From assembly GCA_034401135.1 (NCBI GenBank), contig JAWZSP010000009.1, positions 1-64,000 on the forward strand: a stretch of DNA of 64,000 nt. Direction: 5' to 3'. Positions 1-64,000 of this stretch are shown here, piece by piece. Source of the DNA: Volutella citrinella. Taxonomy: Eukaryota; Ascomycota; Sordariomycetes; Hypocreales; Nectriaceae. The translations under genes were made by a program, and so were the position numbers. The notes beneath the pieces are model-generated. The model was given only the letters and a program-made list of their open reading frames with translations. It had not been told where the DNA came from and ran no database searches. Each line of letters opens with the position of its first letter. Within the stretch, counting starts at the first letter, position 1.

Positions 1-144
1 TAACCCTAACCTAACCCTAACCCTAACCCTAACCCTAACCCTAACCCTAACCCTAACCCTAACCCTAACCCTAACCCTAACCCTAACCCTAACCCTAACC
101 CTAACCCTAACCCTAACCCTAACCCTAACCCTAACCCTAACCCT
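1..144. repeat. Terminal telomere array, (CCCTAA)n
   Basis: About 24 head-to-tail CCCTAA units start at base 1. The second unit has lost one C. The C-rich strand reads 5' to 3' inward, as expected for the left end of a chromosome whose G-strand is TTAGGG. The array stops abruptly at 144, where TGCGACG follows. A glycine-leucine reading frame across it is only the repeat translated. Confidence 0.98.
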
Positions 145-806
145 TGCGACGCAAACTCGCTTACTGTCGTGAACGCTTTCCACGGAACCCTAAACCACCC
201 TGTTAAGCCTAACTCCAACCCCGAACGTGCCGCCGGCGCGCCCTCCTTCTTCAGCGGTTAGCGGTTAGTTTAGACTCGGTACCACACCCTTCTTAACACC
301 TCAACCCTAGCTCTTCAACTTTTACTGCCGCCAGCGCCCTTACACACCTCAGAGGTTAGCCCTCTTTAACTCCTCTCTCCTTACCCTCCTCTGCCCTTTC
401 CACCTCACTCTCTAGTCTTACTACCACTCCCACCCCTTCACTTCTCCTGTCCGTCCAAAAGTCGACGTCGCTGTCTAAAACACCCCAGTGCCACCTACTT
501 TAACACCCTACTTCTCTCTTAGCTCCTTGTCTCTACCCCCGTCCTGTTTCTACCACTCTTCAACCCCCCCTGCACAACTCTACTAGCACTCTTCACTCTC
601 TTCCACAACACTAAGCACCCTACGCCTCTGCTCACTGCTCTTCTACAGCTTGTACCGCTGTACACGTTAGGGTTCAACAGGCCAGGCGGTAGGTTGGGGT
701 AGACGCAACCAGCCTGCTACCTACAGTTAGTCTCCTTGTCCTTAACCCTTACCGCGGCTGCTTACCTCACTCTACACTCCTCAGCCTTGTAGCTCTACTT
801 GCCGTC

Positions 807-957
807 GCAGTTGCAGTCGTTGTTGTAGTTATAGTCGTAGTCGTAGTTGTAGTCGTAGTCGTAGTTGTAGTCGTAGTCGTAGTTGTAGTTGTAGTCGTAG
901 TTATAGTTGTAGTCGTAGTCGTAGTCGTAGTTGTAGTCGTAGTCGTAGTCGTAGGTA
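807..957. repeat. GTAGTC/GTAGTT trinucleotide-type satellite
   Basis: About 150 bases consist almost entirely of GTAGTC, GTAGTT and TATAGT words in a three-base period. It ends in GTAGGTAGGGTTGGGG, which grades into telomere-like sequence. It is a low-complexity array. Confidence 0.85.
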
Positions 958-998
958 GGGTTGGGGTTGTAGTTGTAGTGGCCCCCCTGGGGGCTGCT

Positions 999-1011
999 CT
1001 AGGGTTAGGGT
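999..1011. repeat. Internal telomere motif (TTAGGG orientation)
   Basis: CTAGGGTTAGGGTC carries nearly two TTAGGG units in the orientation opposite to the terminal array. Confidence 0.6.
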
Positions 1012-1364
1012 CACCTCCTTGCCTTCAGCCTGCCCGTACCGTCACCCGTAGGATTAGATGTACGGTTGGGCGTAGGACCTGCCAGTCCAGCTCGGTCTCG
1101 CTAGCGTGTGCGTCACCCCATGCCGTAACAGTGCCTTAACGTACCCCCGGTGCCGTCGCAATAACTCCTTGTTGTAGATAAATTGAAACACCTTTCCCTT
1201 TTCTTGTCCGTAACCCTACGTCGGCTGTCCGGAACGCACGGTGACATTAGACCTTACTAGAAACAAGGCAGTGCCTTCTTTTAACCCTACACTACTGACC
1301 TCCGGCATAACAACGGCTCCGCCAACGAGAGGCCCTCACTGTTGACCGTCCTTGACACTCGGTG

Positions 1365-1397
1365 TAGGGTTAGGGTTACCTGTGAACCCTACCCTAG
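1365..1397. repeat. Inverted internal telomere motifs
   Basis: TAGGGTTAGGGTTA (1365-1378) is followed a few bases later by AACCCTACCCTAG (1385-1397). Two short telomere-like tracts therefore face each other. This could be a trace of past end-joining or recombination between chromosome ends. Confidence 0.55.
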
Positions 1398-1739
1398 ACC
1401 AAGACACCGAACACATTATCGCGCCGTCTATAGCTCTGCCCCTTGTCGGCAAGTATTTACCCAGCCAAATAACGCAAAGATACGCAAGATTAAACTCATT
1501 CAACACCTTGTAACTCGTCATCGTCTTTCCGTCCTCTATTTCTCCGATTAGACACTTGTCGAGGCTCTCTAGTACCTCTTGAAGGAAAGCGTCTTTGAGT
1601 CCATTTACGACGCCCGCCTACTCTTTCCCGAGCTGTTTCACTCGTCTCCATCCGAACCAAGAGTGACCTGCGCCGAGTCTCCTCCTCCTACCACCTTACG
1701 CTCCTTAGCTATGGACTAGCTGCTCGCTTCTTTCCAGAG

Positions 1740-1998
1740 GTGCTCCGCCCTTTTCCCCACTGCGCGTGTACCCTAGATCAACTCACTCTCAGTGCCCTAA
1801 GCACCGGCCAATACTCCGACCTCACCCTCATCTCGACCGCTAAGTCTTACACAGCCCATCGCCTTCTCATTCATCAGAGGGCTCCAGTCATAGCAAGCGC
1901 CATCAGCCGTCGAGATATCACTCGAAACGACCTACACAATGCAGCAAGAGACTACTTTAACTTCATTGATGATAGCCCTCAACCAGTCGACTGCCTCT
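1740..1998 (+). pseudogene. BTB/POZ domain fragment
   Basis: The open frame contains the opening of a BTB domain: GQYSDLTLI, then YTAHRLLIHQRAP, then an acidic stretch (FNFIDDSPQPV) like the BTB core. It has no ATG; the first possible initiator is GTG at 1740. From about 1980 the frame runs antisense through an RNase H gene remnant and stops at 2108, so the C-terminal part is chimeric. BTB proteins normally mediate dimerisation or Cullin-3 binding; nothing suggests this fragment is functional. It is most likely a truncated gene in decaying subtelomeric DNA. Confidence 0.5.
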
Positions 1999-2105
1999 TG
2001 GCCAGCCTGTCTGCGTTTTCGTTGAATTTGCGCAATACATGCCAGAACAGGACTTCGATGCCAACACTGTTCAAGGTCTTCACCAGCTCATCGAGTTTCT
2101 CGAGA
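1979..2105 (-). pseudogene. Truncated RNase H C-terminal fragment
   Basis: On the minus strand this reads LEKLDELVKTLNSVGIEVL, then FWHVLRKFNENADRLAK and a stop. It matches the last ~40 residues of the intact RNase H gene next door (FRKLEGLVKDLGSIGVEVL, FWHVRRYYNKEADELAN). Nucleotide identity over about 110 bp is roughly three quarters by eye. The final catalytic Asp (NADRLA) is present but the rest of the domain is missing. A telomere-like TAACCCTAAC lies between this fragment and the intact gene. Confidence 0.65.
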
Positions 2106-2159
2106 TGAGATTTGTCTCGGAACCATATTAATGCGAGACTAGGCGAACAGCTAGCACTT

Positions 2160-2170
2160 ATAACCCTAAC
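2160..2170. repeat. Internal telomere motif between two RNase H copies
   Basis: ATAACCCTAAC, in the same orientation as the terminal array, lies between the truncated RNase H fragment and the stop codon of the intact gene. It may mark an old break point. Confidence 0.45.
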
Positions 2171-2214
2171 CAGCCAAGTTTTTTAACCCCCCTTCCTAAT
2201 TTCCTCGCCAACTA

Positions 2215-2895
2215 TTATGTAAAAGCTCTATTAGCCAGCTCGTCTGCCTCTTTATTATAATAGCGTCTTACATGCCAGAACAGTACTTCGACGCCAATAC
2301 TCCCTAAGTCCTTCACTAGCCCCTCGAGTTTCCGAAATAATTCCATATTAGCAACAGGGGTCCCCTTTGCAGTCCGGTAACCATTGGCCTGCCACTTAAA
2401 GATCCACTCCGTCATACCCTTGACCAAGTACTCTGAGTCTGCCTTGATAACCACTTGAGAAAGTGATTCATCGGAGAGCCTGTTCCTCTGGATGTTGAGA
2501 GCCTGTTCAAGACCAAGCACTCCAGCCTCTAACTCGGCAATCTGATTCGTGGCTGGGTTGCTTTGTAGTAGGCGGCTCTGGTTGTATGCTGATGCCGCGC
2601 CGACAAACACACCCACCGCCGCTCGTGCGAGTGGTGTCCCATTGCCCTTGCAAGCGCCGTCGACGGCAATCACGATGCTGTCTAAGTGCGACGTTCGACA
2701 ATCACAAACCCCACAAGGGCTTGCATTATCGCATGCCACGTTGACCCAAAGCTTATCGTCACAGATTTCCACGTCGTCAGGTGTTACGTCCTCTCCAAAT
2801 AGAGCAGCAACATCAAACAGTCGACTCTGCTGCCCCTTCCGTGACTGCGGTTTGCGGTGTGCCTTTCGCATAAGGAACCAGCCGATGTAGAGCAA
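2215..2895 (-). CDS. RNase H type-1 domain protein (226 aa)
   Basis: RNase H enzymes cleave the RNA strand of RNA-DNA hybrids using two metal ions held by four acidic residues. All four are visible: D79 in VDGACKGNG, E121 in AELEAG, D153 in KADSEYL and D218 in NKEADEL. The domain fills residues ~72-226, with a GTP-x-N-x-E-LF element near 180. The first ~70 residues are basic then acidic with a small Cys cluster (CGVCDC). The gene has no intron. Stand-alone proteins of this kind are common in ascomycetes and often hypothetical. The domain also occurs in retroelements, but I see no reverse transcriptase here. A truncated second copy lies just downstream. The ATG at 2895 gives the longest frame. 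Confidence 0.8.
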   Translation of the reverse strand: MLYIGWFLMRKAHRKPQSRKGQQSRLFDVAALFGEDVTPDDVEICDDKLWVNVACDNASPCGVCDCRTSHLDSIVIAVDGACKGNGTPLARAAVGVFVGAASAYNQSRLLQSNPATNQIAELEAGVLGLEQALNIQRNRLSDESLSQVVIKADSEYLVKGMTEWIFKWQANGYRTAKGTPVANMELFRKLEGLVKDLGSIGVEVLFWHVRRYYNKEADELANRAFT

Positions 2896-3453
2896 AGGTA
2901 ATTAGGGAAAAAATGACATGAAGAGCGATTGACGAGCGGAAGGAACCCTTACTAAAGGGTGCGCTGGGCTGTGTGCAACAAGCAAAATGCAAAGTGGCCA
3001 CTTTCGGTGAAAAGGCGGGGTGATACAGAAAGAACAAAAGAGTCATACAGGCGGGGTTGGCTGAATAAGGCCGGCCGAACAAGGCTGGCCAATAAGGCTG
3101 CCCAACGAGGCTGCCCAACGAGGTTGCCCAACTAGGCTGCCCAACATGCAGCAGCTGACATATGACCTACTGATGCATTACCACAATAAACGATTATATA
3201 TGCCACTAAGGGCACGAAGACCGGGTTTTAGATAGTTCCAACTACTGTATAACCAGTTCATTATGTCTCTCTATAGCCTAAATTTGCTGTGAAAGCGGCA
3301 AGCCGCAGGACAGCCTGATAGTACTATAGAACTGTAGCTTCATTGCTATGTGGTAAAAAGGTAGGATTAAGGTAGCCCTAATATATACTTTTCAGCCATC
3401 CAGTATCATTATAGTGCTTACATTATGGAAAAAAACAGCAGTAACTTGAACCA
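2896..3453. other. Spacer with a 13-bp tandem repeat
   Basis: Apart from the short repeat at about 3080-3145 I see nothing. The stretch 3150-3450 is AT-rich and without open frames. Confidence 0.6.
3080..3145. repeat. 13-bp minisatellite (GAGGCTGCCCAAC)
   Basis: About five imperfect copies of GAGGCTGCCCAAC occur head to tail. The first is degenerate (AAGGCTGGCCAAT) and the last reads TAGGCTGCCCAAC. It lies upstream of the minus-strand RNase H gene. Confidence 0.75.
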
Positions 3454-4703
3454 CTACCTTCCCATTCCTCCTCCTACTCCCTCCTCCTCCTCTGGGGTTC
3501 GTACACCAGGCTCGCTTAAAAGGTCCACCGGACCCAAGTCTCCGAGCCCCAAGCAGGAATAGCCCACCAGGTTCATTTTCTTAACGCTCACAACAAGTCG
3601 CTCCCCTACAAGAGCAGCATGTTCGTCGCGTTTGGCAATATACATAGCCAGCGCAGCACGCTCGTCCTTGTTTAAAACCGCCAGCTCCTCCTGAATCCTT
3701 AGCAGCCTATCCTCTAAATCCGACTTCTTATCACTAATTTTCGATAGCTCATTATCCAGCTTCGACTCTAACGTGCGTGTGTTCTCGACAATGGATGTGA
3801 ACGCCATCTGAGTTTCATCATACAGCCTCTTGATCACATCGGCGTGCTGTGCCCCGGTATCGAGCAGCTCGGAAAAAGCATGGGCCGTGGATAGGAGAGC
3901 TTGCAGATTCCTGGAGGACATAGGAACACGCCCCTCCGCAGTAGGTTGGATTCTGGCCACTGACTGGAGTAGTCCTTCCAGCGTCCTCTGATCAGTGTTG
4001 CCTCTTGCAGTAAGATAGGTGAGGTCTTCCCGGAATTCATCCACCCATTGACTAAGTTGGACCAACTCGGCGCACTTCCACCCACGTGCCTGTAACGTTT
4101 CTTGCATATTTTCTTGTGCAAAAGCATAGCAGAGGTTTTCCAGAGCCGCCTGCAGCCTGCACATAATTGCATGCTGTGCTGGGTATGAGAGATCTGTAAG
4201 AAAATGAGTCGGCAATAAGGGTTCTCCTAATAATGCTGGTCAGGTATTTTAAATCGATGTAAAGACGGGTACCGCTTACCTGAACTTGAGTTTTCCATCT
4301 CCTGCGTACCCAGCAGCCCTAGTTCTGCTGCTTTCTCAGAATCTCGAAATGCACCATTGAGAATCAGCTGCTTAGCCTTTGCAATGATAAGATCCTCGTC
4401 GAAGCGATCCATTAATTGGATACATTCTTGGCCTTGACACCTCTGGATCCTGTTCTTGATAAAGTTTCTTTCCTTTGCGCGTTGCGGCTTGGTGTTCTTA
4501 AAGACGCTTTTTAGAGCGTGATAGACATCTTGGTCACTTGGACCCGTTGAATGAGGCTCGGTCAATTCATCGCGAGTGAGGCATGTCGCACAGATCAGTA
4601 GCGTCTGTTGAGCGTCCTCCGGACCGCATCGAGAACATGGAGCCAGTGCAGCCCCCGTTGTTGCTGGTAGATTCGACTCCGATGTATTCATTCTCACCGT
4701 CAA
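3454..4703 (-). CDS. Hypothetical protein with Cys-rich N-terminus and coiled coil (398 aa)
   Basis: Two exons, 4703-4280 and 4226-3454, are joined by a 53-nt GT-AG intron (donor CAG/GTAAGC, branch CTGAC, acceptor TTAG). Without the join the second exon has no ATG. The N-terminus has a CSRC...CATC pair about 15 residues apart that could bind a zinc ion (half of a MYND- or RING-like site), but the remaining ligands are not obvious. Residues from about 280 are strongly heptad-like (DNELSKISDKKSDLEDRLL), suggesting a coiled coil. The C-terminus is acidic then glycine-rich. I do not recognise a family. It has the look of an orphan subtelomeric gene. Confidence 0.6.
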
Positions 4704-5193
4704 GACTTCGGGCTTTTATATTTCGTACGCGACCTGATGACTGTTGATGTAAAGAGGAAGAGAAGAGTGAGGCGGTGGTGGATACTGCGGGGTATTTGTG
4801 ATGCCACGTCAACCAACTGCACTGATTATTGGCTGTCTCGCCACGCACCTAGCCAACGACGTACACTCCCTGTAGATACAGCAATCAAATCCTCTTGTGG
4901 GGTATACGGGCCTCGCCATATGACATAGAGCTGTAACTTCATATATATGCGCAACCTTCTGTAAATATGATCCTCATCGTGCTCATCGTGTGTCTACAGA
5001 GCAGGGCGTAGGGCCAACTTCGAATCCGCATCAATACTATTCCGAGACATGTTCCACTGACCGCCGCCCTTGAACTCTTGCCCCCCTAATCGTCTCGCCC
5101 CTCATGCCATCCCTTCTGTTTTTACTCTCCCTACATACCCTTGACACACTCTTTTATGCCATTTAACCTCGAGCAAAAAGTTCAAACCCAATC
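4704..5193. other. Intergenic, nothing recognised
   Basis: No supported gene. It would hold the promoter of the minus-strand gene that starts at 4703. Confidence 0.5.
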
Positions 5194-5424
5194 ATGACGG
5201 AGAAGAATGCTATGGATGTCGATATACTAGCCACGATCGATCTGCTTAAGAAGCAGCTCAACTTCTGCGATGAGCACGCTAGTATACGGGCTGCCAACGC
5301 TCTTACGGACACCCAAACTGAGATAGGCCACCTAGCCTCTAGACGACATCGAGGATAAGCCCTAAAGGCTTTAGGCACACTTGACAAATGTGTGATTATT
5401 ATCGGCCAGATAAATGATATCTAG
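5194..5424 (+). pseudogene. Short open frame with one in-frame stop
   Basis: ATG at 5194 opens 54 codons (starting MTEKNAMDVDILATIDLLKK) up to TAA at 5356. The same frame then stays open for another 21 codons (starting ALKALGTLDKCVIII) to TAG at 5422. The first part looks coding: amphipathic, with sensible codon use. It could be a micro-gene, an exon whose splice sites I cannot see, or a gene with one nonsense mutation. I recognise no family. Confidence 0.3.
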
Positions 5425-5503
5425 CCTGAATCTACGCTACTCTTTGATATGAGGTTTCTATGGACATGCTCTCGCTATACGTATACGAACCCCGCGTTTG
5501 CAT

Positions 5504-8500
5504 TCAGGCGTTTCTTTTCTTTTCTTCCCGTTCCTGCTTGACTTGCTTCCTTAGCCGTTTCTGCGGCCGCCACGAGCCCGTGCTGTCCATAGTCTGTATG
5601 GTGAAGGCTGTCCCCTCGGTCCCGTCCGATGTATTAGAGGCATCTTCATCCTCCTCCTCTAATAGCTTCTCTAACACCAATCGACGCTGTTCTCGAATTT
5701 CTTCCAAACAAATAGATCCTTGTGAAAATCCGGTAGATCCAGCTCGAGATACCGTTGACTCGCTTGCCACGGCCACCGAGTGGCGAGACGGGAAGGATGC
5801 CGTGGGGGAAGACGTGTAGACTGCTTGGCTGGACCGCGCCATGCTGATCTTACGCTGCCGCCTAGCCTGATCTGCCTCCAGCGTCTTGTTGAATACAGCC
5901 TCAAGCTCGTCCAGAGTCTTCTTGCGTATGGCGCTGACCAGACGAAGCTGCGGCGGTCGGCCACCTTCGACGACGGGAAACAAGCTGCCATTGTTGTACG
6001 GCTCTACAGCACGACCCAGCCGCAATGCGTCTATATGCACTGTCTGATTCGAGCTCAAAAGCAAGTCGCGCGTCGACCAATGAAACTGGCTGTTTGTGTT
6101 GTCCTCGTCGTCTTTCCAACCTGAACCGCCAAATCGCTGGCGGCATAAAGGTGCCAGTACCCGTGAAAGGCTGCTTTGTACAGAGATGCGCACGTCTGGG
6201 TCCTCGAGCTTACGCGGTGCTACGGTAGGATTGGGAAAACCCAGAGACGTGCTAGTCGGCTCGATATAGATGATCGATGCCCACATCAGCCGCCGCTTCA
6301 AGTCCTTCTGCTTATTTTCCTTCGTGGTGCCGATAAGCTCTGTAGATGATGGCCAAGGCAAGATCCAGTGAGTGAGGAAGACTAATCGACTGAGGTCCTT
6401 ATACCATCGTTGGGCCTCTACGAGACCAAAGTAGAATGTGATAAGTTCGATACTGCGCCGTGCTGCAATCCGAAAAGGGAGTGAATACCACCCTTTCCGC
6501 TCTCCTAGGGCTGTATGCGAACTGCTGTGGGAGAACAGATCGTGAAACAAGTCCATCACCTCCGTCGATCGTAGCTTATTCCCGGTAATCAAGTGAGGCC
6601 AAGTGTGGCTGGTATCGCTCATCCGGTCATGGAATAGATCACAGAGTCCATCGTAGCAAAGGTTGGGCGCATCGGAGTCGGGATAGCGACTGGCGGCCTC
6701 ATCTGTGACGTCGGAGCCCGTCTTCCATTTTGTGCTCTTAAGGGCCACGCGCCAGACATCGCGTTGGAAGAGCTCGATAACGGTCGAATGGAGATACTCG
6801 AGCCATACCCTTTTAGCTGCCGCGTTCTCCATTACCTGGAATCGGCCGACCCAGCTCTGGGCCTGCCACATACGTACGTGGACATCCCGGATGTCCTTGA
6901 GCACTTGCCACTGCCGTTTGTAGTCCTGACGGAGCAGATCGTTTCCGACGGCCAGTCGATCCCCCACTTCCGAGTGGAATCGCCAGATGTTCCAGTCAAA
7001 CTTCCCCGGCAGCCACCAGCCAAATCCATGCAGCTTCGAGGTTTTGCCCAGACCCAGACCTTCCCGCTGCGTCTTTGTCTCTTCGGTGCCCCCCTCTTGC
7101 GTACGAGTGCGCCGTGTTGACTCCCACCTGTCGCTCCACAGCACACTCTCACTGCCGATCAATGACGAGTCGTAGCTGAAGCGAAGTCCGCGGAGCGCCA
7201 CGGCCATGGTGATCGTCTCGGGAAGTGAGTACTTTAACCCTGTCTGGGACTTGATGTGCTCGAACAGGAAGCAATACCGATTAACGCTCGCTCGAAGAAA
7301 TCGTGCCATGGTAGCAGACGGTATTGAGAAGAAGGGCCTGTCCACGATGCCCTCGGACCCCAGACCCTCGGGTTGTTCTAGTGGCGGGTCCGCTCGGAAC
7401 AGTTCTGTGATACGCCGCAGCAGTGCGAGAGACACCCTGTCCTCCGACCGGATGCCGTACGTGAACTGATGCTCGGGTAGCTCTTGGATCGGCGGGTCAT
7501 CTGCGCAGGTCGGGATGTTCCGATGGATGCGTAGCTTGCTGAGTCGGTATGCGCATTGCACCCGCGACTGGTGTGCGTGGATCCCTTTCGTCGAGTTATT
7601 CTGGTCGCGGAGATACGACGGGTCAAGCGACATGCTCTCTGTGTGCCTGTTCTGGAAGGGATACTGCTTGGCCGCGTCGAACGGCACCTTGATGAGGTCG
7701 TAGAACTGACTATACACGAGCCCGTTCTCCATCTCCCAGCTCCCCGGTCGCGGCGTTACCGTCATGCCCCAAGCGTCGCGGAGCGTCACAAAGGGATACG
7801 TCGTCCTCGTGATTGGGGCTTTGCGGCCCTTGACATCCTCGCTGATGCACCGCCGGTCCTGTATACGGCTCCACTGCAGGCGCCGCCGCCATGCCTTGTC
7901 CAAGCAGCATCGCCGCCATAGCAAGACCCTGCCCTGCGGACCCTTCTCTGCCGGCGTGCACTGGCGCCCGATGTCGATATAGGTTGATTCTGGCTTGAGG
8001 TATGTCTCGTCCACGGCCTGGACCCAGTGCCGCTGCCACTTCTCCAGCATTACATCTAACCTCGGCTGCATCCAGGCCAGCTTGGTGTTCTTTGCGGCCA
8101 TGTACAGCCGCACACCCTCAAACTCACTGTAGGCCGCCGCCCTATACTGGATCCCGCACCACAGAGCGTCGAGGTATTGCGGCTGCAGGGTGATATAGAA
8201 GTGCTTGCGCCGTGCCCCCGAGTTCCCGGCACCCGGCTGGCTCCTCTTCTTGCCGGCTGCCCCGAAATCGTCTTCCATCTCGGCCTGCTCTGCTGGCTTC
8301 ACCTCGCCTGCTGCAAGTGCTTCCCGAGGTGCGCTGCTGTCTGACGTAGCGATCGCGTGCGTCTTGGGGATGTACTGGAGGATGTTGTTGTCGTCGATCG
8401 CGGCCTGCATAGCCGGCATCACCACCTCCTCGTACCAGCACACAAAGACGTCTCGGCGGATCGCCGTCTGGCTGTACGGCTCCGTTACGGGCGTTCGGAA

Positions 8501-9580
8501 TAGCGCGGGGAAGAAGACCCAGATGAAGGTGTCGACGAGGCCGACCACGCGCCCGAAGCAGTAGTTTGGTATGTTGTGCAGGGGCTGCGCCTTAATACCG
8601 TCGGGTCCCTGCACCGACTCCGGCACCGGGATGCTGAGGTGCACGTTCTCGACCAGGTTCAGTACAACGTGCGGCTGTGTATACCACTGGATCCCCATCT
8701 GCGCGACCGCGAGCGACACGGGGAAGCTGCAGAGGCTGTCGACATCGTACGTCGACTGTATAGCGCTCTGCTCGCCCTGCTGCTCGCCGTAGTGCGAGTG
8801 CATGCACAGATAGGGCGGCGACGGCTCATGGTCTGTAAGCCCCTCCATGGCTGCCTTACAGGAGCTGCTATGCCGTGTCGGTGCCGTCCCCAGCGTTGCG
8901 TTGCGGTACCCTGGCCGTAAGAGGTCTTGTGCTGGGTCGAGGACGACTGGCAACCGATCCTCACGCCCATTGCTGTTAGATACCCGACCCTCGAGCCTCT
9001 TGGCTACATCAAGCAGCGATGCGCAGCTCGGTTCCGCCCCGAGTGCCTCCGTGGCCTTGTTCAACTGCGACTGGTGGCCGTCTTCATGCTCCCGGCGCGT
9101 GCAGCCTACCTCGCCGGTCCACTCTCGGAATAAGAGTACAGCAGGATCTTCCGGCATTGGCTCCTCCACCGCCTCGCTTCTTCGTTCTGTTATACTCGGG
9201 CTGGTCGCGTTGGAGCTGACGATTGTGTTGAGCCTGGCTGCGCCCGGTTCGACCGTAGGGCTGATGATCCCAGACACGCTCAACGTCTCTCTACCTTGAT
9301 GATGATCCCGGGCCATGGTAGCCGCGGCGGTGGGCGAGCTTTGGGAGGGCTTTATCCAGGCATCAAGCGTATGGGACCCCGACCGCCGACCTGACGACGA
9401 CGGCGGCTGCTCGGTCTGCTGGCGGGACTGCCGAGGCGTTTGCGTGCCTGCACTCGCCCCCGAACGCGCTGTTCCTTGAGCCGAAGGCGCCGACTGCGGG
9501 CTCCAGCCCAGTACTGGGTCACTCAATGCACCCACACTACTGCTGGAGGCCTGGGACCGATTGCCTCCGTCTATGTGCAT
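5504..9580 (-). CDS. Large single-exon protein of a subtelomeric repeat unit (1358 aa)
   Basis: An uninterrupted 4.1-kb frame. Residues 1-250 are Ser/Pro/Gln-rich and look disordered. The middle is a dense, Trp-rich, probably folded region (for example KLAWMQPRLDVMLEKWQRHW). The C-terminus is a charged helix followed by Lys/Arg-rich sequence (RPQKRLRKQVKQE) that could be a nuclear localisation signal. I recognise no enzyme motif: no DDE, tyrosine recombinase, helicase or reverse transcriptase signature. Its start is only 24 bp from the stop of the upstream 207-aa gene. A mutated copy of its 5' end is visible in the AT-rich block at about 12.8-13.25 kb together with the same neighbour, so the two genes travel as a unit. 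The frame is intact, which suggests recent arrival or selection. Confidence 0.65.
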   Translation of the reverse strand: MHIDGGNRSQASSSSVGALSDPVLGWSPQSAPSAQGTARSGASAGTQTPRQSRQQTEQPPSSSGRRSGSHTLDAWIKPSQSSPTAAATMARDHHQGRETLSVSGIISPTVEPGAARLNTIVSSNATSPSITERRSEAVEEPMPEDPAVLLFREWTGEVGCTRREHEDGHQSQLNKATEALGAEPSCASLLDVAKRLEGRVSNSNGREDRLPVVLDPAQDLLRPGYRNATLGTAPTRHSSSCKAAMEGLTDHEPSPPYLCMHSHYGEQQGEQSAIQSTYDVDSLCSFPVSLAVAQMGIQWYTQPHVVLNLVENVHLSIPVPESVQGPDGIKAQPLHNIPNYCFGRVVGLVDTFIWVFFPALFRTPVTEPYSQTAIRRDVFVCWYEEVVMPAMQAAIDDNNILQYIPKTHAIATSDSSAPREALAAGEVKPAEQAEMEDDFGAAGKKRSQPGAGNSGARRKHFYITLQPQYLDALWCGIQYRAAAYSEFEGVRLYMAAKNTKLAWMQPRLDVMLEKWQRHWVQAVDETYLKPESTYIDIGRQCTPAEKGPQGRVLLWRRCCLDKAWRRRLQWSRIQDRRCISEDVKGRKAPITRTTYPFVTLRDAWGMTVTPRPGSWEMENGLVYSQFYDLIKVPFDAAKQYPFQNRHTESMSLDPSYLRDQNNSTKGIHAHQSRVQCAYRLSKLRIHRNIPTCADDPPIQELPEHQFTYGIRSEDRVSLALLRRITELFRADPPLEQPEGLGSEGIVDRPFFSIPSATMARFLRASVNRYCFLFEHIKSQTGLKYSLPETITMAVALRGLRFSYDSSLIGSESVLWSDRWESTRRTRTQEGGTEETKTQREGLGLGKTSKLHGFGWWLPGKFDWNIWRFHSEVGDRLAVGNDLLRQDYKRQWQVLKDIRDVHVRMWQAQSWVGRFQVMENAAAKRVWLEYLHSTVIELFQRDVWRVALKSTKWKTGSDVTDEAASRYPDSDAPNLCYDGLCDLFHDRMSDTSHTWPHLITGNKLRSTEVMDLFHDLFSHSSSHTALGERKGWYSLPFRIAARRSIELITFYFGLVEAQRWYKDLSRLVFLTHWILPWPSSTELIGTTKENKQKDLKRRLMWASIIYIEPTSTSLGFPNPTVAPRKLEDPDVRISVQSSLSRVLAPLCRQRFGGSGWKDDEDNTNSQFHWSTRDLLLSSNQTVHIDALRLGRAVEPYNNGSLFPVVEGGRPPQLRLVSAIRKKTLDELEAVFNKTLEADQARRQRKISMARSSQAVYTSSPTASFPSRHSVAVASESTVSRAGSTGFSQGSICLEEIREQRRLVLEKLLEEEDEDASNTSDGTEGTAFTIQTMDSTGSWRPQKRLRKQVKQEREEKKRNA

Positions 9581-9604
9581 AGGGTCAGCCTGTGGGGACC
9601 TTTC

Positions 9605-10228
9605 TTATATAAGCACGATGCTTAACCAACCCGAACGTGATCCATTGTGTGGACTGATAAGCAGTTGATCAACCGTATCGGTTAGTGACCGCAGCTCCTC
9701 GTCTCGAGTATTGTTTTGGTCGGCATTCGCCTGGCTTTCCAGCACGACGGCATCTGCTGCATCGCCGCCTTTAGACACGATCTCGAGTTGGGTACGAGAG
9801 TTCTCGAAAAGGCGATTGCGATCTTGACTGTCGTCTTGTGTCGATTGGATCGCCCTTGTATTCTCGACCGGGTTCCAGACGGGTCGACCATGCTGCAGCG
9901 CGTCTTGCTGGTCGCGAGGTGGTTCTGCCACGGGCCGAGGGGAGGGCGGCTCTTCAGCCGGCACAGGGATCGAGATATTCGGTTCTATATGCAGACCGAT
10001 GACTGGATCAGTGGTAGACGGCAGTGCTGGTAGGTGAGGCGCGTTGTGGTGAATGCCTGCGCGCGTCTCGGTCGGCGCGATGGCTCGTGCTTGTTGCTGG
10101 TGATAGTGACGATAGGATCGCGCTCTCTCGAGTGCGCGTCGTCGTTCTGCTCGCTGTTCTTCGGTTAAATCTAATTTTGGTCTACCTCGGCGCCTAGGTA
10201 TAGAAGGGATTGTAGCGTGAGCCGGCAT
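9605..10228 (-). CDS. Basic AT-hook-like protein, first gene of the repeat unit (207 aa)
   Basis: The N-terminus carries RRRGRPKLDL, which contains the RGRP core of an AT-hook, followed by a very basic helix (EEQRAERRRALERARSYRHY). Then comes a proline-rich segment (NISIPVPAEEPPSPRP) and an acidic, Gln-rich tail. It probably binds DNA or RNA; that is inference from composition. Paralogous sequence lies at 10631-11039 (truncated) and about 13.27-13.87 kb (heavily mutated). The TAA lies 24 bp before the ATG of the 1358-aa gene. I tested whether an intron could fuse the two frames: the only in-frame join would need a 27-nt intron, so they are probably separate frames. Confidence 0.55.
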   Translation of the reverse strand: MPAHATIPSIPRRRGRPKLDLTEEQRAERRRALERARSYRHYHQQQARAIAPTETRAGIHHNAPHLPALPSTTDPVIGLHIEPNISIPVPAEEPPSPRPVAEPPRDQQDALQHGRPVWNPVENTRAIQSTQDDSQDRNRLFENSRTQLEIVSKGGDAADAVVLESQANADQNNTRDEELRSLTDTVDQLLISPHNGSRSGWLSIVLI

Positions 10229-10299
10229 AATAATAGGTCTTTATTAAAAAGCTCTGTTTGTTTTACGTTGTTTGGGTATGCCCAGGTCGAGTTGTTATT

Positions 10300-10441
10300 G
10301 CGTGAGACCACCGGCCCAGTCTCAGGGCCAATGGTGATTTTTGCGTGAGACCCACCGGCCCAGTCGCAGGGCCAATGGTGATTTTTGCGTGAGACCCACC
10401 GGCCCAGTCTCAGGGCCAATGATGTTTTTGCGTGAGACCCA
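10300..10441. repeat. 44-bp minisatellite upstream of the 207-aa gene
   Basis: Three full units and a partial fourth, each starting GCGTGAGACCCACCGGCCCA and ending in GGTGATTTTT. They lie between the unit's terminal block and the ATG at 10228. Copies B and C of the unit carry different ~30-bp repeats at the same place. Confidence 0.8.
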
Positions 10442-10460
10442 CTAATACCCTACGATCTTT

Positions 10461-10631
10461 AAAAATCGATAACTAATTAGCAAAAATAGATATGAAAAAA
10501 AGGGAAGAGGTAGAAATTAAGAAATAAATCAGTTTAAATCGCTATAAGGTTTATTTTCTATTTTTCAAAAAAAGTGTACCCCTCGATTTCCTAAGGTCGG
10601 CCTAACCCTGACCTGGGTTTCCACACTTAAG
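10461..10631. repeat. Terminal block of repeat unit, copy A
   Basis: A ~165-bp block from ATAACTAATTAGCAAAAATA to CCACACTTAAG, found again at about 11212-11383 and 14038-14209. It contains a telomere-like CCTAACCCTGACC about 30 bp from its end. At 10631 it joins directly into the middle of copy B's 207-aa-type gene. Confidence 0.8.
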
Positions 10632-11039
10632 ATCTTGACTGTCGTCTTGTGTCGATTGGATCGCCCTTGTATTCTCGACCGGGTTCCAGACGGGTCGACC
10701 ATGCTGCAGCGCGTCTTGCTGGTCGCGAGGTGGTTCTGCCACGGGCCGAGGGGAGGGCGGCTCTTCAGCCGGCACAGGGATCGAGATGTTCGGATCTATA
10801 TGCAGGCCGATGAATGAGTCAGTAGTGCCTGGGAGCGCTGGCAGGTGAGGCGCGTAGTGTTGGAATGCATTTGGCTCGAACGCGCCTGCGCGCGGCTCAA
10901 TTGCTAGGGATGCGTTATGATGCCGTTGATGGAAACGCTGTACGCGTGCTCTAGTCTGGGCACGCTGTCGCTCAAGGCGTTCCTGTTCAGTCAGATTAAG
11001 CCTTGGCCGACTGCCTGTATTTCTAGGGGCTGGGGCCAT
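10631..11039 (-). pseudogene. 3'-truncated copy B of the 207-aa gene
   Basis: ATG at 11039 opens a frame similar to the 207-aa protein (RPRLNLTEQERLERQRAQTR, then IGLHIDPNISIPVPAEEP). At 10631 it is cut off and runs into copy A's terminal block, giving a false tail of a few residues. The RGRP core of copy A is replaced by GSRPRL. The ~165 bp nearest the break are almost identical to copy A; further 5' the match falls to roughly 80%. Confidence 0.7.
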
Positions 11040-11099
11040 ATTATAAGTAAATGAATACTGTAGATGACAGAGAATAATATTATGAGGTAGTTTGAATGA

Positions 11100-11190
11100 T
11101 GGATCTGTTTAGGAGGGTTTTGCGTTAGGTGCTAGTCCTGATTGAGGTTTTGCGTTAATACTAGTCCTAATTGGGGTTTTGCGTTAATCC
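11100..11190. repeat. ~30-bp repeats upstream of copy B
   Basis: Three related units begin GTTTTGCGTTA (around 11117, 11146 and 11176), two of them followed by CTAGTCCTRATT. They occupy the same place as the 44-bp repeats of copy A but differ in sequence and length. Confidence 0.6.
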
Positions 11191-11211
11191 CCTAACCTGA
11201 GGTCTACGGTT

Positions 11212-11383
11212 AAAACTTAATAACTAATTAATAAAAATAGATATAAAGAAAAGGGAAGAGGTAGAACTTAAGAAATAAATCGTTTTAAATCGCTATAAGG
11301 TTTATTTTCTATTTTTTAAAAAAAAGTGTACCCCTTGATTTCCTAAGGTCGGCCTAACCCCGACCTGGGTTTCCATACTTAAG
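11212..11383. repeat. Terminal block of repeat unit, copy B
   Basis: Same block as copy A with a few differences, ending TTTCCATACTTAAG at 11383. Beyond it the sequence changes abruptly to very AT-rich DNA, the cut edge of copy C. Confidence 0.8.
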
Positions 11384-13870
11384 TCTAGCTATACGCTTAA
11401 AGTAGTAGTTTAGTATATTATATAGTAGCTGTACCTTTATACAGTCAGGCTCTTATACTAACTGCAGTACTAAGATGCTAAGGTATATATTCTCAACTTA
11501 GTTTAAAGGAATATACACCTAGGTATACTACTATAATCCTATCTATACTACTATAAGTAAGGTAGGGAAGCTATAAAGGCTATTAATATTAAAAGTTAAC
11601 TATATAAAGCCCTGCTAGCCCTGCTCTTACTGCCCCCTACTATAATATAAATATAAGCAGAAGTATAGTAGTAATTCTTTATTATCTATAATACTTTCTA
11701 TAGCCCTCCTATAAGTATTACTATACTAGGTTAGGTCTGACTTTTTACTTTTATTATAATATACTAGCCACAAGAGGTTATATACTAAGTTAAGAATAAT
11801 AAGTAAGCAAGCCTTGCCTATACCTTTTAGTAATAATAACTAACCTTCTAGTCTTTTTACTATATTATTAAGTAAGGAATACTAAGGGGGTTCCTTTTAT
11901 AACTCTATTACCTTATCTAGCTGTGATTAATATTTCTTTTTATATTCCTTTCTAGTATATTTTATATTACTAGTCTACTCCTAAAAAAGAAGCACTATAA
12001 GGTCTTTTAGTTCTAGGTCCTTTATTATAATAATATTATCTCTGCTAGCAGACTCTCTCTTTTTATATAAACTCGCCCTAGTACTATTACTTTTAGATAT
12101 ACCCTTATTATAAACAGCTTCTATCCTCTTTTTATTTATAATAATAAAAAGTATAAAGTAGATAAGGGTTATAATACCTAGATATTATAATATAAACTTA
12201 GTCTAGTATAACAGGGTACTAACCTCCTGTAACTTAGTATTAGCTATATTAAATAAATATAACTCCTACTGCGTCTAGTTAAATATCTCTAAAAGTAGTA
12301 GTCTTATATTTACTTTAGCTTTAGTCTAATCTATTAATATATATAAGAACTGTCTAGTATACTCTAAGACTAGCAGACTGCAAGCCTATTTATAGGTTTG
12401 CTATATAACTAGCACTTCTTATATATATATAAGTATATTATTAAGCCTTATAATTATATATAATCTTTATAAGGCTGGTTAATAAGCTATATTAGCAGAG
12501 ACTAGATTAAATAGAAATAAGTATTACTTTCCTAGCTAATAGATAATAATTATCTAATAGCAGGACCTATCTTTATTATAGATCTGTTTAATTAGGAAAG
12601 CTATTATAATTACTTACCTAATCTTATTTAACTCTTATTATATAGAGTTTACTAAGTAGCTTTACTTACTAAGCTATATAAGCTATAGGAATAGATAGAG
12701 GTCCTTATATTTAGCAACTTATAGTAAAAGCTAAAGCCTACCTAGGATATTATAAGATATAAGCTGGTCTTACTACTCAAGCTAGTGCTAAAGGTTCTAA
12801 GTATTAAGCCTAAGATACTTCTAACTATTATCCTAGCTCTCTAAGGACTAGCTGTTATCTAATACTAGATAAGTATGCTGGAATATTTCTAGCTTAGTAA
12901 GTAACTATATAAAGTACCTATCTTAATTATATATTCTATTATTACTAATAGAAACTAGCAAGCTCTATAAAGGCCTTAGCTATAAGTTTAGTATATAATT
13001 ACTTAATTACTAAGAGGATAATAATAATAGCCCAGTCTATTAACAGGTCTATTAAGGGGTTCGTATACCTATAATTATAACTAAGCGAATAGTTCCTTAA
13101 GCTAAGAATGCTAACTACAGACTCTAACTTAGTACTAGATTGCTTAATAGACCTCTTATACTATTAGAAGCTTATAATATACTATTTCTATCTATATATA
13201 TAAGGTCAGCTTAAAGCAAGCCTTCTTATAAAAGTATAACTCTTAATTAACCTAAATATAGTCTATTATATAGACTGATAAACAGCTAATTAACTATATT
13301 AGCTAGTAATTATAGCTCCTTGTCTTAAGTATTATTTTAGTTAGTATTTACCTAGCTTTTTAGTATAATAGTATCTACTATATTACTACCTTTAGATATA
13401 ATTGCAAGTTAGGTATAAGAATTCTTAAAAAGGTAATTGCAATCTTACTTATTATCTTATATTAATTAGATTGTCTTTATATTCTTAACTAGGTTCTAAA
13501 TAAGTTGACTATTATATTATAGTATGTCTTACTAGTTGTAAGGTAGTTCCGCTATAAGTCAAGGCATAGGTAGCTCTTCAGCTAGTATAAGTATTAAGGT
13601 ATTTAGATCTATATATAAGCTAATAACTAGATTAGTAGTAGATAGCAATATTAGTAAGTAAGGTAGATAATAATAGTAATAATTTATATAGAATATATCT
13701 TTATACAACTTAGAGTGTATATTATTATTTAATACAGCAGCTTGGCCTTACTACTACTAGTAATACTACTAGTTTTATTTCTAATATAGAAAGGCTTTAT
13801 ATACCTTATATTCCTTAGTAATAAGATTTAGTCTAGGGCGACTGCGCTTTGTTAGTACTAATTAAGGTAT
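11384..13870 (-). pseudogene. Heavily mutated copy C of the two-gene unit
   Basis: About 2.5 kb of very AT-rich DNA without usable open frames. From about 13.25 to 13.87 kb it aligns base for base with the 207-aa gene, with C to T and G to A changes almost throughout (CTCGAGTATTG became TTAAGTATTA). From about 12.8 to 13.25 kb it aligns with the 5' end of the 1358-aa gene (GTTCCTTGAGCC became GTTCCTTAAGCT). I could not align 11.38-12.8 kb by eye, but it has the same composition. The pattern fits repeat-induced point mutation or another cytosine-deamination process. Confidence 0.7.
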
Positions 13871-13924
13871 TATTATTATATACTCTAAAGCTAGGAAGGG
13901 AATTATCCTTTAGTAAAAAGGGAG

Positions 13925-14025
13925 CTCTATTAGATTAATTATCTAACTATACCTAACTAGGATTTTATTATCTTACTATACCTAATTAGGGTTATTATCT
14001 TACTATACCTAATTAGGAATTTCCT
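13925..14025. repeat. ~28-bp repeats upstream of copy C
   Basis: Two to three units of TTATCTTACTATACCTAATT separated by AGGGTTA or AGGA. They are the counterpart of the minisatellites upstream of copies A and B. Confidence 0.6.
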
Positions 14026-14037
14026 ATCTAAAAGTCT

Positions 14038-14209
14038 TTAAAATTCTATAACTAATTAGCAAAAATAGATATAAGAAAAAGGGAAGAGCTAAAAATTAAG
14101 AAATAAATCGTTTTAAATCGTTATATATTCGCTTTTTATTTTTTCAAAAAAAGTATACCCTCTGGTTCACGCTCGCGGGCCTAACCTTAACCTGGGTTTC
14201 AACACTTAA
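14038..14209. repeat. Terminal block of repeat unit, copy C
   Basis: The most diverged of the three blocks, ending GGGTTTCAACACTTAA at 14209. The next bases belong to the broken lipase gene, whose reading frame is closed by the TTAA of this junction. Confidence 0.75.
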
Positions 14210-15052
14210 ATATTAATAAAGACGATAGCCATTTCACTCTGTAGCTGTGCAATCACATCGGCCTGGATGCGGGTATTGACAAGGTCGACAAGGTCATTCA
14301 TAGCCTTCCGGTTCTGCAGGAGCATGGGCAGCACTCCTAGTAGGCCTCTTACCAATCTGTTTTTAAAGAAGAACGTCTAGTCACATACATTATTAACAAA
14401 GCCATCCGAGCTGAAAAACTTTGCATAGCCAGTGACATAGACAACACCGCCAGGTTTCAGAGTATTCTTAATAAGCCGCACCTTGCGGCAATATTTTTCA
14501 AAGATGGAGTCGTCGCTGATGGCGCGACTAGCTTTGCCAAGCTCTGCATTACACGCGCTTTAAGCAGTCGACTGTGTCTTGGTGTCTGTCCTTTTAGCAT
14601 AAACACACTTGGCCTGAAGCAAGAAACGTTAGGCTGACTCCCGGTTAAAGACCACTCGTTGACTCGCAAACACTTACCACAACGTTGCCAAAGTTGAAGT
14701 CGTTCCCGCTAATAGAGACCATTGCTAGATCAATCTGGTTTCCAAGCAACTGGGAAACCTGCCCGTCGATGTTATCCAGCACATCCCCCGAACAGGAGAG
14801 GAAGTGCAGAGTTAGGCGAGTCGGGAACATGCTCTGTAGATGTATGGAGTACGAACCCGTCATACGTGCGCAGATGTTGTCGCGATCATCGGACGGCGGG
14901 ACGAAACGGCCAGCGCCGATGCCTGCTGAGAAACTGTCTCCAAATACTGCCATAGTAAATTGCGTTGGGATGCGCTTGGTCAAAGCCGCTCCAGCGAGGG
15001 GCGAGGCCACCGCCTCACCCAACAGCAAGGCTGAAAGAAGAAGAGGAAGCAT
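14206..15052 (-). pseudogene. Secreted SGNH/GDSL lipase, broken by stops and 3' loss
   Basis: Exon 1 (15052-14678) encodes a signal peptide (MLPLLLSALLLGEAVAS), block I of SGNH hydrolases (FGDSFSAGIGAG, nucleophile Ser) and block III (VSISGNDFNFG). A 64-nt GT-AG intron (14677-14614) leads to exon 2, which keeps family sequence (AKCVYAKRTDTKTQSTA, later LKPGGVVYVTGYAKFF) but has in-frame TAA at 14560-14562 and TAG at 14377-14379. Both can be explained by single C-to-T or G-to-A changes (CAA to TAA, TGG to TAG). The frame then runs to 14209, where it meets the repeat unit, so the final part with the catalytic His (block V) is absent. Such enzymes normally hydrolyse esters outside the cell. Confidence 0.8.
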
Positions 15053-16266
15053 GTTGAACTGGATAATGAAATGACTTGACTGGGTTCCGAATAGTGGAAA
15101 GCGGTTGCTCTGTCGCCTCATTTATATCTTGCCACCAATGCTGGATGACTGCTCTCCTATTTATTTCGCTATCCCGCCCCCAATAAAGAAGATGGCGAAT
15201 CAGTGGCCATTGATGATAGTCCCGGGTGCATCTGTCCCAATTTCGATTATGGGATTGGTTGCCGCATCTCATCTCAATACACCCTGATGTTGCTTGACGT
15301 ATCACAAAGTGGTTCATTCACAGGCACGGGGTTATCAAACAGGGAGTTGTCGATTTCAGCTTTCGCGCACTAAGTCCACTTGCCGACTAAGGCGGCCACT
15401 CAGAGCTTTGAATCACAGAGGCGCGGTCGGCTTTGCGGCATTCCGAGCTGACTGCATCTCAGGGCCCTGTCACCCCCACTACAGTACATCCCGAGGGGGC
15501 CGATGAAGACAGCCCAGAGAAGCCTGCACGGGGTGCTATGTCTTGGGACACTATTGTCCAGTAAAAGGAGTCGGCTGGAGAATTTTCGGAGCGTGCACAC
15601 TGTATGATGGCTGAACGGAGATAGTCGAGCGCTGCATTGGTATGACATGGACGGGCCGAGCCAGGTCACCGCTGACGTGAGATACAGCCAGGGCTGAGCC
15701 AGCCCGAGAGGCGCCGGTTATTTCAGAGACTCAGAGGCCACCAATTACTACCTCGGGCCCAGTCAGGGGCATAATGGGGTCTGATCAGTCAGCCGCATCT
15801 CGCGAATCTCAGTGCCCCTTGACTGACTGCATCTGTCTTTGCCGCCAGTGACATTCGTCTGGATGGATCGGGGAGGCAGGAGCTGGGTGAGTCTCTTAGT
15901 CTCCCCACCCGTCCGTCAGCGGGTAAGCTGGCGGGGTGCAGTGAATTGAATCTAGTCTGGAGAGGAGAGGAGTCGGCAATATCCTCTCAGAGCAAGGACA
16001 GGGAAACAAGATGGATAGGGGTAAACAAAAGTCTTGGCGGAATATCAGGTGCACCCTCTGTCTCCAGTTTACCAGAAATCCGCAAGTTCCTAGGTTGGAG
16101 CTGTCTTGGGGCGATTGTCTCCTTTCATACGGCTGGCCGCATTCGTCCCCTTCTTGTCCTCTGCGAGACTCGCCCGACGCAATATCATCTCAACAATATC
16201 GATATCGATTTTCGCCTAGCTTGTATATTCCATGGCGGTGCCAATCGTAGCTAGCTTCGGAAGATA
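15053..16266. other. Intergenic, nothing recognised
   Basis: GC-normal sequence of 1.2 kb. Open frames on both strands are short, overlapping and without family features. The part next to 15052 would be the promoter of the former lipase gene. Confidence 0.5.
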
Positions 16267-17971
16267 TTAGGTAGATCCACGTATCAGGAAAGGGCCATGC
16301 TGCTTACCTCCGTCAAGATGAGCGTCATCGACTGGGATATGCACCCAGAAGCCTTCACGCGCCTTTCTCTGCCCTTCAGATTTCTCCATCTTCGCGTTCT
16401 GCTCAGCTTTCTTGGGAGTCTCCCTCCAGCATTTTAACCCTTCAATGTCAGCACGTTGTAGCATGGTGCGATCCTCGCCCTGCTTCTCAACGAGGTAAAG
16501 ATCGGTGAGCTCATAGTAGTCCCACTTTGGGCATGTTAGTACGACATCTGTCGTGGCTGGGACAATCCGCTCGAGCATTTCGTCAATCTCCGGATAGAGC
16601 CTTTGATGCAGACGCTCGGAGAGGAGATCCTTGTCTTCAAACGGCCAGACAAGGCCAACAGCATGGTCCACCCTGCCGTGAGTCAGATATCTAAAATTAA
16701 TCCGTAGATAGACCAGCGATGCAAAAAGAGGGCCATCTTCTTTCTTCAGGCCTGTGAAGCCGTCTTTGAGTAGCAGTTGTTGAGGTTGCCATACAAGCTC
16801 AAGAGACACGAGGTCTGCCAGTCTCTGGCGAGGCAATATCTCGTGAATACTTTGATGCAGTACCGGGGAGGCAATCTGTATCGTATTTGTGCCGTATAGA
16901 ACACTTCTGGTTTCAAAGTACCTATCAAACTCACCACGTCAGCAACAACTCTGTGTCCCCAACGTTGGCATCTTGGATAACGAACGTGACAGGCTGAACT
17001 CACGCTTGCTTTGATGCTCGAAGAAATCCTGAGATGCCAATCTGACACTTTCCCGGCCACGCTCCGGGGTATTTCTTGCACTCTGCGGCCATGCCTTGCA
17101 TGCAAATATCGGATCCTGGCTCCCGGAAGTGGCTCCACGGCCAATTGCGCCGTCTCCCGTACGCGAGATGTTCAACACCAGCGGGCGGGAATCGATGGCA
17201 CAGACAGCTGAACCATCTCCATTCCTTCGTATCCTCTGGTCCATTGAGCATATCAGCCCCAGAACCACCATTCTTGGGCTGCAATCTGGCATGTTGAGGG
17301 TACCAGCTGCGGTCCTCTTTGACCAGGCTGTAGGGATAGCCAAATCGAAGCTCCATGTGGATGATTTGATCCCCAAAAGCATCCATCAGGATCTGGCGTC
17401 TGATCTCAGGTGGCAGAAGACCAAAAAACAAGTCTCTGCGTCCCTTGTCTGTCGTGGGGCTCTGCGTCGGCGGCTGGATGTCCAAAGTACCGGCTGGCGA
17501 CGTGCCCCCAGGCTTTATAAAATGCTCCTCCAGCAGCCTCTGTTGCAGGCGGCGCTCTCTCCGGGCCTGGTGGAAAGATGACTTGGGATTGGTGTATGAC
17601 CAGATGCGCTTGCCCAGGAAGTACAATTTGTTGAGAACGGCGATGCCAAAGAGGACAACAGTCGCGTACGCGGCGGTAGCGAGATCACGGCGGGACCGCA
17701 AAAGACCCTCGCTGTAGCATCGTGACCAGATTTCGGGCCAGCCCTCACAAACCTCGCGCATCGCGTCGCGAATGGAAAACACATCATCTTCATCGTGAGC
17801 CATGCTGGTCGATTGTTGTTGATAAGGGACAGCTGACGCGAAATGGTCGGAAACACGCGATTTGGCCAGATGCTCTTGATCCTGGTCGTCATAGCCCTGG
17901 CTCTGGGTATAAGGATATTCCGCTAGCTCATGTACTAGTTCCCTGCCCACCTCTCCTGGGCGCAGGCACAA
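16267..17971 (-). CDS. DUF7730-like fungal protein (two exons)
   Basis: Exons 17971-17004 and 16921-16267 are joined by an 82-nt GT-AG intron (donor GTGAGT, branch CTGAC, acceptor GATAG). The join restores RASKQAYFETRSVLYGTNTI, the conserved centre of a large ascomycete family of unknown function, with the opening motif LLPPEIRRQILMDAFGDQ further upstream. A hydrophobic segment (AAYATVVLFGIAVLNKLYFL) near residue 100 may be a membrane anchor. The C-terminal exon ends with Lys/Glu-rich sequence. The start at 17971 is the longest; an ATG at about 17803 (MAHDEDDVFS) is an alternative with a better-looking N-terminus. These proteins resemble F-box or leucine-rich accessory proteins in layout, but their role is not known. 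Confidence 0.7.
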
Positions 17972-18097
17972 ACGGCTAATTCCGAGACATGTTCATCTGA
18001 GTCCTAAAGTCACGCCGTAAATACGCATCGTAAAATTCTATTGATCTAGTCTTGTGCTGGTGGCCTGCATCGCTGCGATCACTCAATTTCTCCTATT

Positions 18098-19542
18098 TTA
18101 CATCTTGGAACTGGGTTGGAGTGCCTTGGTCTTGGCTTTGTACAGCTTGACGAGCTGTCTCACCGCCAGGTCCAACATGACATCCTCAGAACCGCCGGGA
18201 ATGCGAGCACCTGGAACCTCGCGGTGAATCACTGAGAAAATTGTTTTGTTAGCAGTCTTCTAGAAGAAACAGCAGAGAAGCTAAACATCAACTCACTTTC
18301 AATAAGTTGACCCTGGCCACTGCGGGTGTAGCCGTTGCCCCCGAACAGAATAACGGCTGTATCAGCGCATTCGCGGAAAACAATGCCAGCCTGTGCCTTG
18401 AGTAGACCGGTGAGGCCGCCGAGTTCGCGGTCGGCATCGCTCTTGCTAAGCTGCGTCATCTGGTAGGCAAACTGCTCAACCCAGGCCCATTGGGTCTCCA
18501 ACAGCGCACCGGCTTTCGCAAGGCGGTGCCGGACAACAGGCTGGTCCATCAAAGGCTTTCCAAAGGCCTCGCGCTTGAGCACATACTCGAATGCAGACGA
18601 AAGGGCCACGCGGCACTGGCGAGTGGTACTGATGGCAATTGAAAGCCGCTCATGGTTGAAGTTTGTCATGATATACTTCATACCCATGCCTTCGACGCCG
18701 ATCAAGTTTTCCACAGGAACCTTGACATCGTCGAGTTCAATGTAGGTAGTGCCAGCGGAAATCTGGCCAGACACCTTCAGTCGTCGCATGTTGACGCCCG
18801 GATATCCTTTCAAGGGAACGAGGAGCATGGACAGCCCAGCGGCACCCGAGTCTTCTGGACCAGTGCGAACGGCCATGGAGCCATAATCAGCCCAAATACC
18901 ATTGGTGATCCTAATAATTAATTCGTTATTATTGACATCAAGACTGGACGTGGGGTTGGAAGATGCTCGCCATTTCTTGCTACCATTGACAATGTAATAC
19001 TTGCCGTCATCGCTCTTGGTCGCCGTTGTCGTGACGTTGGCCACATCGCTGCCAGCGTCAGGCTCAGTAATAGCGATGCAACAACGCTTCTTTCCCGTGA
19101 GTAGATCTGGGATGACTCTATCCTGCAGCTCCTGGCTGCCGAATTTGAGAATGGGCGGTACGCCGAATGCCATGCCAGTGGTCAGGGAGCCAGAGGGACC
19201 AGCAAGGCCGGACCGAGCCATCTCATCAGCGTAAATGAGAGAGTGTATGTAGTCAAACTCTTCGACCTTGACTCCTCCAAGAAGCTCATGTATGCCAAGC
19301 TTCTTGAGCCACGCAACGGGCAGAGGGGCCGGGAGAGCCGGGAGAAGCATGTTGGCCCGGGCAAACTCGCCAAAGACGTGTTTGGGGACCGTCTCGAGCT
19401 TTTCCCACTCAATGGCATGGTCAATGAGATGCTTCTCGATGAAGGGGCGGATCGCAGCTTGGAATTTCCGGTGCGTGTCCTTGAAGTAGGGAGAAGGCAT
19501 GCCCTGGAGCCACGCGGGCTCGGAAAACGGGATGCTGGCCAT
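18098..19542 (-). CDS. Acyl-CoA dehydrogenase family protein (439 aa)
   Basis: FAD enzymes of this family introduce a double bond next to the thioester of acyl-CoA in mitochondria or peroxisomes. Three exons: 19542-18971, 18910-18297 and 18231-18098. Visible motifs are the FAD/substrate loop AITEPDAGSDVAN, NGSKKWITNG, and the C-terminal LFGGNGYTRSGQGQLIE with EVPGARIPGGSEDV in the last exon. Intron 1 (18970-18911, 60 nt) has no GT; it fits only as GC-AG (TG/GCGAGC...TTATTAG/G), and because it is a multiple of three without a stop it can be mistaken for coding sequence. Intron 2 is 65 nt, GT-AG. Length and motif order are normal for fungal members. The substrate cannot be told from sequence. 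Confidence 0.9.
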
Positions 19543-21682
19543 TCGATCTGAGGACGGGGGTTGTTTTCACGTTGACGAGGCACGAGGCATGCAGACGAGG
19601 GAGGGTTTTGTCGTTATTGCCACTGTCAGTGGCAGAACATCGGCCTTATATTGCAAAAGGGAGTCATACGAGGCCAAGGTAAGCAGATTCAGCCGAGGCG
19701 GTTGAGGAGGGGTACTTTGGTCCCGAGAGAGCCAGGGGTGTGGCTATTGAGGAACAGAACGCGACTCCATTGGTTCGTCGTGTGAATCTCTGAATGAACC
19801 ACGGGGACAGGTGCGGGGTTGCTGCACCCTCGGCTCAACGGGGGCGGACCAATGAGGGCGGACCAATCATGGCGCGAGGCGGGTCGACAAGCATCAAAAC
19901 GCCAGCCACAAACCCTAGGTCGATCAGAAACACTGTTGGGAACCATCCCCAAGCAGTAAATTACTACACCCAACATCAATATTGATGTGTAAATTATAGA
20001 GGTGGACCAGTGTCAGTTTGGTGTGCCTTGATATCTTCTAGTTTTGTTTATTTACAATAGGCAAGATGGTGTAGCCGACTACAACATATTGACATGCCTT
20101 GAGTCTCTGCGGCCTCGTCTTGAAAAAGCATCGTAGAAAATACAGGATCCCTTTACTGATTAATGATTCGGAGTGGCAAGGCGCATTTGAGTGTTGAAAA
20201 GAAGCACGCAAAACCCGAGGTCCAGCGGGCAGACATGGATGAGAGTGGATGTAGTCAATGGAGAGTACGGTCCAAGGTCAATCTGCTGTACACATGGGCA
20301 CACTTGGTCTAAGCATCGGGTCGGAGACGAATGTCCATGAGACGACAATCACCAGGTGCACTCGCTAGAAAACTGGAAACGAGATCAAGGCAAGACAGGG
20401 TATAATTGCGCTGGCATTCTTGAGCCAGACCCACCGGCAGATCGTCAGATCATCGAGGAAGGCAGGCAAACCCAGGGAGAAGTATGAATCATAACGAATG
20501 TGGACTTCAATGTCCAGTGTTGATGCTGGGAGCGGCAATAATACGAACTTGAAGCGGCGCAAGCCCAAAGGCCTTGGCACGGCGCATAACGGATAGTTGG
20601 GGGGTCAATGGGCCGTCAAAGACTGGCCATGATTGCGATCAATACTTTGTCTATGACCCATGCCAACGGATGCATACGTAACGTACACGTCACCTTGAGT
20701 GCTTCCAGTGGAAACAAGGACGCTGATAACGAGAAACCCGACTGCAGGAATAAAGGAAAAGCCTGGGTCGGATCCGCAATCCTCGTATCTGTTCTTGACC
20801 CTGATTCCCATTGGGTTCGGGATCGGGATCAAGCTCTGGAGGCTGCCGTCATATCCAACCTCCAACGACGGGTGGCTGCATTAGAGCCCTACACAAGCCA
20901 TGAAGCCGGTGTGGTCCCGGAACGCGTTGCACGTGTTAATCCGATGGGCTCTGGAAGCATCGGGTCGTCGGTGGTACAGACGTGTGTTATTGCTCCTCCT
21001 CTCAGATGCTGGACCCAAGCTTTGCCGACGCGCCGGCCCCAGAAAGTCTTGATTGGACAGTGGATAGCTAAGTTGCACTCTCACAGGACCTGCGTTCTCC
21101 TCTCCCCATTTTCACGCATTGACTTTATGCGAGGACAAGATTCATATTGAGAAGCCCCTATCGTGCATAACCTTCCCACCCCTCTTCCATGTGCTGGATA
21201 CTATGTCACAAGGAAAAAGATTACGATTGTTTGACATACCTGGAACAACAACAGCCACCACACTCCCATGAGACTGCCCAGATATACGTCCAACATACCA
21301 GACGAGAGGATGGTGCAGGCTAGACTATTTAGTTCGTTTCAAGCGATCCAATGAAGTCATGGCTGGTCTTATCTATCGAACCGAACCGCTCGTGGCAACC
21401 AGCGTATCTGCAGCCTTCGTGTCTAGCTCTAGCTAGGTCTAATGTTTCTTTGCAGCTTTGGAGCTTATGTAGGTTACCGGTGGCAGGTCAAGCTTGACAT
21501 GGAGAAGTCTCGAGCGTCATTGTGCATCAGCAGCTCATGATAAAAGGCCAACATAGCATCCCGGATCCGTGAGGCCAGCGAGCAAAGACGAACAAACCGC
21601 TCTCAGAGGCACAACAGCGCCCTGTCTATTCACGTCTCCCCCACACCACTGACTCCGAGTCGGTGACTACCAGCGGCCCAAC
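19543..21682. other. Intergenic, 2.1 kb, no supported gene
   Basis: A 180-codon frame on the + strand (20608-21150) has no family features and is probably chance. The last few hundred bases before 21683 should hold the promoter and leader of the cysteine-repeat gene. Confidence 0.5.
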
Positions 21683-24600
21683 ATGAAGCTGGGCGGCTTT
21701 CTCCTCGCATCGCTCTTAGCCCTGACTTCGGCCTCTGCGCTGCCCCCAGCTCCAGGAACCGAGCTGACTGGAGATGCACGCCGAGGACGCAACGGGTTAA
21801 CCAGCCGGGGAGTGACTTGCCTGGCAGGCCAGTATCCCGGCGCAGACGACCAATGCCATCCCTGCGACCCCGGCCAATACAGCAAGGCCGGCGACCAGTC
21901 CTGCAAGGACTGCCCCAAGGGCATGGAAGCCACTCCCAAGCACGACAATTGTCAGGCATGCAATCCAGGATTTTACCGCCTCAGCGGTAAGACCCAGTGT
22001 AAGCAGTGCGATTCTGGCACAATCAGCGCCAGCAAGGGAGCAGATTCTTGCCAGGCCTGCACCGGTGGAAAGATTCCCAATCCTGCGCGGACTGCTTGCA
22101 TCTCTGTCGTCACCTGCGGCCCCGGCACCCAGCCCAAGAGTGATGGAACCGGCTGCACTCCATGTCCATCCGGACAAGTCAGTGACGGTAAGGCGGCCTG
22201 TTCTGCTTGTCAAGGTGGAATGGTTCCCAACCCGGACCGCAGCGCTTGCATCAGTCCTGTCACCTGCGGACCTGCTACAGAACCCAAGTCTGATGGAACT
22301 GGCTGTAACCCTTGCACAATGGGAAAGGTCAGTGACGGCAAGCAGGCATGCTACGCCTGTACGGGTGGAAAGATTGCCAACCCAGACCGCAGCGGCTGCA
22401 TTACGCCTTTGACTTGCGGACCTGGTACAGAACCGAAGTCTGATGGAACTGGCTGTAACCCATGCACATCCGGCAAGGTCAGCGATGGCAAGCAGGCATG
22501 TTACGCCTGTACAGGTGGAAAGGTCGCCAACCCAGACCGCAGCAGCTGCATTACGCCTGTGGCTTGTGGACCTGGCACAGAGCCCAAGAGTGATGGAAGC
22601 GGCTGCAACCCCTGTGCATCTGGAAAGGTCAGCGATGGCAAGCAGGCGTGCTACGGCTGCACTGGTGGAAAGGTTCCTAACCCCAACCGAAGTGCTTGTA
22701 TCAGCCCTGTCAGTTGCCAGCCAGGATCTGAGCCTAAGAGTGATGGCACTGGCTGCAACCCGTGTGGTTCGGGCAAAGTCAGTGATGGCAAGACGGCCTG
22801 TGCCGCCTGCACTGGTGGAAAGGTCCCCAACCCAGACCGAAGTGCCTGTATCATGCCGACAACTTGTCAACCTGGTTCCGAGCCTAAGACCGGAGGCGGC
22901 TGCAACCCTTGCGGATCAGGAAAGGTCAGTGATGGCAAGCAGGCATGTTACGGCTGCACTGGTGGGAAGGTCCCCAACCCGGACCGAAGTGCCTGCATCA
23001 CACCGACAACTTGTCAGCCAGGAACCCAGCCAAAGTCTGGTGGTGGTTGCGAGCCGTGTCCTTCCGGTAAGGTCAGTGACGGCAAGACGGCATGCGCTGC
23101 TTGTACAGGAGGAAAGGTGCCGAACAATGATCAGAGTGCCTGTATTACCCCCACAGGCTGCCCAGCCGGCTCTCAACCTAAGTCTGGAGGCGGGTGTGAA
23201 AAGTGCCCTTCCGGCAAGGTCAGTAGCGGCGGCAAGATGGCATGCGCAGCTTGTACGGGAGGAAAGGTGCCCAACCAGGATCAGAGTGCCTGTGTGACCC
23301 CTACGACTTGCCCGGCCGGCCAACAACCCAAGACCGGAGGAGGCTGCGAGAAGTGCCCAACTGGAAAGGTCAGTGATGGCAAGCATCCTTGTGCTGCCTG
23401 TACAGGAGGAAAGGTTCCCAATTCTGATAACAGCGCCTGCGTGACTCCCTCGACTTGCCGGCCTGGTTCAGAGCCCAAGGCTGGCGGAGGTTGTGCCAAG
23501 TGCCCGGCTGATAAAGTCAGCGACGGAAAGCATGCTTGCGCTACTTGTACAGGAGGAAAGGTTCCCAACTCTGACAACAGCGCCTGCGTTACGCCAACTA
23601 CATGCCAGCCTGGTTCCGAGCCGAAGGCCAGCGGCGGCTGCGCCAAGTGCCCTTCAGGCAAGGTTAGTGACGGCAAGCATGCTTGTACGGCTTGTACTGG
23701 TGGAAAGGTGCCCAACGGCGACAACAGCGCCTGCGTTTCGCCGACTTGTCAGCCTGGATCAGAGCCCAAGGCCGGCGGCGGTTGTGCCAAGTGCCCCTCA
23801 GGCAAGGTCAGCGATGGAAAGACTCCTTGCAAGGCTTGTCCCAAGGACCAGGTTCCCAACTCTGGTCAGAGTGCTTGCGTGACGCCAACAACCTGCCAGC
23901 CTGGATCAGAGCCCAAGATTGGCGGTGGATGTGCCAAGTGTCCAGCTGACAAGGTCAGCGATGGAAAGACTCCCTGCAAGGCTTGTCCCAAGGACCAGGT
24001 TCCCAACTCGGGCCAGAGTGCTTGCGTCACTCCTACTTGCCGACCTGGATATGAACTTGGCCCGCATGGCTGCATAAAGTGCAAGTCCAACGAAGTCAGC
24101 GACGGAAAGACGCCCTGCAAGCCTTGTCCCAAGAACCAGGTTCCCAACAAGGATAACAGCGCTTGCGTCCCTCACACGGGCCCCAGTTCATGCAAGCCGG
24201 GTTTTGAACCGACCCTACTTGGCTGCAAGAAGTGCGGAGCCAACGAGGTCAGCGACGGAAAGACTCCCTGCACGCCTTGCGGCAAGGGACAGGAACCCAA
24301 CAAGGACCACAGTGCCTGCGTTTCTCCCACTCCTTGCAGACCAGGCTACGAGCCCACTCCACACGGCTGCTACAAGTGCCCTTTAGGCAAGGTCAGCGAC
24401 GGCAAGACTCCCTGCAAGCCCTGCACCAACGGACAGGTGCCCAACGCAGACCAGAGTGCCTGTATTGCTCCCACCACCTGCAAGCCGGGCTATGAGCCTG
24501 GTCCACACGGTTGTATCAAGTGCCTTGCCGGCAAGGTTAGTGACGGTAAGAAGGCTTGCGCTCCTTGTACTCATGGACTAGTGCCCAACAAGGACCAGAG

Positions 24601-25252
24601 TGCCTGCGTTAGCCCTCCAAGCTGCAAGCCTGGCTATGAGCCTAGCCCATACGGCTGTATCAAGTGCGAGAAGGACAAGGTCAGTGACGGCAAGAAGGCC
24701 TGCAAGCCTTGCCCCCATGGGCAGGTCCCCAACAAGGATCACAGCGCGTGCGTCCCTCACACGCACCCCCACGGGTGCAAGCCCGGCTACGAACCCACCC
24801 ATGACGGTTGCAAGAAGTGTGGGCCCAACCAAGTGAGCGACGGCAAGATGCGTTGCACTTACTGCAAGCATGGAGAGGTCCCCAACAAGGACCACAGTGC
24901 CTGCACTCGTCCCGTCACTTGTGCGCCTGGATATGAGCCTAGCCACGACGGTTGCAAGAAGTGCGGGCCCGACGAGGTCAGCGACGGCACCAAGGCATGC
25001 AAGGCTTGTCAGCCAAACTACAAGCCCAACACATACCACGATGCCTGTGTCCCTATCTGGAAGTGTGGCTCCCACGCCTCTCCCCGTCCGGTGGGTGGAG
25101 GATGTATTTGCCACAACCCTCACCTCATCTATGATCCCGCAAGTCACAAGTGTGGTTGCGGCTCCCATGCTTACTACAACCCTTTCACCGGGGGCTGTGT
25201 CTGCAAGAGCCTCAGCCAGCGCTGGAAGAAGGATCTTAAGACGTGTGCCTAG
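21683..25252 (+). CDS. Secreted giant protein with 20 six-cysteine repeats (1189 aa)
   Basis: Intronless. Residues 1-20 are a signal peptide (MKLGGFLLASLLALTSASAL). Residues ~45-144 are Cys-rich and resemble the ephrin-receptor-like GCC2/GCC3 fold (CDPGQYSKAGDQSCKDCPKG). From C145 to about residue 1127 there are 20 tandem units of 47-51 residues, each with six Cys and the core CxPGxEPK...GCxxC...VSDGKxxCxxC...VPNxDxSAC. Repeats fall into three successive types by position: 1-5 (KSDGTGC), 6-13 (GGGC) and 14-20 (PHGC or HDGC). The C-terminus holds two more Cys pairs around CGSHASPRP and CGCGSHAYYNP. No membrane anchor or GPI signal is evident. It is likely a disulfide-rod protein of the wall or extracellular space; the function is unknown. 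Confidence 0.85.
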   Translation: MKLGGFLLASLLALTSASALPPAPGTELTGDARRGRNGLTSRGVTCLAGQYPGADDQCHPCDPGQYSKAGDQSCKDCPKGMEATPKHDNCQACNPGFYRLSGKTQCKQCDSGTISASKGADSCQACTGGKIPNPARTACISVVTCGPGTQPKSDGTGCTPCPSGQVSDGKAACSACQGGMVPNPDRSACISPVTCGPATEPKSDGTGCNPCTMGKVSDGKQACYACTGGKIANPDRSGCITPLTCGPGTEPKSDGTGCNPCTSGKVSDGKQACYACTGGKVANPDRSSCITPVACGPGTEPKSDGSGCNPCASGKVSDGKQACYGCTGGKVPNPNRSACISPVSCQPGSEPKSDGTGCNPCGSGKVSDGKTACAACTGGKVPNPDRSACIMPTTCQPGSEPKTGGGCNPCGSGKVSDGKQACYGCTGGKVPNPDRSACITPTTCQPGTQPKSGGGCEPCPSGKVSDGKTACAACTGGKVPNNDQSACITPTGCPAGSQPKSGGGCEKCPSGKVSSGGKMACAACTGGKVPNQDQSACVTPTTCPAGQQPKTGGGCEKCPTGKVSDGKHPCAACTGGKVPNSDNSACVTPSTCRPGSEPKAGGGCAKCPADKVSDGKHACATCTGGKVPNSDNSACVTPTTCQPGSEPKASGGCAKCPSGKVSDGKHACTACTGGKVPNGDNSACVSPTCQPGSEPKAGGGCAKCPSGKVSDGKTPCKACPKDQVPNSGQSACVTPTTCQPGSEPKIGGGCAKCPADKVSDGKTPCKACPKDQVPNSGQSACVTPTCRPGYELGPHGCIKCKSNEVSDGKTPCKPCPKNQVPNKDNSACVPHTGPSSCKPGFEPTLLGCKKCGANEVSDGKTPCTPCGKGQEPNKDHSACVSPTPCRPGYEPTPHGCYKCPLGKVSDGKTPCKPCTNGQVPNADQSACIAPTTCKPGYEPGPHGCIKCLAGKVSDGKKACAPCTHGLVPNKDQSACVSPPSCKPGYEPSPYGCIKCEKDKVSDGKKACKPCPHGQVPNKDHSACVPHTHPHGCKPGYEPTHDGCKKCGPNQVSDGKMRCTYCKHGEVPNKDHSACTRPVTCAPGYEPSHDGCKKCGPDEVSDGTKACKACQPNYKPNTYHDACVPIWKCGSHASPRPVGGGCICHNPHLIYDPASHKCGCGSHAYYNPFTGGCVCKSLSQRWKKDLKTCA
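22115..25063 (+). repeat. In-frame ~147-bp tandem repeat array (20 units)
   Basis: The DNA encoding the 20 cysteine units. Adjacent units are the most alike, as expected for stepwise duplication by unequal crossing-over. All unit lengths are multiples of three, so copy number can change without breaking the frame. Confidence 0.85.
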
Positions 25253-25834
25253 GTAACTCATGGCAAAGCAGCCAGTGGGATCTTAACATCTCTGGTGGTG
25301 GATCTGATTGGAGAACCTGTGTCTCTTTGTTGTCCACGGTAGCAGGCCGTCCAAGAACACGTTAGCTACTCACACATTTAACAATATGAGTTTCTTCTTT
25401 TCTCCAAGACATGTGTATCCAATTGACTGTATCGACATGCCTTGTCAAGTTCTTATTAGTAACGTCCGACATCACCATAGGCCTGGGATGAAGCCGTGAT
25501 GATGCCGAGAGCCTGGACAGGCTCATAGTGGCAGAGCCGTCGGGTGGGCAGTCTGAGCTATGAGGTGCTGGATGTCACGGCTGGTGATACTTAAGTGGAT
25601 TGAGGTAACCAAATTGTATTGATAGCTAGAGGGTTCTTTGTTGTTCCTCGGTCTCAGGGACCGCCCTACTACTCGGCTCGGTCCGTTTCTCTGTTCCCGT
25701 CGATTCTTAAGTGATTGGTCTATATAAATAGGTCCGGTGATATATAGTTCCTCTCCGTGCGACTGCGTCGAACTTGAATCGCCATGAATTAGCGTGGGTC
25801 CTGACAGTTGAAGCTCACGCCCAATTCATCCTAC
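25253..25834. other. Intergenic between convergent genes
   Basis: The 3' regions of the cysteine-repeat gene and the sugar transporter. I see no gene. Confidence 0.5.
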
Positions 25835-27636
25835 TTATTCGTGGTGGCTTTCTTCAGCCTTCAGTGCCCCCGCGCCATCCTGTTGAGAGTCCGACTGTTG
25901 CTGCTGAGGGCGCCATTGGGTAGACTGTCTAGCATCAGACACTTCAGAGTAGAGCTGGTCCACCTGTTCTAGCGTCAAACCCTTTGTTTCATAGATAAAG
26001 AAATATACAAAGGCGATACAAATAAAACAAGCTGCAAACCAGACGAAGAAGATCTTGGACTGAAGATTCGCATACCCATGTCCATAGTTTACCAGATAAG
26101 GCGTTGCATATGCGATAGCCCAATTCAGCAACCAATTCGTAGCCGTGGTGATGCCAAGCGATTGCGCACGAGTTTGAAGTGGGAAAATCTCGCCAGTAAC
26201 AATCCATGCTTGTGGACCCCATGTCGATGCGAAGAAGAAGATATAGACACAGACAAATGCGACTGCGGCCTTCTGGCCGGCGAGGTTCTTGACAAGGATT
26301 TCGCCATGGCTATTCTGCCCACTTGATAGGGTACCGCAGACAGCCACTATCAGTTGAGAGACGCACATGCCGATAGCGCCCCAGAGCAGGAGGGGGCGGC
26401 GTCCCCATTTATCGGAGGCATACATGCCGGGAATCGTAGATGCCACATTGATAGCAGACGTGATCATTGCGATGATGAATCCATTAGAAACACCAGAGTT
26501 TTGGAAATACTTGGTGCCGTAGTAAAAAATAAAGTTGATGCCTTCCGCAGCGTTAGCATAATCATGTCAGGATAACACATTGGTGGAATGTAGGCTTGCC
26601 TGTAAGTTGTTGGAGGGCTTGAAGGGCACAGCCAGTAAGCTGGCGCTTGAGAATGGGCGGCTGAAAGCAGGATAGGTAGGATCCTCCACCCAGGTTCTTC
26701 TCGTACTCATAGTTGGCTGAGATGTCCTTGATCTCCTCCTGAACAGCATTATGCTCAGCAGGCAAGCGGCGGATGCGGCCCAAGGCTCGAGCAGCATCAT
26801 CGACACGGCCAGATCTAACAAGGTAGCGAGGGGTCTCTGGGAGGATAAGCATGCCGAAAAATAAAATGAGCGACCAAGCAAACTGCACAGCGATGGGGAT
26901 GCGGTAGGAGGCTGATGTATTCATGCCGCCCGTGGCGTTGTTGACGATGGCGGCGATGAGGAGTCCAATCGTAATCGCCCACTGGTAGGCACCAACAATA
27001 GCTCCGCGGATCCACTTTGGGGCTGTCTCGGACTGGTAAAGGGGAACTGGGGGACACGGCAAAGTTAGATAGCTTATGCAATGGGATTCGAAGGTGTGTG
27101 TGGTCGGGGAGACATACCCATGGCCGACAACAGCCCAACGCCGAAGCCTGCGAAAAATCGACCAGCAAGAAACATGGGTATCGCGGTGGCCGCAGTCTGG
27201 AGGGCGACGCCCAGGTTGAACACCCAAGTGGTTATGATAAGACCCCAGCGACGGCCAACATGATCGCTGAGAAGCGACGAGAGGAGGGCCCCGAAAAACG
27301 TGCCGGCCGACAGAATCGACACAATCGCTGACTCTTGATCCGTTGTGATATTGGGGTTGCCAGAGGGGTCCTTATAGCCAGTACTGAATAGTCGCTGCCA
27401 ATAAGGCATCGCCAGTATCCCGCTGATGGTTCCTGTGTCGTAACTGCGTTATTCTCGACTGATTAGCTCGCGCTCTACTAGCGGCACGGTGTTGAAGCGT
27501 CATGCTTCACGGGGAGAAAGGGGGGATCCAACCCAAAAAGGACACCACCAAATGCCACGAAGAATCCCATAGCAATGGCTGGCCATACTTGGCCCTCTTG
27601 ATGGGCAGGTTTGGAGACACCAAATTTGCCCAACAT
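25835..27636 (-). CDS. MFS sugar transporter (527 aa)
   Basis: Hexose-type proton symporters of the plasma membrane with 12 helices. Four exons: 27636-27533, 27443-27118, 27046-26600, 26541-25835. Signatures in order: GYDTGTISGIL after TM1, DHVGRRWGL in loop 2-3, GRFFAGFGVGLLSA, the central PETPRYLVRSGR, LQALQQLTGINFIFYYG in TM7, DKWGRRPLL in loop 8-9, and ETKGLTLEQVDQLY after TM12. The third intron (26599-26542, 58 nt) has a GC donor (G/GCAAGC, branch CTAAC, acceptor GGAAG). The first has a weak GTTGGA donor. Length is normal. The substrate is not predictable beyond a monosaccharide or related compound. Confidence 0.9.
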
Positions 27637-28762
27637 GTTGTGGATGGCTGAGAAGGAGTCGCTGCAGTGCGTTTGGAGGTACGATATGGATGCAAAGGGT
27701 AGTGCGCTTCAGAGACAGTCGCTTGGAGGAGCTGAGATCTGATGACTATTGAGCTATTTGAATACTGCGAAACTACTGTGGATGTCGATGTCTTTATAGG
27801 CCAAGGAGCATGATGAACTCCCCATCGACTTCCACCACGACCACAACGGCCGCCATGGCTGACAAACATCTGCCTCATGGCCGGTGGAGCAATGGTCGAG
27901 CGATGACCCCTGAACAGTTGTAACTGAATCGAAGCAACGCAGCATTTGATTTTCGTCCCTTTAGCGACTTCGGCCACTTCGGCCAAAATGTGCTGTCAGG
28001 TCACAATGCGGCTCCGTTCGGATGCGTTAGCTGGATGAGTGGCCAGCGCTAGTGTTTTAGCAGACCATCATCTGCAGGATCCATGTTGAAGGGAAAATAT
28101 GGGACCCAGTCGAAACGATTGCTTCGTAAGGCACACTATTCTACATCTTCACATGACAGTCACCCTTGCCGCCGGCGTGACGCCACGCCGCAAGCTTGTC
28201 GGGAGGATTCTCTCGTATGGTGGAGGATCGCATGAGTCCCCCATGCGGGGAACTTTCCTTCCCCATAGCGACTTGCCTCTCATTCGGCAGCATTTCGGCG
28301 CCATTCCGAGGCTGGGCTTGTCGGGCTGGTGATTGCGCTGATGAAGCAGTCCCCAGACGACGTGCGCTGCACTGGGGAACTAAAACTTGGTGACGCGGGG
28401 GTGGGGGGCCGAGTGTTCTAGAATGGATGATCTAATTTCACCTTGCTATCTCTACATGGTAGGCATCTGACCTCCTGCTCCCTGACGCGACCTGAACTGA
28501 CTCGTGTGCTTTCAGCTTGGGAGACATTGCATTCTTCCTTTGGGGCCAGGATGGAATGTACCCTTCCTTACCCCTATTCTATTTCGTTTCCAAACCATGT
28601 TACCTCGTCCAAGGACAATTTGTAGATGTGCAGTATTTCACGACGAACTCACGGATATAGAGGCGACCTTCGGTCTACCCATGGCATTCTCTGCTTAGCA
28701 GCGTGAGTAAAGGCATTTATTTATACAGGAAGAGAAAATAATCAACATTATCAGTCCATCGT
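27637..28762. other. Intergenic, promoter side of the sugar transporter
   Basis: About 1.1 kb with no supported gene; the open frames are short and conflicting. The 27637-28100 part is the likely transporter promoter. Confidence 0.5.
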
Positions 28763-29894
28763 TTAGGACACTGTAACTACCACCTCATCCTTGTGCCTAG
28801 TTCCGTCCCATGCAGCAGCCACTGGTGGTGGAGATACCAAGACTGGACCCTCGTAGGTGCTTGCTGTCCCTACTGTCCCTGGTGCCTCAACATGTTCGGC
28901 CGAGGCAAGGACACCTGTCTCGCTGGAACATGAAGCACATCTTTTTCTCCGGCTCATGGAATACCACTGATCACATGTCCTGCTTTGATTGCTGCCATGT
29001 GGCTCGTTGTTGAGCATGTTGATACTGGCTTGGCTCAGTTTGTCGAGAGAAGTTTTGAAGTCATCTAGAATGACAGTATCGGTAAAGCACTTGAATACAG
29101 AGGCAAATTTCCAGTACGGATTGATACCGCCAATGGAAAGAACTGGGGTCACGGCAAGGACCTCGAGGATAATGAAGATGACGCTGAGGCACATGCTGAG
29201 GAGGAGAATAAAAAATCGAGGAGATATACGCAGGATCTGGCCTAGGGTCAGATTGTAACGGAACTTGATGTTCCAAAAGAGATTCACGATGGTAAATATC
29301 CACCACGGATCTCTGGCTTCGTGTCAGTTCAAGGAGGGAGAATACTTCGGCCAAATAATAAATGAAACGTGGGCATCCCCGCACCTAAATAATGGTTCAA
29401 ATGGACGAGTTATATTAAATAGACGAGCTTGACCGCCGTTGAAGTAGGCAAAATTCGCGTACAACTCGGCAACCCAATATAATTGGGCTGCAACGAGAGT
29501 GTATAGGTATATTCGTTGACCCCTTGTCTTGAGAAACGGCCTGGTTTTCATCCATGAGATGATATTGTGGAGGGACCATGACGTTACGAGGAGGACGGCG
29601 GTCGAAGATAAATACCATCCCCAGATGGGAGGGTTGAAGAAGATAAATATGGTGTTGGGGATCGCGAGAAACAGCTAGTATTACATGTAAATGGGTGGAT
29701 CAGCTTTCTGTGAGGGGTGAACGAACTTCGATCATAATAAGCTTATGCAACAAGACTTTCCTGCGCATATTGGCCACAGTCATCCCAATCATGATGATCA
29801 ATGCTCCCATAAAGAAGCCTTGAGACCAAGATTCAAGAATGAGCGCATTATCTGCTGTGGGCTTTGTCTCAGATGTCGCGTCCAGGGGCGCCAT
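28763..29894 (-). CDS. Multi-pass membrane protein, family unknown (335 aa)
   Basis: Three exons (29894-29727, 29674-29385, 29312-28763) with introns of 52 and 72 nt, both GT-AG and both restoring hydrophobic continuity. At least six or seven hydrophobic stretches are visible, among them FFMGALIIMIGMTVA, LFLAIPNTIFIFF, YLYTLVAAQLYWVAELY, WWIFTIVNLFW and FFILLLSMCLSVIFIILEVL. The C-terminal ~90 residues are soluble, with a Cys patch (KRCASCSS). The layout is that of a fungal seven-helix-like integral membrane protein, but I see no retinal lysine or known receptor motif. It could be a sensor or an orphan membrane protein. Confidence 0.65.
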
Positions 29895-32800
29895 GGCGAA
29901 TGGGGTGAGAAGATAGTATCGGGCCTTTGAGCTGTGGACCTCGCAGGTAAGGACAACCTCTCATAATACCCAGAGGGGATCCCCATAGATAAGCACGTTG
30001 GAAAGTCAACTTGCCATGTCCAATTGCCCAGTCACGAGCCAAGGCGGGTGGAGTACAATGCGAGCAGGCAGTGCGCCTTTCTCGCTTACCTCCACCGCAG
30101 GCGCTGTTCTACTGTGTGACATGATCTCCACGTCATGCTTTCTGCTCACATGGGGATTCAACTGTGGTGGCTTGACCTGGTCCGCTGGAGCGAAGAAAAG
30201 GTTTGTGCTTGCCCCGACCAGGCTAAGGGGCGACAATAGTTGCTGCTCCACCCATCCCATCCCGCTCTCTGGGCGAAGCCTCCACCGATGTGGAGCCGAC
30301 AAGTAGAGAGAGAAGGAAAGTCGTGGCTGGTAACAGGTTGAATCCCATTGGTATGAACAACCGACGGACCGATACGACGGCTACAGGAGGGGAGGCTTAC
30401 AGTGGCTGTCGCCTGGCACACGTACACACTCCTTTGGTGCCCAATCACCGCACTCTTGCATGGTCCCATGCGGCTGAACGAGGCCTACTGGCTTGTCGAC
30501 TGGGCACTGACTCTGCCGAACATCACGCCAGTGTCAGACACATTTCGTCGGCTGCAGATTGTGAAATTGCGCGTGTCAAAACGCGACGCCACACATCAAT
30601 CTATTGAACATCGCCTCATATCCTACAGAAATCCTTCTACGCGACGAAAACTCAGAACCATTGACAAGAAGGAGAAACTTGGTCCATGTTATCATTGGGC
30701 ATGTCTACTGGACCAATTGCTGCAGGACTTCGACCCCCGGGATACCCGCGACGAAATGAAGGATCGTACAATCTTGTAGTGACCCCTCCTATTTCTAGAC
30801 AGAGGAGATGATAGTCATCTAGTCTCTCCGTAGCCGAAATAGCTCCCATATTGTCCTCATAGAAGACTGATTCGGTGTCTAGATGTTCGCATTGCGCAAC
30901 AGGAACGGTCTTGTCTAGCACGACTGAAGATGCTTTGATGTGATGTGGTGGAGAGTGGCGTCCCACTGGTGAGTTCAGGTGATGGGGTAGATGTTGGATG
31001 GAGTGGAGCGTCTTCACTTCACTATCCTACATCTCCAGTGAGTCAGTCAACACTAGCCCAGCACAAACTTAGATCATGCGAAGCGCGATATTGGGGAAAT
31101 GACGTAGGTTAAGGATATAGAGCGGTCTATAGCGTGGACAAGCCAGAGGTGAGGGGGGCTTACCTTACCTTAAGATGGTCAACTTTGGTCTGATCCTTGC
31201 TTAAATAGACCGGGTCCGAATCTGGGGAGCAGTCTCGACCCGCGAGTGGCTGCATCAAGATCTGGGGAGCTTCATGGATTATCGGCGCTGTGGGGGTGGT
31301 TAGTCCAAATGCCATCGTCTATCAACGCAATCATACCATAGCTCAAGCCTCCGAGCGCACAATTTTGGACATCATCATCAGCTGTGATGAACATAGAATC
31401 CATGCTGGATCTCTGTGAGTTAAAGAACGTTTCCTTGTCAAATCCCTTGTCAGAGATGGGCGGGCTGAGACGAAATGAGAGCGAGAGATCGAGGCTGCCA
31501 TTTGTCTTCAGGGGCGCTAGAAGATCGAATGGAAATTCAAAAGGTTCATTATGGAGCTTTTCTTCAAGCCTACCGGTAGTAGGCAGTGATAGACGTTGCC
31601 TTCCGAGTGGCGGCGGTAAGGCTATAGAAAGTCTCGGCTTCAGCTTCATGGCTGGTAGGCAGTGTCTAGGCGCGACCGCGAAAGCCACCCACTGCGGGTG
31701 ATTTCGTGTGACTGGGTGAGAGCTGCGGTAGTCAAAACCAAGCAACCCAGCTCCTCAAAGCGAATCGCCGGGTGAGTTGGACGAGGAACTGTAGAGGTCT
31801 GGATTCCTCGTCCCGCCTCACCCGTTCGACGTTGATATTTATTGAACCTCGAAATTGCGCAACACCATGGGCGTCGAGTATGTGGCCGACGCGCATACCA
31901 TCACTGTCAATGGAGTACAAGAAAAGAGACCGGAACATGGTGTCGCAAGCTGCGCCTGACATGTTTCGACTCAGGAGAGTACGCAAAGTTTATTACAGCC
32001 AGGATGAGCCGGTCTCTACCGTTTTGCGACCGCTTAACTGAGGCAAATGAGGTAGCATTGGCAGGTGCTTTTCGTAAGGACTGGTGAAGATCACCGTTGA
32101 GCCCGGATGCCGCTGGTAGTAGGGCGGCACGCCTTCCGCAGCCCTGCATACTACGCTACCCTGTATTACTCAGTCACCCCATCTTGTCGGTCCGACATTG
32201 AATTCTTGGCCATGCAGAGCTCGTGCCACTAAGCTATGGTGGTAAAGCTGCGCTAATCAAGGCACAACCCCTGGCCGTGGCGCCTCCTTGAGCAAATATC
32301 TATTGCGCGTCGGTCCGATAAGCAACAGTCACAACGGTAGATGGAGAAAGAGAGTTCGAACGAAACAGCCTTCTAGACAGTCTAGAACGGCATAACGCTT
32401 CACAGCAAGAGTAGGCGGATCCTGGGGTGTAAAGAGATGCGCGACTTGCCATACTACGCTACATCCGGCTGTGGATCCATAACGGAGCCGATACGCTTGG
32501 GCCGAAACGAACCAGGCCCGTATTGGTGCAGTCCGCAATTCTGGGACGACTAGGGGGTTCCTAAACCAGGTGGTGTCGTTGCGGGTTTATATTGGCAGAA
32601 CCGGCAGGTCTGGCCAATGAGTTCGGGGTATAGGGTAGCCAAGTTGTGACCTGCGGGTTCCCAACTGTGTAAACCTGACGGCGTACAGATGGCTTATGAT
32701 GGCAGAGTCTTTAGGCATGTAGTTTGACCAATTGGTACTGTCACATTTGGTAATGGTCAATCGGTGATTGGGGTAACCGAATTGTGTCAATAGCTCGAGA

Positions 32801-33776
32801 GCTGCGCGTCATATCGACACTCTCTCAAGGTCCACATACTATATTCTTTTGTCCTTGTCGCCATTCGTTCTTGTATCACCTTGGGCCACTGTCGCTCCTA
32901 CGTGCTTTAGGCATGGGCATCGCTTCGTATGACAGCATTGACTACGAATGGCACGTTGTCCCTCGGTAAGCTTTTCACCATCTCTTCAGCTGCATCAGTA
33001 ATTATGAGAACCAGCTTCGAGAAGAAGATCGACAACAATAAAAGAGGAACTTGATAGGCGTTGCGCAAATTTATTTCAATGATCGGTGGCCAAATATGAC
33101 TTCACTGGATTGCTTGGCTTGAGCATGAGCATCCTCCCGGGAGCCGTTCCGATGTCCACCACCAGAATTCCGGAACCAAACAGTCATTTGGGCTTGGGAC
33201 GGGAACCTGGAGTCGAGGCCGTTGGCACATGTGCCATGTCTCAGCTGCCGTGGCACGATTGGCAAGGGGCGGGGCTCGACGGGCAAAGCATGTTGACCAA
33301 CGGCGATACTGGAATGCTTGGACGAGTATATGCCCCCAAACGGCGACGATATGCATTCTTTCCAAATCCACAGCCTTGCCAAGGCTGGTTACAGTTTAGA
33401 CTATGGATTGCTTACCCTTTTATAGAATATCTAGACGAGGAGGAACGACCCTTGAACTCTGAAGATGCTGGAGGGGCGGCGAATGATGCGTCGAGCCCAT
33501 TCCATCAATCCCAATCCACTATGCCCAGCCGCACTGCCACCCGTTCGTTACTGACGGCTCAGCTCTAATCTAAATCTTGGGCCGAGGCTAACGAAGCTGA
33601 CCGGTCCAGCCCTTTGCGGAGCCTCAGCTATATTAAACCCTGACTTCCGTCGAAGACGAAGCCTGCCATCCTGTTCCTCAACTGCCTCCGGGACGACATC
33701 CACTCAAAAAACGCACAAATCCTAGCGCATCCTCTTAAGTGGACAATCCGCTTGAGAAAGACACAGAATTGCCAAG
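29895..33776. other. Gene-poor 3.9-kb spacer
   Basis: No confident gene. One minus-strand frame (31272-31649) is listed separately as weak. Others (30652-31017 minus, 33086-33568 plus) lack family features and overlap conflicting frames. A weak tRNA-like A-box near 32230 on the minus strand was rejected for lack of a proper B-box. Confidence 0.5.
31272..31649 (-). CDS. Weak hypothetical frame (125 aa)
   Basis: Starting at an internal ATG (MKLKPRLSIALPPPLGRQR) the frame is free of stops for 125 codons and contains ordinary-looking sequence (FPFDLLAPLKTNGSLDLSL). I recognise no family. It could be chance, or one exon of a gene whose other exons I cannot find. Confidence 0.2.
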   Translation of the reverse strand: MKLKPRLSIALPPPLGRQRLSLPTTGRLEEKLHNEPFEFPFDLLAPLKTNGSLDLSLSFRLSPPISDKGFDKETFFNSQRSSMDSMFITADDDVQNCALGGLSYGMIALIDDGIWTNHPHSADNP

Positions 33777-34595
33777 ATGTTGCCTTCAATGGCTTACGCG
33801 CCAACTCTTTTGCTCTTCGGCATTCAATCCTTCGTATTGGGCAATCCGCTACCCGAGGACGAAGATGTCTCGATCAATGTACCTCCCCTGGGCGTAAGTG
33901 TTGTTGTCGACCTGCCAGATCTTCGCATCGATGGTGAAGAATGGGGCGATGGTGAAGAGAGCCACATCGAAGGAAGGGGAACCATCGAGCCGCGATACCT
34001 CTCCAAGGAAACAATCCTGAAAATGCACAACGACGCACGCAAGTTGGTGAAGGTAAAGCCTCTGAAATGGGACTCGAATCTCCAGAAGCAAGCCTTGGCA
34101 TATGCCAGACAGCTGGCTAAGACTGGCAAGTTTGAACATTCACCTGGAAGTTCACGTCGCAACCAGGGCGAAAATCTCGCCTATCTGTCAGTTTTTAATT
34201 ATCCATTTCAGCCATAACCGTTCTCACAAGCTGAGTGTTACCACAGGTCTGGTAACGTCTTTAACCCAGACAGATATGGAGTGCAAGCTTGGTGGGTGTT
34301 GAACACACCATGGACGCGTTTATGTGTGACACTAACACAACTTAGGCTCGATGAAAAGTCCAAATACAAGGGATATACAATTCCCCAAGGCAACTTTGCT
34401 TCCTACGGACATTACAGTAAGTAATTGTTCTGCCTGGTCTGGTATGGTGCTGACTTTGGCGATTGCTCAGCCCAGTGCGTGTGGAGCACAACCACCCATA
34501 TGGGCCAGGCCACTGCATCTGATGGAAAGGGCAGATTTTATACCGTCGCGAGATACTCTCCGCCCGGTAACATTGTCGGAAGGAAGCCATACTAA
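33777..34595 (+). CDS. Secreted CAP/SCP (PR-1-like) protein (216 aa)
   Basis: Four exons: 33777-34186, 34247-34291, 34346-34416, 34471-34595, with introns of 60, 54 and 54 nt. A signal peptide (MLPSMAYAPTLLLFGIQSFV) is followed by an acidic pro-region (~25-70). The CAP domain covers ~75-216: a first helix (ILKMHNDARKLVKVKPLKWD), then GENLAYLSG, the HYTQCVWSTTTHMGQA motif and the closing ARYSPPGNIVGRKPY. The conserved His and Glu of the CAP cavity are therefore present. Fungal members bind sterols or fatty acids outside the cell and some are effectors. The domain is only assembled if all three introns are removed. Confidence 0.88.
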
Positions 34596-35586
34596 GCTTG
34601 GAATGATATTGAATGGAAGGATTGATAAGGGGCAACACGGCAGCCGAAACAGGCCACGCTCGCTTTAATGATGACGAACCAAATCATGACTTGTAAATAT
34701 GGTTTCTAGGGGAATCTCAAATTGAAACACGTTGATCATGATCGACAAGACCCTGGCCGATCTAAACACCCGGTCGATGTATAGCGTTGTTGACAGTGAT
34801 CTCCTGGCCTGGATGCAATGGGTATTCGCACAACATTTCGACCGTCAGCTCTGTCCCCTAAATGCAATTCGCGATTAAAGGTAGCTATGATTGGTGAAAA
34901 CTGTGGACCAAAACTCTGCATCGCATATTCGACTTTGCCTGGAGCAGCAGGGCAATCGCCTCCTCACGGCTCCACTGTTGTCTCGGGGCGATCCCCACAC
35001 GGGTGAGTACCACGATTATCACGGGACCTACTCATCGTCAGGATGCGGATACTCAAAATGGCTATCAATATTGTCGAACAGGTGTTGGTTGATGACCGAG
35101 ACACGTCAGGCGCTAATGCGCGAACGCAAGCCACCGCAGCCAGCCACTGTCGTCGATCATCCATCCTGGAGCATTCTGGCTCGACCCATGTCCAATACTT
35201 GCTGCTGAGGTGGACTAGGGAAAAGCAGCGGGGCAGAAGAAAAGAAACAGATACGGGTCCGGCATAAGTGGGCTCATTAGCCATTGCCGGTACTCCTGGG
35301 CTCGTGTTTGTTTTGATCACGGTCGGCTGAACACAAGCATGCGTGGGCTTGTCACACTCAGAGACACCTCCCCCGCCAGCTAATGCTACGTAATGACCCG
35401 TCGCCAATTGGATGGCGGCTCTATGCGGTGTCTGATGCAGCGGGTGAGACAACGGCACATAGTCGACGTAGCAACTGGGCTTGATTGCTCGCTCTTATCA
35501 AGACAGCCAGTCCCAGCTTGGGCAGTGGTCGGACTGGCACCCTTTTCTTCGTCCTCCGTCGTCGCGCACGCCAGAAGTAGCTCGAG
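34596..35586. other. Intergenic, nothing recognised
   Basis: One kilobase with no supported gene. The last ~200 bases should contain the P450 promoter. Confidence 0.5.
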
Positions 35587-36960
35587 ATGTCTACGCCAAT
35601 CCCGCAGCCTCGGGGGCTCCCTATGTTGGGAAACATTCTCGACGTCGATCCTAACAATACGTGGACGTCGCTCAAGACGCTGGCCGAGAAGCATGGCGAG
35701 ATCTTCCAGATCAAGGTGCTCGGCCACACCATCGTCTTCGTCGCCAGCGCCGCCCTGGCCGAAGAGCTCTGCGACGAGAAGCGATTCCGAAAGTACGTCG
35801 GCGGGCCCATCGTCGAGATTCGAGCCGCCGTCCACGATGCGCTATTCACTGCCTACGATCACGAACCCAGCTGGGGCATTGCACACCGCATCATCGCACC
35901 CAAGCTCAGACCCGATGCTGTCGCCGAGGGCTTCCAGGACATGAACTCGACGACCACGGAGCTCATCGAGAAATGGAAGGCTCTTGGGGCAAACAACAAT
36001 GTGTCTGCTATTGAGGAGCTGAACCGGCTCAATCTCGAGGCGACTACGCAGGTTCTCTTTGGCAAGAGACTGCACTGCCTCGACGGCCCGCCGCACCCGA
36101 TGCTCAAGGCCATGGAGGACTCGACCTCGGAGGCCATGAAGCGTCCGAACCGACCGCGGTTCCTGACCTGGCTTCTCTACGATGGCAAGTATAAGTCGGC
36201 CATAGCCACCATGCGATCGTTTGCTGCCGACGTCGTCAAGCATCGAAAGGACAACCCAACCAACCGACGGGACTGTCTCAATGCCATGCTCAACGCCACA
36301 GACCCAGAGTCGGGCGTCGACTTGTCAGAATCGCAGGTCATTGATGAGATTGTATCGATGCCCATTGGAAGCAGCACGGCGCCGTGCGTTGTCAGCACCG
36401 CCATCTACTTCATGCTCCAGAACCCGGAGGTCATTGCCACGGCGCGCAAGGAGATGCATGCCGTTGTGGGCTCCGACGAGCTGCGATACTCTCACCTGGC
36501 CAGGCTGCCTTACATTGCAGCTATTGTCCGCGAGTCGATGCGTCTGTCATTTGCGGCACCCGGATTCAACATCGAGCCCATCCCCAAGGACGACGAGAGC
36601 CCCGTTCTCCTGGGCGGCGGAAAGTACCAGATTGCGCACAACCAGCCGATGATCATCGTGCTCGCTGGCGTGAATCGCGACCCGGCCGTGTTTGAGGATC
36701 CCCTCGTGTTCAGACCGGAGCGAATGCTCGGGGAGGCCTATGACAAGCTTCCTTCAGGCGTCAAGAAGGGCTTCGGCAACGGAAAGCGTGAGTGCATCGG
36801 CAAGCACTACGCGTGGCTGTGGTGCAACCTGGTGATTGCGCGTCTGATCAAGGAGGTGGACTTTGAGATGGTCAATCCCAACTACCAGCTTCACCAGGAT
36901 GGCTGGTTCAACCTGCGCCCGGTTGACTTTCGCGTCAAGGTTTCCGTACGCAGCCAGTAA
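35587..36960 (+). CDS. Cytochrome P450, BM3/CYP505-like heme domain without reductase (457 aa)
   Basis: Intronless. It starts like BM3-type heme domains (PIPQPRGLPMLGNILDVDP) with no membrane anchor. The ExxR motif is IVRESMRL and the heme loop is FGNGKRECIGKHYA (Cys near residue 402). The protein ends after the heme domain, with no FMN/FAD reductase, so it must rely on a separate reductase. In helix I the sequence MPIGSSTAPCVVSTAIYFML aligns with the usual AGHETTSG: the acid is replaced by Ser and the Ala before Gly by Ile, while the Thr stays. The fold and length are otherwise normal. Similarity is to the CYP505/CYP540 clan by eye only. Its neighbour is a Zn2Cys6 regulator. Confidence 0.88.
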   Translation: MSTPIPQPRGLPMLGNILDVDPNNTWTSLKTLAEKHGEIFQIKVLGHTIVFVASAALAEELCDEKRFRKYVGGPIVEIRAAVHDALFTAYDHEPSWGIAHRIIAPKLRPDAVAEGFQDMNSTTTELIEKWKALGANNNVSAIEELNRLNLEATTQVLFGKRLHCLDGPPHPMLKAMEDSTSEAMKRPNRPRFLTWLLYDGKYKSAIATMRSFAADVVKHRKDNPTNRRDCLNAMLNATDPESGVDLSESQVIDEIVSMPIGSSTAPCVVSTAIYFMLQNPEVIATARKEMHAVVGSDELRYSHLARLPYIAAIVRESMRLSFAAPGFNIEPIPKDDESPVLLGGGKYQIAHNQPMIIVLAGVNRDPAVFEDPLVFRPERMLGEAYDKLPSGVKKGFGNGKRECIGKHYAWLWCNLVIARLIKEVDFEMVNPNYQLHQDGWFNLRPVDFRVKVSVRSQ

Positions 36961-37448
36961 TGGTTGACAAGTTGCAATGCCAGGGGGAGGGTCGCGGGAT
37001 GGCGGATGGACTGAGGCGAGACGAGCACGCCTGGGAGGCTCATGTAGCGCAGAGACGCTGATTGTGCGACAAGAACGTATTACTATTATTTTAATTTCAC
37101 AGAAATGATGCAGGGGTAGTTTATCCATTTAATGCACTCCCCACCGAGCACGCGCCAACCCGAGTGTGATACGAGATGACGGAGCGACTGACGTATCCGC
37201 CGCGTTGGCTAACTTCCTGGTAGTATTTTTAGAGGAATCCAAGATGAGACGGCCGAGGGAGAACTCCATGCGACCAAAAGCATGCTAGGCTCCCAGCTTA
37301 GGGTCTACTAGTGGTGAGCACCCGGCCAATGAACAACCGCCCACGTCATCATCATTGTCACTTGACGCGGGTCATATTTCTCCGGCCTGTGGGTGCACAG
37401 GACTGTTCCTTACCCAATCTGACCTTCAAAGAATGCTTGGCACTCAAC
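36961..37448. other. Intergenic between P450 and regulator
   Basis: About 490 bases. An in-frame upstream ATG at 37311 could extend the regulator by 46 residues, but the ATG at 37449 sits in a better context (CAACATGG). Confidence 0.5.
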
Positions 37449-38805
37449 ATGGACAGCCCAGGAGAAACCCTAAGCTGGAAGAGCAGGAGTGCATCGCCGA
37501 AGCATCTCGCAGTGGCCGGCCTCCCGTCTCCCGCTGTCTCAGGCAATGAGCGGGAATGGACGCCCGACTTCACAACGCGGAAGCCTCGGCGCAAGGCGAT
37601 ACCGTGCAAGGGGCACAAGAAGTCTAGGATGGGATGCTTCAACTGCAAGAGACGACGGGTCAAGTGTCCTGAGACGTTTCCTACCTGCGACAACTGCAGC
37701 AGACTCGGTCTGGCCTGCGAGTATCCCCCAGGCTCCCTGGCGAATGATGCCTTGGTGGCGACGACGCTGACGCCGCAACCGAGCACGATGCAGTTTGACA
37801 TGGAGGACCTGCGGTTTTTCCAACATTTCATATTCCATGCGTACCCGCCTCTGCCAATCAGGGGCGACGCAGTGTGGAAGGATGTGGCGGCGCTCTCTCA
37901 CGAGGTGGCTCTCTAGCCTTTCATCGCTAACTCGAGTTTGGCTTGACTGACAAGTTATTTAGTACGACTTTCTGATTCATGCAATGCTTGGCTTGGCAGC
38001 TTCCCATCTCTCATCAAAGTGCGACATCAACTATGCTGCCCAGGCCCTGTCACACCGAGTCAAGGCTATTAGCTCGTTAAACAAGGCACTCAGCCAGCCC
38101 TGCTCATCAAAGGCTGAGGGGGACGCGAGATTTGCCACCATCATGTCGTTGACTTTCCAATCTTCATACATGGCGGATGGGATGCTGGAGTTCCTGTCAA
38201 TGATCCGGGGCTGCATCATCGTTTCAGACTCGTCCATCATCTCCTACGATGACTCAATATTCCGAACCTTTGCTCTCGAAAAACACAGGGAGAGTGTGGA
38301 GGAACTTACGAAACCTTCACCCGTCGACGACGTGTGCCGGAGTCACCTCATTGACGCCGAGAACTCTCTCCGAGCACTCGCACCCCACTGCTGTAGTGTG
38401 TTGGAACTCAAGTATCTGTTCATCACTCAGAACATCATTGGTCTAGCGCAAAGATGTCATGTTGAGGGTCGGCAAAAACACCTGCTTTTCGTAGTGATAG
38501 CATGACGCTGATGATTCTCTCTAGCTTTTGTGGCCATATCACGGGCATACAATTCACTCGGGGAGGCGACGGATGCCGAGTTTCAACATTTTATCAGCAA
38601 GTCAAACTATACAGCTCGGATACTGTGGATTCACTTCTTCATTGTCGAGTATCTCATCGCTATCCCAGCGTTGCAACCTGTCATCGATGCGTTTGCCTTC
38701 AAGAGACCGGTCCTTATGTCTTGGATTCTTCATCTGGCCGACGAACTTCCCAAAGGCTTTAACGCATACATGGAGTGGCCGATGAAGATGTTGGCTTCCT
38801 TGTAA
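37449..38805 (+). CDS. Zn2Cys6 transcription factor (413 aa)
   Basis: Three exons: 37449-37904, 37963-38467, 38525-38805 (introns 58 and 57 nt). The binuclear zinc cluster CFNCKRRRVKCPETFPTC plus DNCSRLGLAC lies at about residues 60-87, preceded by a basic stretch (KPRRKAIPCKGHKKSR). After the finger there is FDMEDLRFFQHFIFHAYP and a helical region like the sterol-uptake-regulator-type (Upc2-like) C6 proteins. The length matches that shorter subgroup. It lies between the P450 and the transporter and is a candidate local regulator; the target is inferred only from position. Confidence 0.85.
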
Positions 38806-38877
38806 TCTGGGTAGTTGAAATGGGTCCGTTTTATTTCGGCCCCGGCGAGTAATCGAGGCTCATCACAACCCGGCTAA

Positions 38878-40672
38878 TTAGATAGCCCAACGAAAGTCTG
38901 GATGTCTCCAGTCAAGCTTCTCTACCTCGGCCGGCGATGCTGGGCCTGTCGGGTTTTGCGCGGCTCTCAACTCGCGCTTCCGGTTATCTCTGTGCATCCA
39001 CCACATAGACAATAGACTCAATACTACAAGGCTGCTTCCTGTGGCAAGGTTGAGCCCGTTTCCGATGCGATAGTGTGGGCCATCCCAGGACATGTAAGTC
39101 CAGGTCGAAATTAAACCACCTAGGTTACCGAGCATAACTGGAACGAAGCGTTAGTAATTTAAATCAAGGTACGATAAGCAGGGAAATAGGATGCAGTCGG
39201 GTGTCCTACCATTCAGTCCGATGGCCGTCGATCTCGCGGTATCACTGACAACGTTGGCGCTGACTTGGGCATTGCTCAACGGCCCCGTTGCAAACGCCGT
39301 CGCAGCAACAAGGAATGACGCGCCATAACGAACGTGAGGGTTGCTACTGGCAAGATACATGACGTAGCCGACAATCATAGGCAAGCCGCTTAATGCCATG
39401 AATATCTGTCGCGTATCCATCTTGTAGCTTATGGCTGAGATGACGACCAGGCACACGCCTCCAGCGATATAAGGAGGGACCGTCAGAAGCTGCTGCTGGA
39501 CTACAGTCCTAGTAGGATATATGGTGCGGACAATGGTTGGTGCGAAGAAGGCCAAACCGAGAGCTGTGACGTTGCCGAGAAGGAATATAAATGCCGTCGA
39601 GATGGTCACGGGTGAGCTGATGCCATTCCACAGTTTAGTTCTGTCCATCTTATCGATAACCTCGGTCTTGGCAAGTCGTTCGGACTGAATTCGAGCAATT
39701 GCCAGCTCTTTCTCCTCGGGCGTTAGCCATCTAGCACTCTCGGGTCGGTCGGTGAGGATGACTAGGCACGGTTAGTTGAGACGAGAATATGCTGCCGGAT
39801 CTGTTACGCCTACATAGAGCAATGACGGAGAGACCGACGGTAATGATGCCTTCCAATGCTACAGCAGCGAAAGTCAGTCAGTGGTCAATGGGATAGGTGA
39901 GAGATGTCATACCGAATATCATGCGCCACTTGTGGAACCTTCCAAAGCTATCGAGGGTTAGAATGGCCGAAGCCAAGAGACCCCCGAATGCACCAGCGAG
40001 TGGCGACATGACAATATATAGCGACAAACGGTATGTCAACTCGGCGCGACGATACCAGCGAGACATGTAGTATGCGATACCTGGAAGCATTCCCGCCTCG
40101 AAGATGCCAAGTATAAATCGGATGGCACATACTTGGGAAAAGTTGTTGACGAAGGCCGTAAAGACGGATGCCAGCCCAAAGCCGATGGAAGTAATTGGCA
40201 CAAACCATCCGGGGCCCATCCACTTGCAGAGAATATTGGCGGGTATCTCGCATATGATGTAACTGATGTAAAATACGGAGAGCACAGTGTTGTAGTCGTT
40301 GCCAGACAGTCCGAGGTCGGCTTCTAGGCCGGCAAGACGTGCGTTGCCTTGTCTCAAGTCAACATGTATCCCAGAGAGAAGAAAAAAAAAGAATGGGTTG
40401 TGGTACCAATGTTTGCTCTGTCAATAAAGCAGAAGAGATAGAGCAGTGCAACAATGGGGATGATGACCCAGTCAATCTTTCTTCGGAGTTTGGCTTCGGC
40501 CTTGGGATCGAATTGGAAACTGGATTCCCCTACTCTGCCACCGTGTAAGCAATCAACTTGGACAAACATCTTGAATTACTCCATACTTTGCCTCTGCATC
40601 AAAGATGCTCTCTGGTCGAGCGGCCACTTCGTGATGGCCAACCTTGGCAATGGTCTCGTCCTGAGGGTGCAT
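38878..40672 (-). CDS. MFS transporter, allantoate/anion permease (Dal5/TNA1-like) family (501 aa)
   Basis: Six exons: 40672-40587, 40534-40407, 40347-39913, 39858-39814, 39761-39210, 39137-38878, all introns GT-AG of 52-72 nt. The family hallmark at TM1-2 is clear (LLYLFCFIDRANIGNARLAG, then FYISYIICEIPANILCKWMG), followed by RFILGIFEAGMLPGIAYYMS and WYRRAELTYR. Twelve helices fit. Family members carry small organic anions such as allantoate, nicotinate and pantothenate. It shares an upstream region with the divergently read truncated regulator, and that region holds six CGGAA-type sites. The gene may therefore belong to the same regulon as the Old Yellow Enzyme. Confidence 0.88.
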
Positions 40673-40858
40673 TGTCGTGGAGGTGGAGTGTTGCTAAAGA
40701 TCTGAGTCACCTTGTGTTTGATGAGATGCTCAAAAACAAAAACAGAGACAGAGAACCTGCCCGGTTTTAAGGTAACATCACAGCCTGGAGGCAACTGCCA
40801 ACCCCAGGTTTTCCCCGGACTGATCGCGAGGTGACTCCACCCCCACACGACCAGGCCG

Positions 40859-41082
40859 TTCCGAAGTGCAAGACACGGAACACGGAATGCTTAGTCGCCA
40901 CGCTTGCGTTCCGAACTAATAGTTGGCAATTGTCCATCACACTATTGGCTCGCCAAGAATCACAAAGAGGGTCTAATTGACAGGCTGGAGCTGATGGTGC
41001 AAATGGTTGGCCAATGTGTCAGGCTTCAAAGTGCATTCCAACTGCCGTGTCTTGGTTCCGTGCCGGTTTTGTGCGTTCCGTG
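40859..41082. promoter_or_regulatory. Cluster of TTCCG/CGGAA sites in divergent promoter
   Basis: Six sites in 224 bp: TTCCG at 40859 and 40909, CACGGAA at 40874 and 40881, TTCCGTG at 41056 and 41076. It lies between the minus-strand transporter (ATG 40672) and the plus-strand regulator (ATG 41234). The CGG triplet is what Zn2Cys6 proteins usually contact. Confidence 0.6.
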
Positions 41083-41233
41083 TCGACGTCATATGATGGG
41101 TCACTTTATTAGTGTATCGTTTCACGGTAACAGCGACTCCTGTCTCTCTAATTCTCCATGCCCAGCGATTCTGCTCCTAGACTCAGCATTTTCTCATCAT
41201 CACCCGTCCAGCAGTGCCAAGATCCAAACGAGA

Positions 41234-41995
41234 ATGCCATCTGCAGCAAAGAACCGCCGACACCAGCCGGCAACTGATGCGCAAAGAAGCCCAATTGCTC
41301 GCCAGACACGGAAGCGAGTGGCCCAGGCATGCAACCAATGTCGAGCCACGCGTGGGCGATGTGACGGAGGGCGACCCAGCTGCAAGGCGTGTATCGACCA
41401 TGACAGCCCATGCATCTACGGAGCTCCTGGGAGGAAGCGCGGACTACCTCCTGGCTACATGTCTGCGCTGGAGTCCTCAATCGCCTACCTGATCGAGCAA
41501 ATACCAGAGAACAAGACGCATTTAGACTACATGCTAGGTCAGACGATCGGGAACTCGTGTCTGGTGGCCCGCCGGCTGCAAAATGTGTGGGCAAAGAGCC
41601 CTTTTCGCGATCGATTGGCCGACCCGAGCAACGATGGGCTTGTTGAGCACATCTCGCCCGATTTCCAGTCCGATTCGCAACACTGTTCATCACCCGACTC
41701 ACTGTCTGATCTGCAGTCCAGTATTGAATCGGATCAGGCCATATCATCGGCAGACTCGACGTCGTCGTGCGACTTGACACTCCCGGACGTCCAGCAAATG
41801 ATTGACCTGCCGAATCACTACGAATTACTCTTGGGGGACTACTTCTCCAACCCCGTCGAGAGCCTTTCCCCAGCGACATTATCAAGTCTCTACCGGTTAT
41901 CCAACGCTCCAATGCCGAGTAGCTCCATGGAATGGTCCACGATCGATCCAATCTGTCCCGTGCAGGAATTTTCAGCAGACAGATTTACATGCTAG
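41234..41995 (+). CDS. Truncated Zn2Cys6 regulator, DNA-binding part only (253 aa)
   Basis: The N-terminus has a complete zinc cluster (ACNQCRATRGRCDGGRPSC, KACIDHDSPC) followed by the GRKRGLPPGYMSALE linker typical of full-length fungal regulators of 600 or more residues. It then follows the usual path to HYELLLGDYF, where relatives continue into the middle homology domain, but stops at 41995. Sequence beyond the stop stays partly open in another frame (IFSRQIYMLGWLWLEIWKHL), which suggests a frameshift or deletion rather than a natural end. It could still make a DNA-binding protein without an activation domain. The frame is open further upstream (ATG at 40904), but that covers the promoter motifs, so I prefer 41234. 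Confidence 0.6.
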   Translation: MPSAAKNRRHQPATDAQRSPIARQTRKRVAQACNQCRATRGRCDGGRPSCKACIDHDSPCIYGAPGRKRGLPPGYMSALESSIAYLIEQIPENKTHLDYMLGQTIGNSCLVARRLQNVWAKSPFRDRLADPSNDGLVEHISPDFQSDSQHCSSPDSLSDLQSSIESDQAISSADSTSSCDLTLPDVQQMIDLPNHYELLLGDYFSNPVESLSPATLSSLYRLSNAPMPSSSMEWSTIDPICPVQEFSADRFTC

Positions 41996-42422
41996 GGTGG
42001 CTATGGCTCGAGATATGGAAACACCTTGCTGGCGGTGTTATGGAGAATATTGTGGATTCAGAAGTCAGTGTAAATATAGAAAAGGAATCGGCACAATTAA
42101 TGCAGTGGACCTCGAGGAGAGACGTGGTGTTGTCGTGATTATTGTGAGCTGGTGCCATCAACAGACAAGCCCTGTAGTGGAGGGGCTGGCTGGCCCCAAT
42201 GGCGCCCATTACCCCGCACTCTTGTGTCTGGGGGGACGCTGTAAATCCCTGTAGGGGTACCGAGCTAGTGGCAATACGTAGCCGGGCGGACTTTTCCACC
42301 TCCAATCTCCCGAGTCGCCCAGTCATCCTCCATCTGAGGACGATATACTGTGACACGCACCCCGTTCCGCTCGTACACCGATACCGGAACTTCGGTAGCG
42401 TACATTCGTCCTTCTCCAGCGG
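41996..42422. other. Possible remnant of the truncated regulator
   Basis: About 430 bases between two regulators. The first ~150 bases are open in a different frame from the truncated protein. The rest holds the promoter of the next gene. Confidence 0.35.
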
Positions 42423-44648
42423 ATGGCTGCTCAAAGATCGAGCCGCCGGCACCCCGCCGGGTCTGCCGGACCCGCCCATCGGCTCCGGCGACATCGACGA
42501 ACACCCTACGTGGAGCAAGCATGGTAACAGACGTCTCATCATCATTGCCGTCATGAAACTCACTAACAAACGTGCAGCAATGAGTGTAAGCGGAGAAAGG
42601 TCAAATGCGACGGCGGAAGCCCTTGCGGCAAATGTGTTCGCTATGTAGTCGCCTGTGTCTACCCACAGCACAGCGCGGTGCCCCAGAACCCGCAGGCAAT
42701 CGCCCACCCACCCTTACCCTTCCAGGATGTTTCAAGTGGCCCGCCGGCTGCTCGAGAGGCTGTAGCAACAGATTCGCCCCCTCAATCTGCGACAGAGGCT
42801 CGTCAGAGCAGCTCGCACTCACCACTCAACCGACAGGGCGGGCGTGGACGTGGCTCGACGGCCAACCCGGTCCCTCCCAATGCCAATGGGAGCGTCAACT
42901 CGCCCGAGTTTTGCGGGCCCTCGAGCTCCGAGTTTACTTTCAACGTGGTCAAGGGCAATCTCAAGGCTATGGGAATACAAGCGTCTATTCTGGACAAGAA
43001 GTCAGATCGTGATGATGGGCCGGCATCCAGTGTGTCGTCGCGGCTCGCACAATACGGCCCCTTCATGCGGCTTCTCGCCGTGGACCCCCTGTGGGACTTT
43101 GACCGAGAAGAGGCTCTCCATAACCTTGAACACTGGTTCACAGGGACTGGCTCGATATACCCCATCGTCGACAGACAGCAGATGATTGAGACGGCCACCA
43201 ACGTGTTTGACGCCATGGACGGCGCTCGCCATCTCGGCATGAGAAACAGAGGCGCTCTGGTGGAGACGCTGTTCACCGATGAAGCAAATAAACTGAAAAT
43301 CGTCATAGCAATTGGGGGGACGTCTGTCACGGGTTGTCGGAACGAGAAATGCCACAGGTTGATGCACAGCGCATCTGAAGCCATCGAGGGCCTGCTCTGG
43401 AACACCAATACCATTGCCAACATCCAGCTCTTGTTCCTAGTGGTGGGTTGTACCAAAGGAAGCAGTTCGACTAGATAGAAACTAAACTAACGCTTGGTGC
43501 AGGCCGTCTACTCATACTACCTCGACGACGAGGTTCGAACGTGCCGCATCGTCGGCTTCGCAGCAAGGCTCTGTCTCGAGATGGGCCTGCACCGCCGCGC
43601 GACGGTCAATGGCTTCCAGACCCGCGAGGAGCAGATTGTCGGTCTGCGCACATTTTGGAGTGTGTACATGCTCGAGAGGAGAACGAGCCTTGGACAGGGC
43701 ACGCCCTTCTCCATCCAGGACTCTCACATTGATCCGTCGCTCTTCACAATGGTCAGTAGTGCCCTCGGTGACAGACACTACCTCGTGCTGACGGCCGATA
43801 CACAGGAGGACCCTGACCACCGAGAGTTGTGTTTCCTTCTGGAATGGACAAAGCTGGCGGGCAAGACGTGGCAGGCACTGAACAGTCGGGGCGAAAAACA
43901 GGACGAGGTCAACATCGACGAGCTGGACTATCTCGACTACCAGGTCACCCAGTGGTATCAGAGCCTACCCGAGGATCTAAAGCTGGAACAAGGACAGATT
44001 GGCAACGACGTCAGATACATGCAAATCGTGCTCTATATCCGCAAGAGCCATCTCTGTAACCTGCTGCACCGCCCGGTGCTCCAGTCGGCGACGCACATTG
44101 CCCAGCATCAGCGACACGCCCACCGAGGCACCGAGATTGCCAAGGAGTCCATCCGGATGCTTTCGGGCCTCAATGAGACGACACCCCTCATCGAGTTGCA
44201 CAAAATGTTCTTCAAGCACACACTATTGACGGCCTTTGGGAACCTCCTGCTGGCCGTCGTCAACGCGGCCTCGACGTTTTGCGACAGTGTCAAGGTCGAG
44301 TTCGACATCGCTCTAGACATGATACGCACTCTCAGCAGCTGCTCTCCGCTTCTAAGGAGCTTGTGGAAGAGGCTGCAGGGACTACGGAAGCTGAGGACAC
44401 AGCTTGCAAACTACTCTGTCGAGGCGCCGGGGGTTGGAAGCGAGGTCGAGGCAGTCGACTACTCGCCCGATGCCCTCTTTTTCGAGGAGCTGTTCCCCCC
44501 GCTGTCGATTGGCCTCGGGAATCTCGATGCTATAGAGTCGCCTGCTGGTGCTGCTGAGACCATGGTCCGCGACCACCTGAATGGCCTTTTGGAGTTCCCC
44601 GTCACGGCGAGCGGAGTGGTGGATGGGTCGTTTACGAACTGGGAGTGA
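42423..44648 (+). CDS. Zn2Cys6 transcription factor with middle homology domain (703 aa)
   Basis: Three exons: 42423-42523, 42578-43442, 43503-44648. The first intron (54 nt, branch CTAAC) falls inside the zinc cluster; splicing makes VEQACNECKRRKVKCDGG then SPCGKCVRYVVAC, a normal C6 finger. Without it the finger is missing its first Cys. The fungal-specific middle homology region covers ~220-480, including FVVAVYSYYL-like sequence at the second splice (LLFLV/AVYSYYLDDEVRTC), MGLHRRATVNG and RTFWSVYMLERRTSLGQG. The C-terminus is acidic and Glu/Ser-rich. It lies between the two clusters of TTCCGTG sites and is the best candidate to bind them. That is inference from position. Confidence 0.88.
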
Positions 44649-44746
44649 GCTGGCTTTGAGAGGCACCTATGAATGCTGTAATAATAAATGACATGCCTTC
44701 ATCACATCTTTTCCAGCTAGGAGGCTACGGTGTGCCCCTCCCTTCG

Positions 44747-44835
44747 TTCCGTGTCGTGCTAGGGACACGGAACACACCCCGCTTCCATTCCGTGTCGTGC
44801 CGCGGAGGCGGAACGTGCACTAAACCCATTCCGTG
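44747..44835. promoter_or_regulatory. Second cluster of TTCCGTG/CACGGAA sites
   Basis: Five sites in 89 bp: TTCCGTG at 44747, 44788 and 44829, CACGGAA at 44766, GCGGAA at 44808. Two extend to TTCCGTGTCGTG, matching TTCCGTGTCGAC at 41076. It lies about 500 bp upstream of the Old Yellow Enzyme start and just after the 703-aa regulator. Confidence 0.6.
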
Positions 44836-45339
44836 TGCCCGAACACCGAAGGTAGACCGAAACTGGCGCCAATATTCACAGGAAAAGGCGGTAGTTAAAC
44901 TCGGATCATGGTTTGCATCAACAAGCTCAAAGCCCCGAGGACAGTTCAAGCACACTTGATGCAGCATGCACGAGGGACTGCTTACTCTCGACATGCAAGG
45001 GAGTAGATTGGAGATACACAATGCTCAAACCCAAAATTATGCATGCAAGCTTGTCCATAAGCAGCCAGCTGCCCAAAGCGGCAAAGACACAAACTCAGGC
45101 AGGGCGAGACCAGATCCGATTGCTTGATAATCTGAGACTCAAAGGGCGCCGAGATGCAGTGGAAAAGTTTCGCCGTGCTGGCCTCTGTCAATGTGCTCAT
45201 ACTTGCAAGTGTCTGACGTCATAAAACAATGAGCTACATCTCCTTTCTGGATCAAACTCGCATTTTCTCATGCAATCAGTACTAAGCATTCGACTTTGAC
45301 TCCTTGTGCATCTGCAAAGCTTGCAAATTCGACCTCACA

Positions 45340-46734
45340 ATGTCTGCGTATCTCACCCAGCGAATCTGCCATCCCCACCACGGCATTCCCGTGTCGAGAG
45401 CGCAAACGCCCGCTCTCGAGAAGCAGCAGAAATGCTCACACCCGATTCCAAATGAGGCGGCCGAGGGCGTCAACTTCTTTACCCCCAACCAGAGCCACGG
45501 TCCTGGACGGGCCATAGTCCCCCAGCCCTCCGGAAACCCCGTGCCCAAGCTCTTCACACCGTTGAAAATCAGGGGGATCGAGCTGCCGAACCGAATCTGG
45601 GTCAGCCCAATGTGTCAATACAGCGCTCATGAAGGATTCCATACACCCTGGCACATTACACACTACGGCGGCATGGCCCAACGCGGAGTAAGTACGCGCA
45701 TCCATGCATGACCAGTACTAGACTAATGCACTGAGAAGGTCGGCATCATGATGATTGAGGCGACCGCTGTTCAAGCCAATGGTCGAATTACACCGGAAGA
45801 CAGTGGTCTGTGGCTCGACGCGCATATGGACACTCTCAAGAAGCACGTCGAGTTTGCCCACAGCCAGAACACGCTGATTGGCATCCAGCTGGCCCATGCC
45901 GGCAGAAAGGCATCCACCGTGGCTCCATGGCTCAGCTCTGGTGCCACTGCCACCGAGGAAGTGGGTGGCTGGCCTCATGACGTTGTTGGACCCAGCACCG
46001 AGCCCTTTAACGAGAACTACCCTACCCCTCGCGGCATGACGCTGGCCGAGATCGAGACATTCAAGAAGGACTTCTTGTCTGCTGTGAACCGTGCCGTTCG
46101 TGCTGGTTTCGATGCCATTGAACTTCACTTTGCCCACGGCTACCTCGTGTCTAGCTTCTTCACCCCGGCCGTGAACAAGCGCATCGACAAGTACGGTGGC
46201 ACCTTCGAGAACCGAACTCGTCTGGCCATTGAGCTGGTGGACGCTGTGAGAGCGGCTATTCCCAAGGACATGCCCCTGTTTGTGCGGCTGAGCGCTACCG
46301 ACTGGCTCGACACGAACCCCGGGTGGAAGGGCGAGAGCTGGACGATTAAGGAGAGTACCAAGCTTTCTGTACTGCTCGCCGAGCACGGAGTCGATGTCAT
46401 TGACGTCTCAAGCGGCGGAAACCACGAGCTGCAAAAGGTTGTCGGTGGCCCTGGCTACCAAGCGCCATTCGCCAAGCAGATCAAGGCCGCCGTTGGGAAC
46501 AAGGCCTTGGTCAGCAGTGTTGGGAGTATCAAGACGGGGAAACTCGCAGAGGAACTGATCGTCGGGGGGAAGACGGCTGAGGATACGCCTCTGGATCTGA
46601 TTGCAGCCGGCCGTATGTTCCAGAAAAACCCTGGACTTGTGTGGGCTTGGGCCGACGACTTGGATACATCGATCCAAGTTGCTCGCCAGATTGGATGGGG
46701 ATTTGGCGGTAGAGCCAAGAAGACTACAAAGTAG
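45340..46734 (+). CDS. Old Yellow Enzyme family NAD(P)H:flavin oxidoreductase (447 aa)
   Basis: FMN enzymes that reduce activated C=C bonds of enones and similar compounds. Two exons: 45340-45687 and 45739-46734, intron 51 nt (GTAAGT...AGAAG). The barrel opens with KLFTPLKIRGIELPNRIWVS, then PMCQYSA (YqjM-type), HYGGMAQRG, the substrate-binding ELHFAHGYLVSSFF with a His, then NKRIDKYGGTFENR, and ends near the FMN phosphate site (IAAGRMFQKNPG). About 65 extra residues precede the barrel. It resembles the YqjM-like subclass of fungal enzymes in detoxification and natural-product tailoring. The upstream TTCCGTG cluster suggests coregulation with the transporter. Confidence 0.9.
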
Positions 46735-47727
46735 ACAGCTGCATGACAACTCAGGTAATGTCGCCGTTGTGAAAGGTCAGCTATCTACACTTGGCCATGA
46801 CCAAAAACGCTCAGGCGTCTGGCGGGAGGTTGTATGGTTGCAGGGGTCAATACAAGATATACATAAGAAACAGAAGACTACTTTCAAAACCGCATCCTCA
46901 CCTATATCGCTACTTCTCCTGTCGGCAGACCTCTTTACACCTTTCAGTCACAAATAGAGCTGCTTAAGGCGTTTTATAATGCGATCAAGTGTTATAAATC
47001 ACTCTACTGCGACGCTAATATTCTTCACTAAAATGTTTCCTTAAGTAACATCCTAATTCTTAATAGCTAAGAGGAAGGAAAGTAGAAGGGGATCCTAATA
47101 GACCTTAATTCTGTAATAGAGGTTGCAGAAGAATCCGAAATGAGTCACTAAGTCACTGGCACTAGACTATTTATAGCTATTAGGGTTTTAAGGCGGGAAT
47201 CTCATACTTATCGGCACGACCTGTAGTCCTTCTTTTACATTTTCCTATAGACAATCATAATAAACCATACCGATAGCCTTCCCGCTGTGAGCAAGCTTTA
47301 AACATAGAGTAATAGCAAATAGGATGAGCCGGCAGAACGTAAGTCTCTTGATATAAATTAGGATAACTTTTAGAGTATTTTGGGCGAATTTACTGCCAGG
47401 TTCCACTCCCTTAAGCTGCTCGCCGAAAGGATACACTAAATCCTATTTCCCCTACAGAATGGAGTTATTTAGACAGGGAGTGATTATTCGCCTGAAGCCA
47501 CAGACGAACTCTACGATGCAATAATGCGCGTGCTAAAGGGGAGTATTAGTTGTGAAAATGGAGGATAGACACAAGAGGCCAGTGATGATTGTTTGGGTTT
47601 TTATGAAAATAAAATAAGAATATAGTACAGGCGGACGCTCTAAATTATGTCCAGTCAGCAAGGTATAGAATAGACGTCTAACATTCAATGGGTAACTCTG
47701 TCTTGGTCAAACCCAATACATGGCCGT
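46735..47727. other. AT-rich spacer with decayed coding-like sequence
   Basis: From about 46950 to 47640 the sequence is AT-rich. A minus-strand frame at 47245-47436 (YPFGEQLKGVEPGSKFAQNT) looks like a trace of a once-coding repeat, but I cannot name it. It could be a mutated transposon remnant. Confidence 0.3.
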
Positions 47728-49266
47728 TTATTCAGTGGGAGAGACCGGCTTCACTGATTGTGGGTTGTGAAAGACGTCACTGGAATCATATGTGGCCTTG
47801 ACATTCTGTAGCCTGTCGAGGTTCGACCCCCAGTACAGCTTGGGCGCCTGGTCGGCATCGAGCTGCGAGTCGGCGTAGTTGACGTACATCCCCCACTTGT
47901 CGTCCGGCAGGGACTTGGAGATGCTCTCGCGGAAGCCCTTGAGCAGGTGGAATCCCTCTGACGGGTATTGCTGACCTTGGGGCACGCTATCGTAGAGCTG
48001 GAAGAGCAGCAGCTTGTCGCGATGCGTAAAGGCCGTAGCCGAAGTGTCTTGTTTCGAAATGGCCGAGTTCTCTCCACCGAGCAGGTCCATCTGGATCCAC
48101 CACGAGTGGCTACTTGATGCGCCAGTGGTGGCCACGTAGTCGACAAAGGCTCTGAATTGGTCCTCGGACACCTCAGGTACAACCAGGCTGGTTGCGTAGA
48201 AGGTGTCGTGGGCGTCGTAACCTGCACTTGTAGGGTTGATCTCGGCGGTTCCGGCAAAGTGAGCAACCTGCTGGAGCCAGTCACCTGTCGTGGCCGAGAG
48301 CTGTGCCCCAAGCTTGCTCAACAGTGGCTCCATGGCTTGACGCAGGCCCGCCTCGTCGCCGATATACGTGCCGTCCAGGCTATATCCATTCTTAGAGATA
48401 GCGGCTTGCATGGTGAGCTCGGGCGGCATCGTCTTTCCGAATTCTTGGACAGCGCGGAGTCCGTCGACAGCTGCTTGCTGGTCCCAGTTTAGACCAACAT
48501 CGAAGTAGGTGAGCTGTTCCGGTGCGGCAAATGTGTCGAACTCGAGCTCTGCGACGATTCCGAAGGAGGAGCCCGCGCCCCGGATGGCGAAGAACAGATC
48601 AGAACGCTCGTCGGCTGAGCAGGAAACAATAGAGCCATCGGCAAGGACGATTGTTGCGCTCTTGATCCAATCTAGTGTGAGGCCATATTTGTGTGCCACC
48701 ATGCCATAGCCTCCATGAAGTGCATGACCACCTAGGCCGACCCTGTATCATTGTCAGTATACACTCAGTTGGACGAACATGATGGACTCTTACCCCGGAC
48801 ATGTGCCGTGTGGAAGAGCCCGCTTGCCCTGGTTATACAGCTCCGTCGCAACATGGCCTAGACGCGCCCCTGGCTGGATGCGCGCCGTGTTGCCGTCCGT
48901 GTTCAGCTGGACGTTATACATGCGATCTAGCTCAACGACCAAGTATCCGTCACCGCCGCCCAACCCGAACGACGTATAGCTGTGGCCGCCGCTCTTGGCA
49001 CTAATCTTGACGCCGTTCTCGACGCCGCACTTGACGGCGGCGGCAATGTGGTCGACCGAAGTGGGCACGGCAATAGCTGCGGGCTCATACTGTAGCCGCA
49101 GGTTGTATGCGGTGCCATCCTGTATCCATTCCGTCGAGGCTTTGGCGTCAACGGGGACTTGGGCGTTGGTGAGGCAGCTGATGATATCATCTCGCCTCGT
49201 CGGTGCGGCTGTAGCCGGCAGTAGGAGGGTGGCGGCGAGCCAGGTGATTGCAGTGGGAGTCAACAT
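47728..49266 (-). CDS. Secreted FAD-linked oxidase, BBE/AA7 type (495 aa)
   Basis: Two exons: 49266-48794 and 48742-47728 (51-nt intron). A signal peptide ([20 protein letters not shown]) precedes the FAD-binding domain. The two residues that hold FAD covalently in this family are present: His in [13 protein letters not shown] and Cys in HGTCPGVGLGGH, the latter only after splicing. The C-terminal domain ends with [17 protein letters not shown] followed by DVFHNPQSV, typical of glucooligosaccharide-oxidase-like enzymes. These oxidise carbohydrates or natural-product alcohols and yield hydrogen peroxide. The fungal group also includes biosynthetic berberine-bridge-like enzymes, so the role could be either. 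Confidence 0.9.
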
Positions 49267-50038
49267 GTTTCCAATGCGGTGCTTGGAGTGTTTGGCATGT
49301 TGATGGCGATGGCCTCACCTTTTGTAGGGTTGCATCCCGTTGTGATCGCCCTCACAGGTGCTACAAGTCTCCTAGTGGCGGCGACATGCCGGTGGTGATG
49401 TGCATCAGCATACGAGATTCTGCCTCCCACTAGCATCGAGTTCGGCTCCAATGTCCCGAACGAAGACTGCATTGCCAGCCTTGGCAGGGTCCTTTCCGGG
49501 CCCCGGATCTCCTCAGCTGCTGGTCAGATGGGACACGATCGGACTCCCCACATTTATGATGTCGAGCGTCGGCAATCGCCATCGTAGATTGGGCGCTTCT
49601 AAACATAGCAGGTAATATTGAGTGTGGTGATGTCACAAACTCTGGTCGGGCTTGAAGACTCGAATGACCTCGACTAACGCATTTGCTCCTAGCGCATGAT
49701 GGGGCAGTCGAGTCAAGCCCCAAAGGTCGCCACTAGCCATCTCGTATTTGTGGAAGATCCCGACCCATGACCAATCCACATTGTCGTCATGAGGGGCGGT
49801 GGGCGGAATGTCTCAGCGCGATGCAGGGGCTTGTGTGACCCAACGAGTACGGGGTGCCACGATGTCGCTCAGTGAGCATGAATCAATCTACACAATGCAC
49901 CTAATGCGCAGCGAGGACACAGGTCGCAGGGTAACTCTGACTAGACAGGTCGGAGTCAATAGAGAGAGAGGGGGGGGGGTGAGATTGATTCACGTCTATT
50001 ACTGTTACCATCCTCGTGTCCAGCCGTTGCCATCCGAC
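49267..50038. other. Intergenic, with a purine run
   Basis: No supported gene. A GAGAGAGAGGGGGGGGGGTG tract lies near 49963-49982. Confidence 0.5.
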
Positions 50039-52504
50039 TTATCCCAATATTACTGAAGCAAATGTTAGAACCTCGCAGATTTCAAGATGATTCAACATAC
50101 CTTCCCAGCCCCAGTCTTCCATTACGCTGAGCCAGTGCGTGGAGCTCTGTACTGGCGAGCCCATCGATCGATATTTCGCTGTGCTGTTCGGGGTGGTATT
50201 GCCTGTCACCCCTCGATGCCCGACTCCCTCTCCATTAACCTCCCACAAGGCCGAGTCGATCCGTGACTCAATACCTGCCGCTGGGCTCTGCTCCGCGTCA
50301 AATAACTGGCTATCACGCCTCCTCCAGACCTCTGAAGTCAACTCAAGGCATCGGTCCACAATGCCCGAGCCGTTTCCAGTATACAGCGATTGCCACCTGT
50401 TGCGGACCCAGTCCCGGTCTTCCCTTTCCACGGCCTCGCAGCCGGCTACCATGAGCGGCAGGACGGGGAAGATAATGGCTTTGGAGGTGAGAGGAACGGT
50501 CGCAAGCAGCACGAGCACCTTCTGGGACATGTCCTGGTATGATAGCTGGCAGGGGAGTTCCGGAACGGCCTGGCAGAGCAGCAGTAGCGTTGCCCACTTG
50601 TATGCGTTGGCGGTTTGCACGACGTCTGACACGCCCGAGGTGACGGTTTCAACCTCGGAATACTCATGAGGGGGTGTTGATGGCGTCCAATTGTCAATAG
50701 CCACCATGAGCTCGACGGCCTTGGAGACAACAGAGGGCGAGCTGGGTTTGTGCGGAACCCTGCGGACACGGCGTACGAGGTCGGCGACGCGGCCGATGAA
50801 CGGGAACAAGGTATCAGCGCATCCCATGAGGGGGTCGACCCGAGCGTTGGATTGCTGCGTCTGCATGGCCATGCCGAGATCTGCCACCAGGTCGCCGTCT
50901 TCGTGAGGCCAGTCGTGAGAAGTTGTCATCCGGGTCAAGACGTCCATATACATCCACGTATTTGCCAAAAACGCCAAGTGTGGGCTCGTGGCCAAAGCAA
51001 GAGGCTGGGGGGAGCTCTCGGAAAGTGCAGTTTTCAGTAGTTGTCTTGCTTTCTGGAGATGGGCGTTGCCGTTGGACGACCTCGGATGATACCACGTCTG
51101 GGCCAGGGCCAGGCAGAGCGCAGTGGTTAGAGAAACTTCCAGTGGTACCCTAGCATCGGCCTCGAGGGAGAGATGCTCTACGCTCTTCTCGAGGTGCCGT
51201 GTGCCATCGCTGCGGAGGTCTGGAAGCGCATTGAAGCACGTCATGGCTGCAAGGGCGTGATACAAGGCTGGATTGTCCTTTGCCAGAGGCCACACCATCT
51301 TGCGCCATGGGTTTCCGTTGGGTGCTTCCTTGATGCAGAGAACCTCGCACGTCTTTTGGTCAAACACCAAGGCTATGTTTTCGGGGCTGCCTCGACCAAG
51401 TCCAGGCTGACGGTATATCTGTAACCGAGTGTGCTGGCTTGGTCGTGGAGTCGGCGTCGCAGCTCGGTCGGATGGCGGCCATGGCTCGTCGAGAATAGGC
51501 GGGATGGGCAAAGGAAAAGCAATGGCATCGCCGTTGATCTCAAAGGGCAAATCCTGTGCCGGGTCGCAAGCACGAAGAAATTCGTCCATGGTTTCGACTT
51601 CGAGATGCGGAGAGTCATAGAACTCGGGAAATATGAAGGGTATGATGAATTCCGCGGCATCTTGGGTTGTTGGATGGGATGATGGCAGGTCTGAGCTGGT
51701 GTCAATGATGGAGATTGGATCTACAAAGTCCATATCAAAGTCTGTCTCCTCTAGATCCAGTGTGGGTGAGATATCAGGGCCAGCCCCAGACTCGGATTGC
51801 GGTACCTGTAAGAGTGCACTAGCATCGTCCTCGGCTGGCTCGGCCATCATCCGTGAGTCTGTGATGGTCACCGATGCGTTCTCATGCGTGTCACTTGTCC
51901 TGGTAATGGTAGGGCTCCGTGCTTGGTAGTAGGATCTTCCTGGCTTCTTCTGTCCTTTTTGGGCATCTGCGCTGGTTATTAGTACGGTGTGTGAGGTGTG
52001 CATATATCCGTATACTCACGTTCACTATGCCCGGAAGAAGAGGCTGCTGATTTGGCCTTCTTCATGCTCCCGATCCCCGCATTCTTCCAAGCAAGTTGCT
52101 TGGTGTAGCCACCGCAGGCCACACGTCGCTGAAGACATTGCGAGCAGGATGGCTTCCTCTCGTCGCATTTCCGTCGCCTCGCCTTACATGTGATGCATCC
52201 TATGCTCGTGTCAGCATCCTTCTCTGCCTTTGGGACGCCAGGGAGTCATGGACGGACCATCTCGACTCTTTTGATGCTTGGCCCCTGTCCGTGGAGGGAC
52301 GGGAGGAGGCGGGACGGGAGGCGGCTCGTGGGGGTTGCGGGGTAGGAGGACATGGCTGGGCTCTGTCGTTGGCGGCCGGGCAGCATGCTGCATGGTCGGC
52401 CACACGCTGTCGTCGACCACGGCAGATGTATGTCTTGCCGGGGGGGCGTGAGGCCCTAGAAGCGCGTCCTGGTTGACCGCTTCCTCGATCTCAGCAGCGG
52501 GCAA
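50039..52504 (-). CDS. Zn2Cys6 transcription factor (768 aa)
   Basis: Four exons: 52504-52258, 52199-52020, 51966-50101, 50052-50039, introns 58, 53 and 48 nt. Splicing the first intron builds KHQKSRDGCITCKARRRKCD, then ERKPSCSQCLQRRVACGGY, a canonical C6 cluster near residue 80. The last exon encodes only VILG and the stop, completing the usual EDWGWEV ending of this subgroup. The N-terminus is proline-rich (PPPVPPPPVPP). The long central part holds the helical fungal_trans_2-like domain (NPWRKMVWPLAKDNPALYHA). It is one of the large C6 family that often regulates amino-acid or secondary metabolism. It is convergent with nothing nearby, and its target is unknown. Confidence 0.85.
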
Positions 52505-54282
52505 GACGAGTCTTTTGCAGAGATATTGAAGTTGGGCAAGTCAAGATAAGCACCTGGTGCGTCACCTCCCGATGGCAGACGGGCCCATCGTTGTGGGTAT
52601 GATAGGCTAACAGAGCCCATTACAGTTAGTCTTGGTCGGTGACGAAACCGTTTGGCCGGTTGACACCTTGATCGTTGGGAGCATATGTACCACAGCCCGG
52701 GGAATGAATCTGATGGCCGGGAAGGCATGGGATGGTGCGAACAAATGCGGCGTCCATGTTACGGGCTGTTGCTTCGCTGGTGATGCATATGTCTATGGAC
52801 GCACGAAGAAATTGAGGCCGGAATGGGCGACGGCCTGCTCTTGAGGCGTCCACTCGCCGTTACTGTCTACAGCCTCTCGCACACAGACCGAGGCATTCGG
52901 ACCCGATCAGCTGATCGGAGCCGGGCATCGTCACCCACGCACGCCTATTGGGTTGGGGATATTGGGGATACAGGTGGTGGTTTGGACCATACATCTGACA
53001 ATTTGCCTTGGGCTCCTTCAATCCTTTGAAATGGATCACGAACCGGATTCAGCAAGAATAATTAGGCGCCCAGGAGATGTCCACGGTGTACTGGGATTTG
53101 CTGGCTCGGACTCGGTCGATTCCAGGGATTTCGCTCGAAGGGTGGGGGCGGTACGAGAAAGCCTCAAGGGGGCAGTGGTACAGTAACAAATAAAATCATG
53201 GCGCTCGGGCGGCTGCGATTCCGTGCGGTTCGACCTGACCCTGGCAAACAAACTGGCTGTCCTAGACCCGATTCCACCTATCACTCCCAGCAGACTGCTC
53301 ACTGCTCGCATTCTCTTTTCGGCCATCCCACAAACTCCGTTCCACATCTGGCCTTAGGATTCTTCGCCCTGGATTAATAATGCCTCGGGCCGGCTCCCAC
53401 TAATCATCAGTATGGTGTAGCGCTTGCTGAGCACTCCCTATCGCGCCTAGCCCCAGGAGCCTGGGCCGCACACAGTCCTGCGCCCACAAGCGTCCCAGGG
53501 AGCCCCTGGCTGCATGTCAGATACTCGACTATCCTCTTTCATAGGCTGAGGGCGGGTCTTTCGGGTTTCTGAAACGCAAACTGTTGTGCAGATCTGCAAG
53601 GGGCGTCACTTCACCTCAGGAATTGTCTGGCAATGCAGTCACATTGGCTCTCCAGGCGAAGAGACTCGGTCCCGTCCCGGGCCAAGCCAGGCCAGCAAGC
53701 CAGGCCTGCTGCCGTCGTGCCTCTCAGCTACGATGATGAGAGGACTGAGAGGATGACTTTTCTGCCCGTGCCCTGCCAGCAACCTTGCTTCCAAGGAACC
53801 CTGTGCCCACCCGTCAGCACTAGACCACCCCCAAGCGCCCGTCCACGGACTGTGATTGGCAGCCTAGTGGGTTGTGCAGTAGCTGATCCTTCGAGACATT
53901 GTCCAGCGTAGCAATTGCGACGCTTTGGGGCGAGGACATCGGATGACTGTTGGACTGCGGCATCCAAGCCCCCGGCGTCTACTATTAAAAGCAGCAAGGG
54001 TGGCTCGGTAGACAGGCCCCGTCCAGTGCCTGTGCAATCTTAAGGCTAGCAGAGGCGGAGCCTGAAGCAGTCCCGAGTCAGCCCTGCCTGCTGCTGTGCT
54101 GTGTTGCCCCATGGGTGGCGGGAGCGGTCGTCAATTTACCTACCGCCTGAATCCCTCCGCGCGACTCCTCTGCCTTTTTCTCGACATTCACCTGAATCGT
54201 TCGTAGCCGCCGTGCCGTGCCTTGCGCTGCCCCCTCCATCGCCCACCGATATGCGCGACTAGACGCGGCTCATCACATCACA
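52505..54282. other. Intergenic, 1.8 kb, no supported gene
   Basis: It separates two divergently read genes and so holds both promoters. Open frames are short and conflict between strands. Confidence 0.5.
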
Positions 54283-55128
54283 ATGTCGAAATGTTATGAT
54301 CGAGGCGGCAACGAAGCCAGGGACATGCTCCCTTGCGACCCTACCGGCAAGAAGACCAAGTCATGCTGCTCTGCCACGGACAACTGCAGCAGCAACGGGC
54401 TCTGCGTCACCAACAACCCCAAGGCTCTGACCAAATACTTTGTCGGTGGATGCACTGACCGGAGCTGGGACGACAAGTCCTGCCCTTCGGCTTGCAACAA
54501 TGGTGCGGGCCATCCATCCATCCATCCATCCTGCCGTCGCCTTGCGATGATTTACTAACATGGATTTTAATCAGTCACTGGCAATGGCGTGTCGCCTTGC
54601 TCGTCGGAAGGACAAGGCGCATTCTGCTGCTACAACATGGCTGGGTGCGACTGCAAAAAGTCAGCCTTTACTCTCTCTCCCCTCGACATCCTCGATCCCC
54701 CGCCCACCCCAACGTCCTCATCCACAACCGCCGCTGCGACGACAGCCTCAACCTCATTAACCACACAATCGACCACGGCACTCACGCAAACAACGGGGGC
54801 CCCTGCCGAGGGCGCCAGCTCCAATAAAGACGTCTCCGGCTCATCTGGCACCAACACCCTGGCTATTGGCCTCGGGGTCGGCCTCGGCCTGGGCATCGTG
54901 CTCCTCGCGTCGGTGGCGGCCTGGCTATGGTTCCGCAAGCGGAAGCAGGACTCAGCCAAGAGCGGCGGCGACCAGTCCATGATGCCCCCCGAGTACAAAC
55001 CCATCCAGCCCTACGGCTCACCCGCCGCCTCTGAGCTTGGCGGCCACACGCTGCCCGTCGAGATTGGCAACTCTGGCCCGCATATAAACCAGTCCCCTGT
55101 TGAACTTTCCAGCTATAATCACAAGTAA
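54283..55128 (+). CDS. Cys-rich single-pass membrane protein (257 aa)
   Basis: Two exons: 54283-54502 and 54575-55128. The 72-nt intron contains a CATC microsatellite (about six copies). Residues 1-100 are Cys-rich (CCSATDNCSSNGLCV, later GQGAFCCYNMAGCDCKKS), followed by a Ser/Thr-rich stalk likely to be O-glycosylated. One transmembrane helix (LGIVLLASVAAWLWF, preceded by Gly-rich LAIGLGVGLG) and a basic stop-transfer (RKRKQD) come next, then a ~65-residue cytoplasmic tail. There is no obvious N-terminal signal peptide. This layout is widespread in filamentous ascomycetes and resembles wall-sensor proteins such as the Mid2/WSC type; the role is inferred. Confidence 0.8.
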
Positions 55129-55330
55129 AGGGGCATTTGTATTTTTTCTTAGGCGTCGGTCGGTGGTAAATAGCCTTCTTAATTCATTGTTTTTTACCAA
55201 TACGTCTCATCTCTCCTGTCTTGGCTAGCGGTTACGCCTTGGTGCCAATCTATGACGTGAACAGTCTCAGCCCCCTCCCAACTGAGTGTTTCAGATACAC
55301 CAGATTGCCTTCATCTTGGCGCCAACTTTC

Positions 55331-56775
55331 TCACCAAGCCAGATTATCCATACCGCCTTCAACCGCCTTGCACACTGTTAAATAATTAGCGCGGCCCCGA
55401 ACCTGAGACCGACACCGTTGGATGAGACTTACGGCTTTCCGCTTCGGTCCAGGATGCAGTCCTGCATTGCTGGATGGCCGCAGGATGTACTTCCTTGTGC
55501 TCAAGACGTTCTTTCTCAAGGTGCGCCTCAATCGCTCTTGCGATGTCGTTGAGTGCCGCTTGGGACAGATTAGCTTGCGACTCGGCCCTTTCCGTCGTCA
55601 TTCAGGTACACGTACGCTTGATATTGCTCAACTTTTGACCGTGGCGAGACAGTTCCTTGTAAACCTCTTCTTGGCGCTGAATAGCCGTTTTCATTTCGAG
55701 GTCCAGTGATTGTCTTATGGCGTCACCTGAGTCGGCAGAGTTTGTCTTCCTTGACGAGTACACATCGCATCGCACCGTCGTCTCCTGAGCTGCATCTGGA
55801 GAATAGATGATGTGGTACCAGAAAGGGCTCCCACTTTTGCAATACACTTTGGCTAATGGCGAGAACTGGAGCTGGCCCGTAGGAGTGACTCCCTTGAATA
55901 AAAACTTTGAACGAGGCTGCCCAATCGGAGGACAGAATTGGCCGTCATCGTTGACTTTTGCCGTCAGCTCGGTTTGCAGCTAGCGGTGGACGTGAATACT
56001 AACCGGGAATCTTCCAGTTTAATTTTGCCTTGTATTCTAAGCTGAACAGATAGTGCGACTTGGCAGTAATCCTCGAAGGGTGTCCACTTGTGAGTGCGGC
56101 CGGGGGTTGGTCTAGGGTGGCTGCTCCGTCTCCACTGAGATTGACATGCACAAATCCCTGGTCGTCAACCTTGCAAAGAAGTGGGAAAAGACTATTTTCT
56201 TCTTTGTCAAAGCCGGCAATGTGGTCAAACTTTGGCGCCTTTACGAGCTTGCCCGTGGTATCATAGCTCCATCCATGATACTTACACCCCAATACGGTTG
56301 CGAAGCCGGATGCCTTGGACGCCACTGGAAAAGCTCGATGACGACAGACGTTGTGAAACCCGCGGAGAACATTGTCTTTTCCAAGAATAAGGAAGAACTT
56401 GAATCCGGCAATGTTGTATGAGACATAGTTCCCTGCTGCCGTGAAGCGACTACGATGAGTCACGCACAGCCAAGTCTGAGCCTGGTAGTTAGATTCCATG
56501 AGTAAGGACAATCAACCAATACGGGTACTCACATTACTAAAAATAGCTCGTCGCTCGAGTTGATAGATGGTTTTGTCGGTCCACCATCCAGCTGGAATCT
56601 GCGCAGATGTGTCGGGTCTTTCTGATCTAGTATCGGACAACGTTCTGGGCCTTTGGCTGAGCAGCCAGATGTTCAGGATGACCGACGCAGAGAGCAGCAG
56701 CGGAAGGCCGTAGATGACGGAGGCATGAACAATTGAAACCTCGGCTGATTCTATCATGGTCACTGTTTTTTTCAA
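55331..56775 (-). CDS. Rieske [2Fe-2S] oxygenase-like protein lacking the mononuclear iron motif (409 aa)
   Basis: Five exons: 56775-56533, 56481-56004, 55954-55616, 55558-55433, 55374-55331 (introns 51, 49, 57 and 58 nt). Residues ~14-40 form a membrane anchor. The Rieske ligands are all present: C127-x-H129 and C147-x2-H150 (VCRHRAFP, then GCKYHGWSYD). After the Rieske domain the protein reaches LNWKIP (~240), where relatives continue into an N/D-x-Y-x-E-C-x-H-x4-H iron site. Here that segment is absent and the sequence goes to KFLFKGVTPTGQLQFSPLAK, FWYHIIYSPDAAQETTVRCD and a helical tail. It can accept electrons but probably cannot bind the catalytic iron. It is divergent from the plus-strand gene with the complementary lesion. 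The third splice is the least certain. An alternative ATG lies at 56757. Confidence 0.8.
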
Positions 56776-57263
56776 GGAGCGATAGGAGGAAGATTGCTGA
56801 GCAGAGATGTGGTGTCGATGCCTGCAAGACTTGCGAGATGCCCGGAACTATCATCTGGACGTCCTTGTTAGGCGTTTGTCCGATCAAACCTTTAACTCAC
56901 CATGTCCATCGTTTACGTATACCTAAACGGGTAGTGCAATCCCCCGATCGTTACTATGTGATAGTATTACTACGTGGGGGTCTGAGCGTAGGGCCTCGTT
57001 ATCTGCGTCTGCAATACGAACGGTCCACGTAGACTTCACATGCAAAATCAGAAAAACGGGACTGATGGAGGCCCGAATGATGCGCGTGATGCGACGATCA
57101 AGCGACACTATCGTCACTGTCACCGAGCGCTGTCAGGTGGGTCACCGAACTATGGCCTCTAGTTCCGCCACGCCCTCCTCCCGCCGAGCTTGTGATTGGT
57201 GTGTTTCAAAGGGACTTTTTTTCCAAAAACGGAAATTCAATCCACCAACAGACCAAGCGCACG
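56776..57263. promoter_or_regulatory. Bidirectional promoter of the Rieske pair
   Basis: 488 bp separate the two divergent start codons. The region contains CGTTTA-8 bp-TAAACG (56910-56929) and a 40-bp imperfect palindrome (56941-56980). A shared promoter would make the two products in step. Confidence 0.6.
56941..56980. promoter_or_regulatory. 40-bp imperfect inverted repeat, possible operator
   Basis: The left arm starts CCCCCGATCGTTACTAT and the right arm ends ATAGTATTACTACGTGGGGG. The outer five bases and the inner ACTAT/ATAGT pair perfectly, with a few mismatches between. No gene overlaps it. Confidence 0.45.
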
Positions 57264-58497
57264 ATGGCATCTACACAGACGGTATTATCCGAGCCCAAGT
57301 TGGGCTATGATATTTACAGCACATCGCCTTGTATGTCATATCCAGGCTCCAAGCTTCCTAGCGCATCAACCCCAACAGCCATGTCGACTTGTCCCGCAAC
57401 TCTTCCCGCCTCGTGGTATACGAGCAGTGCACTGTACAAGCTTGAGAGGAGGGCAGTCTTTTTGAAGGTTTGATCATCCGGAATTTACTATTCCTCCCTA
57501 ACAAGTTTGCAGGCATGGATAGTGCTCGGAGGGGCGGCTCGATGGCCCGAGGTCGGAACCGACTATTGCAGCGAGATTGCCCAAGTTGAATTCGTTGTGC
57601 GACGCCTGTCAAAGAGCTGGAAGAGTATCAAGGTGTTCTCCAAGAGTGATGTAAGTAAAAAAGGTTGCAAAGCATGGCTTGATGACTCTAATGTTGCCTA
57701 GGGCTCCGAGATGCGAAGCCACTTGATGCCCAATGGGCTACTCTTTTTGGCCTTGTCTGACGACGCCGTCCCCTTCCACGAGTACTTTCCAGGCCTCGAA
57801 GAACTCATATCTCATGTAGATTGCACTCAGATTCAACCGCGCAAATGCCTCACCTACCCGGGGAAATACAACTGGAAAACCATGGTGGATGGATACCAGG
57901 AGTGTCTCCATTGCCCATACGCACATCCCGCATTCTCCAAAGTGTATTCGCCAGTCACGTACCAGGTCCTCATTCGACAGAACTACTGCCAGCATGTTAC
58001 CGAGTCTCGGAGTCCAGATGACGGCATCTTCATCTACCTTTTCCCCAACTCGGCTGTGTCAATGTATGCAGGGGGCATGTCTTGCTTCCGTGCTTGTCCT
58101 CAGGAAGACGCCAACGAGGTGGCGATGCAGTTTGACTACTACCACAAGGAAGCAATCGGAACAGAGATGTTTGACAACTACTTCAAGTTTGCGCGCAATG
58201 TTGCTATCGAAGACCATGACCTTTGCGAATTGGCGCAAGAGAATCTCCAAGCTGGCATCTATTCGGAGGGCCTGCTTAACCCTGAGAAGGAGAATGGCGT
58301 TTCGTGTAGGCTGAATTAGTGCCAATGGAGCGGTACAAATTGCTAACCGTTTGCCTTTAGACTATCAGGGCCGAGTCAGAGAATTGTGTCTCGCTCAGTA
58401 TCAGCAAGACAGGGAGAGTCAACAGGGCCACGATCAGCCCGAATTGAACCCCAACAAGGGCATCCAGGGTGCTAATGAGACCACTACTGTGTATTGA
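57264..58497 (+). CDS. Rieske-oxygenase-like catalytic subunit lacking the [2Fe-2S] ligands (360 aa)
   Basis: Four exons: 57264-57467, 57513-57650, 57702-58305, 58361-58497 (introns 45, 51 and 55 nt). It begins like choline-monooxygenase-type oxygenases (ASWYTSSALYKLERRAVFLK). The stretch that should hold C-x-H and C-x2-H reads instead EIAQVEFVVRRLSKSWKSIK and SKSDGSEMRSHLMPNGLLF, with no ligands, and the introns are too short to hide them. The catalytic domain is complete: YNWKTMVDGYQECLHCPYAH gives Fe ligands H184 and H189 with bridging D177, and IEDHDLCE (~284-291) gives the third, acidic ligand. The C-terminus ends YYQGRVRELCLAQYQ as in relatives. It would need electrons from another protein. 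The divergent neighbour is the obvious donor. Confidence 0.8.
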
Positions 58498-58721
58498 TTT
58501 ACAGTATGACTCAACAGTGGTACTAGATGTTCCTTTGCTGCGATTTTACTAGATTGAGCTACAGCAGGCAACAAGTTTTGCGAATTCAATATGTGTTTGA
58601 GCCTTTGTATCAGCACCACGTCGTTTTGATCACATATTCTCATAGACTGCTGCCTACTCAGTTCCTGCTAAGTAGAAATGCGCAAAGGCATACCCGACGT
58701 GAATGCGTTGTCTGATCATGC

Positions 58722-60225
58722 TTATGCCTCGGGCTTCTGCCCGTAAACCACGACGCTATATCATATTAGCTTAGAGTGAAACCAAGTGGCACCAATAGCA
58801 CTACTCACATCGGCCAATATGCGTGTACTTGTGGATCACGCATTTCCTTTCGAACCTGTTTGACGAACTCGACAACCTCCTCTTGGGTCCAGCCTAGGCC
58901 ACGCGTGAAAAGGGCCATGCTCAATGCTTCGAGGCCGCCACCAATATTGGCGAGAGTCCAGAGTCCAACCTCTTTGTGCTTCTCCTCCTTTGGCCAGGTG
59001 CCCGTTGGCCACTTGAAGATCTTTTCGTGCACATTGGTAAATCCAGCCGCAATCAGTCTATTCTTGTGGTTCTTCCCCTCGTCCATTGGGCGGCCGAGAT
59101 TGATGCTTGACTCGATCATCTTGTCGTTCCACACCATGAGCGGCCCTTCTTTGCGCATAGTCCCATCATCGGTTTCACAGGGGACCATGATGTCAATGAT
59201 CTCCAACCAACCACCGGGGTTAAGATTGCTAATGTGGCTGGGTCAGTTCTGGCCATCAAACTATGATGCCCGATTCAGTCTTCACGTACTTGGAAGCCTT
59301 GTCAACAAAGCTAGCCCAGTCCGAGAAGCTCGCCATCATCATGCGACTGAAGATGTAGTCAAATGGCTCTGACCAAGTCCAATCCTTCTCCAAGTCGTCA
59401 ATCTCGAATCTGCAGTTCGGTGGAATGCTTGTTCAATATTGGTTAGTCAAAATATCGCCTTTCTGAACTTGAATTGCCATGCCATACAACGAGGGTTGAA
59501 TTGGGCTCAGATCGACTCCTATAACCTGCCGAGCGTAAGTTTTGCAGACTGTTCAATCCACACTTGAGCCAATACCTCGGAATCTGGATGAGAATCAGCT
59601 GCAAAAACAATTAGCGCTATTCCATGCACTAGATGTTGTCAAACCCACCAAATTCGATGGCCCAGATGCCGGTTCCGGTACCAACATCGAGAACTCTGTT
59701 TGCAGTCTCTGCGCCTGGAGAAAAATATCTGCGGCCGTCAAAAGTCACAGTGAAGTGGTGATCTTGTATATCTAACAGGGCATTAGCCACCCAATGTAAT
59801 AATCACATCCCTGAAAGTTTCTCTTGCCTAGACGCTCGTTCTCCATCTCGTCATTTGGCAAGATGTATTCTGGACGCAAATTGTCAGCGATCATAGAGTT
59901 GATAGAATGGCGAGTACGCACTGCCTCTGCTCATTGCATGGTACCGGCGTCCATTTTCTCGCTGGTAGTTGTATATGCTCGACCGAAGCGACTCGGATGT
60001 CAACTGGTCATCAAGCTGATTCGCAAACGCGATGTCTCAGTGTTAATTCCACGAGATGACAACACGGGAAAAATTACTGACACTCGAGATGGCCGACTCT
60101 GAAAGGGAAGCGGCGTCGTCGGCGGCGATCTAGTTGGACCTTCGTTAGACAATCATCTTGTCTCGGGAATGTCAACCTACCAATGGAGCCTGCCTGTCTT
60201 GGGTGGGAGCCTGCTCGCTGGCCAT
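58722..60225 (-). CDS. LaeA-like SAM-dependent methyltransferase (334 aa, ten exons)
   Basis: Exons: 60225-60181, 60129-60082, 60015-59922, 59869-59828, 59771-59649, 59598-59576, 59525-59488, 59427-59290, 59228-58809, 58755-58722; all joins keep phase. The spliced protein has the family opening SLRSSIYNYQRENGRRYHAM, KYILPNDEMENERLDIQDHH, then SAM motif I (NRVLDVGTGTGIWAIEFAD), VIGVDLSPIQPSFIPPNCRF, a motif like FDYIFSRMMMASFSDW and LNPGGWLEIIDI, and ends IVVVYGQKPEA. The fourth intron (59827-59772) has a GC donor (CTAG/GCAAGA). Relatives include the global regulator LaeA but also many small-molecule methyltransferases in gene clusters; its position suggests the latter. Confidence 0.88.
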
Positions 60226-61160
60226 TGTCACTCTTGGGTAGTAAAATACTAGTTTTAGTCAATGATGGCTGGAGGAAAGCTGAATGTCTGGGAAAACCTT
60301 TCATCTTACGCTTCGAAATGGTGATTGGGGTCATACATATAGGCTGCATCGTCCCCCACTCAGTCGCAAAAGTCCCAAAGCGACGCGAATGACTAAATTG
60401 AGCACGAGTAATGGCCCAAGATGACTATGGTATCATATGCATGCACTGGCCCATACTTGCGCTGGGACCGGCCTCTACGCCTTGGCGCCGAAGTAACTTG
60501 TTGCAATTCGGAGTCCGCTCTCGGCTGATACTACTACAATGGTGCATTGGAAAGTGATAGGGCCAGTATTTCGCCCAATGGCGATCAGCCAGCACACATT
60601 TGCTTTGCGGGGTTCCCTTTTGACAAGTTGGGCCAGCAGCCGGTATGATCACACGGTTGATATTCTCATCGCGTGGAAGCAGGACAAGCTTGCAAAAAAA
60701 GAAAGCATTGTCTCGTATTCTGCGTTTCCCGTGGGTGCTCGGGCGGCACATGCATGTGCTTATTGCATGGACTACTGAGGAAGGTGATGCATACTGTGGT
60801 GTCAACGTGAGTGGCGTGGTCCCAGTAACGGTGTAACACGAGGGTCCAGTTTTATGGCCTGTTGACCAAAGTCCCATAAACAGCGAGGGCGGGCTTGTGA
60901 CGCGGCTCGTCGGGAAAGACAAGAAGCAACTCTGGAATGGTTGCTCAAGGATCGAGCAACGGAGGCTGAACCATCTTGGGAGAAGTACCTGGACCTGGCC
61001 TTTTGGAATGGATGCAGACAAATTATAAGGAGGATAGGAAGTAGACTATATGCTACATGATGATGTTTGCGACTGTGTGATTGAGTATATGAGCTTCCAT
61101 CAACATGAACGCGCGCTGTGGCTGAAACTTCCTTGATAATTCTATCTCGCTTTGCTACAC
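60226..61160. other. Intergenic, nothing recognised
   Basis: The promoter side of the methyltransferase and the 3' side of the hydratase gene. A 198-codon minus-strand frame (60425-61021) has no family features. Confidence 0.5.
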
Positions 61161-61946
61161 TTAGATGACGTCAAACTCAATCGTACCGAAGTCCTCGAAC
61201 GTGCAAGTCCAGCGTCCAGCCTGGTCCATGTCGACTGCTTTCAGGCAACTGCCAGGCAATACAATGGAACCAGCTTCCAGCGTCACATCGTACGCGGCGA
61301 GGCGGTTGACGAGCCACGCGACAGCAGCCAGAGGGTTTCCGAGCACGTTTCGTGTGTTCCCCGAGATGACTTCCTTCCCGTTGAATAGCAGGTCGCCTCG
61401 CATGTCGCTCATGCTCCTCAGGTCAGTCAGCTTGCGGGGAGTACCACCAAGGATGATGGCCGCGGTAGATCCGTTGTCAGCTAGTGTGTCCGGGAGGTTG
61501 ATGGCCCAGTTCTTGACACGAGAGTCAATAATCTCAATAGCAGGAACAGCATAGTCGATGGCGTTGATAACATCGGCGATAGTAACATTGGGGCCGCGAA
61601 GGGAGCTGCGCAGCATGAAGGCCACCTCGAGCTCGACATAAGGCTTGATGTAATCGGCACGGTTGAGCGTCGTGCCCTCGTACTTGAAGGTGCTAGCGAG
61701 GAGGAAGCCGTAGTCAGGCTGGTCTAGTCCAAAGGCATCCTGCATAACCTTGGCAATGTTGCCCAGCTTGTAGCCGACCAGGCGGTCTCCATTCTTAACA
61801 GCGTTGGCAACGGTCAGCTGCTGGCATTTGAAGGCATCGTCGACACTGAGCTCAGGCCATGTCTCGTGAGGAGGGTCAATGGGGTTTCTATCAATGCGGG
61901 CCTTGCGAAGGGCCTCGCAAATCTGCTGTAGCTGATCTTCCTGCAT
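61161..61946 (-). CDS. 2-keto-4-pentenoate hydratase-like protein, FAH superfamily (261 aa)
   Basis: Intronless. The sequence matches the MhpD-type hydratase/decarboxylase fold throughout: VGYKLGNIAKVMQDAFGLDQPDYG (in parts), GFLLASTFKYEG, then EVAFMLRSSL with the metal-binding Glu, IDYAVPAIEIIDSR, and the C-terminal VAWLVNRLAAY and GSIVLPGSCLKAVDM. In bacteria these add water to 2-hydroxypenta-2,4-dienoate after ring cleavage of aromatics; fungal members are less studied. Length is typical for the family. The lack of introns, against ten exons next door, would fit a bacterial-type origin but does not prove it. It sits beside the oxygenase and methyltransferase genes. Confidence 0.85.
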   Translation of the reverse strand: MQEDQLQQICEALRKARIDRNPIDPPHETWPELSVDDAFKCQQLTVANAVKNGDRLVGYKLGNIAKVMQDAFGLDQPDYGFLLASTFKYEGTTLNRADYIKPYVELEVAFMLRSSLRGPNVTIADVINAIDYAVPAIEIIDSRVKNWAINLPDTLADNGSTAAIILGGTPRKLTDLRSMSDMRGDLLFNGKEVISGNTRNVLGNPLAAVAWLVNRLAAYDVTLEAGSIVLPGSCLKAVDMDQAGRWTCTFEDFGTIEFDVI

Positions 61947-62870
61947 CTTTATGTGATTTGTGTATGTAAGACGAGAAACTTGCGGAGAGGATCTGAGTAG
62001 TGCAAAAAGATATAAGGGAATTGAATGATTTCACTATAGCACAATAGACCAGGCCCAGCCCTGTAATATAGGCAATGAACCAGCATCAACATGTTCACTC
62101 CTTGTTTCGATACCCTTCCGCAACAGGTAGATCGCATCTATCCGATCCCGTGCACTAGACGCAGATGGGTGGGGGTGTGCATCGGGATCCTCGGATGTGC
62201 TCCCGAGACTCACTCTCGGCATCCATTACCTGATTGGGACACACAAAATCGGATGCTTCGTGGGGTACTGGAGATTTTTGTTCTGATCTAGACACTAGAG
62301 AAAATCCATGGAACTGCATTATCTAGAAGACCCGATTGTTTCGGCTATCTGACCGAGGCCTCTTGGCATTCGTTCCCCCGGAGGTGCCGGTTCGAGATGT
62401 CGAGGCACAGACTTATGATGGATGATTTGACATGGCTGGCCCCTTAGAAATGCCTGGATTAATTTGGAAAGGGTCTTGTTTTCCCATAGTCAACGGCATG
62501 ATCCTCCAGCCCCATGGCCCACTGGCCTAGAGTCACTTAGACGATGTCCCATGTGGTGTCTGTGCCCAACATCTGTATACTGAACTAACGGATTGCTTGT
62601 CCTTCTACCCTGGCCGACTATCTCTGGCTCTAGGTTACATTGGTATCATTTTACTCATTAGAATACAACATGTTTCCTGCTTTGTAGCCCACGAGGTAAT
62701 CGTTGGATGGATGCATCTTGCATAACGGGAAGAGGAAACTTGATTGTCTGAGCTGTTAGTGCTAGAAATATGGGACATGAAAGTAGAGATGGTAGCAATT
62801 TTCGGTTAATTTAACTAATTGACAGACTATGGCGCTGCGCTGAAGACATTCTTTTAAGCCGGTTACGTAG
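61947..62870. other. Intergenic, nothing recognised
   Basis: The promoter side of the hydratase gene and the 3' side of the last gene. No supported frame. Confidence 0.5.
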
Positions 62871-64000
62871 CTATTCATCGTGGACCTCATAAATCTCATC
62901 CAGAGTGTCCTGCAAGTGCTTAATCTGCTCCTTGAGCCATTCCCGGGTGCCATGGATATCAAAGGGTCGCTGAGCGAGTTCGCGGTAGGCCTCCTCCTTT
63001 TGCCTCTCGCGGATGCGCTCCTCGACGATCTTGAGGCGGTAGTCAGAGTACTGGTGGTACATGGGAGACAGATCGCTGATAGGTCGGACACCAGTAAGGA
63101 CAGTCTCATCCCGGATGAAGGGGGATTTGGCACGGAAAGCAGTGACCATGGTGATGCGCTCACGGCCTCCAAAGGCTTTGAGGGCCTGGTGCTCAATGTA
63201 TCGTCCTTGCATGACGACAGCAGTTCCCTGGGCTTCACATTAGTTACTGATAGGCTATGGCTATACCGAGATCATTATCATACCTTGGAGGGTCCTCGGG
63301 CCTTCTTGGAGGCACCCCCGGGAAGACGGAGAGCAGTCTCGCCACCTACCATGCCATCGCAGTCCGAGAGCATGGTGACAACTACGAAGGGGAAGCTGTC
63401 GTAGTGCCAGGCAACGGTGGACAGCTGGCCATCATCCTCGGGGTTGTAGTTCTTGACGCTGTTCTCGCCCTCATCGTTGATTGAGATGTTGATATTGCCA
63501 ATCTCAAAGTCGTAGGCGGGGACAATGTCTACACCAGCAATCTTGGAGACAGTATCAAGGACCTCGGGGGATCTCCACAGGTCGTACATGAAGGGGGCAC
63601 GACTAGACAAAGGGTTAGACTCCGGTAGATAGGGCTCCAAACTCTTGACTACTTACGCAGGACCCATGCCTCGAACCATGTTTTTGTTGAAGGTCGATCC
63701 ATATCGGCACTCTTGGAGGCATTGCTCGCTGAAGATCTCTGCGCGGAGGTGCTTGATGGCCTCCTCGGAGAAGAGGGGGAACGGCTCGGACACGGCGTTG
63801 GGGGAGATGCCGTGGCCCTCGAGGCCAATCTCCTTCATGGTCCAGATGCGGCTGGGGGGCTGGAAGTTGAGGTGCTTCTCCGCATTGAAGGGCTCTCGCT
63901 TGGTGGATCGAGCCTCCTCGATGATGTGAGCCGGGATCTCGCTGGTAGGGCGGATGGGCTTCTTGTTCGTCGGGCCCACCACGTGGGGAGCCTGATAGAC
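62871..64000 (-). CDS. 2OG-Fe(II) oxygenase-like protein, 5' end outside window
   Basis: Visible exons: 64000 (cut)-63657, 63602-63284, 63227-62871, introns 54 and 56 nt. The frame is open through the window edge (VYQAPHVVGPTNKK), so the start is missing. The jelly-roll features of this superfamily are visible: an HxD pair in TVAWHYDSFPFVVV, GGETALRLPGG, a distal His in GRYIEHQALKAFGG and the Arg in RITMVTAFRAKSP that would bind 2-oxoglutarate. The C-terminus is a long charged helix (KIVEERIRERQKEEAYRELA). Such enzymes hydroxylate or desaturate small molecules using 2-oxoglutarate and oxygen. The exact subfamily is not recognised. Confidence 0.75.

Follow-up and report, generated by a model that had tools for sequence, protein, structure and literature searches.

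Rieske oxygenases are typically composed of a single chain with two metal centres, and these centres work together only across a subunit boundary. In the CntA/CntB carnitine monooxygenase of group V (PDB 6y8j and related structures), CntA is described in the accessible text of its structural report as forming a homotrimer (PMC7948474). The distance from the cluster to the iron in CntA is 12.2 Å across subunits versus 44 Å within one chain, and a bridging glutamate carries the electron between neighbouring subunits.

A departure from this single-chain arrangement is known from bacteria. The 7-methylxanthine N7-demethylase NdmCDE of Pseudomonas putida CBB5 is presented, in the portion of the source available to us, as the first reported case of a split-off Rieske domain (PMC4408171). 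According to the same portion, the reductase NdmD carries the Rieske domain as a fusion, and the GST-like protein NdmE is also needed. Fungi encode canonical two-centre oxygenases of the same family as the proteins described here, including choline-monooxygenase-like proteins and ChnagG of Cochliobolus, which share a LERRAIF-like N-terminal motif and carry both sites on one chain. As given in the accessible part of its description, ChnagG is a salicylate 5-hydroxylase that acts on its own when expressed in bacteria (PMC12130555). The canonical two-centre oxygenases represent the probable ancestral architecture. Our searches of an open-access library revealed no split fungal Rieske oxygenase, bacterial NdmCDE being the only split precedent encountered there, and the strings "fung" and "eukaryot" are absent from the available text of a 2025 review of Rieske oxygenases (PMC12445004). 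The fungal locus analysed here places the two centres on the products of two neighbouring genes.

Results

The Rieske and iron centres are encoded by two divergent genes

The window analysed in this study covers the initial 64 kb of one contig in a 45.1 Mb fungal assembly. TAACCC telomere repeats at its left end mark this side of the window as a chromosome end, and the gene pair lies about 55 kb from this telomere. The position of the pair at 55331–58497 and the divergent arrangement of its start codons were confirmed (Table 1). The splice models of both genes were predicted from consensus sites and homology. The least certain junction is the end of intron 2 of the minus-strand gene, which ends in AAG; use of a rival acceptor at 55853 does not restore an iron site. 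The first exons span 225 bases in the minus-strand gene and 204 bases in the plus-strand gene, and in both the phase-0 intron follows LERRAxF plus two residues, in agreement with the common LERRA-I/V-F motif and intron position proposed in the initial annotation. A search against Rfam gave no match within the window.

Table 1. Location of the gene pair, its sequence motifs and other features mentioned in the text (window positions unless a contig is given).
Feature	Location	Strand	Description
Rieske (electron-carrying) subunit gene	55331..56757	-	Splice model, 5 exons, 401 aa, C-terminus NLAW
Rieske gene exons	56757-56533, 56475-56004, 55954-55616, 55558-55433, 55374-55331	-	Splice model, stop included
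Rieske gene exon 1	56533..56757	-	Hydrophobic stretch and LERRAIFSN, then phase-0 intron
Rieske [2Fe-2S] ligands C119-x-H121 ... C139-x2-H142	56275..56346	-	Only full Rieske motif in 55300-58600
Codons for C-terminal LAW	55334..55342	-	Stop codon 55331-55333
Intergenic interval	56758..57263	.	506 bp separating the divergent start codons
Catalytic (mononuclear iron) subunit gene	57264..58497	+	Splice model, 4 exons, 360 aa
Catalytic gene exons	57264-57467, 57513-57650, 57702-58305, 58361-58497	+	Splice model, stop included
51-bp intron	57651..57701	+	Splice model; close to the position of the missing cluster-binding part of a Rieske domain
Iron-site block D177-G-Y179-Q-E181-C182-L-H184-C185-P-Y-A-H189	57888..57926	+	Includes bridging Glu E181; only such motif in 55300-58600
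Two-centre loci L001, L002, L004, L006, L007, L012 of the same genome (G000)	C1:6244k, C4:850k, C3:5056k, C1:103k, C1:330k, C6:802k		Match both PF00355 and PF00848
Telomere repeats	1-~140		TAACCC
RNase H frame	2218-2901		
Low-GC region	12001-16000		GC 0.38
Cys-rich repeat open frame	21653-25249	+	1199 aa
Right-hand neighbour	58805-59242	-	Likely methyltransferase (by eye)
Right-hand neighbour	61164-62030	-	FAA-hydrolase-like gene
MOSC protein with NAD-binding and Fer2 domains	L026 1474-2940 (C7:2831k)		
P450 fused to reductase with FAD-, NAD- and Fer2-domains	L027 1-1743 (C2:959k)		

The minus-strand product, queried here with a provisional version of its last 15 residues that proved incorrect, matched only PF00355 in Pfam (1.2e-13), with no reductase domain, and is 50% identical over 91% to its Dactylonectria relative P0001. 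Its four Rieske ligands, C119, H121, C139 and H142, are complete. Its N-terminus contains a hydrophobic stretch with a best 19-aa mean hydropathy of 1.96, which is the feature that the initial annotation had read as a membrane anchor; anchoring of the Rieske chain through this stretch is a prediction. The whole oxygenase fold was predicted for this chain, including the oxygenase-like C-terminal part.

The plus-strand product matched only PF00848 (6.7e-21) and shares 67% identity over 88% with Dactylonectria P0121. Based on alignment to CntA, its iron ligands are H184, H189 and D285, accompanied by D177, the bridging E181 and the C182/C185 pair; D285, the third ligand, is encoded further along exon 3. 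On sequence grounds, the CxxC pair and the tyrosine only point to group V chemistry. The assignment of Rieske ligands without an iron site to one chain and of D177, H184, H189 and a later acidic ligand without Rieske ligands to the other was thus correct in the initial annotation, except that its Rieske residue numbers are 8 higher than in our model, and the profile matches follow the same division.

A six-frame scan of positions 55300–58600 identified one full Rieske motif, in the minus-strand gene, and one full catalytic motif, in the plus-strand gene. Since each motif occurs in a single full copy, neither gene could regain its missing half by being spliced differently, and a hidden exon or alternative splicing as a source of these halves was ruled out.

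Reciprocal loss is conserved among relatives

Three protein searches returned 894, 286 and 1104 matches, and the best 120 of each gave 314 proteins. This set holds the best-scoring matches for each query, with rarer, lower-scoring forms lying outside it. It comprised 173 Rieske-only proteins, 119 catalytic-only proteins, 19 merged gene models and three two-centre proteins. All 173 Rieske-only matches listed have residues equivalent to C86, H88 and C106 of CntA, and 172 of them have the equivalent of H109. Equivalents of E205, H208, H213 and D323 (CntA numbering) are entirely missing from 141 of these proteins, while 32 retain a single one and none retains more; 18 of the 173 are shorter than 340 aa and are possible fragments. 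The catalytic-only matches listed show the opposite pattern: all four cluster ligands are absent in 119/119, and D201, E205, C206, H208, C209, H213 and D323 (CntA numbering) are kept in 119/119. The position corresponding to Y203 of CntA is occupied by tyrosine in 100 of them and by phenylalanine in 19. Identity among relatives in the retained domains is 0.69–0.71.

The C-termini of the two groups also differ. Cytosolic Fe-S client proteins often end in [LIM]-[DES]-[WF], a signal (TCR) for targeting to the CIA machinery, and choline monooxygenase is named among the proteins that carry it, as stated in the accessible part of the source (PMC10623007). An [LIM]x[WF] ending was found in 130 of the 173 Rieske-only proteins versus 0 of the 119 catalytic chains among the matches listed; the strict [LIM]-[DES]-[WF] form accounts for 82 of the 173. 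The Rieske chain of the window ends in LAW, which resembles the CIA-targeting signal and departs from the strict tripeptide. LAW also ends two of the canonical two-centre oxygenases of this genome. The tail thus stayed with the cluster, a pattern that does not by itself demonstrate its use.

We built a tree of 74 sequences by a quick search with SH-aLRT support only. In this tree the 31 Rieske-only sequences form one clade with support of 100, as do the 33 catalytic-only sequences. Support is not strong (93) for the grouping of three intact two-centre proteins (P0096, P0117 and P0120) with the catalytic-only clade. The six two-centre oxygenases of the same genome, for which exon frames were used, form a separate group at 99. 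By eye, the frame breaks just after NYNE in three of these six loci, suggesting an intron inside the active-site motif. The topology fits one duplication followed by reciprocal loss. Descent of the two chains by reciprocal loss from a common two-centre ancestor, as the initial annotation had proposed, is well supported by the residue census, the tree and the shared predicted fold. Pezizomycetes are represented by Tuber in the catalytic list and by Sphaerosporella (a 249-aa protein) in the Rieske list, and as they add to four other classes, the split is probably old within filamentous ascomycetes.

Adjacency and gene order in other fungi

Co-location on a contig was read from catalytic and Rieske matches whose contigs have exactly identical sizes. 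By this measure at least 26 same-contig pairs were obtained from the 99 named catalytic matches listed, and the reciprocal loss pattern is present in 26/26. The two members of one pair, on a 14113 bp contig, are named as two different Aspergillus species. The pairs span Sordariomycetes, Leotiomycetes, Dothideomycetes and Eurotiomycetes (one genus of each was checked). Nine pairs carry consecutive locus tags, and one adjacent pair, in Aspergillus niger, is AnigIFM50267_003061/003062. At the species level, 42 of the 95 named species in the catalytic list also occur in the Rieske lists, which hold the best 120 matches per search; the remaining 53 may have a Rieske gene among the lower-scoring matches. 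In several species that have both genes, such as Ilyonectria robusta, the longest contigs of the two differ, and the genes may or may not be adjacent there. These counts partly answer the question of whether each gene is routinely found alone. The divergence of the two domains matches across species (r 0.54, with 0 of 2000 shuffles as high), although shared species history alone could cause this.

Seventeen listed gene models of 587–743 aa, from several Aspergillus and Penicillium species, Lophiotrema and Pseudopithomyces, merge the two proteins in the order catalytic then Rieske. We considered these models as natural fusions that would prove a working unit and rejected this use, given that several contain an internal methionine as a possible separate Rieske start and that their junctions differ. 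Each probably reflects tandem genes that were annotated as one, and we drew on these models for gene order only. Their order implies that the genes lie head-to-tail in those genomes, so the divergent orientation seen in the window, and hence a shared promoter, is not general. The initial annotation's divergent pair is upheld for this locus and the pair itself recurs in other ascomycetes, but its orientation varies. In two further merged models, P0247 and P0261 of Aspergillus niger, the Rieske-only gene is combined with one encoding PF04117, suggesting that the latter is its neighbour there.

Surroundings of the gene pair

No reductase gene and no GST domain were recognised among 25 window ORFs scanned, namely 24 of the 41 listed for the window and one other. 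Elsewhere in the genome, the MOSC protein with NAD-binding and Fer2 domains is a possible unlinked reductase candidate, and the P450–reductase fusion is also present. To the right of the pair lies the likely methyltransferase gene, of which one exon was compared with Pfam and had no match; it is followed by the FAA-hydrolase-like gene. The window also contains an open frame with 11 stretches matching TNFR_ELAPOR1_6th (PF23091), whose Cys-rich repeats are unusual near a fungal telomere, and a block with markedly lower GC than the 0.50–0.57 of the other 4-kb blocks, which is possibly a mutated repeat region.

Discussion

The reciprocal loss, its conservation, the adjacency of the genes and the predicted folds are directly supported by our data. 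Based on these observations, we consider it likely, with a probability of roughly 0.85, that the two products would assemble as the subunits of a single heteromeric Rieske non-heme iron oxygenase belonging to group V (the CntA-like, quaternary-ammonium type). With less assurance, we lean towards a broader description of the pair as an ancient, obligate two-chain oxygenase that is widespread in filamentous ascomycetes, consisting of a membrane-anchored, CIA-matured Rieske subunit and a cluster-free catalytic subunit, probably without a three-fold ring and possibly acting on a quaternary-ammonium substrate.

According to this proposal, an ancestral two-centre oxygenase gene would have been duplicated early in filamentous ascomycetes. 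In one copy the iron site would have disappeared, with the [2Fe-2S] cluster, the tail resembling an Fe-S-assembly signal and the membrane anchor retained; in the other, the iron site and the electron-accepting glutamate would have been retained, and the cluster-binding part and tail would have disappeared. A reductase would reduce the anchored Rieske chain, from which the electron would travel by way of E181 in the catalytic chain to the mononuclear iron there, where oxygen would be activated. Because the electron already crosses between subunits in the homomeric relatives, two chains can share this work. Two kinds of chain cannot alternate around a ring of three subunits, and our guess for the stoichiometry is therefore a 1:1 heterodimer or multiples of it. 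A structure prediction for a merged catalytic–Rieske protein (pTM 0.62) was confident within the halves and not between them, which is too low for reading an interface.

It is unlikely, in our assessment, that the catalytic chain is instead fed by another Rieske protein, such as a canonical two-centre oxygenase, with the Rieske-only chain serving as a membrane-bound carrier for other acceptors. Candidate donors exist in the six two-centre loci of this genome, and adjacency and co-inheritance do not prove binding. Nevertheless, same-contig pairs recur in four classes with the genes head-to-tail elsewhere and divergent here, the divergences of the two domains match within the limit given above, and the Rieske chain is predicted to have the whole oxygenase fold, as docking between subunits would need. 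Alternatively, the catalytic chain would function with no Rieske cluster at all, being reduced directly by a flavin enzyme or using a peroxide shunt, and the Rieske chain would have a separate or regulatory function. This would have a parallel in CntA, for which the accessible text of one study reports that hydrogen peroxide can drive substrate oxidation when NADH and reductase are absent (PMC10952381). We regard such a cluster-independent catalytic chain as quite improbable, given that the bridging glutamate, which would have no partner under such a scheme, is invariant in all of the listed catalytic chains.

The loss of one ancestral site per gene, combined with splice models that are predicted, could also be expected of two decaying pseudogenes or of a gene-model artefact. 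This we judge to be very improbable: both genes have open frames and usable splice sites throughout, as already argued in the initial annotation, and both architectures recur in 292 listed relatives with the identity reported above.

If the two chains indeed form one oxygenase, the natural separation of donor from acceptor, including the bridging glutamate, would mean that nature itself supplies a clean test of electron transfer across subunits, and would illustrate the passage from a homomer to an obligate heteromer by reciprocal loss. Many fungal proteins labelled "choline monooxygenase" or "Rieske domain-containing protein" in databases would then each be half an enzyme, so experiments that express or delete only one of the two genes could be misleading.

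By sequence, neither chain has a better solved relative than CntA, which also leads or shares the lead when predicted folds are compared; for the Rieske half, the scores of 3n0q and stachydrine demethylase lie within 1 Z of that of CntA. The closest solved relatives therefore belong to group V and not to the naphthalene dioxygenase type used for comparison in the initial annotation. The catalytic chain has the same bridging glutamate, CxxC pair and 2-His-1-Asp site as CntA, and the Rieske chain has the same cluster ligands. Taken together, the pair thus provides the residues of both group V metal sites, with the Rieske ligands on the minus-strand product and the 2-His-1-carboxylate site, bridging glutamate and CxxC on the plus-strand product, and neither chain alone carries both centres as a group V alpha chain does. 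Where CntA places both centres on one chain, the fungal pair distributes them over two, one with a predicted membrane anchor. The pair would resemble NdmCDE in that the Rieske-less catalytic chain, NdmC in the available account of that system, is served by a cluster on another protein. Unlike NdmCDE, with its Rieske–reductase fusion, the fungal Rieske domain resides on a degenerate oxygenase paralogue with no Pfam reductase domain, and the fungal pair is set apart by the retention of the cluster on a paralogue of the oxygenase from which the iron has been lost.
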